Shown here in pieces: positions 1 through 64,000 of a stretch of 64,000 nt of DNA (its first letter is position 1; every line of letters begins with the position of its first letter). Source of the stretch: an uncultured Lewinella sp. (lineage in GTDB: Bacteria; Bacteroidota; Bacteroidia; Chitinophagales; Saprospiraceae). The stretch spans positions 25,835 through 89,834 of the forward strand of contig CAJXPD010000004.1 of assembly GCA_913057785.1 (NCBI GenBank). Reading direction: 5' to 3'. Both the position numbers and the translations under genes were made by a program. The notes under the pieces are model-generated. The model was not told where the DNA came from, did no database searches, and was given only the letters and a program-made list of their open reading frames with translations.

Positions 1-1
1 C

Positions 2-82
2 CACCTGCCGATTGGAGTGTATTTTTTGCGTTATGAGGTAAAAGGACAAATATTAAGTAAAGTAGTCTTGATTCAACGCTAG
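2..82 (+). CDS. C-terminal end of a T9SS-sorted protein (5' part outside window)
   Basis: Frame 2 reads HLPIGVYFLRYEVKGQILSKVVLIQR*, typical of the end of a type A T9SS sorting domain; not in ORF track because truncated and short. Confidence 0.65.
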   Translation, partial: HLPIGVYFLRYEVKGQILSKVVLIQR

Positions 83-86
83 AGGA

Positions 87-1559
87 TTACTTTCTCTCCC
101 GATATTTTCGATTTTGATGGTAGGGCCAATTCCAGGAATAGATGCTTCTACCACTGCAAGCTCTCCTCATTTTTCGGTCTATTCGAGTTTTTAAGTTATT
201 GAATTGAATGGGGAACTGTTGTTGTAAGTGTTGTGCTTTTCGATCTAACAGGTAGGCATTCTGACTGGGTAAGTCATTAATGAGATACTGGATATCTAGG
301 TTTTTGGTATAGTTTGGATTCAGGTTTATTCTGGTGATCAATAGATTCCAGTTGATTAAACCAGCAGTAAGTAAGACTAGATACACGGCCCAGCTATTTC
401 TATGCCAGAGAAAATAGTGACTTTTTCTATCTCTAATCTTGAGCAATAAAGTCACCAGGCCTATCAATACAATCAATAGAAAGATGAATACCCCAATTCT
501 CTTATAGGTTAAACCGAAGTTATGCGTGTATTGGAAATTGCGAATGGCGACGGACAAAACCATAAACATATTTTGGCCCAGCCAGATGTACGCTAATTTC
601 TTAAGTCCTTCATTATCAGGAAAGAAGTTGAGATTTTTGCGAAAAATTACTAAGAGTATTATGGCAGCTAGTAAGATTGCGAAAATGAGTAGATTGGTAC
701 CCTCATGGACATATAAACTCAACTCTGAAGCACTTAGGGCCCTTCTGCTAAACCATACATATACTAAGTCGGTCAGGTTTACAAGACAAATCAATGCATT
801 TAGCAAAGTCAAGGTGATAATGCTTAGCTTAAATCTGCTTTTCAAAATAAGCGGACTAAAGAAGGAAAGGAATCTCTTCTTTCGATTTCTGATTAGGTCA
901 GTATGTAGCTGATCTTGCCGTTTTGATAGGGAATTACTAAATGGATGTTTGAAGAACATAGCACCTACTAATAAGAAACCAATTAAGAATAAAGCAACTT
1001 GTTCAAAGGCAATACTTTGGTTATTTGGAGTGAAAATGAAATCGAAAACTGTATCTACCATTCCTGCAAACTTGTCATTGGCTAAGTAGTAGATCAATAA
1101 GAAAAGAGTGAACAAGCCCAAGGGGATCGACCAGCCCACCGCTTTTTTGATGGTGTAATGTGGACTATTTGTCCAATGTATAGCCCCGGTATATTCTCGC
1201 ACCATTCTCAAGGGAACAAATATTAGACTAGCCAGGCTAGCGGTGAATGCTAAAGGGAGAAATCGAATACTGGCATGTTTAATGAACCCGATAAAAAGAA
1301 GAATCGATACCCAATACATGCTTTTAGCTAAAACCGTATCATTCCCGACCACGGCTAGGGCAGACAAGAAAGCGCCCACTGCAGTAATGGCCACTTCCTT
1401 TTGGTAAGGACCCGTTTGATAGGTCGTAGCAAATGCTAGGAGTAGAATAGGAACAACAAAGAAGAGAGCGTTTAATCCCATATCTTCCTGATAAAATATG
1501 AAAGTACACCAGGCTCCACCGGCCACTACCAGTATAAGTTTAATTATTGCTGATCGCAT
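87..1559 (-). CDS. DUF4173-like polytopic membrane protein
   Basis: 490 aa, many TM helices; C-terminal SIYSWNWPYHQNRKY resembles the conserved DWRSWN end of DUF4173. Confidence 0.7.
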   Translation of the reverse strand: MRSAIIKLILVVAGGAWCTFIFYQEDMGLNALFFVVPILLLAFATTYQTGPYQKEVAITAVGAFLSALAVVGNDTVLAKSMYWVSILLFIGFIKHASIRFLPLAFTASLASLIFVPLRMVREYTGAIHWTNSPHYTIKKAVGWSIPLGLFTLFLLIYYLANDKFAGMVDTVFDFIFTPNNQSIAFEQVALFLIGFLLVGAMFFKHPFSNSLSKRQDQLHTDLIRNRKKRFLSFFSPLILKSRFKLSIITLTLLNALICLVNLTDLVYVWFSRRALSASELSLYVHEGTNLLIFAILLAAIILLVIFRKNLNFFPDNEGLKKLAYIWLGQNMFMVLSVAIRNFQYTHNFGLTYKRIGVFIFLLIVLIGLVTLLLKIRDRKSHYFLWHRNSWAVYLVLLTAGLINWNLLITRINLNPNYTKNLDIQYLINDLPSQNAYLLDRKAQHLQQQFPIQFNNLKTRIDRKMRRACSGRSIYSWNWPYHQNRKYRERK

Positions 1560-2242
1560 AAGACTTGATTTTTAGAAGAAAGGAAAACGATCGATAGAAA
1601 AGCTGAAAATAACATGGCCATGCCCCAGATGTTTTTGTAGGTCACTGGGTTAACTAGTAATGAATAGATGTCATCAATAATCATAAATGGCTGCGCCAGT
1701 AGATCCCAACTATTCCAGCGCAGAAACCGACCGGCCGCAATTCCAAAACTGCAAAGCAGAATAACAGAGAGAATGATTAGTAAACTCCATCTACTCCCCC
1801 ACTTTTCTTCTAAAACAGCAGCGATCAATTGAAGTGAGCCAATAGCAAAAAGCAAGCCGCTCCAGGCAAAAGCAAAAAAAGTAAAGGTATCATACCATAA
1901 AGGCATAAAAGCTCTTGGACGGATATGTATCAAATCAGTGATTAGGTAGGGCGCATTGGGGAGGAAGGCTAACCAAACTAAGATGCTAGGCCAAAGTAAC
2001 CACTTTGCCTGTGGTCGATCTCTGTAGTGATAAATACCTAGTGCCAGGACAAAGGGAACTAAAGCTAGAAATAGATTCCAGATCAAGAACAAAAAGGTGT
2101 CGCTCCTATACATAATGATATTGTCCAAACTAGCCAGCGGTTCCCAACTTGTTCCTACAAATAAATTTCTAAATATGATGAGGCATCCGTCGAAAAAAAG
2201 CAGAAGAGAGAGAAAACGTAGATGCTTGATAGAGATATGCAT
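1544..2242 (-). CDS. DUF1361-like membrane protein
   Basis: 232 aa TM protein with FLPNAPYLITDLIHIRPR and WYDTFTFFAFAWSGLLFA motifs; overlaps next gene by 16 bp. Confidence 0.75.
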   Translation of the reverse strand: MHISIKHLRFLSLLLFFDGCLIIFRNLFVGTSWEPLASLDNIIMYRSDTFLFLIWNLFLALVPFVLALGIYHYRDRPQAKWLLWPSILVWLAFLPNAPYLITDLIHIRPRAFMPLWYDTFTFFAFAWSGLLFAIGSLQLIAAVLEEKWGSRWSLLIILSVILLCSFGIAAGRFLRWNSWDLLAQPFMIIDDIYSLLVNPVTYKNIWGMAMLFSAFLSIVFLSSKNQVLCDQQ

Positions 2243-2258
2243 TTCTTGGGTGATTTTT

Positions 2259-2795
2259 CTAAAATATTGATTTATAATATGTTGAGGGTTCCTTTGCTAT
2301 AAATGACTTCATCTCTCCCAAAGGTTCATCTAGAAGATATTCAAAGTACCAGCGGTGAACAGGACGAAGGTTTTTTCCTCTCTGGTAAGCTTCTCTAAAG
2401 CTGGTCCAGAACTCGGGAAATGCTAATAGGGCTATGGTAGCTGTACCAAAGGCATATGGACTTTTTTTTCCATTTCCCAGGAGACAGAATTGCATTTGAG
2501 CTTCAGCTATCACATGTGGCTCGTAGTCTAGCAATACATGGAATACATCATGATTTTCTAATTTAGGAATCAGCTTCAGATCATTTGCCAATAAAAATTC
2601 ACCGAGACATCTGCCAAGACTGCCTTCAGGATATTGTAGCAATAACTCTCGCCTAGTTTGCCAAGCCGGCCGACCCCTTTTGAACCCCTTGAGATAAAGT
2701 GGATAGGACCATTTTACTAAATGTATCATAATCTTTTCTCGGAGCCTGAATAAGGGCCAGCCGGTGGACACGGGAGTGCGCGTTAAGTATTTCAT
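2259..2795 (-). CDS. Coq4-like family protein
   Basis: 178 aa; PEGSLGRCLGEFL and HDVFHVLLDYEP resemble the Coq4 family. Confidence 0.65.
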   Translation of the reverse strand: MKYLTRTPVSTGWPLFRLREKIMIHLVKWSYPLYLKGFKRGRPAWQTRRELLLQYPEGSLGRCLGEFLLANDLKLIPKLENHDVFHVLLDYEPHVIAEAQMQFCLLGNGKKSPYAFGTATIALLAFPEFWTSFREAYQRGKNLRPVHRWYFEYLLDEPLGEMKSFIAKEPSTYYKSIF

Positions 2796-2796
2796 T

Positions 2797-2820
2797 TAAA
2801 AGTACTTTGAAATTCAAAGT
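2797..2820. promoter_or_regulatory. Palindromic operator candidate, copy 2
   Basis: TAAAAGTACTTTGAAATTCAAAGT with perfect dyad ACTTTG-N5-CAAAGT, 8 bp upstream of the minus-strand ATG at 2795. Confidence 0.6.
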
Positions 2821-2836
2821 TAAAAGACAAAAAAAT

Positions 2837-3139
2837 TTACGAACGCATATTTAGGAGTTGTTCTAGGGCATTCAGGTGTTCATTGAAAGATTGCCTTCCT
2901 AAGGCTGTGACGCGGTAGGAAGTATTGGGCTTTCGACCAACAAACTGTTTTCTGACTTCTATATATGCTTTAGATTCCAGGGCCTTTAGATGGGAAGCCA
3001 AGTTCCCATCCGTTACCTCTAGTGTTTGCTTTAATGTCTTAAAATCTACCCAATCATTAACCAACAAGATCGACATGATGCCAAGTCGAATTCGGTGGTC
3101 GAAGGTCTTATTGAGATTGGTGATAATATTCTTCATCAA
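2837..3139 (-). CDS. Winged-helix transcriptional regulator (ArsR/MarR-like)
   Basis: 100 aa; LRLGIMSILLVNDWVDFKTLKQTLEVTDGNLASHLKALE...RKPNTSYRVTALGR winged helix pattern. Confidence 0.85.
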   Translation of the reverse strand: MMKNIITNLNKTFDHRIRLGIMSILLVNDWVDFKTLKQTLEVTDGNLASHLKALESKAYIEVRKQFVGRKPNTSYRVTALGRQSFNEHLNALEQLLNMRS

Positions 3140-3143
3140 GTAA

Positions 3144-3821
3144 TTATTGCCTGGCTAATTTTGTGGTAACACGATCAGGTTTCTCATATTTCCAATACAT
3201 CATCATTCCGTAGAGGATATGCAGAATACCGAAACCAATGGCCCAAAACTCTAGACCATATCCCAAATTGAAGACTGCAATTACCCCTAAGCTAATTTCT
3301 AGAATGCCAAGATAGTAAATATCATGTAAGGTAAATTTACTGGCATTAACTAGTGCTAACCCATAAAAAATTAAGGTAGCTGGAGCTATCAAGCCTGCTA
3401 AGCCGTGTTGGAAAAGGGCGACGCAAAATAAGCCCCCAGCTATTAGGGGGATAGCCAAATTAATTAGGAGTCTTTTGCTGAGAGCATCCCATATCGGTTG
3501 GCCCTTTCGTTTGGCTTTGCGGGTCGTGAAGTAGATTCCAGAACAGATAGCACCCAAGAGAACGAGCGAACCCGTTGCTAAAAAGAAGCTTACATAATCT
3601 ATGCCCCATTTATCTGCCGATGCTGCAATCTCATAGTAAGTCTTCTTGTTTTCGAATGGAGTTACTCCCAGATAAACATAGACTGCCGTAGCTCCAGCTA
3701 GCGCAAATAAACCAGCTGCCACTCCGGAAAGACCGCTCAAAGAAATGAAACGAGAAGAACGTTCCATGAGGGAACGAATCTCACTGAGCGTTTTCAAATG
3801 GTTCTCTTGTGTCTTAGTCAT
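3144..3821 (-). CDS. Membrane protein co-transcribed with the HTH regulator
   Basis: TM protein; ORF-track start at 3854 is TTG inside the operator, ATG at 3821 (MTKTQENHLKTL) is preferred. Confidence 0.75.
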   Translation of the reverse strand: MTKTQENHLKTLSEIRSLMERSSRFISLSGLSGVAAGLFALAGATAVYVYLGVTPFENKKTYYEIAASADKWGIDYVSFFLATGSLVLLGAICSGIYFTTRKAKRKGQPIWDALSKRLLINLAIPLIAGGLFCVALFQHGLAGLIAPATLIFYGLALVNASKFTLHDIYYLGILEISLGVIAVFNLGYGLEFWAIGFGILHILYGMMMYWKYEKPDRVTTKLARQ

Positions 3822-3833
3822 GAGCGAAGATTG

Positions 3834-3857
3834 TAAAAGTACTTTGAAATACAAAGT
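3834..3857. promoter_or_regulatory. Palindromic operator candidate, copy 1
   Basis: TAAAAGTACTTTGAAATACAAAGT; 23/24 identical to 2797-2820; dyad ACTTTG-N5-CAAAGT. Confidence 0.6.
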
Positions 3858-3903
3858 AAGTTTATTTTGATAAGAGATGCAAGTTTTTCAATGGCTCAAA
3901 GAA

Positions 3904-3938
3904 AAAAGCGATTCCGTATTTGACACGGAATCGCTTTT
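3904..3938. terminator. Intrinsic terminator hairpin
   Basis: AAAAGCGATTCCGT-loop-ACGGAATCGCTTTT. Confidence 0.8.
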
Positions 3939-3984
3939 CTCTCAGCTAATGTTGATGCATTAGCCATGCAAATTCTTGCTTATT

Positions 3985-5583
3985 CTATCTCCTGCGCTCT
4001 CCTGCATTTTCAACTTTCTCTTCAGCCATTTTCAATGACTTTCTCGGGAGCATCTCATCTCTTTGAGCCGTATGGAATACAAAGGAAGCAACGATAGTAG
4101 CTGCCTGAGCTAAATCTTCTTCGATTAGGTGATCGAAGTTATCCATGTTAGAGTGGTGGGTACGATTAAAATAGGCAACCCCATCTTGGATGAATTGGAA
4201 GCCTGGAATACCAACGGCATCAAAAGCTAAGTGATCCGTACCACCCGTATTGGACATAGTAAGGGTTGTAGCTTCAAGATCTTTGAATGGATCTAACCAT
4301 CTTCGGAAGATGGGGGCTACCCCTGAATTACCTTGCATATATACTCCACGGATTTTACCCGTTCCATTATCAAGATTATAGTAAGCGGATATTTTTGATT
4401 GATCTGGCTTCAGGCTCTGAGGAGTGTAGCTGTTGGGCGGGAATTCAGCAAAGTGGTCTTTGACATAAGCTCGAGAACCAAGAAGTCCTTGCTCCTCCCC
4501 TGTCCATAACGCCAAACGAAGGGTTCTTCGAGGTTTAATGCCACTTTCTTTGATGGTCTGCAGGAGGATTCGTGCAGCTTCCATCATTACAGTAGAACCA
4601 GCTCCATTATCGGTAGCTCCAGTACCAGCATGCCAAGAATCAAAGTGCGCCCCAAACATTACTACCTCATCCTTTAGATCTGTTCCTGGAATTTCAGCAA
4701 TGATGTTGTGTTCCATTTCATCAGGGTTGGTATATTGAGCTTTAAGTTCCATACTCAATTCTACTTTAATCCCTTTCTGATGTAGTCTAAGTAGTCTATT
4801 GTAATGCTCCACGGACAATGTCGCCTGAGGAACTACTTTCGCATCTTTATCCTGTGCACGGCCCTCAGCTGCCCAAGCACGAGAAACGAAGACGGTTCCT
4901 AAGTCACCTTTGTAACTTCTATCTAAAACTGCTAAAGGTTTTTCTTCATATAAGAATTTACGCAAGGCTTGATTGAAGGAGAACCCGCCTAGGTTTCGGA
5001 AATTCCTTCGAGGTCTTGGCGTAGGCTCTGGTGCATTCGCTAACTTTAAGAGGCTTTCAGAATCATGTCTTTTTGCTAGTGGGTCAAACCATTCTTTGGT
5101 ATTACGAATAGTATCCAGTAGCACAAACTTGCCTTTAAGTTTGCCTTTGTAGGCATCAAGGTCTTCAATTCTATCCGCCTGTAGATAGATCACCTCACCT
5201 GTAACTTCGCCTTTGGTAGATGGAGACCAGGCTTTAGGATAGGCGATGATTGGCCAATAACTCGGGGTTTTGGCATGCATCTCGAAATGTTGCATTTCCC
5301 AGCCACGGCCAAAAGGGCCCCACTGCTCCAAATGAACATTTTCCATACCCCATTCTTTGAGGGTCTTTTGTGCCCAGTCGGTAGCTTTGTCTAACATGGG
5401 AGATCCAGTCAATCTTGGACCATAGACATCTGTCATCCAGCCTGCGATTTCCATCGCTTGGCTTTCATCCAAACCGTGTTTACGGATGATTTCATTAATT
5501 TCTTCATTGACGGGCTCTTGTGCCATTAGGCCTGTACTCAGGACTAGGCAAATGAAAAGAAAGTAAGTTGTTCTGATATTCAT
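3985..5583 (-). CDS. M28 family metallopeptidase, secreted
   Basis: Signal peptide; GAHFDSWHAGTGATDNGAGS, LWTGEEQGLLGSRAY, HHSNMDNFDHL zinc-peptidase motifs. Confidence 0.9.
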   Translation of the reverse strand: MNIRTTYFLFICLVLSTGLMAQEPVNEEINEIIRKHGLDESQAMEIAGWMTDVYGPRLTGSPMLDKATDWAQKTLKEWGMENVHLEQWGPFGRGWEMQHFEMHAKTPSYWPIIAYPKAWSPSTKGEVTGEVIYLQADRIEDLDAYKGKLKGKFVLLDTIRNTKEWFDPLAKRHDSESLLKLANAPEPTPRPRRNFRNLGGFSFNQALRKFLYEEKPLAVLDRSYKGDLGTVFVSRAWAAEGRAQDKDAKVVPQATLSVEHYNRLLRLHQKGIKVELSMELKAQYTNPDEMEHNIIAEIPGTDLKDEVVMFGAHFDSWHAGTGATDNGAGSTVMMEAARILLQTIKESGIKPRRTLRLALWTGEEQGLLGSRAYVKDHFAEFPPNSYTPQSLKPDQSKISAYYNLDNGTGKIRGVYMQGNSGVAPIFRRWLDPFKDLEATTLTMSNTGGTDHLAFDAVGIPGFQFIQDGVAYFNRTHHSNMDNFDHLIEEDLAQAATIVASFVFHTAQRDEMLPRKSLKMAEEKVENAGERRR

Positions 5584-5706
5584 ACTATTAATAATTTGGC
5601 TAAACTAAATTTCAGAGAGAGGTTTTGAGGGGAGTAAGAACGCGGCGTTTTAGACTAGAAATCATACTTTTGGAAGCAGCCGAGCGTTCCTCTTGTTTTC
5701 TAAAAC

Positions 5707-5750
5707 AAAAATAACCCAGACTTTAAAATTACTAAAGTCTGGGTTATTTT
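5707..5750. terminator. Bidirectional terminator hairpin
   Basis: AAAATAACCCAGACTTTA...TAAAGTCTGGGTTATTTT. Confidence 0.85.
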
Positions 5751-5861
5751 ATGGAGCTAGCTTCCCCCCAATAGAAAAAAAGCAGCTTTTGACATTACAA
5801 TTCAAACCCATCGGTCAAGGGAATGGATTGATATCATTTACTATATCTGTAAACAGAAAAC

Positions 5862-6254
5862 TTAGAATCCAACTTCTATGACCACTCTCTTTTTCTCTTC
5901 TACATTAACCTTAGCATTGTGATCACCGTAATTGCAACTAACTTTCAAGTTGTATATATGAGCTGGAATATCTTTAAAAACGGTAAAGCCTCCTGCTGTT
6001 GTAAGTGCCTCGTAAGTCACTTCGCCTTCTGCAGTCATTGCTTGGATCGTAACCACAGCGTTGGCAATTGGAGCTTTAGTATTGCAGGCACCATTGCAGT
6101 CATTATGTTCCTCTTCATTGACAGAAACATTGACTAACAATTGAGTAACTTGTTCAACAGCTCCTATTTCATCAATTGGCTGTATGCTCTCCTGATTCTT
6201 AGAGCAAGCCATTACAAAAAGGGATAGAAAGAGAAAGTAGAGTAATTTTTTCAT
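5862..6254 (-). CDS. Small lipoprotein
   Basis: LFVMACSKNQES lipobox; 130 aa. Confidence 0.75.
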   Translation of the reverse strand: MKKLLYFLFLSLFVMACSKNQESIQPIDEIGAVEQVTQLLVNVSVNEEEHNDCNGACNTKAPIANAVVTIQAMTAEGEVTYEALTTAGGFTVFKDIPAHIYNLKVSCNYGDHNAKVNVEEKKRVVIEVGF

Positions 6255-6660
6255 AACGAAGAGTTTTAGGTGTCGGGAAAATCAGGAAATGGTACTGTGA
6301 TTTTACCTTATCTCCTTTAAATATAAGGAATTAGCAGCGCAAGTTAGAGGGGAAGAATGAGGCTTTTTTGAAATGTCGCCAGGTTTACACTTCTAAAGCT
6401 AAAGAAGGTCTGGTTGAATTATAGTTTGTGCCAAAATGAGAAAATATCTTAATCCAAATTGCTTTTTCTTCCATATGTTCTTAAATTTAGAGGCGTCAGA
6501 TTAAATGTAGGTTATGAATTGCTCATTGTATCCTCCTTCATTATGAGTAGTTGAGCTTACGCACTTCCTCATATCATTCTTCTAGTTAAGTCTCCAAAAA
6601 ATAAGGTTATTGCCATGCTTGGCGCTGTAATTATATGTTCTTTTCAAAGAAATTAAATCT

Positions 6661-7893
6661 ATGAATAAGAAATATCATTTGCTGTGTAAGGTCATTATCC
6701 AGCACAGCTATTTTTTGGAAGGTCATGCCCATGTAAGCCTGGAGCCAACTATAGAGTCTTCCAGGTTGATGCAACAATATGATTTGCGGATTAGAAGAGT
6801 TACGGGAGGAATAGAGCTCTACTATGGAGAGGCTGTAGGGAAGTCTTTTTTACAACTAATGGACAAAGTGTTTGTCTTGAATTTCATATTGAGGACATCT
6901 GATCCATATTGGAGCAATTATACGAACCTCCCTCTTTTGGGAAACAGTAACAGAATGCTCTTCTTTTCTAATACCAAAACGGCAATCTCTTCCAAAGGCA
7001 ATACTTTATTGCATCAAAATGAATGGGTGTCATCAGTCGATTACAAGCCGTTTCTATCCAATATTTACGTAAGAGCACTGTCCTCTACTTCGAATGAACC
7101 TGAGTTTAAGTTAATGGACTCTCAGCGAAGTATCTACTCCGAGAAACAGGTGTCAGGTTGGAGGGTTTCACCTAAAGAAGAGGACCGACCAGCACTACTA
7201 GAATTGAAACTAGATACTTTTGCAATAGGAGAATATTCCTTTGAAATAGATGGTGTAGTTCAAAAATTTGTACATATGCCGCAATCAGAGGCACTGAGAA
7301 GCCTTGGTATCGTTGAACTTGCGGTGGGGGAAGTACAAGTAGACGGAGAAAACCTTCATCTACTGCAAAAGGACGAGCAAGTGGTTCCTGCTACTTATGA
7401 AATCCTATTTGAGGCTCGAGAAACGGTTTGGCGCTATTATCTAGTTAACCATAAGGAGATAGATACGGAAACCATTATGATAAAAGAGGGAGTGACGGGC
7501 CAAGCTAATGGAAAAGAAGTAGGAGTAATCCGTCCAATACAATTAGAGGGGAAAGAATTGAGTAATGGAGAAAAAGCAACTCTAGTCGAATTGCAGAAGG
7601 CTAGAGCCTTAAGTGAAAGCCCTACAGGTTTTCTACACCTGACGGCAAGTGTTTTGAATTCAAATACTGGCGAAGAAGAGGTATTGAGCCTTAACCTACC
7701 GCTGGCTAACGGGACACAGATTATTCCCAAAATTCAGGAAAGCCAAGTAAATAATACTGTAGAAGAGGACGATCATTTGTTACAAAGAGAACAAGGAAAA
7801 GATCTAGAAATTGTTGAGGACTTAAATGCCGTTTTTCCAAAACAGCTCAAAATAGTCCAGCGTGTATACTCCGACATATACGTGTATTTATAA
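6661..7893 (+). CDS. Contractile-injection-system-associated protein of unknown function
   Basis: 410 aa, immediately upstream of sheath; N-terminal pattern (HSYFLEGHAHVSLEPTIESSRLMQQYDLRIRRVTGGIELYY) resembles proteins found in Bacteroidota eCIS loci. Confidence 0.6.
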   Translation: MNKKYHLLCKVIIQHSYFLEGHAHVSLEPTIESSRLMQQYDLRIRRVTGGIELYYGEAVGKSFLQLMDKVFVLNFILRTSDPYWSNYTNLPLLGNSNRMLFFSNTKTAISSKGNTLLHQNEWVSSVDYKPFLSNIYVRALSSTSNEPEFKLMDSQRSIYSEKQVSGWRVSPKEEDRPALLELKLDTFAIGEYSFEIDGVVQKFVHMPQSEALRSLGIVELAVGEVQVDGENLHLLQKDEQVVPATYEILFEARETVWRYYLVNHKEIDTETIMIKEGVTGQANGKEVGVIRPIQLEGKELSNGEKATLVELQKARALSESPTGFLHLTASVLNSNTGEEEVLSLNLPLANGTQIIPKIQESQVNNTVEEDDHLLQREQGKDLEIVEDLNAVFPKQLKIVQRVYSDIYVYL

Positions 7894-7912
7894 ACTTTAA
7901 AACCTAATCCGC

Positions 7913-9784
7913 ATGGCGAAGGTTTATGCAACCCCGGGCGTGTATATCGAAGAAAAAAGTGCCTTTCCCAACTCAGCTGTACCCGTAGCTACTGCAGTAC
8001 CGGCCTTTATCGGTTATACAGAAAAGGCCATCAGAGATAAAAAAAGCACTAAGAATATACCGATCAGAATCTCCTCCTTTGGTGAGTATCTATTGTACTT
8101 CGGAGGTGGACCTAAAATAACTTATCAAATAACGGATATTAAGAAAAAGGATCCCAGCCAAGTTTATCAATTAGATGTAAACAAAAGTACTCAGTACTTC
8201 TTATTTAATTGTATGAAATCTTTCTTTGCCAACGGCGGGTCAGATTGCTACATTGTTTCTGTTGGGAGTTACAAGGATTCGATTAAGATAGAGGATTTCT
8301 TTGGAGAGGTTCCTGATGGTGATGAGATGAAACTATTGGGGATTACTTCATTAAAGAAGTACCCAGAACCTACCATGTTGGTTATTCCAGATGCGGTTCT
8401 ATTAAGTAGAGAAGATTGCGGAACCCTTCAACAGCAAATGTTACGTCATTGTGGGCAAGATATGCGTAGCCGGATAGCCATATTAGATATACATGATGGT
8501 TATCAAAAGCGGACAAATGCCCATGATTCCTCCGATGTAATCTTTGATTTTAGAGAAAAAATCGGCTCTAATTTCCTGGATTTTGGTGCAGCCTACTACC
8601 CATGGCTTCATACCACCATTACAAGTGCAGAGGAGCTTGATTTTACCAACATAGATGAGCAGGCGGAATCTGAATTTATTGCCATCTTAAAACAAGATAT
8701 AGATGCATCAGTTTCTGCAGGACTGTTAACTAGTGAGCGAGCAAGCGAGATTAAGAATGAGATAGGATCGATGGAGATAGCTAGGAAACAGCAGGCGGAG
8801 TCAGCCTATTTTGAAGCGATAATGCTACTGCTGAAAGATTTGCAAGGAATAGACGATCGAAGTGTTGAGGATTTAAAAACCAAAATAAAGGAAGAAGGTG
8901 CAGATATAAAAGCTCTACTACAGCATGCAAACTTGACGGATTTCATAAGCAAGACAAATGAACTTCCTGTGCCCAGCATAACTAAAGCGAGTGGTGATGC
9001 AGTACCGACATTTACTACAGTGCATTTTCAACTTCGAATAGATACAGCTGTAAATACAGCCGAAGATCTTGATACAATTCTTAAGGTCAAGAAAGAAGGA
9101 GAGGAGATTCAGCATAAAAGAATCAAAATAAAAACCTTGCACCAGTCTCTTTTGGCTATAGCCCCATTGTATAAATCCATCATGGACAGTGTTAGGCAGA
9201 AGATTAATTTGCTACCACCTAGTGGGATTATGGCAGGTATCTACTCAATGGTGGATAATAATGTTGGCGTTTTTCAATCCCCCGCTAACGTTAGTGTAGG
9301 ATCAGTAGTGGAACCTGCTGTGAACTTGAGTAATGAAGAGCAAGAGGATTTAAATGTTCCCCTAAATGGAAAAGCAGTCAATGCTATTCGGACATTTCCA
9401 GGAAAAGGTGTGCTAGTGTGGGGCGCGAGAACGCTAGATGGGAATAGCCAGGACTGGCGCTACATCAGTGTGAGACGGACAGTTATTTTTATCGAACAAT
9501 CGATCAAATATGCGGCCGAACCTTATGCCTTCGAACCTAATACTGATGCTACCTGGACAAATCTGAAGGCATTGATCACTAACTTCTTGACCAATGTTTG
9601 GCAACAAGGTGCATTGGCGGGTGCTACTGCCGAGGATGCTTTTAGTGTGGATATTGGACTAGGGGTTACCATGACACCAGTAGATATTTTGGATGGAATA
9701 ATGAAAGTGATCATTAAAGTGGCTGTTACTCGCCCGGCGGAATTTATCGTCATTACTTTTCAACAGAACATGCAACAGCCCTAA
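7913..9784 (+). CDS. Contractile tail sheath protein
   Basis: ATPGVYIEEKSAFPNS N-terminus; GKGVLVWGARTLDGNSQDWRYISVRRTVIFIEQSI and RPAEFIVITFQQ C-terminus are diagnostic of eCIS/phage sheath. Confidence 0.95.
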   Translation: MAKVYATPGVYIEEKSAFPNSAVPVATAVPAFIGYTEKAIRDKKSTKNIPIRISSFGEYLLYFGGGPKITYQITDIKKKDPSQVYQLDVNKSTQYFLFNCMKSFFANGGSDCYIVSVGSYKDSIKIEDFFGEVPDGDEMKLLGITSLKKYPEPTMLVIPDAVLLSREDCGTLQQQMLRHCGQDMRSRIAILDIHDGYQKRTNAHDSSDVIFDFREKIGSNFLDFGAAYYPWLHTTITSAEELDFTNIDEQAESEFIAILKQDIDASVSAGLLTSERASEIKNEIGSMEIARKQQAESAYFEAIMLLLKDLQGIDDRSVEDLKTKIKEEGADIKALLQHANLTDFISKTNELPVPSITKASGDAVPTFTTVHFQLRIDTAVNTAEDLDTILKVKKEGEEIQHKRIKIKTLHQSLLAIAPLYKSIMDSVRQKINLLPPSGIMAGIYSMVDNNVGVFQSPANVSVGSVVEPAVNLSNEEQEDLNVPLNGKAVNAIRTFPGKGVLVWGARTLDGNSQDWRYISVRRTVIFIEQSIKYAAEPYAFEPNTDATWTNLKALITNFLTNVWQQGALAGATAEDAFSVDIGLGVTMTPVDILDGIMKVIIKVAVTRPAEFIVITFQQNMQQP

Positions 9785-9848
9785 TCATTTTTACATACAC
9801 AAATTTTAACTGTAAGCGCAAATGCAGTTTCCAAAAATTAAATAAAAG

Positions 9849-10301
9849 ATGGCAGGTGAAAAGCAGGAGGCCCCTTGGCCCGTACCTAAATTCCATTTCA
9901 AAGTAACCATTGGAGACAAGGGCGAAATCGCATTTCAGGAGGTATCTGGATTAGATACAGAGCCCGATATTGTTGAATATCGGGCAGGAAATGGTGTCGA
10001 CTTTCCCACTATAAAAATGCCTGGGATAAAAAAGGCTAGTGATGTTACATTAAAGAAAGGTATGTTCAAAGTTGATACTGCTTTGTTTCATTACTTCATG
10101 GAAGTAAAGATGAACACCATCAAACGAGAAACGGTGACCATTCAACTATTGGATGAAGAACACAAACCCATGTTTACTTGGACTTTAAAGAATGCCTTCC
10201 CCATGAAGGTAACCAGTACAGATATGAATGCCCAAAATAGTGAGGTTGCTATTGAGGAAATGACACTGGCACATGAAGGATTAACTTTCGAAAACGCCTA
10301 A
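9849..10301 (+). CDS. Contractile tail tube (gp19-like) protein
   Basis: PWPVPKFHFKVTIGDKGEIAFQEVSGLDTEPDIVEYRAG...KKGMF...WTLKNAFPMKVTSTDMNAQNSEVAIEEMTLAHEGL. Confidence 0.95.
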   Translation: MAGEKQEAPWPVPKFHFKVTIGDKGEIAFQEVSGLDTEPDIVEYRAGNGVDFPTIKMPGIKKASDVTLKKGMFKVDTALFHYFMEVKMNTIKRETVTIQLLDEEHKPMFTWTLKNAFPMKVTSTDMNAQNSEVAIEEMTLAHEGLTFENA

Positions 10302-10341
10302 TCATATCATTATTCCCACGCTCAAAAAATAAATTTAAAGC

Positions 10342-11898
10342 ATGGCTATCTCACCTATGTCCGGAGCAATTGACCTTGTCACAGTAAATGTGAAACTTAG
10401 AGGGAAAGCGATAGATGATACTGTCTCTATCCTCTCCATTACAATATCTAAATCCATTAATCAGGTAGCGACTGCTGAACTTCAGTTGTTTATTCCCCAT
10501 GATAGTGATGTGGTAACGCCTTTTTCTTTGGCAAGAGATGAGGATTATGCGCCAGGGGAAGCAATAGAAATCTTGTTGGGTTATGACACAAAGGAGGAAA
10601 GTGTCTTCGAAGGAATAATTGTTGCCCAACAATTTCGTGGTGATGCAACAGGTAATACACTGAGTTTGAGATGTAACCATAAGGCGATCCAGCTTACTAA
10701 AGAGCTGAGCACAGTCACTTGGAGTGACAAAAAAGATACGGATGCAATTTTGGAGGTCATTTCTAAGTCAGGCTTATCGGGAGATGTAGAATTAGTAGGT
10801 GAAAAAGAGGATTTAATCGTACAATTTCAAAGTACAGCTTGGGATTTTATTCAACAGAAAGCCAGTGACCATGGCTTGATAACGTACACAGAAGAAGATA
10901 AGATCTTTGTGAAGAAACCGCTGCAGAGTGGAGTAGCTGACTTAGTGCTTACTTATGGAAAGGATGTAATCTCTTATGAATTAATGCAGGGGGAGTCAAC
11001 CACGAAAAAGGGCTCACTGACTTTTGTGGGAAATGCCACGCCTAAATTGAATACTAAAATTCAGTTAGCCGGCTTTGGAAAATCATACAGTGGTGATGTG
11101 CTCATTACAACTGTGCAGCATGAGGTGAGAGAAGGTAATTGGCAGACAAGCGTAGGATTTGGCTTGGACAATGATATTGGTACTAGTGACTCAGATGCTG
11201 ATTCAGCGAATTTGGGCTTGCCGGAGGTTAACGGTTTACAGCCTGGGGTAGTAGAGAAGGTTGAGGATGATCCAGATAAAGAACTTCGAGTCCTGGTGCA
11301 TGTTCCGGGCATTGGTGGCAAACTTTGGGCGCGATGGTCTACTATCTATGCTACTAAGAATAAAGGTATCTTTTTTGTGCCGGAGGTTGGAGATGAGGTA
11401 GCTATTGGATTCGTAAATGGTGACCCAAGAGATGCCATCGTACTAGGGATGCTGTACAGTAGTAAAAATCCACCACCCTATACAGCAGATGCTGATAACA
11501 CAATCAAAGCGATCGTCACGAAAAATGATCTCAAGATAGCGTTTAACGATAAGGATAAAATTCTGACACTTGAGACACCAGCGGGTAACAAATTCATTCT
11601 TTCTGATAAAGATAAATCCATCTCAACCCAGGACCAGCATGGAAATAAGATGGTAATGGATAGTGCTGGAATAAGCCTTAACAGTGCCAAGGATATAACC
11701 ATCAAGGCTGCGGGTAAGATTGATTTTAGTGCTAACCAAGCGATCACCGCTAAGTCATCTGGAGGGGACGTTGCCGTCCAGGGGGTAAATGTGAATCTAA
11801 AAGCGCAGGTAGCCTTATCTGCTCAAGGATCAGCCTCCGCTGAACTGAAAGCTAGTGGACAAACCACTGTCAAAGGTGCCATGGTAATGATTAATTAA
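10342..11898 (+). CDS. vgrG: VgrG-type spike protein
   Basis: 518 aa gp27/gp5-like: WDFIQQKASDHGLITYTEEDKIFV, GGKLWARWSTIYATKNKGIFFVPEVGDEVAIGFVNGDPRDAIVLGMLYS, C-terminal beta-helix repeats. Confidence 0.95.
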   Translation: MAISPMSGAIDLVTVNVKLRGKAIDDTVSILSITISKSINQVATAELQLFIPHDSDVVTPFSLARDEDYAPGEAIEILLGYDTKEESVFEGIIVAQQFRGDATGNTLSLRCNHKAIQLTKELSTVTWSDKKDTDAILEVISKSGLSGDVELVGEKEDLIVQFQSTAWDFIQQKASDHGLITYTEEDKIFVKKPLQSGVADLVLTYGKDVISYELMQGESTTKKGSLTFVGNATPKLNTKIQLAGFGKSYSGDVLITTVQHEVREGNWQTSVGFGLDNDIGTSDSDADSANLGLPEVNGLQPGVVEKVEDDPDKELRVLVHVPGIGGKLWARWSTIYATKNKGIFFVPEVGDEVAIGFVNGDPRDAIVLGMLYSSKNPPPYTADADNTIKAIVTKNDLKIAFNDKDKILTLETPAGNKFILSDKDKSISTQDQHGNKMVMDSAGISLNSAKDITIKAAGKIDFSANQAITAKSSGGDVAVQGVNVNLKAQVALSAQGSASAELKASGQTTVKGAMVMIN

Positions 11899-11919
11899 TC
11901 TAATGAACAAACTATAAAT

Positions 11920-12219
11920 ATGCCACCAGCTGCAAGAATAACGGACATGCATACTTGTCCGATGCAAACACCAGGTGTAACGCCCATACCGCATGTGGGC
12001 GGGCCAATAGTCGGTCCTGGCGTTCCTACTGTTTTGATTGCAAGCCTGCCTGCTGCGGTAGTGGGAGACATGTGTACTTGTGTTGGGCCTCCCGATTCGA
12101 TTGTAAAGGGATCGGCTACGGTGATGATTGGCGGTAAACCAGCTGCTCGCATGGGAGATACTACTGCTCATGGAGGAAGTATTGTGCTTGGAGCGCCTAC
12201 AGTAATGATCGGAGGGTGA
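11920..12219 (+). CDS. PAAR domain spike-tip protein
   Basis: MPPAARITDMHTCP...GKPAARMGDTTAHGGSIVLGAPTVMIGG. Confidence 0.95.
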   Translation: MPPAARITDMHTCPMQTPGVTPIPHVGGPIVGPGVPTVLIASLPAAVVGDMCTCVGPPDSIVKGSATVMIGGKPAARMGDTTAHGGSIVLGAPTVMIGG

Positions 12220-12303
12220 TCACAAACGCAAGTTATTTAGCTTAGGTTGAACTTTGAATACGGAGTTTTGACGGTAGCTTATATCACAAAAAAGAGGCTT
12301 AAC

Positions 12304-12828
12304 ATGGAATCCTTAGAAGACCATCTGTTCATTTCTAATGCAGGCTTAGTTATTTTAGCTGCTTTTCTACCTAGGTACTTCGACACCCTGGGTATGTTGG
12401 AAGACAAGCAATTTAAGAATGATGAGATGGCAGCCAGAGGAGTACTACTCCTACAATATCTAGCCACAGGCCAATCGGAAATTCCGGAATATCATCTAGT
12501 GTTTAATAAAATACTCTGTGGGTTAAATATTGACTTCTCGGTGCCTCAAAGCATTGAGCTGAGTGACGAAGAGGAAAAAATGTCTTCTTTACTTCACACC
12601 TCAGTACTTCAAAATTGGGAAATGATGAAGAACTCTTCCATCGAGAACTTCCGCGGGGCTTTTCTTTTGAGAGAAGGAAGTTTAGGTGAAGAAGAAACGA
12701 CTTGGGTGTTACAAGTAGAGCATAAGCCCTATGACATAGTACTCAGTAGTCTCCCCTGGACTATATCAATGGTGAATTTACCATGGATGAAAAAAAGAGT
12801 GAAGGTGGAATGGCGAACCCAGCCCTAG
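12304..12828 (+). CDS. Contractile injection system tape-measure family protein, C-terminal domain only
   Basis: SNAGLVILAAFLPRYFDTLGMLE...RGVLLLQYLATGQSEIPEYHLVFNKILCGL...NWEMMKNSSIENFRGAFLLREG...LPWTISMVNLPWMKKRVKVEW matches the conserved C-terminus of CIS_TMP proteins; ATG at 12304 rather than TTG at 12247. Confidence 0.8.
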   Translation: MESLEDHLFISNAGLVILAAFLPRYFDTLGMLEDKQFKNDEMAARGVLLLQYLATGQSEIPEYHLVFNKILCGLNIDFSVPQSIELSDEEEKMSSLLHTSVLQNWEMMKNSSIENFRGAFLLREGSLGEEETTWVLQVEHKPYDIVLSSLPWTISMVNLPWMKKRVKVEWRTQP

Positions 12829-12964
12829 TACTAAGGAAATATTCTGCCTTTAAGACCTCCACTTTGGATCAATAGCTTTCCACATTATAATGCGGTTCTG
12901 AACGAGCGTTTTTCTTGATAGCTTTGTAGCGAAGGCAATCTCACTCATTTCATATCTTTGTACT

Positions 12965-13681
12965 ATGCCAAAATCAGTATTCTTAAGAGCAGAGTGGCGC
13001 AAGCTTGTCATGGCTAATTATGAGGTAGATCCTGATATCCTAAGCGCTTACATACCGAATGGTACGGAGTTAGATGTTTGGGAGAATCGATGTTATGTGA
13101 GTCTAGTAGGCTTCATGTTCTTAAACACCAAGGTTTTGGGTATCCCAATACCCTTTCATCGTAATTTTGAGGAGTTTAATCTCCGTTTTTATGTGAGATA
13201 CAAAGAGGCGGGTGAGTGGAAACGAGGTGTAGTGTTTATTAAAGAGTTGGTTCCAAAAGCGGCAATTACTTTTGTGGCGAATACCTTATACCAAGAACAT
13301 TATCAGACCTTGCCCATGCGCCACGATTGGGGGAGTGCGGGAGAAACACAACAAGTTCGCTATGAATGGAAGTTGAATGGGAAATGGGATGGAATTTGGG
13401 TAGAGGCGGAGCAGGAGGGAAAACCTTTGGTGGAAGGTAGCGAAGCTCAGTTCATTACGGAACACTATTGGGGGTATACCAAGATTAGTAATAATACGAC
13501 CTATGAATATCAAGTCGAGCATCCTTCCTGGGAGATCTATCCTGTCTTGAATTATGAAATAAATATAGATGTGGCGGCTTTGTACGGAGCAGATTTTGTA
13601 GAACCGCTATCAAAAGAGCCCTTGTCCGTATTTCTGGCTGAAGGTTCAGAAATTATTGTCAGAGGAAAGCGGAAACTCTAA
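12965..13681 (+). CDS. DUF2071/YqjF-like protein
   Basis: AEWRKLVMANYEVDPDILSAYIPNGTELDVWENRCYVSLVGFMF motif. Confidence 0.85.
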   Translation: MPKSVFLRAEWRKLVMANYEVDPDILSAYIPNGTELDVWENRCYVSLVGFMFLNTKVLGIPIPFHRNFEEFNLRFYVRYKEAGEWKRGVVFIKELVPKAAITFVANTLYQEHYQTLPMRHDWGSAGETQQVRYEWKLNGKWDGIWVEAEQEGKPLVEGSEAQFITEHYWGYTKISNNTTYEYQVEHPSWEIYPVLNYEINIDVAALYGADFVEPLSKEPLSVFLAEGSEIIVRGKRKL

Positions 13682-14808
13682 AAGGCTTCGCGGATATTGA
13701 AATAGAAACCGGGCGTTTGTGTACCAAAACCAAAATCAAGTCGGAAGTTGATTTGCTCTTCCGGAAGAATCATTATTCGAATACCGAACCCTAATGAGTA
13801 CTTCCATTGGCCACTAAAGAGATCAGCATAAGAGGTACCGACATTACCCATTCCGAAGAAACCGATTAAGCCCCATCTTTGCCAAAATCTGAGTTTTTCC
13901 TCTCCTGCTAACCAGGTTTTTCTTCCTAGTGGTAATCGATATTCACCTTGCACCGCTCCCAGGACCTTGTCTCTAAATCTCCCAAGGTAATGACCCCGCA
14001 TGATGGTTCTCCCACCAAGAAGTGCTAGTTGCTCAAATGGTGGATTTCCCCAATTATGCTCTGTTAAGGCTTGAAAGGCTAGGATGTGTCCGCCGTTAAC
14101 TTTGAAATAGTGTCGACCATCTACCAAAAGCTTGGTATAATCAAAATCGCCACCAAAATCCTGGCGATTGTATATGATGCTGGCTTCCAGAAAAGGACCA
14201 GTTGATGCATTGAGGTAATTATCTCTTCTATCATATCTAAAACCTACTCCTAATCCGGCAGATTTCCCGCCATTATTCCCCAAAGCTGGCCCATCGTCAG
14301 CCAGTAAACCTTCTGGATCTTTTTCCGTGATCAAGCTTTTACTCCAATTCAAAATACCACCTGCATATAAGTAGTTTTTTAATAAGCAGTAGTAGGTGAT
14401 GTTGACATTGCCGGTTTCTGTAGTGAATAATTCCTCTACTTCGTTCAGGGTATTAGAGCCAATTCCCCAGTAAGAAAGTGGGAAGCGAAACCATTCAAAT
14501 TCTCCAGTGAAAATATGTTTGTTGTCGTCTAAGAAGATATCATAGGAGAGCGATAGACTTATTTGTTGATTTATGGTAAAGGTAATCGGGGTACGGAGGG
14601 AAGAGAGTTGAGTATCTAGATTCTTATTATTGGCCCGGAATAGATAGATACCAACTAGACCAAACCTGAGGGAAGTTTCAGGAGAGTAGCTAATGATAGG
14701 AATCCCATATTTCTTACTTTTCCGAATGGAGTCGAGGGCTGTTTCTTGTGCTTGGGCAAAGCTTGATATAGTGAGTAGGCTTACAATTATGTAAAATGGG
14801 ATTTTCAT
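13678..14808 (-). CDS. Omp85/BamA-like surface antigen outer membrane protein
   Basis: Signal peptide; GLGVGFRYDRRDNYLNASTGPFLEASIIY, GGRTIMRGHYLGRFRDK, GFGIRIMILPEEQINFRLDFGFG. Confidence 0.85.
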   Translation of the reverse strand: MKIPFYIIVSLLTISSFAQAQETALDSIRKSKKYGIPIISYSPETSLRFGLVGIYLFRANNKNLDTQLSSLRTPITFTINQQISLSLSYDIFLDDNKHIFTGEFEWFRFPLSYWGIGSNTLNEVEELFTTETGNVNITYYCLLKNYLYAGGILNWSKSLITEKDPEGLLADDGPALGNNGGKSAGLGVGFRYDRRDNYLNASTGPFLEASIIYNRQDFGGDFDYTKLLVDGRHYFKVNGGHILAFQALTEHNWGNPPFEQLALLGGRTIMRGHYLGRFRDKVLGAVQGEYRLPLGRKTWLAGEEKLRFWQRWGLIGFFGMGNVGTSYADLFSGQWKYSLGFGIRIMILPEEQINFRLDFGFGTQTPGFYFNIREAF

Positions 14809-15018
14809 TACACTTGGATTGTGATCTGCTCCTAACTCACTCCGTTGTAGAATTTATCAAGCACGAATTTGATCGCAGAATTATGTTGGTTTTGTTTAGT
14901 GCTCGATTCAAAGTGGCAGGATTAGCTGACTTCGTATGAATAACAAATCTAATAAAATTTTAAGGCCTGATTAGGAAGAGCATTATCCTAAGTCTTGCAC
15001 TGACTACTTCAAGACTTT

Positions 15019-16212
15019 TTAAGATGTCACTGCTCGATCAATAGCAGTTAGAATGACGTTACAAGCCCATCTAATCTGTTCTTCACTGATAATTAGAGGA
15101 GGGGCAATTCTCAACGATCGATTGTTAAAGAGAAACCAATCTGTAATTAAACCATCGTCCAAACAGTGCTGTATGATCTTTTGAAGAAAGTCAAAGTCTC
15201 GAAATTCTACGGCTAACCACAGCCCTGCACTTCGAACGGTGATTATTTCTGAATGTTTCAATAGCGATCTGAATAAAGCTTCTTTCTGTTTTACCTCAGC
15301 TATATATGGTCCGTCGAGAATAGTCTGTAGGGTAGCCAAGCCAGCAGCACAACTAACTGGATGCCCTCCAAAGGTAGTGATATGCCCGAGAATGGGATTA
15401 TGTGATAGTACCTTCATGATCTCTTGTGAAGAGACAAAAGCACCAATGGGCATTCCCCCTCCCATTCCTTTAGCTAAAAGCAAAATATCTGGAACGGCAT
15501 TTTGTTGCTCGAATGCCCAAAGGCTTCCCGTACGTCCATATCCCGCTTGAATTTCATCAAAAACCAAAAGGGCGCCTACCTCAGTACATCTTTTCCTAAG
15601 CTGATGCAAATAATCAGGTAATGGTGGATAGACTCCAGCTTCCCCTTGTACCGTTTCGACAATGACACAAGCTGTCTTCTCTGTTATATTCATCAGACAA
15701 GTCTCACAATTGAAGGAAATATGCTTGATATCCGGAAGGAGTGGATAAAAGGCCTGGGTGAAGGTAGTGGGACTCATCAAACTGGCTGCTCCTTGACTGC
15801 TCCCGTGGTAGGCGTTTTTGGCCGCAATAATTTCTGTCCTTCCAGTATATCGCTTGGCTAATTTCATTGCCCCCTCGGTTGCTTCCGTACCGGAGTTAAC
15901 AAAATATACACTATCCAGAGTATCTGGCAGGTTTTGCACCATAAGGTCAGCCAACTGTACTTGCGGACTGAGAACATATTCACCATAAACCATCGTGTGT
16001 AGATACCGATCGGTTTGTATCTTGATAGCTTCAGTCACCTTCGGATGACAATGACCAAGGCTACTTACGCCTATTCCAGCGATCAAATCAAGGTAGGATT
16101 TCCCATTTTTATCATAAAGATAGACTCCTTTTCCTCTCTCGATCTCTAGCAAGAGAGGACCAGGGCTTGTGGGAGCTAAGCGTTGTAGGAAAAGTTGACG
16201 CTGGGTAAGCAT
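15019..16212 (-). CDS. Class III (PLP) aminotransferase, acetylornithine-transaminase-like
   Basis: DLIAGIGVSSLGHCHPKV, VNSGTEATEGAMKLAKRYTGR, LLVFDEIQAGYGRTGSLWAFEQ, LLAKGMGGGMPIGAF. Confidence 0.92.
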   Translation of the reverse strand: MLTQRQLFLQRLAPTSPGPLLLEIERGKGVYLYDKNGKSYLDLIAGIGVSSLGHCHPKVTEAIKIQTDRYLHTMVYGEYVLSPQVQLADLMVQNLPDTLDSVYFVNSGTEATEGAMKLAKRYTGRTEIIAAKNAYHGSSQGAASLMSPTTFTQAFYPLLPDIKHISFNCETCLMNITEKTACVIVETVQGEAGVYPPLPDYLHQLRKRCTEVGALLVFDEIQAGYGRTGSLWAFEQQNAVPDILLLAKGMGGGMPIGAFVSSQEIMKVLSHNPILGHITTFGGHPVSCAAGLATLQTILDGPYIAEVKQKEALFRSLLKHSEIITVRSAGLWLAVEFRDFDFLQKIIQHCLDDGLITDWFLFNNRSLRIAPPLIISEEQIRWACNVILTAIDRAVTS

Positions 16213-16251
16213 AGCGGGCTATTTTTGCCCCGAAGGTAAGGAAAATAAGTG

Positions 16252-17589
16252 CTATTCCTTGAAGAAGGAGGCACTGCTGTAGGGAGCATAAAAGGTCGAA
16301 TCTTTTCCAATTATCAGTTTATCGAGGTGCATTTTGTGATATCCTTTCGGGATACTATCCAGGCTAATGTAGGTTTTGAAACCGACTTCATTTGTTTTAG
16401 GATGCCGATGATAGAACCATTGATTTTCTGTGATCGGCATACTATCGATCTTTATAGCGATATATTGGGAGATTGAAGCTGAAAATTTTTGATCGTTGGC
16501 AAATACCTCTTCACGAGTCCTAAATCCTCCTCTTTGAAATTCGTATTCTTTCATGATTTCCTTCAATGTAAAATCCATTGACTTATTGTAAACAATAAAG
16601 GCCCAGGCCGTTTGATCGGCAATAATATCATTGCTTAAACACCAACTTCCGATTTTTTGGTCCCGCTTTAATAGGTTATTGTAGCGAGTATTTTGAACGA
16701 CATTAAAGGTTGGAATATCTAAGAACTCTCTACTCTCATAAAGATTTAACGTAAAGTCCTCAAAGTCTCCGATGTGCTTATCTACATCATCTGCTGCCAA
16801 GAAGAATGCGACAACAAAGAAGAAAATAAATAACGGATAGATTATCCATCGCTTGCCATTGGAGATCAGTACTAACCATTCTCTTTTGAAAAGAAAGGAT
16901 AAACTCACCCAATTGTAAAAACGATGTATAGGATAATACCACTTACTAACCTTTTCTGACTTTTTGAATAGCCTAAAAAATAGAAAATCCAGTAGACCCA
17001 AAGAAAATAGTAGAAATAGAGCCATTATTATGACTCCGAACTGCTGAGAATCATACAACTGATAGGAAATGTATCTTAGCAAGGAGAAAAATACAGACAG
17101 GAGCAAGAAAATCCCAAATGCCATTACGGTCAACATCACAGTCATGGAATAGGCAAGACTGCTCAAATGCTCTAGTTGCATTATCCGTTTAACGGAATCT
17201 GGTTTTCTCTCCATCTTCCTTTTGAAGTATTCCGAATACTTCAGTTGCGTATAATTGATATCATTAGGGTATACAAAATTGATTCCTAGATAAGCAAGCC
17301 AGAGCGCTCTCAAAGAGAGGTTAATCACGAACCCCATTAGCAATACTTTAGAAAAATATAAGGCTCCAATAACTAGAATTACGCTTTCCGCTCCTACATC
17401 TGTAGCTTGTTCATAATCAGCAAACCAGTCACCTAAGTACTGAGGAATATTTGTCAAGAAAAATATAAGGCCACTAGCAATCAGAATTTCGATTTGCCAG
17501 CTTTGGTGCTGTTGTTCTTGCACCCAATTTGGGAGAGGAGTGAGTGGCTTATTATCCATTCGGTACAATATTCTGAAAAAGGTAAGCAA
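16252..17589 (-). CDS. Membrane protein of unknown function
   Basis: 445 aa with multiple TM segments; no family recognised. Confidence 0.6.
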   Translation of the reverse strand: MLTFFRILYRMDNKPLTPLPNWVQEQQHQSWQIEILIASGLIFFLTNIPQYLGDWFADYEQATDVGAESVILVIGALYFSKVLLMGFVINLSLRALWLAYLGINFVYPNDINYTQLKYSEYFKRKMERKPDSVKRIMQLEHLSSLAYSMTVMLTVMAFGIFLLLSVFFSLLRYISYQLYDSQQFGVIIMALFLLFSLGLLDFLFFRLFKKSEKVSKWYYPIHRFYNWVSLSFLFKREWLVLISNGKRWIIYPLFIFFFVVAFFLAADDVDKHIGDFEDFTLNLYESREFLDIPTFNVVQNTRYNNLLKRDQKIGSWCLSNDIIADQTAWAFIVYNKSMDFTLKEIMKEYEFQRGGFRTREEVFANDQKFSASISQYIAIKIDSMPITENQWFYHRHPKTNEVGFKTYISLDSIPKGYHKMHLDKLIIGKDSTFYAPYSSASFFKE

Positions 17590-17787
17590 TGGGACATTTT
17601 ATTCCAAATTTGACGCAAGCTAAATGTTATAAAAACATTAAACTGCAAATTTCCCATAGGATAGAACATCTTTTTTAACAAATTTATCGTTAAAATACAT
17701 ATAGGAAGCTTGTCTATTTGCAAGCTCTTCTATAAGGACAGAAAAACAGCGTTTACTTCAGCCCAGGCTGAGCAGGTTCAAATTGCC

Positions 17788-18492
17788 ATGCGTTACTTCA
17801 TATCCATACTCGCCCTTATGGTTTTGGTACCCTCCTGTCAGTATGAAACAGTACAGATGGATGAATTCGAGGTGCATGGCATCGATGTTTCTCATTATCA
17901 AGCACAAATTAATTGGGATACTATAGCTGATCAACATGTCGCTTTCGGTTTTGTGAAAGCGACAGAAGGAGCTACACACGTCGATACACTTTTCTGTCGA
18001 AATTGGAGCGAAATGGAAAGGGTCGGGATTAAGCGTGGTGCTTATCATTTCTTTCGACCGCAGACCTCTCCAGTTTCACAAGCGCAAAATTTCATCCAAC
18101 AGGTACAAATGAAAGATGGTGATCTTCCGCCTGTCTTAGATGTTGAGGTCAAAGGAGATGTTTCTAAAAGACGATTGGTTGATGCGGTACGTACATGGAT
18201 GATTATAGTAGAGAGTCGATACGATATCAAGCCCATATTATATACCAATGTCAAGTTCTACAATCGTTATCTAGCTGGACATTTTGATGATTATCCGGTA
18301 TGGATTGCCAGGTATAATACCCGAGAACCTCGCCTAGCTGGTGGTAGGCAATGGGATTTCTGGCAGTACGGAAACAAGGGACTGATCAATGGCATCGATG
18401 GGTATGTCGACTTCAATGTGTTCCAAGGCAATCTACTTGAACTGGAAGATTTCTGCAAACCTCCAGCTCAAGTATACTCCTATGCTGATTAA
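17788..18492 (+). CDS. Glycoside hydrolase family 25 (lysozyme) lipoprotein
   Basis: VHGIDVSHYQAQINWDTIADQHVAFGFVKATEG, GAYHFFRP, PPVLDVEV, WQYGNKG; lipobox LVPSC; start moved to 17788. Confidence 0.9.
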   Translation: MRYFISILALMVLVPSCQYETVQMDEFEVHGIDVSHYQAQINWDTIADQHVAFGFVKATEGATHVDTLFCRNWSEMERVGIKRGAYHFFRPQTSPVSQAQNFIQQVQMKDGDLPPVLDVEVKGDVSKRRLVDAVRTWMIIVESRYDIKPILYTNVKFYNRYLAGHFDDYPVWIARYNTREPRLAGGRQWDFWQYGNKGLINGIDGYVDFNVFQGNLLELEDFCKPPAQVYSYAD

Positions 18493-18497
18493 GTCAA

Positions 18498-19691
18498 CTA
18501 TACTAGGTTGAGCCCTTGGAATGACTTATTTAAGACCTGCTTAGAATTTCCTTCCAGCCATTTATCTAAAATCGTCGCATAAATATCACGGAAATCTACT
18601 TTGTAGATTAAATCTCCTTTGTCCAATGTACTTAAGTTTGGCCCTTCGTTAAAGAAACCAGGACGCTTCAGTTTTCCTCCAATTAGGAAAAGGTTGTTGG
18701 CCGTACCGTGGTCCGTTCCGCGACTAGCATTTTGCTTTACTCTTCTTCCAAATTCAGAGAAGGTCATAATCAAAGTATCATCTAGCAGCTTGTTTTGCTT
18801 GAGATCTTTTACAAAGGCACTCATCCCTTCAGCGTATTGTTTCAAGAGCCGTTCTTGCTGATTTTTTTGATTTACATGTGTATCAAAACCAGATAAACTC
18901 ACATAATAAATCCTTGTATCGGTATCGGCACTGATTAACTCCGCTACCTGCTTTAATCGCTTTCCGAATGCGGAAGCGGGATAGGTCATTTTGGAGCTAT
19001 GCGTTTTGGCTTTTTCAGAGAGATAGTCAGCCGAACTGTAAGTGTCCGCCATGATTTTATATAGGTATGCTACATTCTCTTCATGTTCATGATGATCCTG
19101 TCCGGCCAAGTGTTTGAGTAAGGGATTGTTGGTCTGTCTCTTCAGTTGTTGCGGATTGCTCATGGCAAACCCCTTCTTCTGTTGTCCTTTTAGTGCTAGA
19201 CTAAGTTCATCATCAACTTCTAAGGCATGATGAGCTGCTTCACATCCTTGGCAACTACTGTCAAGGTAACGGCCAAGCCATCCCGTACTCAAATATTCAT
19301 TGCTTTCACTGGCCGTCTGCCAGATATCCATGGATCGGAAATGCGAACGATCAGGATTTGGGTATCCAACATTGTTGACAATGCTTAATAGACCATTATC
19401 ATAGAGGGACTGAAGAGGACTTAGAACTGGGTTTAAACCCAACTGGTCCGAAACTTGTAAAACTTCATTTTTTTGTACAGCAAGAGTCGGTCGTTGTTGG
19501 TAGTAGATGTCATTTCTATAAGGAATGACCGTATTGAGTCCGTCATTTCCACCAGACAACTGTACAATGACCAAGATTTTACCAGATCTACTATTCAATA
19601 AGTTTGCTGGTTGGTAGGCTTTAAGGAATGCGGGGACTAGTATGGAGGTCGAGGCCATGGCAGATTTCTGCAAAAAGCTTCTTCTTTTCAT
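18498..19691 (-). CDS. DUF1501 domain protein
   Basis: MKRRSFLQKSAMAS leader; VIVQLSGGNDGLNTVIPY, TFSEFGRRVKQNASRGTDHGTANNLFLIGG. Confidence 0.92.
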   Translation of the reverse strand: MKRRSFLQKSAMASTSILVPAFLKAYQPANLLNSRSGKILVIVQLSGGNDGLNTVIPYRNDIYYQQRPTLAVQKNEVLQVSDQLGLNPVLSPLQSLYDNGLLSIVNNVGYPNPDRSHFRSMDIWQTASESNEYLSTGWLGRYLDSSCQGCEAAHHALEVDDELSLALKGQQKKGFAMSNPQQLKRQTNNPLLKHLAGQDHHEHEENVAYLYKIMADTYSSADYLSEKAKTHSSKMTYPASAFGKRLKQVAELISADTDTRIYYVSLSGFDTHVNQKNQQERLLKQYAEGMSAFVKDLKQNKLLDDTLIMTFSEFGRRVKQNASRGTDHGTANNLFLIGGKLKRPGFFNEGPNLSTLDKGDLIYKVDFRDIYATILDKWLEGNSKQVLNKSFQGLNLV

Positions 19692-19726
19692 TTTTCTTTT
19701 GTTTTAAGGATTCAAAAGGACATCAG

Positions 19727-21100
19727 TTAGCACATCTGGTATTCAGGCATTGACATAAGACCTAGCAAGACGAGCCTGGTCGTATCTTCTTCGCTCTTAC
19801 CTCTAGTGATGCGCTTAAATAGGGGCATTGGTATTTTACCACTATTGGGAAGGAGGTAGGTTGAGAGGTAATCCACTTGCTCTTCGATATCTTTTCCTAT
19901 GACTTGTGTGAAAATGGGATTGAGGTCCACCTTAGCTGTTAAGCGCCGAGTAATTTTGTTTTGTCGCTTGGCCTCAAATTCTTCCTTTAGTTTAAAGTTG
20001 ACCTCTTTACTATTGAATAAATAAGCCGGAAGGTTAAGACGAATCATAAGCGTAGAATTATCTACCCAACTCCTATTACCTGGCCAACCTGCCACATTGG
20101 GCGGGTTAAATAAGCTTTGGCCAAGGCTGCGTTGTAGGAAGACCAGCGCTAGTTCATTTTCAAATTCGATATGAAGATTCTTCATCATTCCTGCTACTAG
20201 ATCGACTGGAGATTTAATCTTAGATCCGCGATTCTTTGTTTCATAAAACCAGTCACTTAGGAAGATGCTTTGCATTAATTTTGCGATATCATAATCAGAA
20301 GCGTAGAAGCTATTCGAGAGTTGCTGGACATGTTTTTCATTAATGTCTTCATTAACGAAATAGCGATAGATCTTACGCACTATAAATTGAGCAGTTTCCT
20401 TTTTCTCTAGAATCATATCGATGATATCCGTACCGTCAAAACGTCCACTTTTACCAAAGAAGGTCTTCTGGCCGTAGTCGTGGACCCTTGCCCTAAAAAT
20501 GAACTCTCCTTTAGCGGTACTACTCCAACCCGTGAAGGCTCTAGCAGCCTCTTTAATGTCTTTTTCAGTATAGTTCCCTCGACCAATGGTAAACAACTCC
20601 ATCAGTTCTCTGGCGAAGTTCTCATTGGGCTTCTGTTTCCGATTCTGTTGATTGTTTAGAAAACGAATCATACTAGGATCCTTAGCAATAGCTAGAACTA
20701 ATTCCCGAAAGTTTCCTAGGGCATGCTTACGAATAGTGTTTAGTTGATTGCCAGCCATGGCAGATGTTTTGCTTTGACAAGCAAAATGGCCGTGCCAGAA
20801 CAGCGTCATTCTTTCCAATAAGGGACTCTCCTTCTCATCACTCATCCGCTTAATCCAAGCTGCACTTTGTAGGACCACCAGTCTTCGTTCTTTCTTTCTG
20901 CTTTCTGCTTTGTCCTTTTCACTCATTTGGAGGAAGCCTTCTACATCTGGATCATTAGGGGGAGACAAGGGGGGCGTGGCAAGTGCTTTAGTGAAGAGCT
21001 CATTGACCGCTTGAGAGACAGACAGCTTTCGCTTTTGTTCCCATTCCCCAATGCTTAGTCCAAAACCGGCGCGCCCATATAGGTGCTTTATCTTTTCCAT
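19727..21100 (-). CDS. DUF1800 domain protein
   Basis: LYGRAGFG; FWHGHFACQSKT; NENFARELMELFTIGRGNYTEKDIKEAARAFTGW; NVAGWPGNRSW. Confidence 0.92.
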   Translation of the reverse strand: MEKIKHLYGRAGFGLSIGEWEQKRKLSVSQAVNELFTKALATPPLSPPNDPDVEGFLQMSEKDKAESRKKERRLVVLQSAAWIKRMSDEKESPLLERMTLFWHGHFACQSKTSAMAGNQLNTIRKHALGNFRELVLAIAKDPSMIRFLNNQQNRKQKPNENFARELMELFTIGRGNYTEKDIKEAARAFTGWSSTAKGEFIFRARVHDYGQKTFFGKSGRFDGTDIIDMILEKKETAQFIVRKIYRYFVNEDINEKHVQQLSNSFYASDYDIAKLMQSIFLSDWFYETKNRGSKIKSPVDLVAGMMKNLHIEFENELALVFLQRSLGQSLFNPPNVAGWPGNRSWVDNSTLMIRLNLPAYLFNSKEVNFKLKEEFEAKRQNKITRRLTAKVDLNPIFTQVIGKDIEEQVDYLSTYLLPNSGKIPMPLFKRITRGKSEEDTTRLVLLGLMSMPEYQMC

Positions 21101-21231
21101 GTCGTAGCGTATTTTTGTTCTTTGGACTGTAAAAGCCCAAATCGGTTTAATGGCGACGATTTAAGGAAACGTTAAACCAGCGAGGGAAAGTGATTTATAC
21201 GTATATTTAAGCGAATTAAAATCCCATAGGA

Positions 21232-22401
21232 ATGAGAAGAATATTGACCCTAATCAGTTTGTTTGCGATAACTAGCATTTCACTTCACGCGCAGGGCATT
21301 TCCTTTTTCAAAGGAAATTGGGAAGAAGCTTTGGCTGAGGCGAAAAAGCAAGATAAAATCATTTTCGTAGATGCATATGCAGTCTGGTGTGGACCTTGCA
21401 AGCGTATGTCTAAGAATGTTTTCCCACACGATAAAGTGGGACAATTCTATAATAAGAACTTTATCAACTTGAAGCTGGATATGGAAAGAGGAGAAGGGCT
21501 GAAGTTTAGAAAGCAATATCCTGTCTCTGCTTTTCCCACGCTTTTTTACATTGATTATACCGGGGAACTGGTCATGAAGGTAAAAGGCGCGCAGGATGTT
21601 GAAGGTTTCATCAAATTGGGGGAGAGTGCACTTAAGAAAATTGACCGAAGCGGCTTGTACGCAGAGGCATACGATAAAGGAGACCGGGATCCCGAATTGG
21701 TTTACAATTATGTTAAGGCATTAAATAAAGCAGGAAAACCAAGCTTGAAGATTGCCAATGAATACATTCGATCTCAGAAGAATCTGAACACACCAGAAAA
21801 TCTAAAATTCTTGTTGGAGGCAGCTTCGCAGGCCGATTCCCGCTTATTTAACTTAATGATCGAGCATCGCAAACAGATTGAGGCTGTAACATCTCAGGAA
21901 GCGGTTCAAACTAGAATTCTAGATGCCAGTCGTGCCACTGCAGACAAAGCGATAGAGTTCAAGAGTAAAGATTTACTTACCGAGGCACATGATGTGATGA
22001 AGAAGCACTACCCTGAGATGGCAAAATCCTTTATTTATCAAACTGAAATGGGATATTGCTTGAGCCAAGGAGAGGTCGAGGACTATCTAGATGCATGTAA
22101 GAGTTATGCTAAGAAGGTACTCAAGAATGATCCGGATGAACTGTCCACTTTAGCCATCCAGATTTCGAGCAACTTTAAAGGAGAAGATCGAGCTAAAAAA
22201 CAGGCAGAGAGTTTTGCTGGATTAGCTGCAAAGAAGAGTATGAATTATCGGCATTGGTTGAATTATGCTTCCATCTTAAATCGAAATGGAAAACAAGCGG
22301 AAGCAGTTGAGGCAGCGAAGACGTCTTTGGAGTTGGTGAAGGGTGGAGATCCAAAGCAAGTTCAGATGGTGGAGAGTTTCCTACGTCGGATAGATAGTTA
22401 A
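21232..22401 (+). CDS. Thioredoxin-fold protein with C-terminal helical region
   Basis: IIFVDAYAVWCGPCKRMSKNVFP. Confidence 0.88.
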   Translation: MRRILTLISLFAITSISLHAQGISFFKGNWEEALAEAKKQDKIIFVDAYAVWCGPCKRMSKNVFPHDKVGQFYNKNFINLKLDMERGEGLKFRKQYPVSAFPTLFYIDYTGELVMKVKGAQDVEGFIKLGESALKKIDRSGLYAEAYDKGDRDPELVYNYVKALNKAGKPSLKIANEYIRSQKNLNTPENLKFLLEAASQADSRLFNLMIEHRKQIEAVTSQEAVQTRILDASRATADKAIEFKSKDLLTEAHDVMKKHYPEMAKSFIYQTEMGYCLSQGEVEDYLDACKSYAKKVLKNDPDELSTLAIQISSNFKGEDRAKKQAESFAGLAAKKSMNYRHWLNYASILNRNGKQAEAVEAAKTSLELVKGGDPKQVQMVESFLRRIDS

Positions 22402-22426
22402 GTCGAAAGACGATCGTAAAATAACA

Positions 22427-22491
22427 AAAGGCCAAAGTGCTAGAAGATGTCCTTGTTCAGGGCAATATCGGAAAGCATTTTGGCCTTTTTG
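22427..22491. terminator. Terminator-like inverted repeat
   Basis: aaaaggccaaagtgct...agcattttggccttttt. Confidence 0.6.
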
Positions 22492-22526
22492 TGTATAAGC
22501 GGATAGAACATAGTAAATGTATTCCT

Positions 22527-23702
22527 ATGTACAAGATTTTGATCATAATGAGTGTCTTTCTGTATACTCACACTAATCTCAATGGGCAACCTACAAAAGA
22601 CCACATCACTTTTGATGATTCTCCCTGGACGATCTTATTACAGAAGGCAAAGACTCAGAATAAAGTAATATTTGTAGATGCCTATACCACTTGGTGTGGG
22701 CCATGTAAGACCATGGCCAAGGAGGTTTTTACTGATTCTACCGTGGCAAAGTTGTACAATGATCATTTTATCAATACACAAATTGATGCTGAACGGGGAG
22801 AAGGCACAACTTTTGCAAGGAAGTATCGAATTCGAGCCTATCCCAGCTTACTTTTTATCGATGGAGATGGAGAGGTAGTACACCGAGCCACCGGTTTTCA
22901 TGGTGTGGATGATTTTAAGGTATTAGGAGAAACAGCCTTAAGCCCCTCGGGAGGCTTACGGGAATGGAATCGGCGTTACCAAAAGGGAGAACGTTCACCT
23001 GAGTTTTTGCAGCAGCTGATTGTTGCTAAATACAATGCCATGGAAGACGACTATATGGCGGTGGCCGAATCCTATATGCGATCCCAGAAGGATTGGAGTA
23101 CATTACCCAATATGCAGTTGATCTTTACCTTAACTGAAGATCCAGAGTCGAGCTGGTTTGATTATATGGTGGATCATCGAGAAGATTTCGATCTGTTGTT
23201 TGGGAGGGAGACGGTTGCTTCAAAATTACAAAGCTTATTTTTGAAAAAGCCATTAGGCAAAACGGAGGATGCCTTGAAGGAGGTGGATCGCTTCTACGCC
23301 AAAGTTTATCCTGATCTAGCTCCAAAGCTTTCAGCTCACTTTAAGATGAATTACTTTCGAACCGTTGGTGACATGAACTCCTTTGCTAAGGCTGCTGACC
23401 AATACCTCAGCACTTACGGTTCATCAGATGCAAATGAGTTAAATAACATCGCCTGGAACTTCTTTGAATATGTCGAGGATCGTGCTCTTCTCGAAAAAGC
23501 CGTAAAGTGGGCGGAGAAATCAGTGGATTTAGAAACCGGTTATCATAACTTGGATACTTTAGCTCATCTGTTTTACAAGTTAAAGAAGAAAGCTAAAGCT
23601 AAGAAGGCGGCTAAGCAAGCAATAGCCCTAGCATCGGCTGAGGGAGTAAGTCTTACCACTACAGAGATGCTATTGAACCAGCTTAATGGTCGAGGAGAAT
23701 GA
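22527..23702 (+). CDS. Thioredoxin-fold protein, tandem paralogue
   Basis: VIFVDAYTTWCGPCKTMAKEVF; start at 22527 (MYKILIIMSVFLYTHTNLNGQ signal) preferred over 22437. Confidence 0.87.
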   Translation: MYKILIIMSVFLYTHTNLNGQPTKDHITFDDSPWTILLQKAKTQNKVIFVDAYTTWCGPCKTMAKEVFTDSTVAKLYNDHFINTQIDAERGEGTTFARKYRIRAYPSLLFIDGDGEVVHRATGFHGVDDFKVLGETALSPSGGLREWNRRYQKGERSPEFLQQLIVAKYNAMEDDYMAVAESYMRSQKDWSTLPNMQLIFTLTEDPESSWFDYMVDHREDFDLLFGRETVASKLQSLFLKKPLGKTEDALKEVDRFYAKVYPDLAPKLSAHFKMNYFRTVGDMNSFAKAADQYLSTYGSSDANELNNIAWNFFEYVEDRALLEKAVKWAEKSVDLETGYHNLDTLAHLFYKLKKKAKAKKAAKQAIALASAEGVSLTTTEMLLNQLNGRGE

Positions 23703-23768
23703 GACTACATATTGTTATATCGACTACATTATACATTCCGAAAAGAATGTATAGTGCTTGCTGACAAT

Positions 23769-23803
23769 AAAAAAACCTCTTCCAATCCGGAAGAGGTTTA
23801 TAT
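23769..23803. terminator. Terminator hairpin
   Basis: AAAAACCTCTTCC-AATCC-GGAAGAGGTTT. Confidence 0.8.
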
Positions 23804-23846
23804 GTTTCTTGAGTGTAAAGCGTAGTTCTCAAAAGTATATTTACTC

Positions 23847-24590
23847 CTATCGTATTCTTAAATTCAATGGAATATCTAGAATTTGAGAGGTGAGTACTAA
23901 ATTCCTAACATCATCTTCTTTAGTGGAAACAATGATCTCCACCCGGCGATTAAACCTTCTACCTTCGGGGAGATCTCTACCTCTTCGATCTTGGTTAAGG
24001 GCTACAGGGTTTTTCTCTCCATATCCTTTGGTAATAATCCTATTAGGGCTGATCCCTCGCTGAATCAAGTAGTTCTTTGCCTGCTTAGCCCTAGATTTTG
24101 ATAGCATATCATTATAAGGGTGAGTTCCCTTCGCATCTGTATGACCATTTAACTGGACTTCCATTTCTGGGTTTTCTACTAAAATCGTACTCACATCTTT
24201 CAATATTCGTTCAGATCTATCCTTTATCTTAGATTTATTGAAATCAAAGTATATGGTTTCGATAGCCGGAGATGTTGGCGCACAAACTTTTTTGCATAAA
24301 GCCCTAATGGCTTCAATATCTACTACCTTGGCATGTTTGAATCCCTTGTCAGCGACTTCATTTTTCTTTACTTCTGCTGACCCTTCGTCACTATATCCTT
24401 TTATATAGTACCTATATATATCCATAGCATCAATATGCATGGCGACATCACTTACACCCGCATCTTTAAAGTAATCATCTCCAATGTTATGGTCATATAC
24501 GGCCACTTGTATCCAATATTCAGCAGCATTTAGGAGCGTGTTTGATAGTAGTCCCAGCACTAAAGTTAAGAGGAGCAGAAATTTTTTCAT
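23847..24590 (-). CDS. OmpA-family protein with N-terminal SPOR-like region
   Basis: IYFDFNKSKIKDRSERILKDVSTIL...VQLNGHTDAKGTHPYNDMLSKSRAKQAKNYLIQRGI...GRRFNRRVEIIV. Confidence 0.92.
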   Translation of the reverse strand: MKKFLLLLTLVLGLLSNTLLNAAEYWIQVAVYDHNIGDDYFKDAGVSDVAMHIDAMDIYRYYIKGYSDEGSAEVKKNEVADKGFKHAKVVDIEAIRALCKKVCAPTSPAIETIYFDFNKSKIKDRSERILKDVSTILVENPEMEVQLNGHTDAKGTHPYNDMLSKSRAKQAKNYLIQRGISPNRIITKGYGEKNPVALNQDRRGRDLPEGRRFNRRVEIIVSTKEDDVRNLVLTSQILDIPLNLRIR

Positions 24591-25288
24591 GAGAATGCCA
24601 GTTTTGAATTTTAAAGTTTTGCAAAAAAGCGTTAAGCCTAAGGATGAACAAATATCTCCTTAGGTTTTACATACTGATCGACTTGTAAATAGATCTGAGT
24701 TACTTCACTCAACCCTATATGATTGAAGTCTAACTCATGGGGGAAAATGGAATTGGTAGTAAATCTTTCGCCTTGATGCCGCCCCATTAAAGGGGAGGAT
24801 CATAGGGATGAATATTTACATCCTAAATGGAATGTAAATGAAATGACATTATGATACTCTCCAGGAAATTAAAAGTAGATAGCTGTTTGGTATGGACCTC
24901 AAAGGCACAACTGAAATAGGGAGAAAAAGTGGGAGGTTAGTGTTCTTAGTGGAGGGGCGTGATAGTCAAATATCACATTGGTAAATATAATAACAATTTT
25001 AATATTCAAGTAGAAAAAGAGACTTTGTTTTCTAAATTCCTCATTTTACCCAAGTTGTGATGAGTTGACACTGGATTCAGTTGAATAATTCCTTATGGAT
25101 TCAGCCTGACCTATAAATTCTTATCCACGCTATTTTCATTTTGCTTTTGAAGGATAACCATTTGGGACTAAGAAGTGTTTCTTAATTTCCGATAGCTAGG
25201 TACATATATATCAGGGCTAAAAAGATAAATTTGCGGAATGAACTGAGCCTAGCGGGATAAAGGAGATCTTTTAATTAAAAATTTAAGC

Positions 25289-26332
25289 ATGGCGAATGCG
25301 TCGGAAGGTTCAAAAAGAACTGATGTAAACACCTTAGGTGAGTTTGGATTGATTGACCATCTTACCTCAAGATTTCAACTCACGCAATCCTCCAGTGTCA
25401 AAGGAGTGGGGGATGACGGAGCTGTGATTGACAATGGTAATATGATGACCGTAGTGTCGACAGATATGTTGGTGGAAGGTATTCATTTTGATTTAATGTA
25501 CAGCCCCCTAAAGCATTTGGGTTATAAATCTATTGTCGTCAATCTCTCCGATATATATGCAATGAATGCTATCCCTAAACAGGTGACGGTTTCCATTGCA
25601 CTTTCCAATCGTTTTTCAGTTGAAGCCCTAGAAGAGTTATATGATGGCATCAAGCGTGCTTGCGAATATTATCAGGTAGACCTTGTAGGAGGTGATACTA
25701 CTTCCTCTCCGAAGGGACTATATATTAGTGTCACGGCGATTGGACAAGTAGAGAAGAATCGAGTGGTATACCGCAACACTGCGAAAGTGGGCGATCTGAT
25801 TTGTATCACAGGAAACGTTGGAGCGGCCTATCTTGGTCTGCAGCTACTTGAACGAGAAAAACAACTCTATTTGTCAAACCCGAAGATCAAACCCGATCTG
25901 GAAGAGCAGGACTTTTTGGTAGGTCGTCAGTTAAAACCTGAAGCTAGAAGAGACATGATCGAAGTTTTTAAGAAGAGTGGACTTCAACCTACCTCTATGA
26001 TCGATGTGTCAGACGGCGTAGCTTCAGAGATATTTCATATTTGTAAGCAATCGAAAGTAGGTGCTTTCGTAGAAGAAAGTGGAGTACCCATCCACCCCGA
26101 TGCGCAAATGATGGCTTTGAAGTTTCAGTTGGATCCCATTACTTGTGCACTCAATGGAGGAGAAGACTATGAACTTATATTTACGGTAGACCCATCAGAT
26201 TTAGATAAGGTTAAATACTTACCGGATATCTACATCATGGGAGAGATTGTACCAGAGGAAGATGGTATTAAGTTACATACTAAGGGAGGGAATATACATG
26301 ATCTCTCGGCCCAAGGATGGAAACATTTTTGA
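25289..26332 (+). CDS. thiL: Thiamine-monophosphate kinase
   Basis: GEFGLIDHLTSRF, GVGDDGAVID, STDMLVEGIHFDL, MIDVSDGVASEIFHICKQS, LNGGEDYELIFT. Confidence 0.95.
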   Translation: MANASEGSKRTDVNTLGEFGLIDHLTSRFQLTQSSSVKGVGDDGAVIDNGNMMTVVSTDMLVEGIHFDLMYSPLKHLGYKSIVVNLSDIYAMNAIPKQVTVSIALSNRFSVEALEELYDGIKRACEYYQVDLVGGDTTSSPKGLYISVTAIGQVEKNRVVYRNTAKVGDLICITGNVGAAYLGLQLLEREKQLYLSNPKIKPDLEEQDFLVGRQLKPEARRDMIEVFKKSGLQPTSMIDVSDGVASEIFHICKQSKVGAFVEESGVPIHPDAQMMALKFQLDPITCALNGGEDYELIFTVDPSDLDKVKYLPDIYIMGEIVPEEDGIKLHTKGGNIHDLSAQGWKHF

Positions 26333-26492
26333 GTTCAAAACTATTATAAATGATTCTCAGACAATGCTCGTGTTTCAAGACATTCAATAATGAAATTCTA
26401 CGCTTTTCTGACAATGATAGTCAGCTAAGCTTATTAATCTCATTTTTTGATTGTCCACGAAATTTGTCCAGGAAGGTAATAAACTAGTGGAC

Positions 26493-27542
26493 ATGCAATC
26501 CAATAAAATTCTCTCTCTGTACTTCCTCTTTGGCTTGGTACTATTGATAGGGTGTAATTCAGAAGGCAGCACCTCAACATCAACGAGCAGTAGTACGGCT
26601 ACAACACCTCCACCAGCCAATGAGCCAGCTAGAGTCAGCTTCAATAGAGATTCTGCCTATGCTTATGTGGCCAAACAGGTTGCATTTGGGCCTCGAGTAA
26701 TAGGTTCAGAAGGTCATAAGGCTTGTAAGGAATGGTTCGTTCAACAGTTTGAGCAATTTGGTGCCACAGTTATCGAACAGGACTTTGACGCGAAAGTATA
26801 CACCGGGAAAGTATATCCTGCCACCAATATCATAGCCCAATACAATCCTGGAAATACCGACAGAATTGTATTAGCTGCGCATTGGGATACTCGCCATATT
26901 GCAGATTCGCCATTAAGTACTGAGCGGAAGAACGAGCCCATCCTAGGGGCGGATGATGGTGGAAGTGGCGTTGGTGTTCTTCTAGAACTAGCGAGACAGT
27001 TGGAGAGCATGGACCTGCAATTGGGAGTAGATATCGTGTTGTTTGATGCAGAGGACTATGGAGAAAGCCGGGATGATATCGAGGATGAAGCAGAAGGAAC
27101 CAAAAACAGAAATACTTGGGCTTTGGGTTCTCAGTATTGGTCTAATAATTTGCACCGCACTAACTACAAGCCTAGGTATGGAATCCTATTGGATATGGTT
27201 GGCGCCAGAAATGCTCGTTTCCCCAGAGAACAATATTCCACCTATTTTGCCGCGCCAGTAGTGAATAAGGTATGGGATTTGGCTGGTAAGTTGGGGTATA
27301 GCAATTACTTCCATAATGCAGAAGGAGGTGGGATTACGGACGACCATTATTTTGTGAATACCATTGCTAAAATCCCCATGATCGATATTATCAATTTGCC
27401 GATTGATTCTGACAATAAAGGATTTGGTAGTCATTGGCATACCCAAAACGATGACATGGAAGTGATCAATAAACGCACCTTAAAGGCAGTGGGGCAGGTT
27501 TTGTTGGAGCTCCTGATAAAAGAAGATGCGGGTCAGTTATAG
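26493..27542 (+). CDS. M28 family peptidase / glutaminyl-cyclase-like lipoprotein
   Basis: LLIGCNSEG lipobox; FGPRVIGSEGHKACKEWFVQQF, AHWDTRHIADSP, GADDGGSGVGVLLELAR, LFDAEDYGE, HWHTQNDDMEVI. Confidence 0.9.
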   Translation: MQSNKILSLYFLFGLVLLIGCNSEGSTSTSTSSSTATTPPPANEPARVSFNRDSAYAYVAKQVAFGPRVIGSEGHKACKEWFVQQFEQFGATVIEQDFDAKVYTGKVYPATNIIAQYNPGNTDRIVLAAHWDTRHIADSPLSTERKNEPILGADDGGSGVGVLLELARQLESMDLQLGVDIVLFDAEDYGESRDDIEDEAEGTKNRNTWALGSQYWSNNLHRTNYKPRYGILLDMVGARNARFPREQYSTYFAAPVVNKVWDLAGKLGYSNYFHNAEGGGITDDHYFVNTIAKIPMIDIINLPIDSDNKGFGSHWHTQNDDMEVINKRTLKAVGQVLLELLIKEDAGQL

Positions 27543-27571
27543 TTTTTGACTGCCAGATTGCCAAACCCAGT

Positions 27572-27622
27572 AAACGGGCTAGTAGTTAAGGGGACAAATC
27601 CTACTACTAGCCCGTTTTTTTA
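27572..27622. terminator. Intrinsic terminator
   Basis: AAACGGGCTAGTAG...CTACTAGCCCGTTTTTTTA. Confidence 0.85.
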
Positions 27623-27657
27623 TGGATAATAGTAATCAATTACTTAAAACGCAGCTC

Positions 27658-28652
27658 ATGAAAGTACACTCTCTATACCTATCCATCCCTACGCCTTGCC
27701 ATGAAGACTGGGACAAAATGACACCAACAGAAAAGGGGCGTCATTGCCAAAGTTGTGAAAAGGAGGTGGTCGATTTCTCCTTGCTTTCTGATCAACAGAT
27801 CCTAGATCTATTGCTAAAACCCAAAAGGGCCTGTGTGGAAGGTTTCGATCAGATCAACTAGGTAGACAGATGTTTCTGAAACCTGTTGGTAAGAGCTCTC
27901 CTTGGGCCAAAGCAGGACTACTAGCGGCTAGCTTGTTGCTAGCAGTTCCTACTATGGGACAACAACTTGAAAAGGCTAAGATTGAGCAAGTAGAGAAGCA
28001 AATCACAAATACGGAACCGGGAAAACAAGTAACAGGACGAGTACTGGATACAAAAGGAGAACCCTTAATCGGTGCTAGCATTTTGGTTAAAAGTACAGCT
28101 AATGGTACGGCGACAGATATTGATGGATTCTTTAAAATCAACTTGAAAACAGGAAGAGATACAATAGTCGTATCCTACACTGGTTTCGAAACCAAAGAGG
28201 TGTTAATTGATAATTCTCTTTCCGAAAGTCTTGAAATACAACTAGAGGAGGGAATTCTTCTAGATGAGGTAGTAGTTTTAGGCTACTCGACAGGAGTTGT
28301 GAAAGGAGGCTGGGTCGGTGCCGTGTCTAGAATTGAAGTGGTACCGAGGAAACCACGTAGACGTACACCTCGGTTTTCTATTCCCCTTAAACCTGAGATT
28401 AAAGTTTATCCAAATCCGTTCGTATCTCAAATTCAAATTGAGTTGGAAAGGATACAAGAAGGAGATTATAGTGTGAGACTAGTTGCTAACACTGGTCAAG
28501 TAGTTCACCAAGTCCATTTATTCCTTAGCTCTTATCAGCGTCTAGAGTTTGACATAGCTCCACTCAATCTTCCCACTGGTACCTATTGGCTTCAGATTAG
28601 TGATGGCAAGGGGCAAGACTTTAAGCAGCAAGTCATAAAGATCAACCGATAG
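27658..28652 (+). pseudogene. CarboxypepD_reg-like/T9SS protein, copy 1, split by 1-nt frameshift
   Basis: ORFs 27622-27861 and 27870-28652 together match the paralogue at 28704; adding one A to the AAAA run at 27823-27826 restores LLKPKKGLCGRF... through to the T9SS tail. Confidence 0.75.
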
Positions 28653-28703
28653 AATTTACCAACAGCCCAATTCTACTATTCATCAATACTTAAAGACGCG
28701 ATT

Positions 28704-29705
28704 ATGAAAGTGCAATCATTACATCTAGCTATTCCTACACCCTGCCATGAAGACTGGGGTAAGATGACACCCACCAAGAAAGGCCGCCATTGTCAAGCTT
28801 GCCAAAAAGAGATTATTGATTTCTCTGTGCTGACTGATCAACAAGTATTAGATCTGTTCACTAAAAATAAGCACGGCTTGTGCGGGAGATTTAGTGCCAA
28901 TCAATTGGATAGACAGATGTTTCCGAGACCAATTAGTCAAATCTCGCCCTGGGCTAAGGCTGGTCTATTAGCTGCTAGTCTTTTGCTAGCAATTCCGGCC
29001 ATAGGGCAGAAAGACCTAGCTGAATCAGATCCAATTGAGCTTTCTGTTCAACCTGAATATTGGGATTTAAAAGGTAAGGTTATTGATGAGATAGGAGAAC
29101 CTTTGGTTGGCGCCTCTATTTTACTGCATGGCAGATCCACGGGGACCGTATCTGATTTAGATGGAGAATTTGTAGCTTCTTTGCATCGCTCTGACAAACG
29201 GATGTGGGTGTCTTACACTGGTTATCGTACTAAAGAAGTCATACTTAAAGATAAATTTCTTCGAAATATTACTGTGGTATTAGAAAAGGGCATCAAACTT
29301 CAGGAGGTAGTGGTCTCTGCACCTAAAGTAGATGTGGCGGCATCAACTACCGCTGGTTGCCTGGTGGAAACAATGGGAGAACTTGTATTGATCAAAACAT
29401 CGAGCCAGAAAAAAAGACGAGAAAAAAAGCGAATGCTGGCAAACGAAGCTAGTGTCCAAGTATTTCCAAATCCATTTATCTCTAATATCCAGATCGAAAT
29501 AGGGGAGGTGAAGGAGGCCGCATTTCAATTGAGCTTGATCTCAAGTACAGGACAGCAAGTCCATGATGCCAAACTTTTGCTTCACTCATTTCAACGGGTG
29601 GAAATCGATCTGACTTCCTTACCGCTTCCTGCTGGCGTCTATTGGTTAAAACTAAGCGATGGAAAGCGTCAGCACTTCCAGCAAAAGTTGATAAAGGCAA
29701 AATAA
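28704..29705 (+). CDS. CarboxypepD_reg-like domain protein with N-terminal CxxC module and T9SS C-terminal domain, copy 2
   Basis: IPTPCHEDWGKMTPTKKGRHCQACQKEIIDFS; GKVIDEIGEPLVGASILLHG; VFPNPFISNIQIEI...GVYWLKLSDGKRQHFQQKLIK. Confidence 0.85.
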   Translation: MKVQSLHLAIPTPCHEDWGKMTPTKKGRHCQACQKEIIDFSVLTDQQVLDLFTKNKHGLCGRFSANQLDRQMFPRPISQISPWAKAGLLAASLLLAIPAIGQKDLAESDPIELSVQPEYWDLKGKVIDEIGEPLVGASILLHGRSTGTVSDLDGEFVASLHRSDKRMWVSYTGYRTKEVILKDKFLRNITVVLEKGIKLQEVVVSAPKVDVAASTTAGCLVETMGELVLIKTSSQKKRREKKRMLANEASVQVFPNPFISNIQIEIGEVKEAAFQLSLISSTGQQVHDAKLLLHSFQRVEIDLTSLPLPAGVYWLKLSDGKRQHFQQKLIKAK

Positions 29706-29778
29706 CGAAGTCAGGATATAGGGCGGAAAGTGTGACCAATGAACCTCTTCTCGCTTTAGTGGTTATGTTTACAATGAT

Positions 29779-32076
29779 GTGAATAGCATACCATTTATGA
29801 GAGATATTCGAGTAGTTATTATAGCAGTTTTCGCGCTCTTGGCTATTGCTAGCGCCTTTTTTCTGACGCGCCTTCGCTTTACTTTTGACTTTGAGCAGTT
29901 CTTCCCAAGAGGGGATAAGGACTTGGAGATATTCCGAGAGTTTATTGCCTCTTTTGAAACGGATGATAACTTCTTATTAGTGGCAGTGAGGCGAGATGAA
30001 GGAGCTTTTGATCAAACGTTTCTGGAACAGTTCCATGACTTCAGTTTGAAAGCCCGGCAATTGCCTAACGTCTTGGAAAGTCAGTCATTGACGCAGATCG
30101 GATATCCTCTTAAAACACCCTTTGGATTTACGACTATTCCCGCGATTCATATCGATGATCCTTCCCGGTATGCAGGTGAGAGAGAGCGGATTCTCAGAGA
30201 TGATCGATTTGTCAACAACTTGATTTCAGAAGACGGAAAAACACTGGTCGTTTTACTTAAGACGATCAATAGCATAGACTTGGATCAAGCCAGAGTCTTA
30301 ATGGAGGGCTTAGACGCACTCATTACCAGGTACAATTTTGAAGAATACCATTATCTCGGCCGCGCCTACTTTCAAACGGAATTGGTGGCTATGCAAAAAC
30401 GGGAAATCGTCGTTTCTGCTGGAGTAGCTGGAGTGCTAGTAAGCTTAATTATGTTCTGGATCTTCCGGAGGGCTCGGGGCATAGCCATTGCCTTGGTTTC
30501 TATCGGGCTAGGGATGCTACTTTTTATGGGGCTGTTAGGAGCTACGGGGAGGCCCTTGAACGCCATGGCGGCCCTCTACCCCGTTCTGATGATTATCGTT
30601 GGTACCTCTGATGTGATTCATATTATGTCGAAATACATTGATGAATTGCGTAAAGGGAAAGGGCAACAAGAAGCTATTCAAGTCACAATAAAAGAGATTG
30701 GATTAGCAACCTTATTAACATCCATTACCACAGCGATAGGATTTGCTACACTGCTAACTAGTCGGGTGGATCCCATTAGAGATTTTGGGTTAAACGCAGC
30801 AGCAGGAGTGATTGTGGCCTACATCACGGTGATCTTCTTCACTACTTCTCTCTTATCCTATTTTAAGGCAGATCAATTGATGAAAATCGGGAAGAGTATT
30901 GCTTTCTGGGAGAATTCTATGCTCAGAAGTTACCGCTTTACGCTATCAAAGGGGAATGCTATTAAATGGGGGGCCTTATTCATGTTGGTCGTATGCGGAA
31001 TCGGAATTAGTAGGATCACAACCAATTATGGTATCATTGATAACTTGCCCAGAGGAGAAAAGATTACGGAAGATTTCACTTTTTTCGAAAAAGAGCTAAC
31101 CGGTTTTCGGCCAATGGAACTGGCGGTATATACGCAAGGAGATTATCAGGTAAATGATTATGCTGTAATTCGTGAAATGGACAAGATTGAAGGCTACCTG
31201 CGACAGTTTCCAAGTCTCCAGGCGATCGGGTCCATTACCACCTTATATAAGTCCATTAATCAGGCATTCAATAATAACCGGGAGGACGCCTTTGTCGTGA
31301 CGGACGATGAAGGCCAGTTCAATAGATACCGCCGCTTGAGTAGTCAACTCCCAAAGTTTGATCCTAATATCTTGGTAAGTAATGATGGTAAAAAGGCTAG
31401 GATTACTTCTAGGATTAAGGATGTAGGGGCCGATACCATCAAGGCTATGGGGTTACAAATTGATACTTGGATTAACAACAACATAGATAGCGATGTGATC
31501 AAGGTGAATCGTACAGGGACAGGGGTGATTATTGACAAAAATGCGGAGTATATACGACGTAGTCTACTTCAAGGTTTAGGTATTGCTGTGTTGATCGTAA
31601 GTGTATTGATGGCGTTCTTATTCCAGAATTGGCGAATTTTAATCATCGCATTGGTGCCCAATATTTTTCCACTCTTATTGGCTGGAGCCTTGATAGGATA
31701 CTTGGGGATTGAGCTGGAAGCCGGAGTATCGATCGTTTTTGCGGTGATCTTTGGAATTGCGGTAGACGATACGATTCACTTCCTAAGTAAGTACAAATTG
31801 GCTTTGAATAAGGGACTGGAGCGAGAGGAAGCAATTAAAATCACCTTTGTAGAGACCGGTAAAGCTATTGTCTTGACTTCAATTATTCTCTTCTTTGGCT
31901 TCCTGGTCATGTTATTCTCGATTCATCCGCCTAGCGTTGTAGTGGGCCTATTGATAAGCCTGACGTTATTAAGTGCCTTAATAAGTGATTTATTGCTAAT
32001 TCCCGTAATGATTAGATGGATGCAGCCAGCCCAGCAGGAAGCAATTCAGAAGGGAGAAAAGATGGTTACCGGATAA
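29779..32076 (+). CDS. RND/MMPL-family (HAE3-like) transporter
   Basis: Two TM blocks; AMAALYPVLMIIVGTSDVIHIMSKY and SIVFAVIFGIAVDDTIHFLSKYKL. Confidence 0.92.
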   Translation: MNSIPFMRDIRVVIIAVFALLAIASAFFLTRLRFTFDFEQFFPRGDKDLEIFREFIASFETDDNFLLVAVRRDEGAFDQTFLEQFHDFSLKARQLPNVLESQSLTQIGYPLKTPFGFTTIPAIHIDDPSRYAGERERILRDDRFVNNLISEDGKTLVVLLKTINSIDLDQARVLMEGLDALITRYNFEEYHYLGRAYFQTELVAMQKREIVVSAGVAGVLVSLIMFWIFRRARGIAIALVSIGLGMLLFMGLLGATGRPLNAMAALYPVLMIIVGTSDVIHIMSKYIDELRKGKGQQEAIQVTIKEIGLATLLTSITTAIGFATLLTSRVDPIRDFGLNAAAGVIVAYITVIFFTTSLLSYFKADQLMKIGKSIAFWENSMLRSYRFTLSKGNAIKWGALFMLVVCGIGISRITTNYGIIDNLPRGEKITEDFTFFEKELTGFRPMELAVYTQGDYQVNDYAVIREMDKIEGYLRQFPSLQAIGSITTLYKSINQAFNNNREDAFVVTDDEGQFNRYRRLSSQLPKFDPNILVSNDGKKARITSRIKDVGADTIKAMGLQIDTWINNNIDSDVIKVNRTGTGVIIDKNAEYIRRSLLQGLGIAVLIVSVLMAFLFQNWRILIIALVPNIFPLLLAGALIGYLGIELEAGVSIVFAVIFGIAVDDTIHFLSKYKLALNKGLEREEAIKITFVETGKAIVLTSIILFFGFLVMLFSIHPPSVVVGLLISLTLLSALISDLLLIPVMIRWMQPAQQEAIQKGEKMVTG

Positions 32077-32103
32077 GGAGAAATAGGATAACTAGTGTGT
32101 GGA

Positions 32104-32262
32104 CTAGATACTTCTAAACGCCAATACCAAGTAAGTCAAGAAAAACGGAAGTGGTACCCAGCACCATTCTGGAATAAACATCAAGCAAGCAACGATCGCT
32201 AGCAAAGAGATGACAGTATAAATCCAGTATAGTCTAGTTGAGTCTTGGCTTTCTGTACTCAT
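32104..32262 (-). CDS. Short membrane protein (52 aa)
   Basis: Manual translation MSTESQDSTRLYWIYTVISLLAIVACLMFIPEWCWVPLPFFLTYLVLAFRSI*; below ORF-track cutoff. Confidence 0.55.
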   Translation of the reverse strand: MSTESQDSTRLYWIYTVISLLAIVACLMFIPEWCWVPLPFFLTYLVLAFRSI

Positions 32263-32361
32263 GATTATCAATTTTGCGGCAAAGCTAATAAATTCAGAGT
32301 TTAACCATTAGATTCTAATGTAATTTTTGTGTCTTTATCTAGGACCTCTCCTGAGCTTTGC

Positions 32362-33852
32362 TTAATCTTCCAACAGATGTAACTGCTGATCTGTTTTCTG
32401 ATTGCGGAGAATAGTCTTTTTGCCACTAGGCCAAAGGACCTCGATTTTCTTTATCCGCCTTTGAGACCCTAGACCAAAATGAGCAATCAAACTGTTTTGT
32501 CCGCAATAACCACTTTGGGTGGTGATATGTCGCATCTGCCATTTGCCTCTTTTGGTAAGCACGCGAATAGTAGCACCGACCGCTGACCGATTTGAAACGG
32601 TACCCTCCAATTTGACCTTCAACCAGTGATTGGCATTGCCATTATTGATGTACAGATCATTGGCAGGTTGAGCTTGATTTTTTCCATTTTGACAATTAGC
32701 GATAGCCAGATCTAGGAAACCATCGTTGTTGATGTCGCCCCAAGCCAAACCAAAGGAGCAAGAGCTTGACATCTCAGGTAAGGCGGTGGGTAGGCGGGTG
32801 AAATTCCCTTTTCCATCATTCTCATATAGCCAATTCTCCAGCTTGGATTTACAGAAACCATTGGCAACCACCAAATCTAAATCGCCATCATTGTCGAAAT
32901 CGGCAAAGGCAGAACCATAGGAACAACCACCGTCATCACTTAGGGCACTACCTGACTTTCGAACGAAGTTGCCTTCCCCATCATTCAGTAGTAACTGATT
33001 ATTTACTTCTTGATAATATCCCGCGTTGGCAAGAAAGAGGTCTAGGTCGCCATCATTGTCGACGTCCCCCCAACTGGCACTCATACTGCCTGCTGGCAGT
33101 TCACTCCAAATCTCTTTTTGATCTGAACGGAAAAAAGGAGCCTTACCTGAATTCAGGTAAAGCTCGTTAGGTGATTTCCCTTCGTTAGTAATAAATAAAT
33201 CACTCTTTCCATCTTTATTCACATCGATCCAATTGACCGATCGAGATAGTGTATTAGTTTGGTTGGCAGGTGTATCTTTCGCTTTGAAGCTTTTACCGGC
33301 CTGATTTAGGAACAATTGGTTCTGCTTGCTTTTCCCTTCGCTGTTGGTTAAGAATAGATCCAACCAACCGTCATTGTCGACATCCCCCCAACTGGCCGTC
33401 TCGGAGTAGGTTCCCTCGGTCGTTAACACCGGGTCCTTATCCAGCAGAAAGGAACCATTACCTGTGTTCCGATAGAAGTAATTGTGCTGCCCATACCAAG
33501 TGACCACGTATGCATCCAGGTCTCCATCATTGTCTATATCCGCAAAAGTGGCACCATCCGACTTAGCACCATCCTGTACTATAGGATCATCAGGGAGTGA
33601 TGTAAAGCTTCCATCGCCCTGATTAATGTATAAGAAATTGTGCTGTCCACTGCTAGGACCATTTGAGATAAAGAGGTCTTCCCAGCCGTCATTATTCACA
33701 TCAACGAAGTTTACACTTCTGCTGTCGGAAGCTTGTTCGACAACAGGTCCTATCTTGACTTTGGTAAAATGAGGTTGTGACCAACTGGACGTTCCTATAA
33801 ATGAGAGAAAAAAGGGCAGACTTAACTTACACAGATGATGAATTGATTTCAT
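32362..33852 (-). CDS. FG-GAP/VCBS repeat protein with ASPIC/UnbV C-terminus
   Basis: Repeated DxDNDGxxDLFxxN; C-terminal HFGLGSQRRIKKIEVLWPSGKKTIL. Confidence 0.92.
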   Translation of the reverse strand: MKSIHHLCKLSLPFFLSFIGTSSWSQPHFTKVKIGPVVEQASDSRSVNFVDVNNDGWEDLFISNGPSSGQHNFLYINQGDGSFTSLPDDPIVQDGAKSDGATFADIDNDGDLDAYVVTWYGQHNYFYRNTGNGSFLLDKDPVLTTEGTYSETASWGDVDNDGWLDLFLTNSEGKSKQNQLFLNQAGKSFKAKDTPANQTNTLSRSVNWIDVNKDGKSDLFITNEGKSPNELYLNSGKAPFFRSDQKEIWSELPAGSMSASWGDVDNDGDLDLFLANAGYYQEVNNQLLLNDGEGNFVRKSGSALSDDGGCSYGSAFADFDNDGDLDLVVANGFCKSKLENWLYENDGKGNFTRLPTALPEMSSSCSFGLAWGDINNDGFLDLAIANCQNGKNQAQPANDLYINNGNANHWLKVKLEGTVSNRSAVGATIRVLTKRGKWQMRHITTQSGYCGQNSLIAHFGLGSQRRIKKIEVLWPSGKKTILRNQKTDQQLHLLED

Positions 33853-33958
33853 GAGGGCAAGATAGAATGTATTAGGAAGCGATTTTATTAAAATGTAGGA
33901 AGGTGAATCAAAGAGGTTCTAACGGTCTGCTATTACCTATTAACGGATCATACGAGCA

Positions 33959-35152
33959 TTGGGAAGGAGGAATCAGTCGTTCGTGCACTCCAATCTCTCC
34001 TTTCTATATCCCACTAACTACATGGAGTTGTTTTTGCGATATTTGAAGTCTGACCAAGAATGTATGACCAAACGTTTACTGCTACATATCGGATTCTGGC
34101 TTTTGTACTGGCTGTTGAACGGCTATGTGGAAGTCTTTTTGTCCAATTCCAGTTTTGTGGATCTACCTTTTTGGCAAAGGTTGTGGAAAGGGTTTGGTAC
34201 GCGCTTGACCATCCTACCTTTAGAGATGGGTTTCGCTTATTATAGCATGTATGTGATACTTCCTAGGTACTTTCAAGGAAGGAGTTACTGGAAATTGATG
34301 GTAGAGTTTGGGATTGTATTCACGGTGGTATTCGCTTTGTATCGATTGTTGATACCTCATATCATTTACCCCTATATCTATTTGTTGCCGTATCCTGCCA
34401 ATACCTTTGATGTTTGGCTACCAAGGTATATTTATACCGCGATTCGTTTTGTTTCCGTAGCGGGAATGGCCTTAACGATTAAATTGTTGCGCATCCGTTT
34501 TCAGCAACTGGAAAAGGAGAAGCTTTTGACTGAGGAGAAGTTGCAGAATGAACTCCGATTTCTTAGATCGCAGACCAATCCTCATTTTTTATTCAATACG
34601 TTGAATAATGTCTACGCCTTAGCTAGAAAAAAGTCTGATCAGACGGCTCCCGTAATTATGAAACTATCCAAGTTACTTCGTTTTATGCTGTATGAATGTA
34701 ATCAAGAGCGAATTACAGTGGAGCAAGAGATTCAGGTTATTGAGGATTACCTGGAGTTGGAGAAACTGCGCTATAATAATCGCTTGGAGATCTCTTTTGA
34801 AAGGGATGTTGACGATCCATCTACGCTGATAGCTCCATTATTGATCCTTCCTTTGATCGAGAATGCATTCAAACATGGTACCAGCGAAACGCGATTTGAA
34901 ACCTTCGTTCGGATCAAGTTGCAAATAGCTGATCGGCAATTGCGACTGAAAGTAGAAAATAGTAAGGATGAAGAACAAAATGATGCCGTAGAAGGTATAG
35001 GCTTGCCAAGTGTCAATCGACAGTTAGCACTTCTGTACCCCAATGGCTATCAATTGGACATCCAGCGTGATAAAGAAATTTTTGCTGTAGATTTATCTAT
35101 TAATCTCAACAGTTATGCCGGAACGCATCAGATGCTTGATCGTGGAAGATGA
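33959..35152 (+). CDS. LytS/YehU-type sensor histidine kinase
   Basis: FLRSQTNPHFLFNTLNNVYALA; PLLILPLIENAFKHG; true start possibly 34022. Confidence 0.93.
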   Translation: MGRRNQSFVHSNLSFLYPTNYMELFLRYLKSDQECMTKRLLLHIGFWLLYWLLNGYVEVFLSNSSFVDLPFWQRLWKGFGTRLTILPLEMGFAYYSMYVILPRYFQGRSYWKLMVEFGIVFTVVFALYRLLIPHIIYPYIYLLPYPANTFDVWLPRYIYTAIRFVSVAGMALTIKLLRIRFQQLEKEKLLTEEKLQNELRFLRSQTNPHFLFNTLNNVYALARKKSDQTAPVIMKLSKLLRFMLYECNQERITVEQEIQVIEDYLELEKLRYNNRLEISFERDVDDPSTLIAPLLILPLIENAFKHGTSETRFETFVRIKLQIADRQLRLKVENSKDEEQNDAVEGIGLPSVNRQLALLYPNGYQLDIQRDKEIFAVDLSINLNSYAGTHQMLDRGR

Positions 35153-35840
35153 GCCTTTAGCCGCCGAGGTATTGGCTGATTATATCAGGGAGGTTCCACA
35201 CCTTGAACTAGTGGGTACCTGTGAGGATGCTATCTATGCTAGTAGTTTTTTGAAACAAAATGCGATCGATTTACTATTCCTAGATATTCATCTACCAAAA
35301 CTCAAAGGTTTGGATTTTTTGAAGATGTTGACACACCCTCCACAAGTTATTTTAACTACAGCATACCACCAATATGCCTTGGAAGCATTTGAACACGATG
35401 TGGTAGACTATTTACTAAAGCCGATTGAGTTTGAACGCTTTTTGCAAGCGATCCATAAAGTGAAGGTGCAGAAAGAAATTGAAGTTACACAGCGAGCAGA
35501 AGTCGCTTCAGAAGAGTCTTTTCGTTTTTTTAGGGTTAATAAGAAAAATGTAAAAATATTGTTGAAAGACATAGTCTACATAGAAAGCCTAAAAGAGTAC
35601 GTACGAATTTTTACAGAACAGAATGCGATTGTGACTAAGTTTCAAATTGGCGAATTACAAACTGCCTTGGCCACTCCAAATCTTCTGCGCATCCATCGTT
35701 CCTATGTAGTAGCCAAGGATAAAATCTCAGCTTATTCTGCCACTGAGGTAGAGGTTCAAGGAAAATCCTTGCCGATTGGTCGCACCTATCGAGAAGAAGT
35801 ACATGCTGTGCTTTCTCAATTTTTGGAAACAGGGAAGTGA
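35115..35840 (+). CDS. LytTR-family response regulator
   Basis: CLIVEDEPLAAEVLADYI; LLFLDIHLPKLKGLDFLK; DYLLKPIEFERFLQAI; LytTR domain with IHRSYVV. Confidence 0.95.
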   Translation: MPERIRCLIVEDEPLAAEVLADYIREVPHLELVGTCEDAIYASSFLKQNAIDLLFLDIHLPKLKGLDFLKMLTHPPQVILTTAYHQYALEAFEHDVVDYLLKPIEFERFLQAIHKVKVQKEIEVTQRAEVASEESFRFFRVNKKNVKILLKDIVYIESLKEYVRIFTEQNAIVTKFQIGELQTALATPNLLRIHRSYVVAKDKISAYSATEVEVQGKSLPIGRTYREEVHAVLSQFLETGK

Positions 35841-35856
35841 GGTTACTTTCAAGAGT

Positions 35857-35893
35857 AAAGCCGGACTAGCAGGGAATGTCCAGTCCGGCTTTG
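35857..35893. terminator. Terminator hairpin between convergent genes
   Basis: AAAGCCGGACTAGC...CAGTCCGGCTTTG. Confidence 0.8.
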
Positions 35894-35899
35894 TGTGAT

Positions 35900-37366
35900 T
35901 TAGTCCGTTTTGGGCGTGCCTTGAGGCTCTTCGGCAGCAAATGGTTCGTTGGGGTAGGTATCTGGGGTGACCACTACTCCGGTGGTCAGCTTAAGAGGAA
36001 TACCTGCAGCTCCCGGGTAGCTTAACTCAGCAAAGAAAGCACTATAGCCATCTGCTGGTTCGTCAATCTTCAATTGATAAATACCTTCGGCAGTGATCGG
36101 TACGTCTTGAGCCTCCCAAGCTTTCCCAATGGTTTCCAATCTGAAATCTCTAGCATCAGGATTATTGGCTTTCCATAGTTTTATGCTAGCGGGCTTTTGA
36201 CCTTCAGCTGTTTCAATATGGATCGTCCCATTCTCGACACGCCAGGCAAATTCTGGGCGCGGAGCCTCCAAGACTACGGATTGATAAAAGGAAATAAGCG
36301 TTTCGATAACATCTGATTCACGCATGGAGTGGTCCGTATTAGGGACGTATCGAACATTCTTTTCCCCTTTTAGATCATCCCAATAAAACTTCCAGGAATC
36401 GGGAATAAAAAATTGGTCACCAGTGGCATTCAACAATAGCTTAGGCATATCCAGTTTATCCAAATAGGAGTAGGGTTCTGTAATACTGATTAGTCGATCA
36501 TATTCTTTAGAACCTTGCCAATCCATAATTCCTTCCTCCACATAATTGCCTACAGCAGGAGCCCAAAAGCCATAAACTCTCCAGTGATGCTCGAAAGAGG
36601 GCACCACATTCAGCAGGTCGATAACAATCGGTGCAATGGCCACAACTCTATCATCTACTGCCGCAGTTGTCCAGGTAGTCCATCCTCTTTTCGATCCACC
36701 TGCTACCACAAACTGATCTACTTTATGACCAATTGAATGACTGAATTCTGAAATCACATCCATAGCACGTACGGCAGCCTTAGTCATCGGTAGTCTAGCC
36801 AACCAAATGGCATCTTCATCCTTTGCACCACCTTCCAAAAATTTACGCCAACCATAGGCAATCAATTCATCCTCTACCCTTGGGCCATAATCATCCCCTA
36901 TAAACTCCATGGGTTGATTCGGAACATTGTGAAGGTTAGCAGTTATGGATTTGGAGAGAACGGCCGTTTGGATTTGCATCTCATCTGCCTTATCTGGGCT
37001 GTCAGAGCGGCGAGACCCTCCACCAATAAATAACATACCTTTATTGGTGATGACTTCGTCTGGCACTACGATGGTTAACCAATGCCACCAAGTGGGATCT
37101 TTTACTTCCGCAGTGGTAAGCCATCGCTGGGAAACCATGCGAATGACAAAGGCTGTATACCCCTGTCCTTTGATGCTGTCCTTAAGCTCATAGGTAAAAG
37201 CGTCATCTGGCACGGACATATAAGCTTCTAAAGGAGTTTGGGCGGGAGTGGGTGCAGCTGATTCTGGGGCCTGGGAGGCGCTAGGTTCAGCAGGTGCACA
37301 ACTGTTAAGTAAGAGTAATGTGGCAACTAAGAGCGTTGCACATTGTTGGGGAAAAGAGGACTTCAT
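35900..37366 (-). CDS. PhoPQ-activated pathogenicity-related (PqaA-like) lipoprotein
   Basis: VPDEVITNKGMLFIGGGSR; FVVAGGSKRGWTTWTTAAVDDRVVAIAPIVIDLLN; NATGDQFFIPDSWKFYWD. Confidence 0.88.
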   Translation of the reverse strand: MKSSFPQQCATLLVATLLLLNSCAPAEPSASQAPESAAPTPAQTPLEAYMSVPDDAFTYELKDSIKGQGYTAFVIRMVSQRWLTTAEVKDPTWWHWLTIVVPDEVITNKGMLFIGGGSRRSDSPDKADEMQIQTAVLSKSITANLHNVPNQPMEFIGDDYGPRVEDELIAYGWRKFLEGGAKDEDAIWLARLPMTKAAVRAMDVISEFSHSIGHKVDQFVVAGGSKRGWTTWTTAAVDDRVVAIAPIVIDLLNVVPSFEHHWRVYGFWAPAVGNYVEEGIMDWQGSKEYDRLISITEPYSYLDKLDMPKLLLNATGDQFFIPDSWKFYWDDLKGEKNVRYVPNTDHSMRESDVIETLISFYQSVVLEAPRPEFAWRVENGTIHIETAEGQKPASIKLWKANNPDARDFRLETIGKAWEAQDVPITAEGIYQLKIDEPADGYSAFFAELSYPGAAGIPLKLTTGVVVTPDTYPNEPFAAEEPQGTPKTD

Positions 37367-37427
37367 GTTTTACAATTTTGTTTTGAATTGTCTTTAAGAT
37401 ATATTCAATTAACTATAAATAAAAGCC

Positions 37428-38738
37428 ATGTCCGTTACTTCTGCCAAAATCTCATTGTACCCGGTCTTACTCGTCAACTTCATTGGAATGTTGGGGTATA
37501 GTGTAATCTTACCTTTCCTGGTTTTTTTAGTAGAAGATTTTGGTGGAAACGGGTTTATTTATGGCTTACTTGGGGCGATTTATCCTGCGTTTCAATTGAT
37601 CGGAGCACCCTTGTTGGGTAGGTGGTCGGACCAAATTGGTCGGAGACGTGTATTGTTGATCAGCCAAGCCGGTACCTTTTTAGCTTGGGTCCTATTTATA
37701 GTGGCTATAAGTTCGCCAGTAAAGACACTATTAGGTGTTGATTCAAGTGTGCTAGGAACCTTCACCTTGAGTTTGCCCTTGATTCTCCTGTTTATAGCTC
37801 GTGCTTTAGATGGGTTAACGGGGGGCAATGTTTCCGTGGCTAATGCTTATCTATCGGACATATCCAACGATACTAACCGCAAGGCTAATTTTGGTAAGAT
37901 GGCCACTTCCACAAGTCTGGGATTTATTGTTGGTCCAGTACTGGCTGGTTTTCTGGGAGCCACTTCCTATGAAGAGCTTTTGCCTGTGCTGGCGGCAGCT
38001 TTAATTTCTTTGACGGCAATTTTTGTTATACAGCGATTCTTGCCGGAATCTAGACCAGAATTGGTAGAATCTAGTTTGCGTGCCTTTAGCGTGAAAAAGC
38101 TATTTCAAATTGAACACAAGGAGTGTTATCAGATGGAAAACTGTCCAGATACTGGACTCAAAGCGGTTTTAAAGATGCCCCATATTCCGGTTTTGTTTGG
38201 GGTTTATTTTCTGAATTTTCTGGGCTTCAGTTTCTTCTATGCCTGTTTTCCCATTTTTGCCTCCCAAGTCATGGAATGGACCTCAGTCCAATTAGGACTC
38301 TTTTTTACTTTGAATAGTGGAATTATGGTCCTTGCTCAAGGCCCCATACTTTCCTACCTGTCCGCTAAAGTTCCTGATGCCAGTCTAGTGATAGTAGGAA
38401 GTATTCTGATCAGTGCTAATTTTTTCCTATTGACATTCCAAACAGATACAAGCGTTTATCTGGCGAATGTGTTGATGGCGCTAGGTAATGGTATTATGTG
38501 GCCTTCCTTTCTTTCCATCCTCGCTAAATCAGGAAGTACCAAGGTGCAAGGTACTATCCAAGGGTATGCCAGTAGTACGGGGAGTTTGGCTAGCATTTTT
38601 GGCCTCGTGCTTGGCGGGGTCCTGTTCAACTATGTAGGTGCTTCTATTTTTGTAGTTTCCGGTACCATCCTATTCCTGATCTTTCTAGTCTCATTTCAAT
38701 TGTTACGAGTTGAAAAGGAACTGAAAACCGCTTCATAA
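37428..38738 (+). CDS. MFS transporter
   Basis: APLLGRWSDQIGRRRVLLISQAGT; 12 TM pattern. Confidence 0.9.
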   Translation: MSVTSAKISLYPVLLVNFIGMLGYSVILPFLVFLVEDFGGNGFIYGLLGAIYPAFQLIGAPLLGRWSDQIGRRRVLLISQAGTFLAWVLFIVAISSPVKTLLGVDSSVLGTFTLSLPLILLFIARALDGLTGGNVSVANAYLSDISNDTNRKANFGKMATSTSLGFIVGPVLAGFLGATSYEELLPVLAAALISLTAIFVIQRFLPESRPELVESSLRAFSVKKLFQIEHKECYQMENCPDTGLKAVLKMPHIPVLFGVYFLNFLGFSFFYACFPIFASQVMEWTSVQLGLFFTLNSGIMVLAQGPILSYLSAKVPDASLVIVGSILISANFFLLTFQTDTSVYLANVLMALGNGIMWPSFLSILAKSGSTKVQGTIQGYASSTGSLASIFGLVLGGVLFNYVGASIFVVSGTILFLIFLVSFQLLRVEKELKTAS

Positions 38739-38744
38739 AGGGCA

Positions 38745-38770
38745 GGTATTTTTACAAATGGGTAAGAAAT
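38745..38770. repeat. Direct repeat copy 1 in PadR promoter region
   Basis: GGTATTTTTACAAATGGGTAAGAAAT. Confidence 0.8.
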
Positions 38771-38803
38771 GTTGCTGATTTCTTGCAGGTCATTCTTTAT
38801 GTT

Positions 38804-38829
38804 GGTATTTTTACAAATGGGTAAGAAAT
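38804..38829. repeat. Direct repeat copy 2 in PadR promoter region
   Basis: Exact copy of 38745-38770, 59 bp downstream. Confidence 0.8.
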
Positions 38830-38876
38830 ACTAAGGTAAAGATTTCTCCTCTATTGTATGATTTAATCTCCAACCA

Positions 38877-39209
38877 GTGAAAGGTTATCACTTAGGCGAA
38901 TTCGAGGAAATTGTCCTCCTGTATGTCACCATTCTACACGAAGAAGCGTATGGTTTAGCGATTACCAAAGGCATTGAAAAAGATCTAAATCGATCTGTAA
39001 CCTTAAGTAGTGTGCATACCGCCTTATATAGAATGCAAGACAAAGGCCTTGTAGAATCTAGGCTAGCCGGATCCTCTACAGAACGAGGAGGGCGACGAAA
39101 GCGCTTGTATTCTATTACTAATGCGGGTAAAGAGGCGCTGTGGAATGCCCGACAGGCACGAAATAAGCTATGGTCTCTTATTCCCAAAACAACTTTTGAA
39201 GGATGGTAG
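38877..39209 (+). CDS. PadR-family transcriptional regulator
   Basis: GEFEEIVLLYVTILHEEAYGLAITKGIEKDLNRSVTLSSVHTALYRMQDKGLVESRLAGSSTERGGRRKRLYSITNAG; GTG start at 38877. Confidence 0.92.
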   Translation: MKGYHLGEFEEIVLLYVTILHEEAYGLAITKGIEKDLNRSVTLSSVHTALYRMQDKGLVESRLAGSSTERGGRRKRLYSITNAGKEALWNARQARNKLWSLIPKTTFEGW

Positions 39210-41821
39210 AGCATCAACCAAACCCGCCACGCTGGGCTGACCGATTCCTGGAATGGTATTGTAATCCAGCATTACTGGAGGAAATCCAAGGGGACCTTTA
39301 TGAGCGATTTCTAGAATATACCCAAGAGAAAGGACTTAAAAAGGCGCGGAGATGGTATGCTATCCATGTTTTTTTATTCATGAATCGGTATACCCTTCGG
39401 CGTCATCAATCTACATATTCCCGACTTAATTCACTCGACATGTTTAAAAACTATTTAAAAATTGGCTGGCGCAATGTGCGCAAGCACAAGTGGCCTTCTT
39501 TGATCAATGTCCTGGGTCTAGCCTTGGCTATTGGCTGTTGTATGGTGGTTTATACCTTTATCTTCTGGACCTTCAATACAGATGACTTTCATGAGAATAG
39601 GGATAATATCTATATCATGGAAAAGGTCTTGCAAGGAGACAATGAACTACAATTGCGAGGGGATTCACCGGAGCCACTTGGCCCGGCAATGGCAAAAGAT
39701 TTGCCACAAGTAAAAGCAATGACTCGCTTTACTTTCTCTAGAGGGATTTTTCAGTATGAAGACCAAGTCTTTAGTGAAAGTATCAACTTCGTCGATCCTG
39801 ACTTTGTACAGCTTTTTTCTTTTCCACTGAAATGGGGAAAAATTGAAGACTTCGGCGGGACGGATGGCATCTTTTTAACGGAGCTTGTGTCAACCAAGTT
39901 CTTTGGCGCGGAGAATCCTTTAGGAAAACAAGTCACTATCAAGTTCAACAGTGGAGAGGAAGAAATTGAAAGCAGCTTTCAAGTAAAAGGAGTATTTGAA
40001 AAGTTACCCCCGACACGTACTTTTAGTTTTAATATACTCGTACCGTATCAGCACCAACTGACCTTAGGAAGAGATGACTTCCTGGATTGGCATCAAGCAG
40101 CAGATGCTACCTTTGTACAGCTGGATCCTGCTGCTGATCCCATAAAAGTTCAGCAAGCACTATCACCATATTTAGCTCAGTATAATGAGGACAACAAAGG
40201 GTGGACATTAGATCAATTGAATTTACAGCCCCTTGCGGATATTAGCCGGCATGCCTATCAGTGGGGAAATTCATTTTTTCACCAGTCTCACGTAGTGGCT
40301 ATTATTATGTTGGTGGTAATCGCTATAGCTCTCTTGTTGTTGGTGTGTTTCAACTACGTCAATACAGCTATCGCAACGGCGTCTAGCCGATTAAGGGAAA
40401 TAAGTGTTAGAAAGGTAATGGGCAGCCAAAGAAGACAAATCATTTCCCAGTTCTTAGTAGAGAATTTGTTGATTTGTCTGGTAGGGTTGGTTGCTGGAAT
40501 ACTGTTGGCTGAATTTCTTTTCTTGCCTTGGTTTAAGCGGTTTGCTGGAGGATTAGAATTTCGCTTGCATTACTTGCAAGATTATAGGCACGCACTTTTC
40601 TTCCTTACTTTATTGGTTATACTGGTGCTTGGTGGAGGTGGATATCCCGCTTACTACATTTCCCGTTTTCCACCGGTAGAGATTTTGAAAGATAAGTTGC
40701 GAATTGGCAATAAAAACCGCTTTAGAAAAATCCTGTTAGGGGCACAGTTATCCCTTACCTTCATCGCTATCTTTTCAGCGGTTGCATTTATTAAGCATAC
40801 CCAAAAGCTGAAAGCAGTCGATTGGGGCTATGATCCGGAAGCTAAGATTGTGATTCGTCTAGATGATGGGATATCTTATGACCGCCTGGAAAATGAACTA
40901 GCTGGCTTGGATGAGATACAGGATATCTCAGGTTCTATCCAGCAACTGGGAAGAGGCTCAAATGGAATTACCATAGAGGTAGATGGAGAAGATACGCCTG
41001 TAGAAGAAATGGTGGTAGGGCCTGATTACCTAGAAAAAATGGGCTTGACCATTTTGGACGGAAGATTTTCCAATCCAGATTTAGATACAGATGTCTCCCA
41101 ATCCGTGATGGTGAATGCAGCTTTTCGCCGGCACTTCGGCTGGGATATGGCTGTAGGTAAGGTCATTCAAGTGGAGGATCAATCTTACTCGGTGATCGGG
41201 GAGCTGGAAGATTTCCGTTATGAAGATTTTTTCCGGCCTGTCCAACCCATGCTCATTCGCGTTGGGCCAAAATCTGACTATCGCTACCTCACTGCCACCT
41301 TGGCTTCCACAGCCCAAACTCAAGCATCAGCGAAAGCTATGGAGGGGATCTGGAAAGAAATCTACCCTGATCGTCCATTTAACTTCTTCTATCAAACGGA
41401 TGTAATGGATGGGTATTTTCAAGGTTTTGAGCAAGTGATTAAAATACTATCTGCGGTTGCTTTTCTAACCATATTTATATCTACTATAGGGTTGTTTGGG
41501 TTAGCCATGCTGATCCTTGCTCGAAAGATGAAGGAGATTAGCATTCGCAAGGTTCTAGGCGCGAATATTTGGAATGTGAGTCGGCTGGTTAATAAGGAGT
41601 TTTTCTGGTCAGTGGTTTTGGCCTGTTTGATTGGCGGGCCATTAGGTTTTCTCGCGATTAAAGCTATCTTAACCCAGATCTCTCCGGAGATGCCCAATCC
41701 TGGCTTCTTACCCATGTTAGTAGCTGTAGTTGGTTTACTTACCATAGCTCTGGTAGCCGTTGCTGGGCATATTTACAATGCTTTCGTGAAAAACCCAATT
41801 GTGTATTTGCGAGATGAGTAA
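39203..41821 (+). CDS. FtsX/MacB-type ABC transporter permease
   Basis: Permease-prefix region PPRWADRFLEWYCNPALLEEIQGDLYERF; FKNYLKIGWRNVRKHKWPSLINVLGLALAIGCC; ISVRKVMGSQRRQIISQFLVENL; ISIRKVLGANIWNV. Confidence 0.93.
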   Translation: MVEHQPNPPRWADRFLEWYCNPALLEEIQGDLYERFLEYTQEKGLKKARRWYAIHVFLFMNRYTLRRHQSTYSRLNSLDMFKNYLKIGWRNVRKHKWPSLINVLGLALAIGCCMVVYTFIFWTFNTDDFHENRDNIYIMEKVLQGDNELQLRGDSPEPLGPAMAKDLPQVKAMTRFTFSRGIFQYEDQVFSESINFVDPDFVQLFSFPLKWGKIEDFGGTDGIFLTELVSTKFFGAENPLGKQVTIKFNSGEEEIESSFQVKGVFEKLPPTRTFSFNILVPYQHQLTLGRDDFLDWHQAADATFVQLDPAADPIKVQQALSPYLAQYNEDNKGWTLDQLNLQPLADISRHAYQWGNSFFHQSHVVAIIMLVVIAIALLLLVCFNYVNTAIATASSRLREISVRKVMGSQRRQIISQFLVENLLICLVGLVAGILLAEFLFLPWFKRFAGGLEFRLHYLQDYRHALFFLTLLVILVLGGGGYPAYYISRFPPVEILKDKLRIGNKNRFRKILLGAQLSLTFIAIFSAVAFIKHTQKLKAVDWGYDPEAKIVIRLDDGISYDRLENELAGLDEIQDISGSIQQLGRGSNGITIEVDGEDTPVEEMVVGPDYLEKMGLTILDGRFSNPDLDTDVSQSVMVNAAFRRHFGWDMAVGKVIQVEDQSYSVIGELEDFRYEDFFRPVQPMLIRVGPKSDYRYLTATLASTAQTQASAKAMEGIWKEIYPDRPFNFFYQTDVMDGYFQGFEQVIKILSAVAFLTIFISTIGLFGLAMLILARKMKEISIRKVLGANIWNVSRLVNKEFFWSVVLACLIGGPLGFLAIKAILTQISPEMPNPGFLPMLVAVVGLLTIALVAVAGHIYNAFVKNPIVYLRDE

Positions 41822-41834
41822 ATAGTGGAAGAAC

Positions 41835-41883
41835 AGATATCCGAAGTTTAGCCCGAGAAGAGTGGCGAAAACTTCGGATATCT
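41835..41883. terminator. Bidirectional terminator hairpin
   Basis: AGATATCCGAAGTTT ... AAACTTCGGATATCT perfect 15-bp stem. Confidence 0.8.
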
Positions 41884-41888
41884 AGCCT

Positions 41889-42512
41889 TTACAGCATACT
41901 CCGAATCATTAAAACCACTCCAAAGGCAACCAATGCCCCCCCAGAAACACGACGAATCCAGAGAATGTGTTTTCCCGTCAGCCATTTCCGGATGTATTTA
42001 GCTAAAGCGACTTTCGAAAAGTCTGTAATGATTATCGTAGAAAGAATAGCCCCGAAAAAAAGGAATGCCTCTTGCTTATTATATCCTTGATCTCCTACCG
42101 AGGTACTCATCATCGTGATCCAGAAGACAAAAGTGAAGGGATTGACCGTGTTGACCAGAAAACCCTTTAACCAAAGAGAGAAATAGGAGGCTTTAGAGGA
42201 GATGATAGAGCCTGCTTCCCAACCCGGAGGCTTTGTCAGTAAGGTAGCTACCCCAACCACGATCAATACCAGACCCCCAACCAAGCCAACGTAGAAGATG
42301 AAGTCCTCGCTTTCTTTAAGGGGGGTGATATAGTTTAAGCCAGCATAGGTTACAGCAATAAACAAGATATCGCTTATCCAAATGCCAAGTCCTACCATAG
42401 TCCCGGCGCGCAAGCCTCTTTCCACTCCTGTTTGAATTAAAGCGAAGAAGATCGGCCCGAGCAAGATCGCGAGTAGTAGCCCTACTTGTATTCCACTTAA
42501 TATAATCTGCAT
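41889..42512 (-). CDS. LysE-family amino acid exporter
   Basis: LLAILLGPIFFALIQTGVERGLRAGTMVGLGIWISDILFI; GFLVNTVNPFTFVFW. Confidence 0.9.
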   Translation of the reverse strand: MQIILSGIQVGLLLAILLGPIFFALIQTGVERGLRAGTMVGLGIWISDILFIAVTYAGLNYITPLKESEDFIFYVGLVGGLVLIVVGVATLLTKPPGWEAGSIISSKASYFSLWLKGFLVNTVNPFTFVFWITMMSTSVGDQGYNKQEAFLFFGAILSTIIITDFSKVALAKYIRKWLTGKHILWIRRVSGGALVAFGVVLMIRSML

Positions 42513-42514
42513 CC

Positions 42515-42925
42515 TTAGCTATATATGGTAGCTATTACCTTTCTGGATCCACCATAATTTCGAAATTCGCAGAGATAAATACCCTGCCAGGTTCCAAGGT
42601 TTAGACGGTGATTCGTAATGGGAATGCTGATGGAGGATCCGATCATAGCGGCTTTGATATGAGCAGGCATATCATCGGGCCCTTCAATGGTATGGGTGAG
42701 AAAAGGCATGTTTTCAGGGACGATCTTATTGAATATTTGTTCAAAATCTACTCGTACCGAAGGATCGGCATTCTCATTAATAGTGATGGCAGCAGAGGTG
42801 TGCTTGATATAAAGATTGAAAATTCCCTTTTCCGGTAAGGGACCAATGGCATTAACTACCTCCTGGGTAATGAGATGATACCCACGTTCTTGCGCTCGTA
42901 GTGAAAATTCTTTCTGTTCGATCAT
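42515..42925 (-). CDS. YjbQ-family protein
   Basis: GIFNLYIKHTSAAITINENADPSVRVDFE; LNLGTWQGIYLCEFRNYGGSRKV. Confidence 0.93.
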   Translation of the reverse strand: MIEQKEFSLRAQERGYHLITQEVVNAIGPLPEKGIFNLYIKHTSAAITINENADPSVRVDFEQIFNKIVPENMPFLTHTIEGPDDMPAHIKAAMIGSSISIPITNHRLNLGTWQGIYLCEFRNYGGSRKVIATIYS

Positions 42926-43161
42926 AAGATTTCTATGTTGCTGCAGCCAAGTTTATGTAGCCTGGCTTGCGCTATAGCCTTCCTGAGAATATCGTTTTGC
43001 TCATTAGGTGTACAATAGACCCGAGGGGGCAGTTGACGTCTAAACCGCCGAGGGTGCCCAATCGTACAAAAGCAAAAGTAAGCGATTTTCTGGTCTAAGA
43101 ATGTCCTACACTCAGATATGCTGTATATTAGTAGCACTAAAAGCAAAAACCGACAAACACC

Positions 43162-44211
43162 ATGAAGTCCTTCCTAACCATTGGTTATACTCTATTGTTG
43201 TCCTTGAACTTTTGTTCCGATCCTCGAAAATCGGCTACTTCTGAACCCACGCAAACTCAAAGTAAAGAAGCGGTTGTTGTAGCGGCCAATGCCTTCCTTG
43301 CTAGTTTATCACCATTGGAGAGAAAGAGCTGTCAGCTCAGTTTTGAGGATCAAGAAAGAGAAAACTGGCATTTTGTGCCAATCAAGCGACGAGGCCTAGC
43401 TCTGCAACTAATGAGCGATGAGCAAAAGGAACTGGTTGCGAAATTGTTGAAGACTTGCCTTACGCAAGAAGGTTTTCGGAAAATCGAGGATATTCGGCAG
43501 TTGGAAGCTGTATTAACGATTTTGGAAAAACGTGCACCAGATAACAACTATCGAAACCCAGATCTATATTTTGTATCCATCTTTGGCGAGCCGGCAGATT
43601 CTAGCATTTGGGGCTGGCGCTTTGAAGGGCACCATCTTTCGCTAAACTATACCTATGCCGATGAGGCATTGACGGTTACGCCCCAATTTATGGGTGCAAA
43701 CCCAGCAGAAGTCCCTATTGGTGATTCAAAGGGGAAAAGAGTCTTAGCTCAAGAAGAGGATCAAGCCAGAGCTTTGGTGCAAAGCCTGAATGATGCTCAG
43801 TTGGGTATAGCCCTAATTGCCAAACGAGCTTATCCTGAGATCATTACCGGAAATGATCGAAGGGTTGGATTAGAAGATTACGAAGGACTCCCCTACAGCC
43901 AGCTGACAGAATCACAGCAAATGGCACTGATTGACCTCATTCAATTATACCTAAATAACAATACAGAGAAAGTTGCCCAGGCTCATTGGAAGGTGATACA
44001 AGAAGCAGGGGTAGAAAAATTGTTTTTTGCTTGGGCTGGTGGCGTTGAGAAAGGTGAAAAGCATTATTATAGAATACACGGGCCCCGCTTGCTCATCGAA
44101 TATGACAATACACAGAACGGAGGTAATCACGTACATTCCGTTTGCAGAGATCCAAGTAATGATTTTGGTGAAGATGCACTACGTCGCCATTACGAAACCC
44201 ACCAGCATTGA
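43162..44211 (+). CDS. DUF3500 domain protein
   Basis: ENWHFVPIKRRGLALQLMSDEQKELVAKLLKTCLTQEGFRKIEDIRQLE; SIFGEPADSSIWGWRFEGHHLSLNYT. Confidence 0.9.
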   Translation: MKSFLTIGYTLLLSLNFCSDPRKSATSEPTQTQSKEAVVVAANAFLASLSPLERKSCQLSFEDQERENWHFVPIKRRGLALQLMSDEQKELVAKLLKTCLTQEGFRKIEDIRQLEAVLTILEKRAPDNNYRNPDLYFVSIFGEPADSSIWGWRFEGHHLSLNYTYADEALTVTPQFMGANPAEVPIGDSKGKRVLAQEEDQARALVQSLNDAQLGIALIAKRAYPEIITGNDRRVGLEDYEGLPYSQLTESQQMALIDLIQLYLNNNTEKVAQAHWKVIQEAGVEKLFFAWAGGVEKGEKHYYRIHGPRLLIEYDNTQNGGNHVHSVCRDPSNDFGEDALRRHYETHQH

Positions 44212-44228
44212 TCAGAAGAAACAAATAG

Positions 44229-44987
44229 ATGGAATTAGCACAATGGTATACCTTATTGTTAAGGGCTGAATTCATTCTGGCTATCTTAACCTTTGTTTCT
44301 TTGTTCTTTATTTCCGCACCTTATGGCCGGTTTGAACGCAAGGGATGGGGGATTACGCTTCCTGCGAAATATGCTTGGATGATTATGGAGTCGCCAGCTA
44401 TGCTAATTCCTCTATATTTCTTCTTCGCTTTTGCCGATAAACAACAGCTTGTGCTCATTCTTTTCTTGCTGATCTGGCAATTCCATTATGCGCACCGGAC
44501 TCTTATTTATCCCTTTCAAAAATCTGGTGGTAATAGACCTTTTCCATTGGCTTTGGTTGGAATGGCGATAGCCTTTAATTGCATGAATGGGGTGGTCATC
44601 AGTTATTCAGTTTTCGTGAAGAATACTTACGCCACCGACTGGCTTTTTCAATGGCCTTTTGTTTTGGGCTTATCGATCTTCCTCTTAGGATATTGGATCA
44701 ATAAACGATCAGATTCTATTCTCAAGAACTTAAGAGCACCGACAGAGACTACCTATAAGATACCATATGGAGGCTTATTCAAGTGGGTCTCTAATCCGCA
44801 CTATCTGGGAGAGATTCTCGGATGGTGTGGCTGGGCTATTCTGACTTGGTCAGTGGCTGGCTGGGCTTTTGTGGCTTACACTTTTGCTAATTTAGCACCT
44901 AGAGCATTGGCGCATCACCAATGGTATAAAGCCAATTTTGAGGACTACCCCTCCAACCGGAAGGCATTGATACCCTTCATTTGGTAG
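44229..44987 (+). CDS. Steroid 5-alpha-reductase-like membrane protein
   Basis: YKIPYGGLFKWVSNPHYLGEILGWCGWAILTWS...APRALAHHQWYKANFEDYPSNRKALIPFIW. Confidence 0.9.
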   Translation: MELAQWYTLLLRAEFILAILTFVSLFFISAPYGRFERKGWGITLPAKYAWMIMESPAMLIPLYFFFAFADKQQLVLILFLLIWQFHYAHRTLIYPFQKSGGNRPFPLALVGMAIAFNCMNGVVISYSVFVKNTYATDWLFQWPFVLGLSIFLLGYWINKRSDSILKNLRAPTETTYKIPYGGLFKWVSNPHYLGEILGWCGWAILTWSVAGWAFVAYTFANLAPRALAHHQWYKANFEDYPSNRKALIPFIW

Positions 44988-45146
44988 GCCAAATAGTACA
45001 GACTTCTGATTTAATACTTCCTTGGTACTAATACAAGCTCTCTTGGTCGAAAGCCTAGGAATCTCAGCTCAAAAAAGTCATAACTTTCTTTTATCACAGC
45101 ATTGGCTGCTGCAGCAATATTCCTTAAACCTGTCAGTATCCGAATT

Positions 45147-45995
45147 ATGGGTAAAAGCGATTTTTCTTTTTACAATACACGGAAGTACAAGCTAGTTCTT
45201 TGTCTGAGCGTAACTTTTTTCTTCTACTTCTTTCTTATTTATTTTCTACCCTTTGGAGTAGATAATTACAATCCCAATCATCAATATACCCGTACGTTCT
45301 TGTTCGAAATTTTCAAGTTCGCACTGGCAATTTTTGCTTTTTTGACAATCAACGAATTTGTTCTTCGGCCTTTCTTCATGAAAAGAACGGTACCTAAACA
45401 CATTGTGTATTGGAGTATTTGGACCTTGCTTCTATTAAGTACGGTGATATTCTTTCTTTATAATTACTTAGGCAACTGGCATGACTATCGTTTAAGAAGT
45501 TATCTCGGTTTTCTAGTGGATTGCTCCGCCGTCTTGATCTTTCCCTTAATGGGTACATTTTTCTTTTTCAAGCACCAGAATCTACAAAGCCAAATAGGCC
45601 ATTTTTTAACTACAAAAGTGGCTTTGTCAGAAGCAGATGTTCTCGTCAACTTCAAAGGACAAGGCAACAATGACCAGATTACATTGGCATTATCTAGTTT
45701 TCTTTTTGGCAAGGCGCAGAACAACTATGTGGAGTTGTTCTATTTGGAAGAGGGACAGCTTAAGAAATTCCTACTGCGCTCCTCTCTTCGAAACCTGGTA
45801 GATTCCGTTCAGGTTCCCGCGATAAGTAGATGCCATCGATCGTATATGGTGAATTTACTAACGGTAAAGGCCATCAAGCGGGGAAGTCAGGAGATGAATC
45901 TATGTCTGGACCCCTTTGATACCAGTGTGCCCGTCTCCAAATCTTACAGACAAAGGGTTATAGAGAACCTTCAAGACTTAAATGCTTTTGCCTAA
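45147..45995 (+). CDS. Membrane-anchored LytTR DNA-binding regulator
   Basis: Four TM segments then LytTR domain (NYVELFYLEEGQLKKFLLRSSLRNLVDSVQVPAISRCHRSYMVNL). Confidence 0.88.
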   Translation: MGKSDFSFYNTRKYKLVLCLSVTFFFYFFLIYFLPFGVDNYNPNHQYTRTFLFEIFKFALAIFAFLTINEFVLRPFFMKRTVPKHIVYWSIWTLLLLSTVIFFLYNYLGNWHDYRLRSYLGFLVDCSAVLIFPLMGTFFFFKHQNLQSQIGHFLTTKVALSEADVLVNFKGQGNNDQITLALSSFLFGKAQNNYVELFYLEEGQLKKFLLRSSLRNLVDSVQVPAISRCHRSYMVNLLTVKAIKRGSQEMNLCLDPFDTSVPVSKSYRQRVIENLQDLNAFA

Positions 45996-46139
45996 AAGGA
46001 AAGCTTTTTCTTTTACAAGCTATCATTCACAACAAATGGACAACATTCACCACAATTAGCGCTGTAAACGTGATTCTTTGAATGCTTGCGGACTTTATTT
46101 GTACCAATCAAATTTTTGAAAAAGTCTAAAAGTAAAATC

Positions 46140-47075
46140 ATGATCACAACCAAATCAATAGCTTCTACAAGGCTTAGTTTTGTAACGTTACTTTGTCTTT
46201 TGATTCCAATTGCAGCTACGCTTCATGCGCAAGAAAGTACACAAGAAATATTGCAGCATTTCGTCGATAGTTATAAGACCGATCATATGGCTCATACGGT
46301 TTCATTTGGCATTAGGGTTGGAGAAGATTGGTGGTCAGTCCAATCGACCCGGAAACAATCAGCTTATGCGGTGGGTAAGAAAAAACAATACGCCTTTCAT
46401 AATTTTGGGCCTCATGAGGTGAGCTTAGTAACTGGACAGCCAAGCACTCCTACTTGGTATTTCCATTTTGCGAATAGGAAAGTCCTAGATAACATCTACC
46501 AGAAGAAATGGACTGCCTCTACAGCTTCTGCCAAGTCCTTTGGAACTGATATTGTAGGTTTGAATGTGAGAGATATGGAGGGGTTCAAGAGTGGTATTAA
46601 GGAGGATGCCATTGCCTATGAGGTGATGGAACACTTTTGGAAAAGAGATCCTGTAGAAATCACGTATTTTACTAGGGATGCTTCTTTGCCTACTCATGGC
46701 GTAGATCACGTTGGTTTGTATACCATGAAGGATAAAAGGATTGGATGGTTCAGCATTGGGCCTGAGGAAGCGGCGAATGCCGAGAGGGGTTTGGATAAAG
46801 GACAGGTTCCTAATTTGTTCATCATAACCAAAGGGAAAGGAAGAGCGGAATTAGGTAATCAAGAAGTTGAATTAAAGCCGGGTATGAGTGTTTTTATTGG
46901 GCCATATGTGAAGCATGTACTTTACAACCCATATGATGAGCCATTGGAGGGGATTATCGTTCTGTTTGGAGATAATGGTGATTACATTCATGGTAAATCC
47001 TACCTCGATCTACTAGAGCAGCAACATGCCTTCTATGAGCGTTATGACTTGAGCAGAACGAAGGATCAAAAATAG
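46140..47075 (+). CDS. Cupin-domain secreted protein
   Basis: Signal peptide; VPNLFIITKGKGRAELGNQEVELKPGMSVFIGPYVKHVLYNPYDEPLEGIIVLFG. Confidence 0.78.
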   Translation: MITTKSIASTRLSFVTLLCLLIPIAATLHAQESTQEILQHFVDSYKTDHMAHTVSFGIRVGEDWWSVQSTRKQSAYAVGKKKQYAFHNFGPHEVSLVTGQPSTPTWYFHFANRKVLDNIYQKKWTASTASAKSFGTDIVGLNVRDMEGFKSGIKEDAIAYEVMEHFWKRDPVEITYFTRDASLPTHGVDHVGLYTMKDKRIGWFSIGPEEAANAERGLDKGQVPNLFIITKGKGRAELGNQEVELKPGMSVFIGPYVKHVLYNPYDEPLEGIIVLFGDNGDYIHGKSYLDLLEQQHAFYERYDLSRTKDQK

Positions 47076-47115
47076 TCCTTTATGCAATTAACCGACGGTA
47101 GGTAAAGAGACCTCT

Positions 47116-47610
47116 TTACAACTCCATGCTTAACTCCAGGGTATCCCCAACATTAAGTTCACGCCATTGTTTTACCAGCATTCTGAGTTGTTCGCGCATA
47201 ATAGATAGTTTATCTGCAGTTAGACTGGTAGGAATATTTAACCCGCGGGCTGACATAGCTTGTTCTAATAAGGTTAGAAATTCCTCTTGTTCCCCAGAGT
47301 TGAATAATTCTACTTGTAATTGGTTAACGATAAATTCGGTTTGAAGTGATTCTTTCGGGAGATTTTCTGGAATGAGCGCAATTGGACGTTGATCACGTGG
47401 TTTTTCAAAATCTAGAACCGTGTAGCCTTGATTAATTAAGCCGTAGAAGGCCTCTTTGAACTCTAAGACTGTTTCTACGACATAATGTGCTAAGTCGTGT
47501 ACTTCTAATCCCGGCCGAATTTTGGTAAAGGTGGAGCTACCGTCGGTTCGATGAAGGGTCAATACTGCGGATTGATCCTTCTGTTTTTTGAACTGTAGTC
47601 TAAGCGGCAT
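47116..47610 (-). CDS. Conserved-looking hypothetical protein
   Basis: 164 aa intact ORF; no family recognised. Confidence 0.6.
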   Translation of the reverse strand: MPLRLQFKKQKDQSAVLTLHRTDGSSTFTKIRPGLEVHDLAHYVVETVLEFKEAFYGLINQGYTVLDFEKPRDQRPIALIPENLPKESLQTEFIVNQLQVELFNSGEQEEFLTLLEQAMSARGLNIPTSLTADKLSIMREQLRMLVKQWRELNVGDTLELSMEL

Positions 47611-47673
47611 CTAATCAATATTTATATCCTCAAAACTAACAGACTGCTGGATATTACTACTATATTCAGCCTT

Positions 47674-48339
47674 ATGGATCAACTACAAGGAAATAACAAT
47701 AGTTCCCGAGGAAAAATCATCTATTTGGCAGACCCAATGTGTTCCTGGTGTTACGGATTTCGCGGCGAGATTACGAAACTGAAGGATGCCTATGCAGATC
47801 AGATGGATTTTAGTTTAATTATGGGAGGCCTCCGCCCTGGTGGAGGAGATCCTTGGAATCAGAAAATGAAAGATTTTTTGCGGCATCATTGGGAAAAGGT
47901 AGCTGAGGTTAGTGGTCAGGCATTTCAGTATGATTTGTTGGAGTGGGATGAGTTTCTGTATGATACCGAGCCTTCTTGCCGATCCGTTTGTGTCGTAAAG
48001 CAATTGTCTCCAGAAAAGGCGTTTGACTTTTTCAAGGAGGTACAGTACCGCTTTTATTTTGAGAACCAAGACCCTAAAGATGTATCATTCTATGAGCCAA
48101 TTTGCCAATCTGTAGGTGTCGATTTTAATGATTTCCGAGATGCCTTTTCTTCGGAGGAATACAAAGCGCTGACCCGTCAAGATTTTGAACAGTCTCATGA
48201 ATGGGGAATTCGCGGATTTCCAAGTGTGGTGATCAGCTGGAATAATCGCCTTGGCTTACTTAGTAATGGGTACGCATCATATGCTGAAATGGAAAATCGG
48301 ATGGAAAAATTACTCGCTAAACTAAGTACTGCCGCATGA
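47674..48339 (+). CDS. DsbA-family (FrnE-like) protein
   Basis: IIYLADPMCSWCYGFRGEITKL; GIRGFPSVVISW. Confidence 0.9.
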   Translation: MDQLQGNNNSSRGKIIYLADPMCSWCYGFRGEITKLKDAYADQMDFSLIMGGLRPGGGDPWNQKMKDFLRHHWEKVAEVSGQAFQYDLLEWDEFLYDTEPSCRSVCVVKQLSPEKAFDFFKEVQYRFYFENQDPKDVSFYEPICQSVGVDFNDFRDAFSSEEYKALTRQDFEQSHEWGIRGFPSVVISWNNRLGLLSNGYASYAEMENRMEKLLAKLSTAA

Positions 48340-48689
48340 TATTACAATGGATTAGTGTGATTCTAATGGGTGCCTTCTATATGTTTGCTGGATATAGCCA
48401 TTTTCGCAACCCTAAGTTCTTTTTGAAGATCACGCCCAAGTGGGTGCCAGCTCCTGAGCAGGTGAATGTCTTCGTTGGTGCGGTGGATATCCTTCTAGGT
48501 TTACTCATCATAATTCCTCAAACAAGATCTTTGGCTGCTTGGGGGGTGATTGCTTTGCTAATTGCAGTTTTTCCGGCCAATGTGTATCATTTTCAAAAAT
48601 CTTTGAAGAAAGGGAAATTTGTCTGGCCGACCCTCATACGATTACCTATTCAGTTCTTGCTCATTTACTGGGCTTACAGTATGACCTAA
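48336..48689 (+). CDS. DoxX/MauE-like small membrane protein
   Basis: 117 aa, 4 TM, MGAFYMFAGYSHFRNPKFFLKITPKWVP; ATGA overlap with DsbA-like gene. Confidence 0.85.
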   Translation: MILQWISVILMGAFYMFAGYSHFRNPKFFLKITPKWVPAPEQVNVFVGAVDILLGLLIIIPQTRSLAAWGVIALLIAVFPANVYHFQKSLKKGKFVWPTLIRLPIQFLLIYWAYSMT

Positions 48690-48826
48690 AGGAAAATACA
48701 AAGACTTAGTGCCATAATTCTGTCTCAGAGGCCGAGATATAGAACCCTCATTCTATCTTTTTGACAGGCCTCTAATCTCAAAAAATAGATCAGCTTGGGG
48801 TGAATTAATTCTGTTCTAACAGATCT

Positions 48827-48866
48827 CCTTACGAATTCTCGAAACTTCCCTACGAATTCTCAAACT
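48827..48866. repeat. Two direct repeats with 21-bp phasing upstream of VIT/VWA gene
   Basis: ccTTACGAATTCTCGAAACT / ccCTACGAATTCTCAAACT. Confidence 0.65.
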
Positions 48867-48939
48867 GCTTGGCTTTTGGGGGCTTTCTGCCTGTACTTTT
48901 GAATCGATACAAGCATTTATTAATTCCAAAAGCACAGAC

Positions 48940-51168
48940 ATGAAAACATCCTGGATAGCAATGCTAATGGTATTGCTAATTAATCCCATCCTAGCACAAG
49001 ACACACAAGAAGAAGATAAGACCCTTTCACCTTACTTCATGGTTATAGGTGACCAAAAAGGCGTCGATCAATTGCCCCTATTGTCAACCTCTGCGGACGT
49101 GAATATTGCTGGCGTGATTGCAGATGTTACGATTACCCAAGTGTATAAAAATAATGGACAGAAGCCCATTGAGGCCATTTACGTATTCCCTGCTTCCACC
49201 CGCGCTGCTGTTTACGATATGGTTATGACCATTGGGAATCGAACGATACAAGCAGAAATCAAGGAAAAGAATCAAGCCAAGGCAGAATACGAACAAGCCA
49301 AAGCGGAAGGGAAACGAGCTTCTTTGCTGGAGCAAGAACGGCCTAATGTTTTCCAAATGAATGTCGCTAATCTAATGCCTGGTGATCGCATAGAAGTGGT
49401 ACTTAAGTACACGGAAATGTTGGTGCCTGAGAATGGTGTCTATGAGTTTGTATACCCTACCGTTGTCGGCCCGCGATACAATGAATCATCGGGAGTTGAA
49501 AACCAGTTTGTTGCGAATCCTTATCAGCAATCAGGAGAATCCCCCTCATATAACTTTGATATCGATGTTTATTTATCAGCAGGCCTTCCGATTCAAAATA
49601 TTAGCTCAACTACTCATAAGGTAACTATCGACTATGAGGGACGAAAAGCAGCTGAAATAGCCTTGGACCCATCAGAAAAGAGTGGCGGGAATCGAGATTA
49701 TATTCTCCAATACCAATTGAGCGGCGGAGAGATTGAATCAGGTATGCTGCTGTATGAACACAAAGGCGAGAACTACTTTCTCACCATGGTTCAACCCCCA
49801 AAACGAGTTACGCCAAAGAATATCCCAGCCAGAGAGTACGTCTTTATTGTTGATGTTTCCGGTTCAATGAGAGGGTTTCCATTGAATATATCCAAAAAGC
49901 TCTTGAGAGACTTGATTGTTGGTCTACGCCCCACTGACCGCTTCAATGTCCTCTTGTTTTCCGGAAACTCTGGTTGGTTGGCTGAGGAATCGATCGAGGC
50001 TACAGAAGTAAATGTCGAAAAGGCAATCAACGTGATTGATAAACAGTACGGAGGAGGGGGAACACGTCTACTCCCAGCCATGCAAAAGGCTCTAGCTATG
50101 CCACGTTGTGATGATAAATTATCTCGTTCAATGGTAGTAGTGACGGACGGCTATATCAGCGTGGAGCAAGAGACTTTCGACCTCATTCGCAATCGACTGA
50201 ACGAATCTAATCTTTTTACTTTTGGAATTGGAGCAGGGGTAAATAGACATTTATTGGAGGGCATGGCTCATGTAGGTATGGGAGAACCATTGATCATTAC
50301 AGCTCCTGAAGGGGCACATGAGAAAGCGGAAGATTTTAGACAGTACATCAGTCAGCCGGTCTTGTCACAAGTAAATGTGGAATTCGAAGGCTTTGAAGCT
50401 TATGATATCCAACCCTCTTCGGTACCTGATGTTTTGGCAGATCGCCCCATCTTGATATTCGGTAAATACAAAGGGAAACCCGAAGGAAAGATTCGTATCA
50501 AAGGATATACTGGCGCTGGTCCTTTTGAAAAAGTATTTGATGTTGGACAATACCAAACTTCCCGAAAAAATGCTGCGCTTCGGTACCTCTGGGCAAGAGA
50601 GAAGATTCGCTTACTCGATGATTACAATCAAGTTTCCCATTCCGATGAGCGCATTGCTGAAGTTACTGAACTCGGTCTAAAATACAATCTGATAACCGCC
50701 TACACTTCTTTTATCGCCGTAGACAATGAAATAGTAAGAGATGAAAATGGCGACATCGTCAGTGTTAAGCAAGCATTACCACTTCCATCAGGAGTAGAAA
50801 ATACGGCTATAGGCTTTGATGGAGCTATCGAAGGAATAGTAAGAAAACACAAAACCCCTAAGGCGCGCCCTCTGAAATTAACCGTTGAACAAGCTAAAAG
50901 TGGACTAGGACAATCTACGAATGAGCTACTACAGAAAGAATTACAGACCTTCCTGGATCAATTGTCACTATGTCCAGTTGATACCAAAGCGGATACCTTT
51001 GAAATGGCGATTACGCTTGATGTACTTGGTAGGATTTTGAGTGTGGAAGTTGCCAAGGTAGATGAGGAATTATCGAAGTGCTTGCAAGCCTCTTTAGAAA
51101 AACATTACCTCTTCAGTTGCTTCCATACTCAACAGATTACGCTTGAATTTGAGTTGACAGCGAAGTAA
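48940..51168 (+). CDS. VIT and VWA domain protein
   Basis: ADVTITQVYKNNGQKPIEAIYVFPASTRAAVYDM; REYVFIVDVSGSMRGFPL. Confidence 0.95.
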   Translation: MKTSWIAMLMVLLINPILAQDTQEEDKTLSPYFMVIGDQKGVDQLPLLSTSADVNIAGVIADVTITQVYKNNGQKPIEAIYVFPASTRAAVYDMVMTIGNRTIQAEIKEKNQAKAEYEQAKAEGKRASLLEQERPNVFQMNVANLMPGDRIEVVLKYTEMLVPENGVYEFVYPTVVGPRYNESSGVENQFVANPYQQSGESPSYNFDIDVYLSAGLPIQNISSTTHKVTIDYEGRKAAEIALDPSEKSGGNRDYILQYQLSGGEIESGMLLYEHKGENYFLTMVQPPKRVTPKNIPAREYVFIVDVSGSMRGFPLNISKKLLRDLIVGLRPTDRFNVLLFSGNSGWLAEESIEATEVNVEKAINVIDKQYGGGGTRLLPAMQKALAMPRCDDKLSRSMVVVTDGYISVEQETFDLIRNRLNESNLFTFGIGAGVNRHLLEGMAHVGMGEPLIITAPEGAHEKAEDFRQYISQPVLSQVNVEFEGFEAYDIQPSSVPDVLADRPILIFGKYKGKPEGKIRIKGYTGAGPFEKVFDVGQYQTSRKNAALRYLWAREKIRLLDDYNQVSHSDERIAEVTELGLKYNLITAYTSFIAVDNEIVRDENGDIVSVKQALPLPSGVENTAIGFDGAIEGIVRKHKTPKARPLKLTVEQAKSGLGQSTNELLQKELQTFLDQLSLCPVDTKADTFEMAITLDVLGRILSVEVAKVDEELSKCLQASLEKHYLFSCFHTQQITLEFELTAK

Positions 51169-51200
51169 ACATTGTTGTCTAATTTATTCTCTAACAAAGT

Positions 51201-52307
51201 ATGCACAGTCCTATGAAAAGGTCATTTCAAATCTTTAGCCTATTGTTGGGGAGCTTGCTCCTCTTCTTGACCTGGTCTTTCCAGCCTGCAATAGCGCAGT
51301 TGGGGAGTGAAAACCAAATGAAAAATGAACTATCCGCATTGCCTATTCCCTATACTGCAAGACAGGATATCACTTTCCTTTTAGGAAAGGACAAGGACTA
51401 TAATAATCCTTACTTCAAGCAGGCAAGCCGCTATTACCGGCAACACCCTGAGGACCAAACGGAGTTTGTAATAGATACGTGCCAATCTTTGTTGGCCGTG
51501 AGAAATTACCTGAATGAACATACTCCTAACAATGGTCGCCCGTGGGGAAAGATCAACTTGGTTTTCCATAGTAATGAATGGACGGGGATGGGGGTGCCAA
51601 CCCTGCCCGGAGGTAAGCGAACGACGGAGGCATCCCTGGCAAATGCTATTGGTCAGGGAGTGTTTCCTCCACTAGATAAAGATGTAGTAGATGCGTGTAC
51701 AGAAATGGTCTTTCATGGCTGTGCATTTGGTCGGAACGAAGGGCTTTTGACGGCCCTTCGCGCCGCTTTTATTCCGCGTGAAGTAGAAACTACTATAAGC
51801 GCTTCTCCTTACTTCGTAATTTTTGATGAGCAACGGAATGGATACCCCAAACGCTATCTGGCTGACTATTGGTATACATTTTACCGTACAGGAAACCGGC
51901 CGGTGGATAGCCAATTAGTGAGTCAACTTAAGCGAAAATATCCGGATGTAGTAGTGGATTGGGCCGCTGCATTGCAACAGCAACAGGCCACCTATGGAGA
52001 AGATGCCTTCCACTATACTTTTAAAGTTCCCATCGTGTGGACGGTCACCTATCCCAATGCTGCTGATCGTCCATCCATTAAGACCTGGAAGGAGCAGCGT
52101 CGATGGTTGGATCAACAAAATGAAATGCAAGCGATTTTTGAAAAATACCAAATTCCGGAACATCAATTCAGTTGGTACCTGAGATATGTAGATCATGAAT
52201 TCGAGGATGGCTCCAAAGAACCAGCGATCAAGGCAGTAGGTTTTTGTACGGTGCTTTGCGTTTTGCAGGAGGTGAAAAATCCTGTGGCAAGCTTAGTAGT
52301 CAAGTAG
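51201..52307 (+). CDS. Secreted protein of unknown function, possible caspase-like fold
   Basis: Signal peptide; NLVFHSNEW and TEMVFHGCAFGRNEGLLTALRAAF. Confidence 0.65.
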   Translation: MHSPMKRSFQIFSLLLGSLLLFLTWSFQPAIAQLGSENQMKNELSALPIPYTARQDITFLLGKDKDYNNPYFKQASRYYRQHPEDQTEFVIDTCQSLLAVRNYLNEHTPNNGRPWGKINLVFHSNEWTGMGVPTLPGGKRTTEASLANAIGQGVFPPLDKDVVDACTEMVFHGCAFGRNEGLLTALRAAFIPREVETTISASPYFVIFDEQRNGYPKRYLADYWYTFYRTGNRPVDSQLVSQLKRKYPDVVVDWAAALQQQQATYGEDAFHYTFKVPIVWTVTYPNAADRPSIKTWKEQRRWLDQQNEMQAIFEKYQIPEHQFSWYLRYVDHEFEDGSKEPAIKAVGFCTVLCVLQEVKNPVASLVVK

Positions 52308-52513
52308 TTTGGTCAATTGATTTCAGAAGTTTCTGTCTTAGGTGAGGACAAATGTATTAAGAAAAACGTTTATGTATTGTATTTTGGATTAGGTGTTGAT
52401 TTTTCCGAATACATCAAGAAGCTGACAAAAAATCAGAAAAAAAATGCTTCTGATACATAACCGTAAAATTTAATAAGATTTACCCACGTTAAAGAATCAA
52501 AAAAGATAGAAAT

Positions 52514-53242
52514 ATGTCAAGAAAAGAATTGTCCTTATTCCTGTTCTTATGCCTAAGCGCGCTAACCATACATGCACAGCAAACACAAGTCATCGAAAAA
52601 TATATGTCCAAATTTGAAGAAGGGTTTGAATTCGAGCCTGGTCTCTATACTTCTTTAGATGATTGGAAGAATAATGAACCATCCATCCCGATCTATTGGA
52701 TCATCGGTTACGAACCAGATGGTAGTGATCCCAAGACTTTCTTGAGCCAAGAAATGAAAAAGAAAAGTATTGATTGTATCGACCCAGAAGGTCGTACCTT
52801 CAAAATCAAGCCTAAAAAACTGTGGGGCTATAGCGATGGCGAAAATGTATATAAGGACACATATCAATTGACAAAAGTAGGTTCTATCTGTTACTTTATT
52901 GAGGGCAATGGTAAAGGAGGCGGAGTAGACATGTCCGCAATGACGGCAAAAGGAGATGAAGCAGAATATACCCCTCCGCCAAAAGGAGCCAAGGAATATC
53001 TCTTCGATTTCAATACAGGTAAAATGATGAAATATAGCGCAAAGAGCTTTGAAAAGATCATTGCCAAGGATGGTATCTTGTTAACTGAATTTACCAAAAG
53101 AGACAAGCGTGAAAAGGAGGAAATTTTCCCCTTTATTGCCAAGTTTAACCAGCGCCATCCGATTCACTTCAAGGTTGAAAAACCATTGGAGGAAGAAGAA
53201 GAGGGTTTAGAAGAGGCAAAACCTGAAGGTGTAAACAACTAG
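52514..53242 (+). CDS. Secreted hypothetical protein
   Basis: 242 aa with signal peptide MSRKELSLFLFLCLSALTIHAQ. Confidence 0.65.
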   Translation: MSRKELSLFLFLCLSALTIHAQQTQVIEKYMSKFEEGFEFEPGLYTSLDDWKNNEPSIPIYWIIGYEPDGSDPKTFLSQEMKKKSIDCIDPEGRTFKIKPKKLWGYSDGENVYKDTYQLTKVGSICYFIEGNGKGGGVDMSAMTAKGDEAEYTPPPKGAKEYLFDFNTGKMMKYSAKSFEKIIAKDGILLTEFTKRDKREKEEIFPFIAKFNQRHPIHFKVEKPLEEEEEGLEEAKPEGVNN

Positions 53243-53273
53243 AGCGACATAAGATATTATAATACAATATTAT

Positions 53274-53311
53274 TGAAGGCATCGAAGGAATATAGCTCCT
53301 TCGATGCCTTT
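53274..53311. terminator. Terminator hairpin
   Basis: AAGGCATCGAAGGA-loop-TCCTTCGATGCCTTT. Confidence 0.8.
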
Positions 53312-53316
53312 CTATT

Positions 53317-54672
53317 TTATTTACAGCCCAAATCCTGGGCGGATTGTTGGTCATTGTTCGGGAAGCAATTACCAGAAAGAATGTGTGGCGGCTGGTATCT
53401 ACCCAAATCTGGATCTCTTAACGAAACCTCCAAAAAGGTTGTTAGCTGATCAATTTCTTCTTCTGTTAGGTTAAGCGGGCGAAAGTCTTTAGGCAGCTGA
53501 CTACTTAATACATTCGGGTTTTCTGCTGCCGCTACATTTTTGTAGTTGACCACCTCTCTGACTGAGGTAAAACTACTGCCATGCCCATAAAAAGGAGAAT
53601 CTGCCAAGTTATATAATTGAGGGACTTTAAACTTATAGAAATCCCAGGGGCGATTCGTGAAGCTTGCCCGGCCTAAATTTGCTTTATCCTCTAGCGATGT
53701 ACCCATGGTTGGGAGGGCAGTAGTGGCCAAGTCGTTCATGCCCAGAGCATAAAAATTCATGGAATTTAGTGCTGGGCCAGTATGACAACTGAAGCACTGT
53801 GCTTTCCCAAAGAACAAGATGGCACCTAACTTTTCATCTCTACTCATGGCATTTTCTTTACCATTTAACCATTCTTGAAAGGGGGCTTGATTAGCTAGTA
53901 CAGTACGTTCATAGGCGGCGATGGCCAGACCAGCCATTTCCCGAGAGTATCTATTGCTAATAGGAACATCTGAGAAGACTAGATCGAAAGCCTGTTTGTA
54001 CCCCAAGGATTCCACTATCTCTTCAGTTATCTCCAATCGGTGGACTTTTAAGCCCGCAATAGCTTGGGTTTCTAATCCTTCATATCCCAGGTGATTGACT
54101 TCTTTAGGCGTCCCTTCCGTCCAAGCATATTCAGTATCTCGATTCATGCCGGTCGCCCCAAACTGTCCATTCCAAAGTGTGATTCTTTGATAGGCACCAT
54201 TCATAGCTGATGGTGTGCGTATGGGTTGTACATCAAGTTCCTCCTCTGCGTAATGGTGAGCCACCACTCTACCTTCCCCATTTTTACCAAAACCTATGCC
54301 TCCTTCACCTATACCTTGGTGCCTTCCAGCTTGAAAACCCGCGCTGGCAAAATGACAGGAAGCGCATGAATAGGTACCCGTTCCGCTCTCTAACATAGCC
54401 GCTTGAGCAATGCCAGTTTCATGAAAAAGCATTTGGCCAAGATCTACCTTATTAGTAGTTATTGGATTTTTTGGGTCCTGTGGAATACTGCTGTAATCAT
54501 TGCTTTCAGGTAGTTTAAAGAAGGAAGTACTTCCGTTGGGTGCCGCTTCTTCCAATAGTTGATTGAGGTCAAAGTCAACTCCCCCTTCCTTAATTCCTTC
54601 TTTTTGGCATGCAACAGAAAACAGTAGCAATGAAATTGCTAGGAGTTTAGAAATGATTGTAAAGTTCTTCAT
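53317..54672 (-). CDS. MauG-like di-heme cytochrome c peroxidase lipoprotein
   Basis: CASCH and CFSCH heme motifs; lipobox LLLFSVAC; start 54672 preferred. Confidence 0.92.
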   Translation of the reverse strand: MKNFTIISKLLAISLLLFSVACQKEGIKEGGVDFDLNQLLEEAAPNGSTSFFKLPESNDYSSIPQDPKNPITTNKVDLGQMLFHETGIAQAAMLESGTGTYSCASCHFASAGFQAGRHQGIGEGGIGFGKNGEGRVVAHHYAEEELDVQPIRTPSAMNGAYQRITLWNGQFGATGMNRDTEYAWTEGTPKEVNHLGYEGLETQAIAGLKVHRLEITEEIVESLGYKQAFDLVFSDVPISNRYSREMAGLAIAAYERTVLANQAPFQEWLNGKENAMSRDEKLGAILFFGKAQCFSCHTGPALNSMNFYALGMNDLATTALPTMGTSLEDKANLGRASFTNRPWDFYKFKVPQLYNLADSPFYGHGSSFTSVREVVNYKNVAAAENPNVLSSQLPKDFRPLNLTEEEIDQLTTFLEVSLRDPDLGRYQPPHILSGNCFPNNDQQSAQDLGCK

Positions 54673-54862
54673 GTAAACAAACGATTTAGACAAAAAATGA
54701 AATCTGTCCTTAGTGTGTCCAAACGTTTGTATATTCTGAATAAAAGAGGGGATGGCTGCCAATGTAGGGCAGGTCTTAAGACGATTGTTTACTGGATGTG
54801 AGTTTGCTTAGATTGACTAGAATAGCAGAAAAATGGGGGGAGTTTCGTATTCAACTACAAGT

Positions 54863-54880
54863 TACATTATTATTAATGTA
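54863..54880. promoter_or_regulatory. Perfect dyad in divergent promoter region
   Basis: TACATTA-TTAT-TAATGTA. Confidence 0.5.
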
Positions 54881-55020
54881 TATTCAAGATGCCCTAACAT
54901 TAATTTCCACTTTGACGCATACTTTACTGTTGCCGCAAGGAACGGATAAAATCAAAAAAGAACAGGATTAGTTTAATTCCGGCTGGAAATTAGTATTATC
55001 GTTGGCATAAGCCAACTTTT

Positions 55021-56370
55021 ATGAAACAAGATCCTTATTTGCTTACCCAGGACCGGATTGCTGCGCCGCCGGTTCGTTTCCGTGATAAACTAAAGTATCT
55101 AGGCCCTGGATTCGTGTTATCTGCTTCCATTGTAGGATCTGGTGAACTTATAGCTACTACTACTTTGGGGGCCGAAGCTGGCTTTATTACCTTCTGGGTT
55201 ATAATCATTAGCTGCTTGGTAAAAGTAGCTGTGCAGCTGGAGTTTGGTAGGCATACCATCATGACGGGAGAAACAGCTATGCAAGCTTTCAACCGCCTGC
55301 CAGGGCCACGTTTTGGCAAGGCCAAATGGCCGATATGGGTGTTTTTCTTTTTGATGGTCGTGAAAATTCTACAGGTCGGTGGTATCCTGGGCGGAGTCGC
55401 CATTATTTTGCATCTAACCTTTCCCGCCTTACCCTTGTGGATTTGGGTAAGTCTCATAGCGATAGTTGTCTCTCTGATGATCTTCCGGGGATATTATAGC
55501 TTCATTGAGAAGTTTTCCTTGATCATGATTGCCGTCTTTACCATCTTCACTTTTATATCCTTGTTTTTTCTTAACGGTACGCCTTATGCCATTCAATGGG
55601 AAGATGTACAGGCAGGTTTAGGTTTTAATCTACCCAAGGAGGCGGTGGCAGTAGCTTTTGGAGCCTTTGGGATTACTGGCGTGGGAGGGGACGAAATCAT
55701 AGCTTATACCTATTGGTGTTTGGAAAAGGGCTATGCCGCTAAAACGGGGCCAAGTGAAGACGGAGTAGATTATCAGAATCGGGCTAAAGGCTGGATGAAT
55801 GTTATGTATCTGGATGCTATTCTAGCAATGGTTGTATACACCCTCGTGACTGCGGCATTCTACTTGCTAGGGGCGGCAGTACTCCACGCTCAGGGGGAGG
55901 TACCGGAAGGTTATCAGATGGTGGAAACATTGTCAAGTTTGTATACGGAAACACTAGGTGCTGGGGCCAAGACTGCTTTTATGCTAGGGTCCTTTATTGT
56001 CCTCTTTTCTACTCTTTTTGCTGCTTTGGCCGGCTGGACCCGGCAGTTCTCGGATATCTTTGGCCAAATAGGTTGGATTGACTTTTTTGATCTAAAGCAA
56101 AGGCAAAGATCTATTGCTGTTTTGGCCTGGGTATTTCCGGTACTTTGGGGTGCATTTTTCCTCTTTATAGAAATGCCAGTTTTTATGGTGCTCACTGGAG
56201 GAATAGTAGGTTCGCTGATACTCTTTTTAGTTGTCTTTGCCGCCTTGCACTTTCGGTATCGAGAGACGCCTGCTTATTTTCAACCCAGCCGGATGTACGA
56301 TATTTTCTTTTGGTTAAGTATCGTATCAATCGTGTCAGTTGGGATATATGGCATTGCAAAATTACTATAG
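55021..56370 (+). CDS. Nramp-family-like transporter with non-canonical TM1/TM6 motifs
   Basis: LKYLGPGFVLSASIVGSGELIATTTLGAEAGF and FGAFGITGVGGDEIIAYTYW. Confidence 0.85.
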   Translation: MKQDPYLLTQDRIAAPPVRFRDKLKYLGPGFVLSASIVGSGELIATTTLGAEAGFITFWVIIISCLVKVAVQLEFGRHTIMTGETAMQAFNRLPGPRFGKAKWPIWVFFFLMVVKILQVGGILGGVAIILHLTFPALPLWIWVSLIAIVVSLMIFRGYYSFIEKFSLIMIAVFTIFTFISLFFLNGTPYAIQWEDVQAGLGFNLPKEAVAVAFGAFGITGVGGDEIIAYTYWCLEKGYAAKTGPSEDGVDYQNRAKGWMNVMYLDAILAMVVYTLVTAAFYLLGAAVLHAQGEVPEGYQMVETLSSLYTETLGAGAKTAFMLGSFIVLFSTLFAALAGWTRQFSDIFGQIGWIDFFDLKQRQRSIAVLAWVFPVLWGAFFLFIEMPVFMVLTGGIVGSLILFLVVFAALHFRYRETPAYFQPSRMYDIFFWLSIVSIVSVGIYGIAKLL

Positions 56371-56425
56371 TGAATAATACGCTTGCAGCTGCAACTTCTA
56401 TACTATCTTGACCGTCTTTTAAGGG

Positions 56426-57559
56426 ATGATGGAAACCTTTCAAGCAGAATTAGACTGGTTGTCTACCCTGATTCTTTGCGGGATACTGCAATGTTTAGGC
56501 TTGCTATATGTTTTATGGTCCAAGCCAAGATGGGCTGGTCAGCTGGCCTTATTGGGGTTATTCTCAGCACTTTTGTTACTACAATTAGAAGCTTTCCTCA
56601 TTCATACTGGATATCTATTCTATACCCCACATCTACTAAATATTTCCGCCCCATTTCTGCTTACCCTGGGTCCTTTTACCTGGTGGTATTTTCTAAGCTC
56701 TACCCGTCAAGAATTGACGCCTAGTCTATGGCTTCACTTTTTGCCAGCCTTGCTGTACTTCTTTTATTCCTTTTTCTTTTACTTACAACCTGCCCAGTAT
56801 AAGATCTATGCTTTGATCGCACAATTTCACGGGCATGTAGAGATGGAGAGAGTTTTTCCCATCTGGCGGACTGATCCATGGGGGATCCAGGGTTGGGTAA
56901 TTGTTGAGGGAGCTAGCCTACATTTGCTGAGCTATGGCATATTAACGTGGCTTTTAATTGGCAAAAGAACAGCAGGGAAAAAACAGACACGCTTGCTTTT
57001 TTTGAGCGGCATATTAGCTTGCGCCGGCATGATCATGCTGCTCTCGGAAGGCGGTGTGATCAATGGTGTCAATATTTATTCAACCTTGCTGCCCGATTAC
57101 TTTCCCAAGTTGTTCAGTTCTGTTCTAGTGTATACGCTCTCTATTCTGATGCTGAAAAATGGAGATTTCTTTGGTAAACCTAAGGCGAGATATCGGAAAT
57201 CTGGACTCCAGGACAGCCTGCGCCAACGGAAGATTCAACAGCTATTGGCATTATTCGAAAAGGAAAAACCATTTCTTCAACAATCCTACAGCCTCGCTCA
57301 ATTAGCGGACCACCTGAGTTTATCTCCTCACTTGACATCTCAATTAATCAATGAGGGTCTGCAAAAGAAGTTCTTTGAATTGATCCACGATTATCGCATA
57401 AAAGAAGCTAAGATTCAGTTGGTGCAAAAAACTGAGCCACCCAAGATGGAATATTTGGCCTATGCATTAGGATATGGCTCGAAATCTGCCTTTTATTCGG
57501 CCTTTAAAAAAGTGACGGGTTTAACCCCCCTTCAATACCGCAAGCAAAATCAGTTCTAG
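56426..57559 (+). CDS. Membrane-anchored AraC-family regulator
   Basis: N-terminal TM segments; C-terminal YSLAQLADHLSLSPHLTSQLINEGL...YGSKSAFYSAFKKVTGLTPLQYRKQ. Confidence 0.92.
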   Translation: MMETFQAELDWLSTLILCGILQCLGLLYVLWSKPRWAGQLALLGLFSALLLLQLEAFLIHTGYLFYTPHLLNISAPFLLTLGPFTWWYFLSSTRQELTPSLWLHFLPALLYFFYSFFFYLQPAQYKIYALIAQFHGHVEMERVFPIWRTDPWGIQGWVIVEGASLHLLSYGILTWLLIGKRTAGKKQTRLLFLSGILACAGMIMLLSEGGVINGVNIYSTLLPDYFPKLFSSVLVYTLSILMLKNGDFFGKPKARYRKSGLQDSLRQRKIQQLLALFEKEKPFLQQSYSLAQLADHLSLSPHLTSQLINEGLQKKFFELIHDYRIKEAKIQLVQKTEPPKMEYLAYALGYGSKSAFYSAFKKVTGLTPLQYRKQNQF

Positions 57560-57642
57560 TACTTCCCGGTCCGTCAGTACTCATTACTTTGGTTCTTTGT
57601 TGATCTGAATGCAGACTTTCCTGAATATTCAGACAAAAAGAC

Positions 57643-58893
57643 ATGATCATTCGACTGAAGAACTTATCATTACTAAGCATTTGCTTATTGATCAACTTCT
57701 GCCTTTATGCACAGATTCAGGACTTGACTCCAGAGCAGTGGCTGGAGGATTTACAATACTTAGAAAACAAGTTGAACAAGCAATTCAAAAATCCTAATCC
57801 GGATCTTCCCGTAGTTCTTTTCGACGGTTTGCAAAGACTAAAGGGGCAAGTAGGACACTTATCCAACGAGAAGATGGCCATTGAATTGGGCAAAACCTTG
57901 GCTACTCAACAAGATGGTCATACAGAATTAGACCTCATGCAGACAGCTGTAGGGTTTAATCGATTTCCACTCAATTTTTACTTTTTCGGTAAAGATCTAT
58001 TCATCGTGAATGCGAATACTGACCATCAAAACTTGTTGGGCCAACAAGTGCTCGCATTTGAAGGGGTGGACATTGATGAGCTATACCAACGTCTTATACC
58101 CATCATGCCGGCGGATAATAAAATGGAAACCATACATATGGCTCCGGTCTACATGATAGCTCCCCGCCTCCTATTTGAATTGGGCCTAATTTCTAATCCA
58201 AATTCGGTAATACTACAATTGGCTGATGGTACCGAGGCTAAGATTGTTGGGTTGACTATAGAGGAATATCAGAAGCAGGAATGGAAGAATGTTAAGGATC
58301 AAAAAGATTTGACCTATCCGCTATATCTGCGTCACAGAAACAAATCCTATTGGCATCAATACCTCGATGAGAACAACATTTTCTACTTTAAGTACAATCG
58401 GGTAAAGAATCAAAAAGGAGAAAAGAGCATAGCGGGGTTCACGAAGGAGATGTTTGCCGAAATAGATCGTATTCGTCCCGATAAGCTGGTTATTGACATG
58501 CGGAACAATCGAGGGGGGAATTACAACTTAAGTAAGCCACTCATCAAAGGTATTTTGAAGCGTCCTTGGCTAAATCAAAGTGGTAAAATCTTCATTTTTA
58601 CTAACCGCACTACCTTTTCAGCGGCAAGTGCCACTACCCTTTTCCTTAAGCGAGATGCTAAAGTTACTATTGTTGGTGAGTGCTCCAGAAGCAAACCTAA
58701 CGGCTCACAGAATAGTGAGGTTATGGAGTTGCCAAACTCCCACTTGAGAATATCTTATACCAACCGATTGATAGTGCATTGGCCGGAAAAGGGGAAAGAG
58801 AAGCTTCCTCCTTTAGATGTTCCTATAGCCTTGCGTTTTCAGGACTATGCTACAGCAAAAGATCCTTTGTTGGATTGGGTGTTGGCACAATAA
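57643..58893 (+). CDS. S41-like (C-terminal processing) peptidase
   Basis: PDKLVIDMRNNRGGNYNLSKPLI; IFIFTNRTTFSAASATTLFLKR. Confidence 0.8.
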   Translation: MIIRLKNLSLLSICLLINFCLYAQIQDLTPEQWLEDLQYLENKLNKQFKNPNPDLPVVLFDGLQRLKGQVGHLSNEKMAIELGKTLATQQDGHTELDLMQTAVGFNRFPLNFYFFGKDLFIVNANTDHQNLLGQQVLAFEGVDIDELYQRLIPIMPADNKMETIHMAPVYMIAPRLLFELGLISNPNSVILQLADGTEAKIVGLTIEEYQKQEWKNVKDQKDLTYPLYLRHRNKSYWHQYLDENNIFYFKYNRVKNQKGEKSIAGFTKEMFAEIDRIRPDKLVIDMRNNRGGNYNLSKPLIKGILKRPWLNQSGKIFIFTNRTTFSAASATTLFLKRDAKVTIVGECSRSKPNGSQNSEVMELPNSHLRISYTNRLIVHWPEKGKEKLPPLDVPIALRFQDYATAKDPLLDWVLAQ

Positions 58894-58895
58894 AA

Positions 58896-58930
58896 AAGGC
58901 GCGGAGAAAAATCGCTTCTCCACGCCGATA
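58896..58930. terminator. Terminator-like hairpin
   Basis: GGCGCGGAGAA...TTCTCCACGCC, one mismatch. Confidence 0.6.
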
Positions 58931-58980
58931 CACACATTTGAAACACTATTATTACACGCTTTTATTCTTTAGCTATTCAT

Positions 58981-61900
58981 CTATTTCTTGAGGATCATCT
59001 TTTGGGTGAGGCTGAGGTCATCAGATTCCAATCGATAGTAAATTAATCCTTCGACCTGCAGTTGACTAGCATCCACGGCTACTTCGTGATATCCATGGTC
59101 ATACATGCCATTTATCCGATGGATTAATCTACCATTCAAGTCGAAGAAGCTTAAAGTGGCTGCTCCTGCCTTCGGCAAGTAGAAAGGAATAATGGTCTCC
59201 TGACTGAATGGATTGGGACGGTTTTGCATTAATTGCATCGTCTCAATTCCTTCGGTTGATCCAGGGGTGAGGAAGGATAGCTTCAGGACTCCTTCTTGGC
59301 CACCTTTTAAATAAACCTCCACAGGTGTTATGCGATTACTCACATCTAGCCAATCTTTGAGTTGACCATCCTTTTGTGCTCGGAAGCGAAAGGAACCAAC
59401 GATCTCATCGGATACATCATCTTCAATATTCCACGAAAATGGGATTAATCCGAAGTCGACTTCTCTCAGGTTCATATGTTCTTCCTTCAATACCCCAGGC
59501 TCCAAGCCTTCCCATAGTAAAGCGTCAGGATCGAATTGGAGGGTTCCTTGGAACCCTAGGATCTTCTGCAACTGCTTGGATCTAAGTTGGACAGTTACTA
59601 CCTCTCCTCTTCTGATTTCTTGGTTCTCAAGTTCGAAGGGGAAGGAAACATCGCTCTGTCGAGGCTCCAGACCTTCTAGGCGATTAGGAACGGCATTGCC
59701 ATTGATATCACCGACCTTCACAGCGATGAAATCCAGGTGTTCTTGATCTCCCTGCGGGGCATCAACCTTGATGCTTTCCGGGAAAGTTTCACTCCAAGGG
59801 TTTTCCGGCCTTGGGAACTGATAGTCTGCATCTACAAAACGCCAACTGGTATTCCCGCCAAAATTGTCTCTGATTCCCAAGATGAGTTGTCTTAGCAACA
59901 CCACATCCAAAGTGGTTACAGTGTTGGAGTGGTTGACGTCAGCTGCAATGATCTTGTAAGGACTGCCGAGCTGGTGATCACCCAAAATATGCCTGGAGAT
60001 GATCACCAAATCAATGGTTGAAACTCCATTGTTGAAATCGTAATTTAGTTCTGGCCGAATCACGTATTGATCAGTAGCATCCAGGTTTTCTAGCAGGTAA
60101 TTACCTTGTAAGTTTGTAGGGCCATACATGGGCATCTCTTCGCCAATTTCCAGCATGACACCTTGTACAGGTTCTAGTTCATCAGTCATTACTTCTCCCG
60201 AGAAACTCACCAAGGGGTTCGGGTTGCAGATTGCTTCCGAGTTAATTACAGAAATGGTGGTCGTACAAAAGCTATAATTCGGTCCGCCAGTAGTTCCGTC
60301 AGGCTGTATCTGTATGGGATTATCGGCGCTGTCCCAAGCATAGACTTGTACCTCAACCATTTCATCTACATCATCACACGTGAGGACTATGGCTTCTTCA
60401 TTTGGATCAGGTATAACTTGGCCATTATCTATATCTATGGATTTATGGATCGAGAATCTTACTGGGCCAGAACAATCATCGATATTGGCGGCCAAGATGG
60501 ATGTGGCTAGGATGGATAGTGCTGCCAAATCTAGATCCCCGTCTCCATCAGCATCGATAATTGGATCCTGAGGCAATAATTCTACAGAGAAAGGTATCCT
60601 ACAGCTCGGTATATTAACTTGGCAATCTACTACCTCAAAAGGGGCTTCAATCGAGAAGGGATTGTCACAACCATCTGTAACTTGTATTAGGAAGGAATGC
60701 TCGCCCATCGGAAAATCACCCGTAATTCTATAGGTGGGGAAAATCCCCAGGATGTCTTCTGCTGGGATTTCTCCATCTAGGTTGCCATCTTCATCCATAT
60801 CAATCCAGGCGCGTATATTCGTTCCTTCCGGGGAACAAGCCTCTGTAACCGTAAATTGTAAGTCTACAAATCCACTACAATTATCAAGATTATTGGTACA
60901 GAATAGGGTGTCTGGTTCCAGTTCCACTGAGGGAGCTACGAGGTCGAAAATGACAATCTCCTGAGTGTATTCCCAATATCCGGTAGAGGCAGCGGTACGC
61001 CAGTGACCTTCTGGATTTACACCTCCGCAGGAATCCCCGACTTGATCTTGACTGGGGATCGCATTATATGGGTCACCATCCCGGTCTACGAAGGCGGTAT
61101 CATTTGAAATAATTACCCATACAGCTTCTTCACCTTCTTCTTCATCACAATCTTCGTTTCTACTGATGATCACAGGATCCGAAGAATCCGTATGGATACA
61201 TTGATCTTCGACTCTATACGTTCGGAATATCTTTTTACAAGCTTCCGAGGTTTGGAAAACTTCATCTTTTACACTGATGATCAGTGATTCGCATCCTTGT
61301 TGAATGATTTCCAAGGTGTCGACGACAGGATCAGAGCACTCCTGGAATACATCTTTGGGAAACTTAATGCTGTAACCTGGTGCAGCAGCGATGGATACCG
61401 TCTGTTTACACTCATCCTCGGAGCTGTTGCCAAAGTCGTCCGTTAAAACAAAGAATCGTTCAATTGTACCCGCTCCGCAAGCATCCAAGTTGACAATAGG
61501 GGCTAATTCACTAGTTGTGAAAGAACCACAGTTATCTGAACCTGTTGGGTATCCAAACAGGGCCGCCAGTTGGGTGGTATCTGTCGGATCAAAGTCTTGA
61601 GCTAGGAAGCTGCAGGTGACAGCAATATCATCGGGTGGCGTACAATCAGGATCGGCTTTGTCAGTCACAGAAACAAATGTCATGCATCTATTGTCGTTAC
61701 CAAAAATATCCGTTATCGTCAGTTCAACCATCACCATTTGCCCTGCGTCACAACAGTTAAATGGAATTTCTTCTCCTCTTTCCGTCCAATAAGCTTCTAT
61801 TGAATCACAGGTTTCTGGATCTCTTTCATACATACGGCGGATGAGCAAATCTTGGATATTGCAATTGTCTTCGCTTCCCTCATTGACATCCTCTGCATCC

Positions 61901-64000
61901 AGAAAGGCCAGGCCGCTTCCTCCCAGCGAAACGATCAGGTTGTCATCACACACAGCGGTGGGTTCTTGATCATCATTGGTGCATAGGGGAAAATCAGCGA
62001 TGCTTTGATTTCCGCATTCATCTGTTACGCGATAACGAACGAGGTGACAACCTAGGGGAAGTATTACTGTGCGGTTAGAGTCGGCGGGGATGGTGATCAG
62101 GACTTCTTCTGAACCATCATCCAACAGTATTTGGGTTTCTACCACCCAATCAGAACAGTTGTCACTTACATCCGGCAAAGGAATAGTAAGTTCAGCTTCG
62201 CAATGCAAGGCGCTGGTCTCAAAATCGAGGTCAGAAAGATCCGCATCCACTTTGGGAGCTGCATTGTCCTCTAGGAAAATCACCTGATCGTAAAAAACTG
62301 GATTACCTGGATCACATTCGTCATAAAAGAACCAACGTCGATTGAAGACTCGAGATCCGCCACAGCTGGTCATGGCCATTTGATCATCATAGGTTGCAGT
62401 TAGGTTGCAGATGGACGGGCTAAGGGCAAAGGCACCCGAAAAAGTTCGTATCATTGGAAATCCGGTGAAATCTGGTGTTGGATTTCCTTCGTCATTTACG
62501 GGAAAGTCTTCATCACAATAAACAGTGATGAACTTACTAGGCGGAATAATATCACTTTGTTGCAAGGTGTTTAAAGTGATGGTTTGATCACAAGTAGTTT
62601 CATTGCCATTCTCATCCATTACGGTAAACTCACGATGAATGACTTTTGGGAAACAGTCCCCATTTTCAATTAATTCATCAATAAAAAAGAAGTCAACTTC
62701 TGAGCAATTGTCGCTTGCTTCTGGTTCCCCGGTATAGAGCAACGTTTCTTCTCTTTGTAGAAAAGAGGTATCATCAGTACAATATAATGGATGTACTAAT
62801 TCTTCTTCAGTGGTTAGTAAGGAGTCGATTCGACCGGCTCCTGTTCCATAAATGGCCCAGGAGTAATCACCTTCTGTCAGTGGGTTTGCGGAACTAGTCA
62901 AGACAGTATAGAGTTTCCCCGCTTCGAGAAAAGCTGAGAAGCCAATTACATTCGGTTCGCCAACAAAGAAACCTTTACCATTATCGTGCTTTCTTCCCAA
63001 TGCGGCATATCCTTGACAGGGGCCATTGAAAGCATTGAACTCACCTGGAAATAATATGGCTAGGCCCTTTCCAAAGTCTGCCATGAATTCAAAGGTGAAA
63101 AGGTCGCTCGTAGTCGGGCGGATGGTATCCAAATCGAAATAATGAAATCCCCCGATGGTATCAATTTGGTCAAGTAGGCATGAAAAGTTAGCGGGTATAA
63201 AACTGGCATCACTATCAGCCAAGTCTCCTTCCAAAAATTGGATCGACTGTTCAACCGTAACGGAGGTGATTGCTTCAGGGCACTCGGATTCTGGATTGGT
63301 ATTGTCCACTACTTCTATTCTACCCATAGTGGAAAGCCCTCCAGCAACCGAACTCACTAGTACCATCAAGGTTTCACCGGCATACTCTCCAGTAACTGTG
63401 TTGCCAATCGGTACTCCATCGGGATCCAAGATATTTACGAGATAGTCCGTATCGATACAAGGATAAGTCCCTTCCAATATCATGTCGGGTACAATCACCG
63501 AGGCACAATCTGGCCCTAGCGGAACCTGAACTTTGAAGTTAGCTGCAAGAGAAGGAACACCTAATACTTCAACCTTGCGAACAAGGGTATAGATACAGCC
63601 AGGATCAGCTAAGTCATCCGAGGTAGCTTCCCCTGCATCAAAAGTATAAGTCACCTCATGTGTACCTGCACCTAATTCAAAAGGACTAAAAGTATTGGCT
63701 AGATCTCCATTAATTCTGAATTCACCAGTGCCAACAGCCCCATCCAGATCAACTTCCAACAAGGTCGGCAAGCTCGTAATGCAGTATTCATCTAGCAGGT
63801 TGACAAACTGAGGATCTGGGTAAGTGCAGTTAGCTTCTGCTTTCAACTCACTATCAATCCCATTCGCCACCACAACGGAGAAGCCTTCACCTTCCACATG
63901 ACGGACTGGTAATTGATAGAGCCCATCGCTCACTTCAGGTATAACTACTCCGTCAGTTATAGCAGTAGGAACTTCAGGAGGTGCGGCACTATCATCTGTG
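58981..64000 (-). CDS. Giant T9SS-sorted protein with HYR/Ig-like repeats, dockerin-like and cohesin-like modules (5' end beyond window)
   Basis: T9SS tail MQNRPNPFSQETIIPFYLPKAG...; DFNNGVSTIDLVIISRHILG and DVNHSNTVTTLDVVLLRQLILG; reading frame stays open from 63933 to 64000 (TDDSAAPPEVPTAITDGVVIPEVSDG). Confidence 0.88.
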   Translation of the reverse strand, partial: TDDSAAPPEVPTAITDGVVIPEVSDGLYQLPVRHVEGEGFSVVVANGIDSELKAEANCTYPDPQFVNLLDEYCITSLPTLLEVDLDGAVGTGEFRINGDLANTFSPFELGAGTHEVTYTFDAGEATSDDLADPGCIYTLVRKVEVLGVPSLAANFKVQVPLGPDCASVIVPDMILEGTYPCIDTDYLVNILDPDGVPIGNTVTGEYAGETLMVLVSSVAGGLSTMGRIEVVDNTNPESECPEAITSVTVEQSIQFLEGDLADSDASFIPANFSCLLDQIDTIGGFHYFDLDTIRPTTSDLFTFEFMADFGKGLAILFPGEFNAFNGPCQGYAALGRKHDNGKGFFVGEPNVIGFSAFLEAGKLYTVLTSSANPLTEGDYSWAIYGTGAGRIDSLLTTEEELVHPLYCTDDTSFLQREETLLYTGEPEASDNCSEVDFFFIDELIENGDCFPKVIHREFTVMDENGNETTCDQTITLNTLQQSDIIPPSKFITVYCDEDFPVNDEGNPTPDFTGFPMIRTFSGAFALSPSICNLTATYDDQMAMTSCGGSRVFNRRWFFYDECDPGNPVFYDQVIFLEDNAAPKVDADLSDLDFETSALHCEAELTIPLPDVSDNCSDWVVETQILLDDGSEEVLITIPADSNRTVILPLGCHLVRYRVTDECGNQSIADFPLCTNDDQEPTAVCDDNLIVSLGGSGLAFLDAEDVNEGSEDNCNIQDLLIRRMYERDPETCDSIEAYWTERGEEIPFNCCDAGQMVMVELTITDIFGNDNRCMTFVSVTDKADPDCTPPDDIAVTCSFLAQDFDPTDTTQLAALFGYPTGSDNCGSFTTSELAPIVNLDACGAGTIERFFVLTDDFGNSSEDECKQTVSIAAAPGYSIKFPKDVFQECSDPVVDTLEIIQQGCESLIISVKDEVFQTSEACKKIFRTYRVEDQCIHTDSSDPVIISRNEDCDEEEGEEAVWVIISNDTAFVDRDGDPYNAIPSQDQVGDSCGGVNPEGHWRTAASTGYWEYTQEIVIFDLVAPSVELEPDTLFCTNNLDNCSGFVDLQFTVTEACSPEGTNIRAWIDMDEDGNLDGEIPAEDILGIFPTYRITGDFPMGEHSFLIQVTDGCDNPFSIEAPFEVVDCQVNIPSCRIPFSVELLPQDPIIDADGDGDLDLAALSILATSILAANIDDCSGPVRFSIHKSIDIDNGQVIPDPNEEAIVLTCDDVDEMVEVQVYAWDSADNPIQIQPDGTTGGPNYSFCTTTISVINSEAICNPNPLVSFSGEVMTDELEPVQGVMLEIGEEMPMYGPTNLQGNYLLENLDATDQYVIRPELNYDFNNGVSTIDLVIISRHILGDHQLGSPYKIIAADVNHSNTVTTLDVVLLRQLILGIRDNFGGNTSWRFVDADYQFPRPENPWSETFPESIKVDAPQGDQEHLDFIAVKVGDINGNAVPNRLEGLEPRQSDVSFPFELENQEIRRGEVVTVQLRSKQLQKILGFQGTLQFDPDALLWEGLEPGVLKEEHMNLREVDFGLIPFSWNIEDDVSDEIVGSFRFRAQKDGQLKDWLDVSNRITPVEVYLKGGQEGVLKLSFLTPGSTEGIETMQLMQNRPNPFSQETIIPFYLPKAGAATLSFFDLNGRLIHRINGMYDHGYHEVAVDASQLQVEGLIYYRLESDDLSLTQKMILKK

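Follow-up and report, generated by a model that had tools for sequence, protein, structure and literature searches.

The contractile machines known so far are assumed to require a baseplate, both to assemble and to be triggered; can genes for a sheath, a tube, and a spike still be kept by selection when no baseplate is encoded with them? This question is raised by a 6.2-kb run of six ORFs, all on the + strand (positions 6661-12828), in the window, namely the whole stretch of 64,000 nucleotides analyzed here (positions 25835-89834 of contig C4 in the source genome, G000; its far edge is the end of the contig). If such a cassette is indeed selected, either a rod of sheath, tube, and spike can be built in another way or the CIS parts have been retained for another purpose, and both readings can be tested with a handful of genes. 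The host is a marine Saprospiraceae-type bacterium. The features of the run are as follows:

6661-7893, + strand: cap adaptor of the Cis16B/Alg16B family, 410 aa (profile of 12 family members; without a Pfam match)
7913-9784, + strand: contractile sheath, 623 aa (PF17482, E = 1.2e-10; PF04984)
9849-10301, + strand: inner tube protein, tube1, 150 aa (gp19; PF06841, E = 1.5e-42)
10302-10341, no strand: deletion junction, the expected site of tube2 and the LysM adaptor (Cis5/Cis7); a 40-bp gap, compared with tube2-LysM in complete loci
10342-11898, + strand: VgrG/Cis8 spike, 518 aa, with a deletion of ~75 aa in the gp27-like hub (Phage_base_V, PF04717, E = 2e-20)
11920-12219, + strand: PAAR tip, 99 aa (PF05488, E = 5e-26)
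12220-12303, no strand: deletion junction, the expected site of gp25, J-like, Cis11-like, J2, and the TMP N-terminus (from the order PAAR-gp25-J-266-J2-TMP in locus L120)
12247-12828, + strand: stand-alone TMP-C, the C-terminal domain of the CIS tape-measure family (PF19268, E = 8e-68, covering only positions 295-463 of 463)

Six eCIS-type genes in one run

Pfam and profile matches give the order of the cassette as cap adaptor, sheath, tube, VgrG, PAAR, and the C-terminus of CIS_TMP. The original prediction had recognized the last five of these in one 6.2-kb same-strand run, with which both the Pfam matches and the coordinates agree. It had also taken the cap to be absent; this holds for the cap proper (Pvc16/Cis16A), none of which is found within the cassette, but not for the first ORF, a cap adaptor that had gone unrecognized. 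Among the cap parts, therefore, only the cap proper is missing from the cassette. The cap-adaptor profile matches All3326 of the Anabaena tCIS (7b5i, 1e-30), the AlgoCIS cap adaptor (7adz, 2e-18), and SalCis16b (9r9n, 9e-17), and the position of the gene is equivalent to that in complete loci, where it sits between Pvc16 and the sheath.

In the PDB, the sheath is matched by those of SalCIS, AlgoCIS, and the Anabaena tCIS at 2e-143 to 3e-88 and the tube by eCIS tubes at 3e-45. The PDB and profile matches support an eCIS-type descent of the sheath, tube, and VgrG, and the window sheath nests among complete eCIS on the sheath tree. As for Afp14/Afp16-type markers, the only ones in the cassette are the C-terminal part of CIS_TMP (Afp14 type) and a cap adaptor that is not Afp16 proper. 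A phage remnant was rejected because phage sheath matches were only distant; the best of them, in Streptomyces and Microcystis phages, reached 31-36% over 31% of the protein, and no close phage relative that would place the sheath among contractile phages or R-tailocins was found. Plasmid-borne relatives were also rejected, the VgrG matches in nine plasmid records being every one below 60% identity.

For TMP-C, the ATG at 12304 (174 aa) is more likely to be the start than the TTG at 12247; the TMP-C ORF of a congener has 173 aa and starts at the equivalent MED. AlphaFold predicted TMP-C as an isolated domain with a pLDDT of 94.8, and a fold search of the model against the PDB gave no match at E<=0.001. 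The mean pLDDT of VgrG was 83.5. When this protein was aligned to PDB 9rce_F, the gap spanned chain residues 218-296, and strands are predicted on either side of the deletion, with surrounding blocks at pLDDT 70-91. By fold, the VgrG model matches the VgrGs of CIS, the best TM-scores being only 0.5-0.65 over the whole chain.

Origin by deletion of gene blocks

Lewinella, Neolewinella, and further genera with complete loci have the genes arranged as Pvc16, cap adaptor, sheath, tube1, tube2, LysM, VgrG, PAAR, gp25, J-like, Cis11-like, and J2, and TMP comes after J2 where the locus reaches that far. The window has this order minus three blocks: namely, Pvc16, tube2-LysM, and gp25-J-Cis11-J2 with the N-terminal part of TMP. 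Since the complete relatives keep the identical order with extra blocks, gene order and homology show the cassette to be a reductively evolved eCIS of the Lewinella type that arose by deletion of blocks; the original suggestion of a remnant or reduced particle holds as far as this origin is concerned. The complete eCIS of Lewinella and Neolewinella (L035, L036, and L039; G199, G161, and G447) are the probable ancestor type, having the same order and the nearest relatives of the sheath and tube. They are equipped with Pvc16, tube2, LysM, gp25, J-like, Cis11-like, J2, and a very long TMP, whereas the window has only the TMP C-terminus.

The cassette was compared with those of three congeners, G001, G002, and G003 (completeness of about 100%, 95%, and 80%, respectively; 96.9% for the source genome). 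In G001 and G002, the locus lies between the same neighbours as the cassette: at one end, an M28 peptidase and a lipoprotein-like ORF of 130 aa, and at the other end, DUF2071 and an Omp85-type protein. The genes enclosed by them are those of the cassette minus the cap adaptor. The tube/VgrG and PAAR/TMP-C junctions can be aligned across G000, G001, and G002, the intergenic sequence at 10302-10341 is homologous among them, and the deletion of ~75 aa in the VgrG hub is common to all three. Given the shared flanks, the aligned junctions, and the common hub deletion, the block deletions are most simply placed before the separation of three species of the genus. An assembly artefact was rejected, as the junctions are identical in separately assembled congeners.

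Baseplate components in the genus

No match to the gp25/sheath initiator (Cis9; PF04965), the J-like baseplate wedge (profile of four J-like proteins), or the CIS_tube/LysM adaptor (Cis7; PF19266) was found in G000-G003, whereas all three were positive in a genome with complete eCIS used as the control (G026; E = 0 for the J-like profile), although baseplate proteins diverged below profile sensitivity could escape these searches. Pvc16 was not found in the congeners G001-G003, again with G026 positive. The absence of gp25, J-like, and LysM adaptor, which had been noted near the locus, is thereby extended to the whole of G000 by the profile searches. A genome-wide search of G000 also revealed no second sheath or second CIS_TMP and no PF04965 match that would be T6SS TssE (gp25 family). 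Inspection near the cassette recognized no AAA+ ATPase (Cis15, Afp15-like), and no further CIS components were found in the 25.8 kb upstream of the window, which the inspection also covered, or as far as the contig end.

The original prediction had raised a split system as one option and inferred a satellite borrowing the baseplate of another locus; in either case, the rod and spike of the cassette would join a baseplate whose genes lie at another site. Some observations in other genomes are consistent with such an arrangement: G163 and G137 each hold a complete eCIS besides a reduced cassette, gp25 is present elsewhere in the genomes of several other reduced loci, and orphan islands of hcp/vgrG/PAAR are known for T6SS (PMC13098142). 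In the window genus, however, gp25-family (TssE included), J-like, and CIS_tube proteins were found in none of the four genomes, one of which is ~100% complete, and this largely refutes both proposals there; a split system or a baseplate lent by a second complete system is hence unlikely in this organism. A T6SS as the baseplate donor is similarly unlikely, given that the gp25 family includes TssE. Genome searches also failed to find gp25 in G040 and in G209, the latter having a reduced cassette. While a satellite role is possible in G163 and G137, we regard this explanation of the window cassette as very improbable.

Reduced loci in other genera

The same or nearly the same gene set recurs in two or more further genera, whose sheaths fall on separate branches of the tree. 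In the single-contig genome G163, which belongs to another genus, it comprises the cap adaptor, the sheath, the tube, VgrG, PAAR, and TMP-C (186 aa), and the VgrG of G163 carries its own, different deletion within the same hub region. In G209 this set recurs without TMP-C, and in G137 Pvc16 and a 143-aa Cis11-like ORF are added to it. The sheath tree, which is a quick tree without bootstraps, keeps three sets of reduced sequences apart (the window group, the G163/G221 pair, and G137/G209), all of them placed within complete systems; it requires 10 label changes, at least 6 of which are forced by starred branches. One old clade of all reduced loci is thus rejected for these three groups; L136, L118, and L200 form a reduced-only clade on the same tree.

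Other genomes keep different subsets, such as the sheath only, tube2 with VgrG, PAAR, and TMP-C, or TMP-C only. An intact sheath is kept by itself in L136, L139, and L142, and TMP-C by itself in L199 and L201. Six genera, moreover, contain TMP-C as a free-standing frame of 169-195 residues, in some cases without other CIS genes nearby.

Selection on the retained genes

None of the sheath, tube, VgrG, and PAAR genes is disrupted in G000, G001, or G002. Among these genomes, pairwise dN/dS was 0.12-0.14 for the sheath, 0.12-0.26 for the tube, 0.18-0.21 for VgrG, and 0.05-0.09 for PAAR (bootstrap 95% CIs far below 1; dS 0.40-1.21), values that span the time since the species split and are compatible with recent relaxation on one branch. 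Under neutral drift simulated at 0.5 substitutions per site per lineage, the sheath would collect about 19 stops and VgrG 15. Furthermore, the window keeps 92/93 invariant residues in the sheath, 28/28 in the tube, 44/44 in PAAR, and 46/51 in VgrG, invariant meaning >=95% in about 70 complete systems. These substitution patterns show the four genes to have been retained under purifying selection since the species split, and such retention, like the origin by block deletion, is well supported by the comparison of genomes.

Alternatively, the cassette may be a decaying relic, in which the baseplate has been lost, injection is dead, and the remainder is going piecemeal; intact ORFs would then survive through recent loss in each lineage or through slow purging of large soluble self-assembling proteins. 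The congeners indeed form a stage-like series, beginning with G000, the most complete cassette within the genus, passing through G001 and G002, where the cap-adaptor gene is gone and, in G002, TMP-C is frameshifted, and ending with G003, which has the cap-adaptor gene, a mere relic of VgrG, and neither PAAR nor TMP-C. Stage-like losses are seen in other genera too, the differing subsets in differing genomes look like decay, and the constraint on the tube is relaxed, being about tenfold weaker than in complete systems (dN/dS of 0.12-0.26 vs 0.01-0.03). The reduced state, however, is common to three species at a synonymous divergence of about 0.4-1.2 per site, and four ORFs are intact with dN/dS of 0.05-0.26, where neutrality predicts several to many stops per longer gene; the retention of catalogue-invariant residues also speaks against decay. 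A gene order unique to the strain and burdened with inactivating mutations, an outcome considered with the original prediction, is contradicted on the first count by its conservation in two sister species and its recurrence in other genera, but the losses in the congeners bear out part of the second. Decay is a live rival, possible but somewhat unlikely in our estimation.

A putative sheathed rod without a baseplate

Because what has been kept encodes the rod and the spike of the machine, our best guess, which we consider moderately probable, is that the cassette is a reductively evolved eCIS with its core still selected, working as a baseplate-less sheathed rod plus spike; the mechanism is one that we infer from the retained parts. 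The tip would be built from PAAR and the hub-truncated VgrG, and TMP-C, located there in the role of the missing tube initiator and wedges, would serve as plug or nucleator. Tube hexamers would grow on this VgrG/PAAR/TMP-C tip while the sheath co-polymerizes, and the cap adaptor, where retained, would terminate the rod. Such a rod may act inside the producer or after lysis, either contracting spontaneously or bearing cargo. Without wedges and fibres, there would be no receptor-binding trigger and hence no canonical free injector. Indeed, single deletion of Pvc8, 11, 12, 1, 5, 7, 4, or 9 is reported to abolish PVC particle production (PMC12210884), and a canonical particle is therefore not expected from the cassette.

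Reuse of single parts (sheath, tube, or TMP-C) apart from injection, for example in blocking phage tails or kin eCIS by co-assembly or as an intracellular scaffold, is another live rival. It would fit the single intact parts kept by other genomes (the sheath alone, TMP-C alone) and the self-contained predicted fold of TMP-C. Tube, sheath, VgrG, and PAAR are nevertheless kept together in one order, and this co-retention points to a joint structure; we hence consider reuse of single parts quite unlikely. The sheathed rod could be generalized to a recurrent, independently evolved, and functional class of baseplate-less contractile systems ("mini-CIS": cap adaptor, sheath, tube, hub-truncated VgrG, PAAR, and stand-alone TMP-C), with an assembly platform formed by the spike and TMP-C instead of the baseplate and tube initiators, but we advance this tentatively and find it rather unlikely.

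Relation to known systems

The sheath, tube, VgrG, and cap adaptor of the window are homologous to those of AlgoCIS from Algoriphagus machipongonensis. AlgoCIS is an 18-ORF cluster producing an extracellular particle with a cap and a baseplate, and deletion of its cap adaptor alone leads to aberrant particles (PMC8894135). T6SS orphan islands (PMC13098142) resemble the window in having tube/spike genes without a full cluster and often independently of a full system; they are defined by hcp, vgrG, and/or PAAR, whereas the window keeps a sheath and eCIS-type parts, with no parent system found in the genome.

The six CIS genes of the cassette fall short of the at least ten core genes in proximity that an eCIS survey sets as its threshold (PMC8213781), and a CIS survey requires every baseplate class (PMC12210884); loci like this one are thus filtered out. 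In the literature titles, abstracts, and passages searched, a scope with subscription journals mostly outside it, no description of a baseplate-less eCIS cassette was found. With core genes kept intact and stripped sets having arisen separately in other genera, the parts may do a job that surveys overlook.

Among 249 genomes of the order, 15 have a tube with no gp25 found; among the loci retrieved from these genomes (our own excluded), only that of G209 was a reduced cassette. Orphan tubes were therefore rejected as a gauge of reduced systems, most of the other retrieved loci being a separate kind of stand-alone tube gene. G000 itself has one orphan tube gene at C1:20243, unrelated to the cassette tube, and one orphan Pvc16_N (PF14065) ORF on a 4.4-kb contig, adjoining glycine dehydrogenase.

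Reduced loci in other genomes

In the sheath tree, the sheaths of three loci from three genomes formed a clade with full support, which consists exclusively of reduced loci with the following gene content:

L136: sheath alone
L118: sheath and VgrG, at the contig end
L200: sheath, tube2-type gene and TMP-C

Dysgonomonas sp. 25 has the following run of genes:

L054:7442-15504: a short Pvc16, followed in order by cap adaptor, sheath, two tube genes, VgrG, PAAR and a 608-aa TMP

No LysM, gp25 or J-like gene was found between the genes of this run, and gp25 is present in the same genome outside of it.

Congeners of the window organism

In the congener G003, the contigs of L008 and L117 carry Nextera transposase adaptor-like sequence at their ends and overlap via this sequence within the sheath gene. 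The tube gene was compared between two other congeners:

L115:9157-9609: tube gene, G001
L116:13795-14247: tube gene, G002

Its dS of 0.40 is unusually low against 0.86-1.05 for VgrG and sheath, perhaps due to codon bias or gene conversion.

Orphan genes

Two orphan loci were found in the genome of the window organism:

L128:2780-3316 (contig C502, 4.4 kb): orphan Pvc16_N ORF
L145:9928-10732 (contig C1): orphan tube ORF (142 aa) and the preceding 127-aa ORF

The Pvc16_N ORF lies next to glycine dehydrogenase and a sigma-factor-like ORF and may be a contaminant, the genome contamination being 7.9%. The 127-aa ORF lies immediately ahead of the tube ORF, and a comparable pair (127 aa and tube) occurs in L043.

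Stand-alone gp19-type tube genes with no sheath nearby were also noticed in nearly complete genomes of the same order:

L148, L150, L151, L157, L158 and L159: tube gene of this type at about 10.0-10.6 kb within each locus

Several of these appear, from their translations judged by eye, to have a hydrophobic N-terminal stretch.
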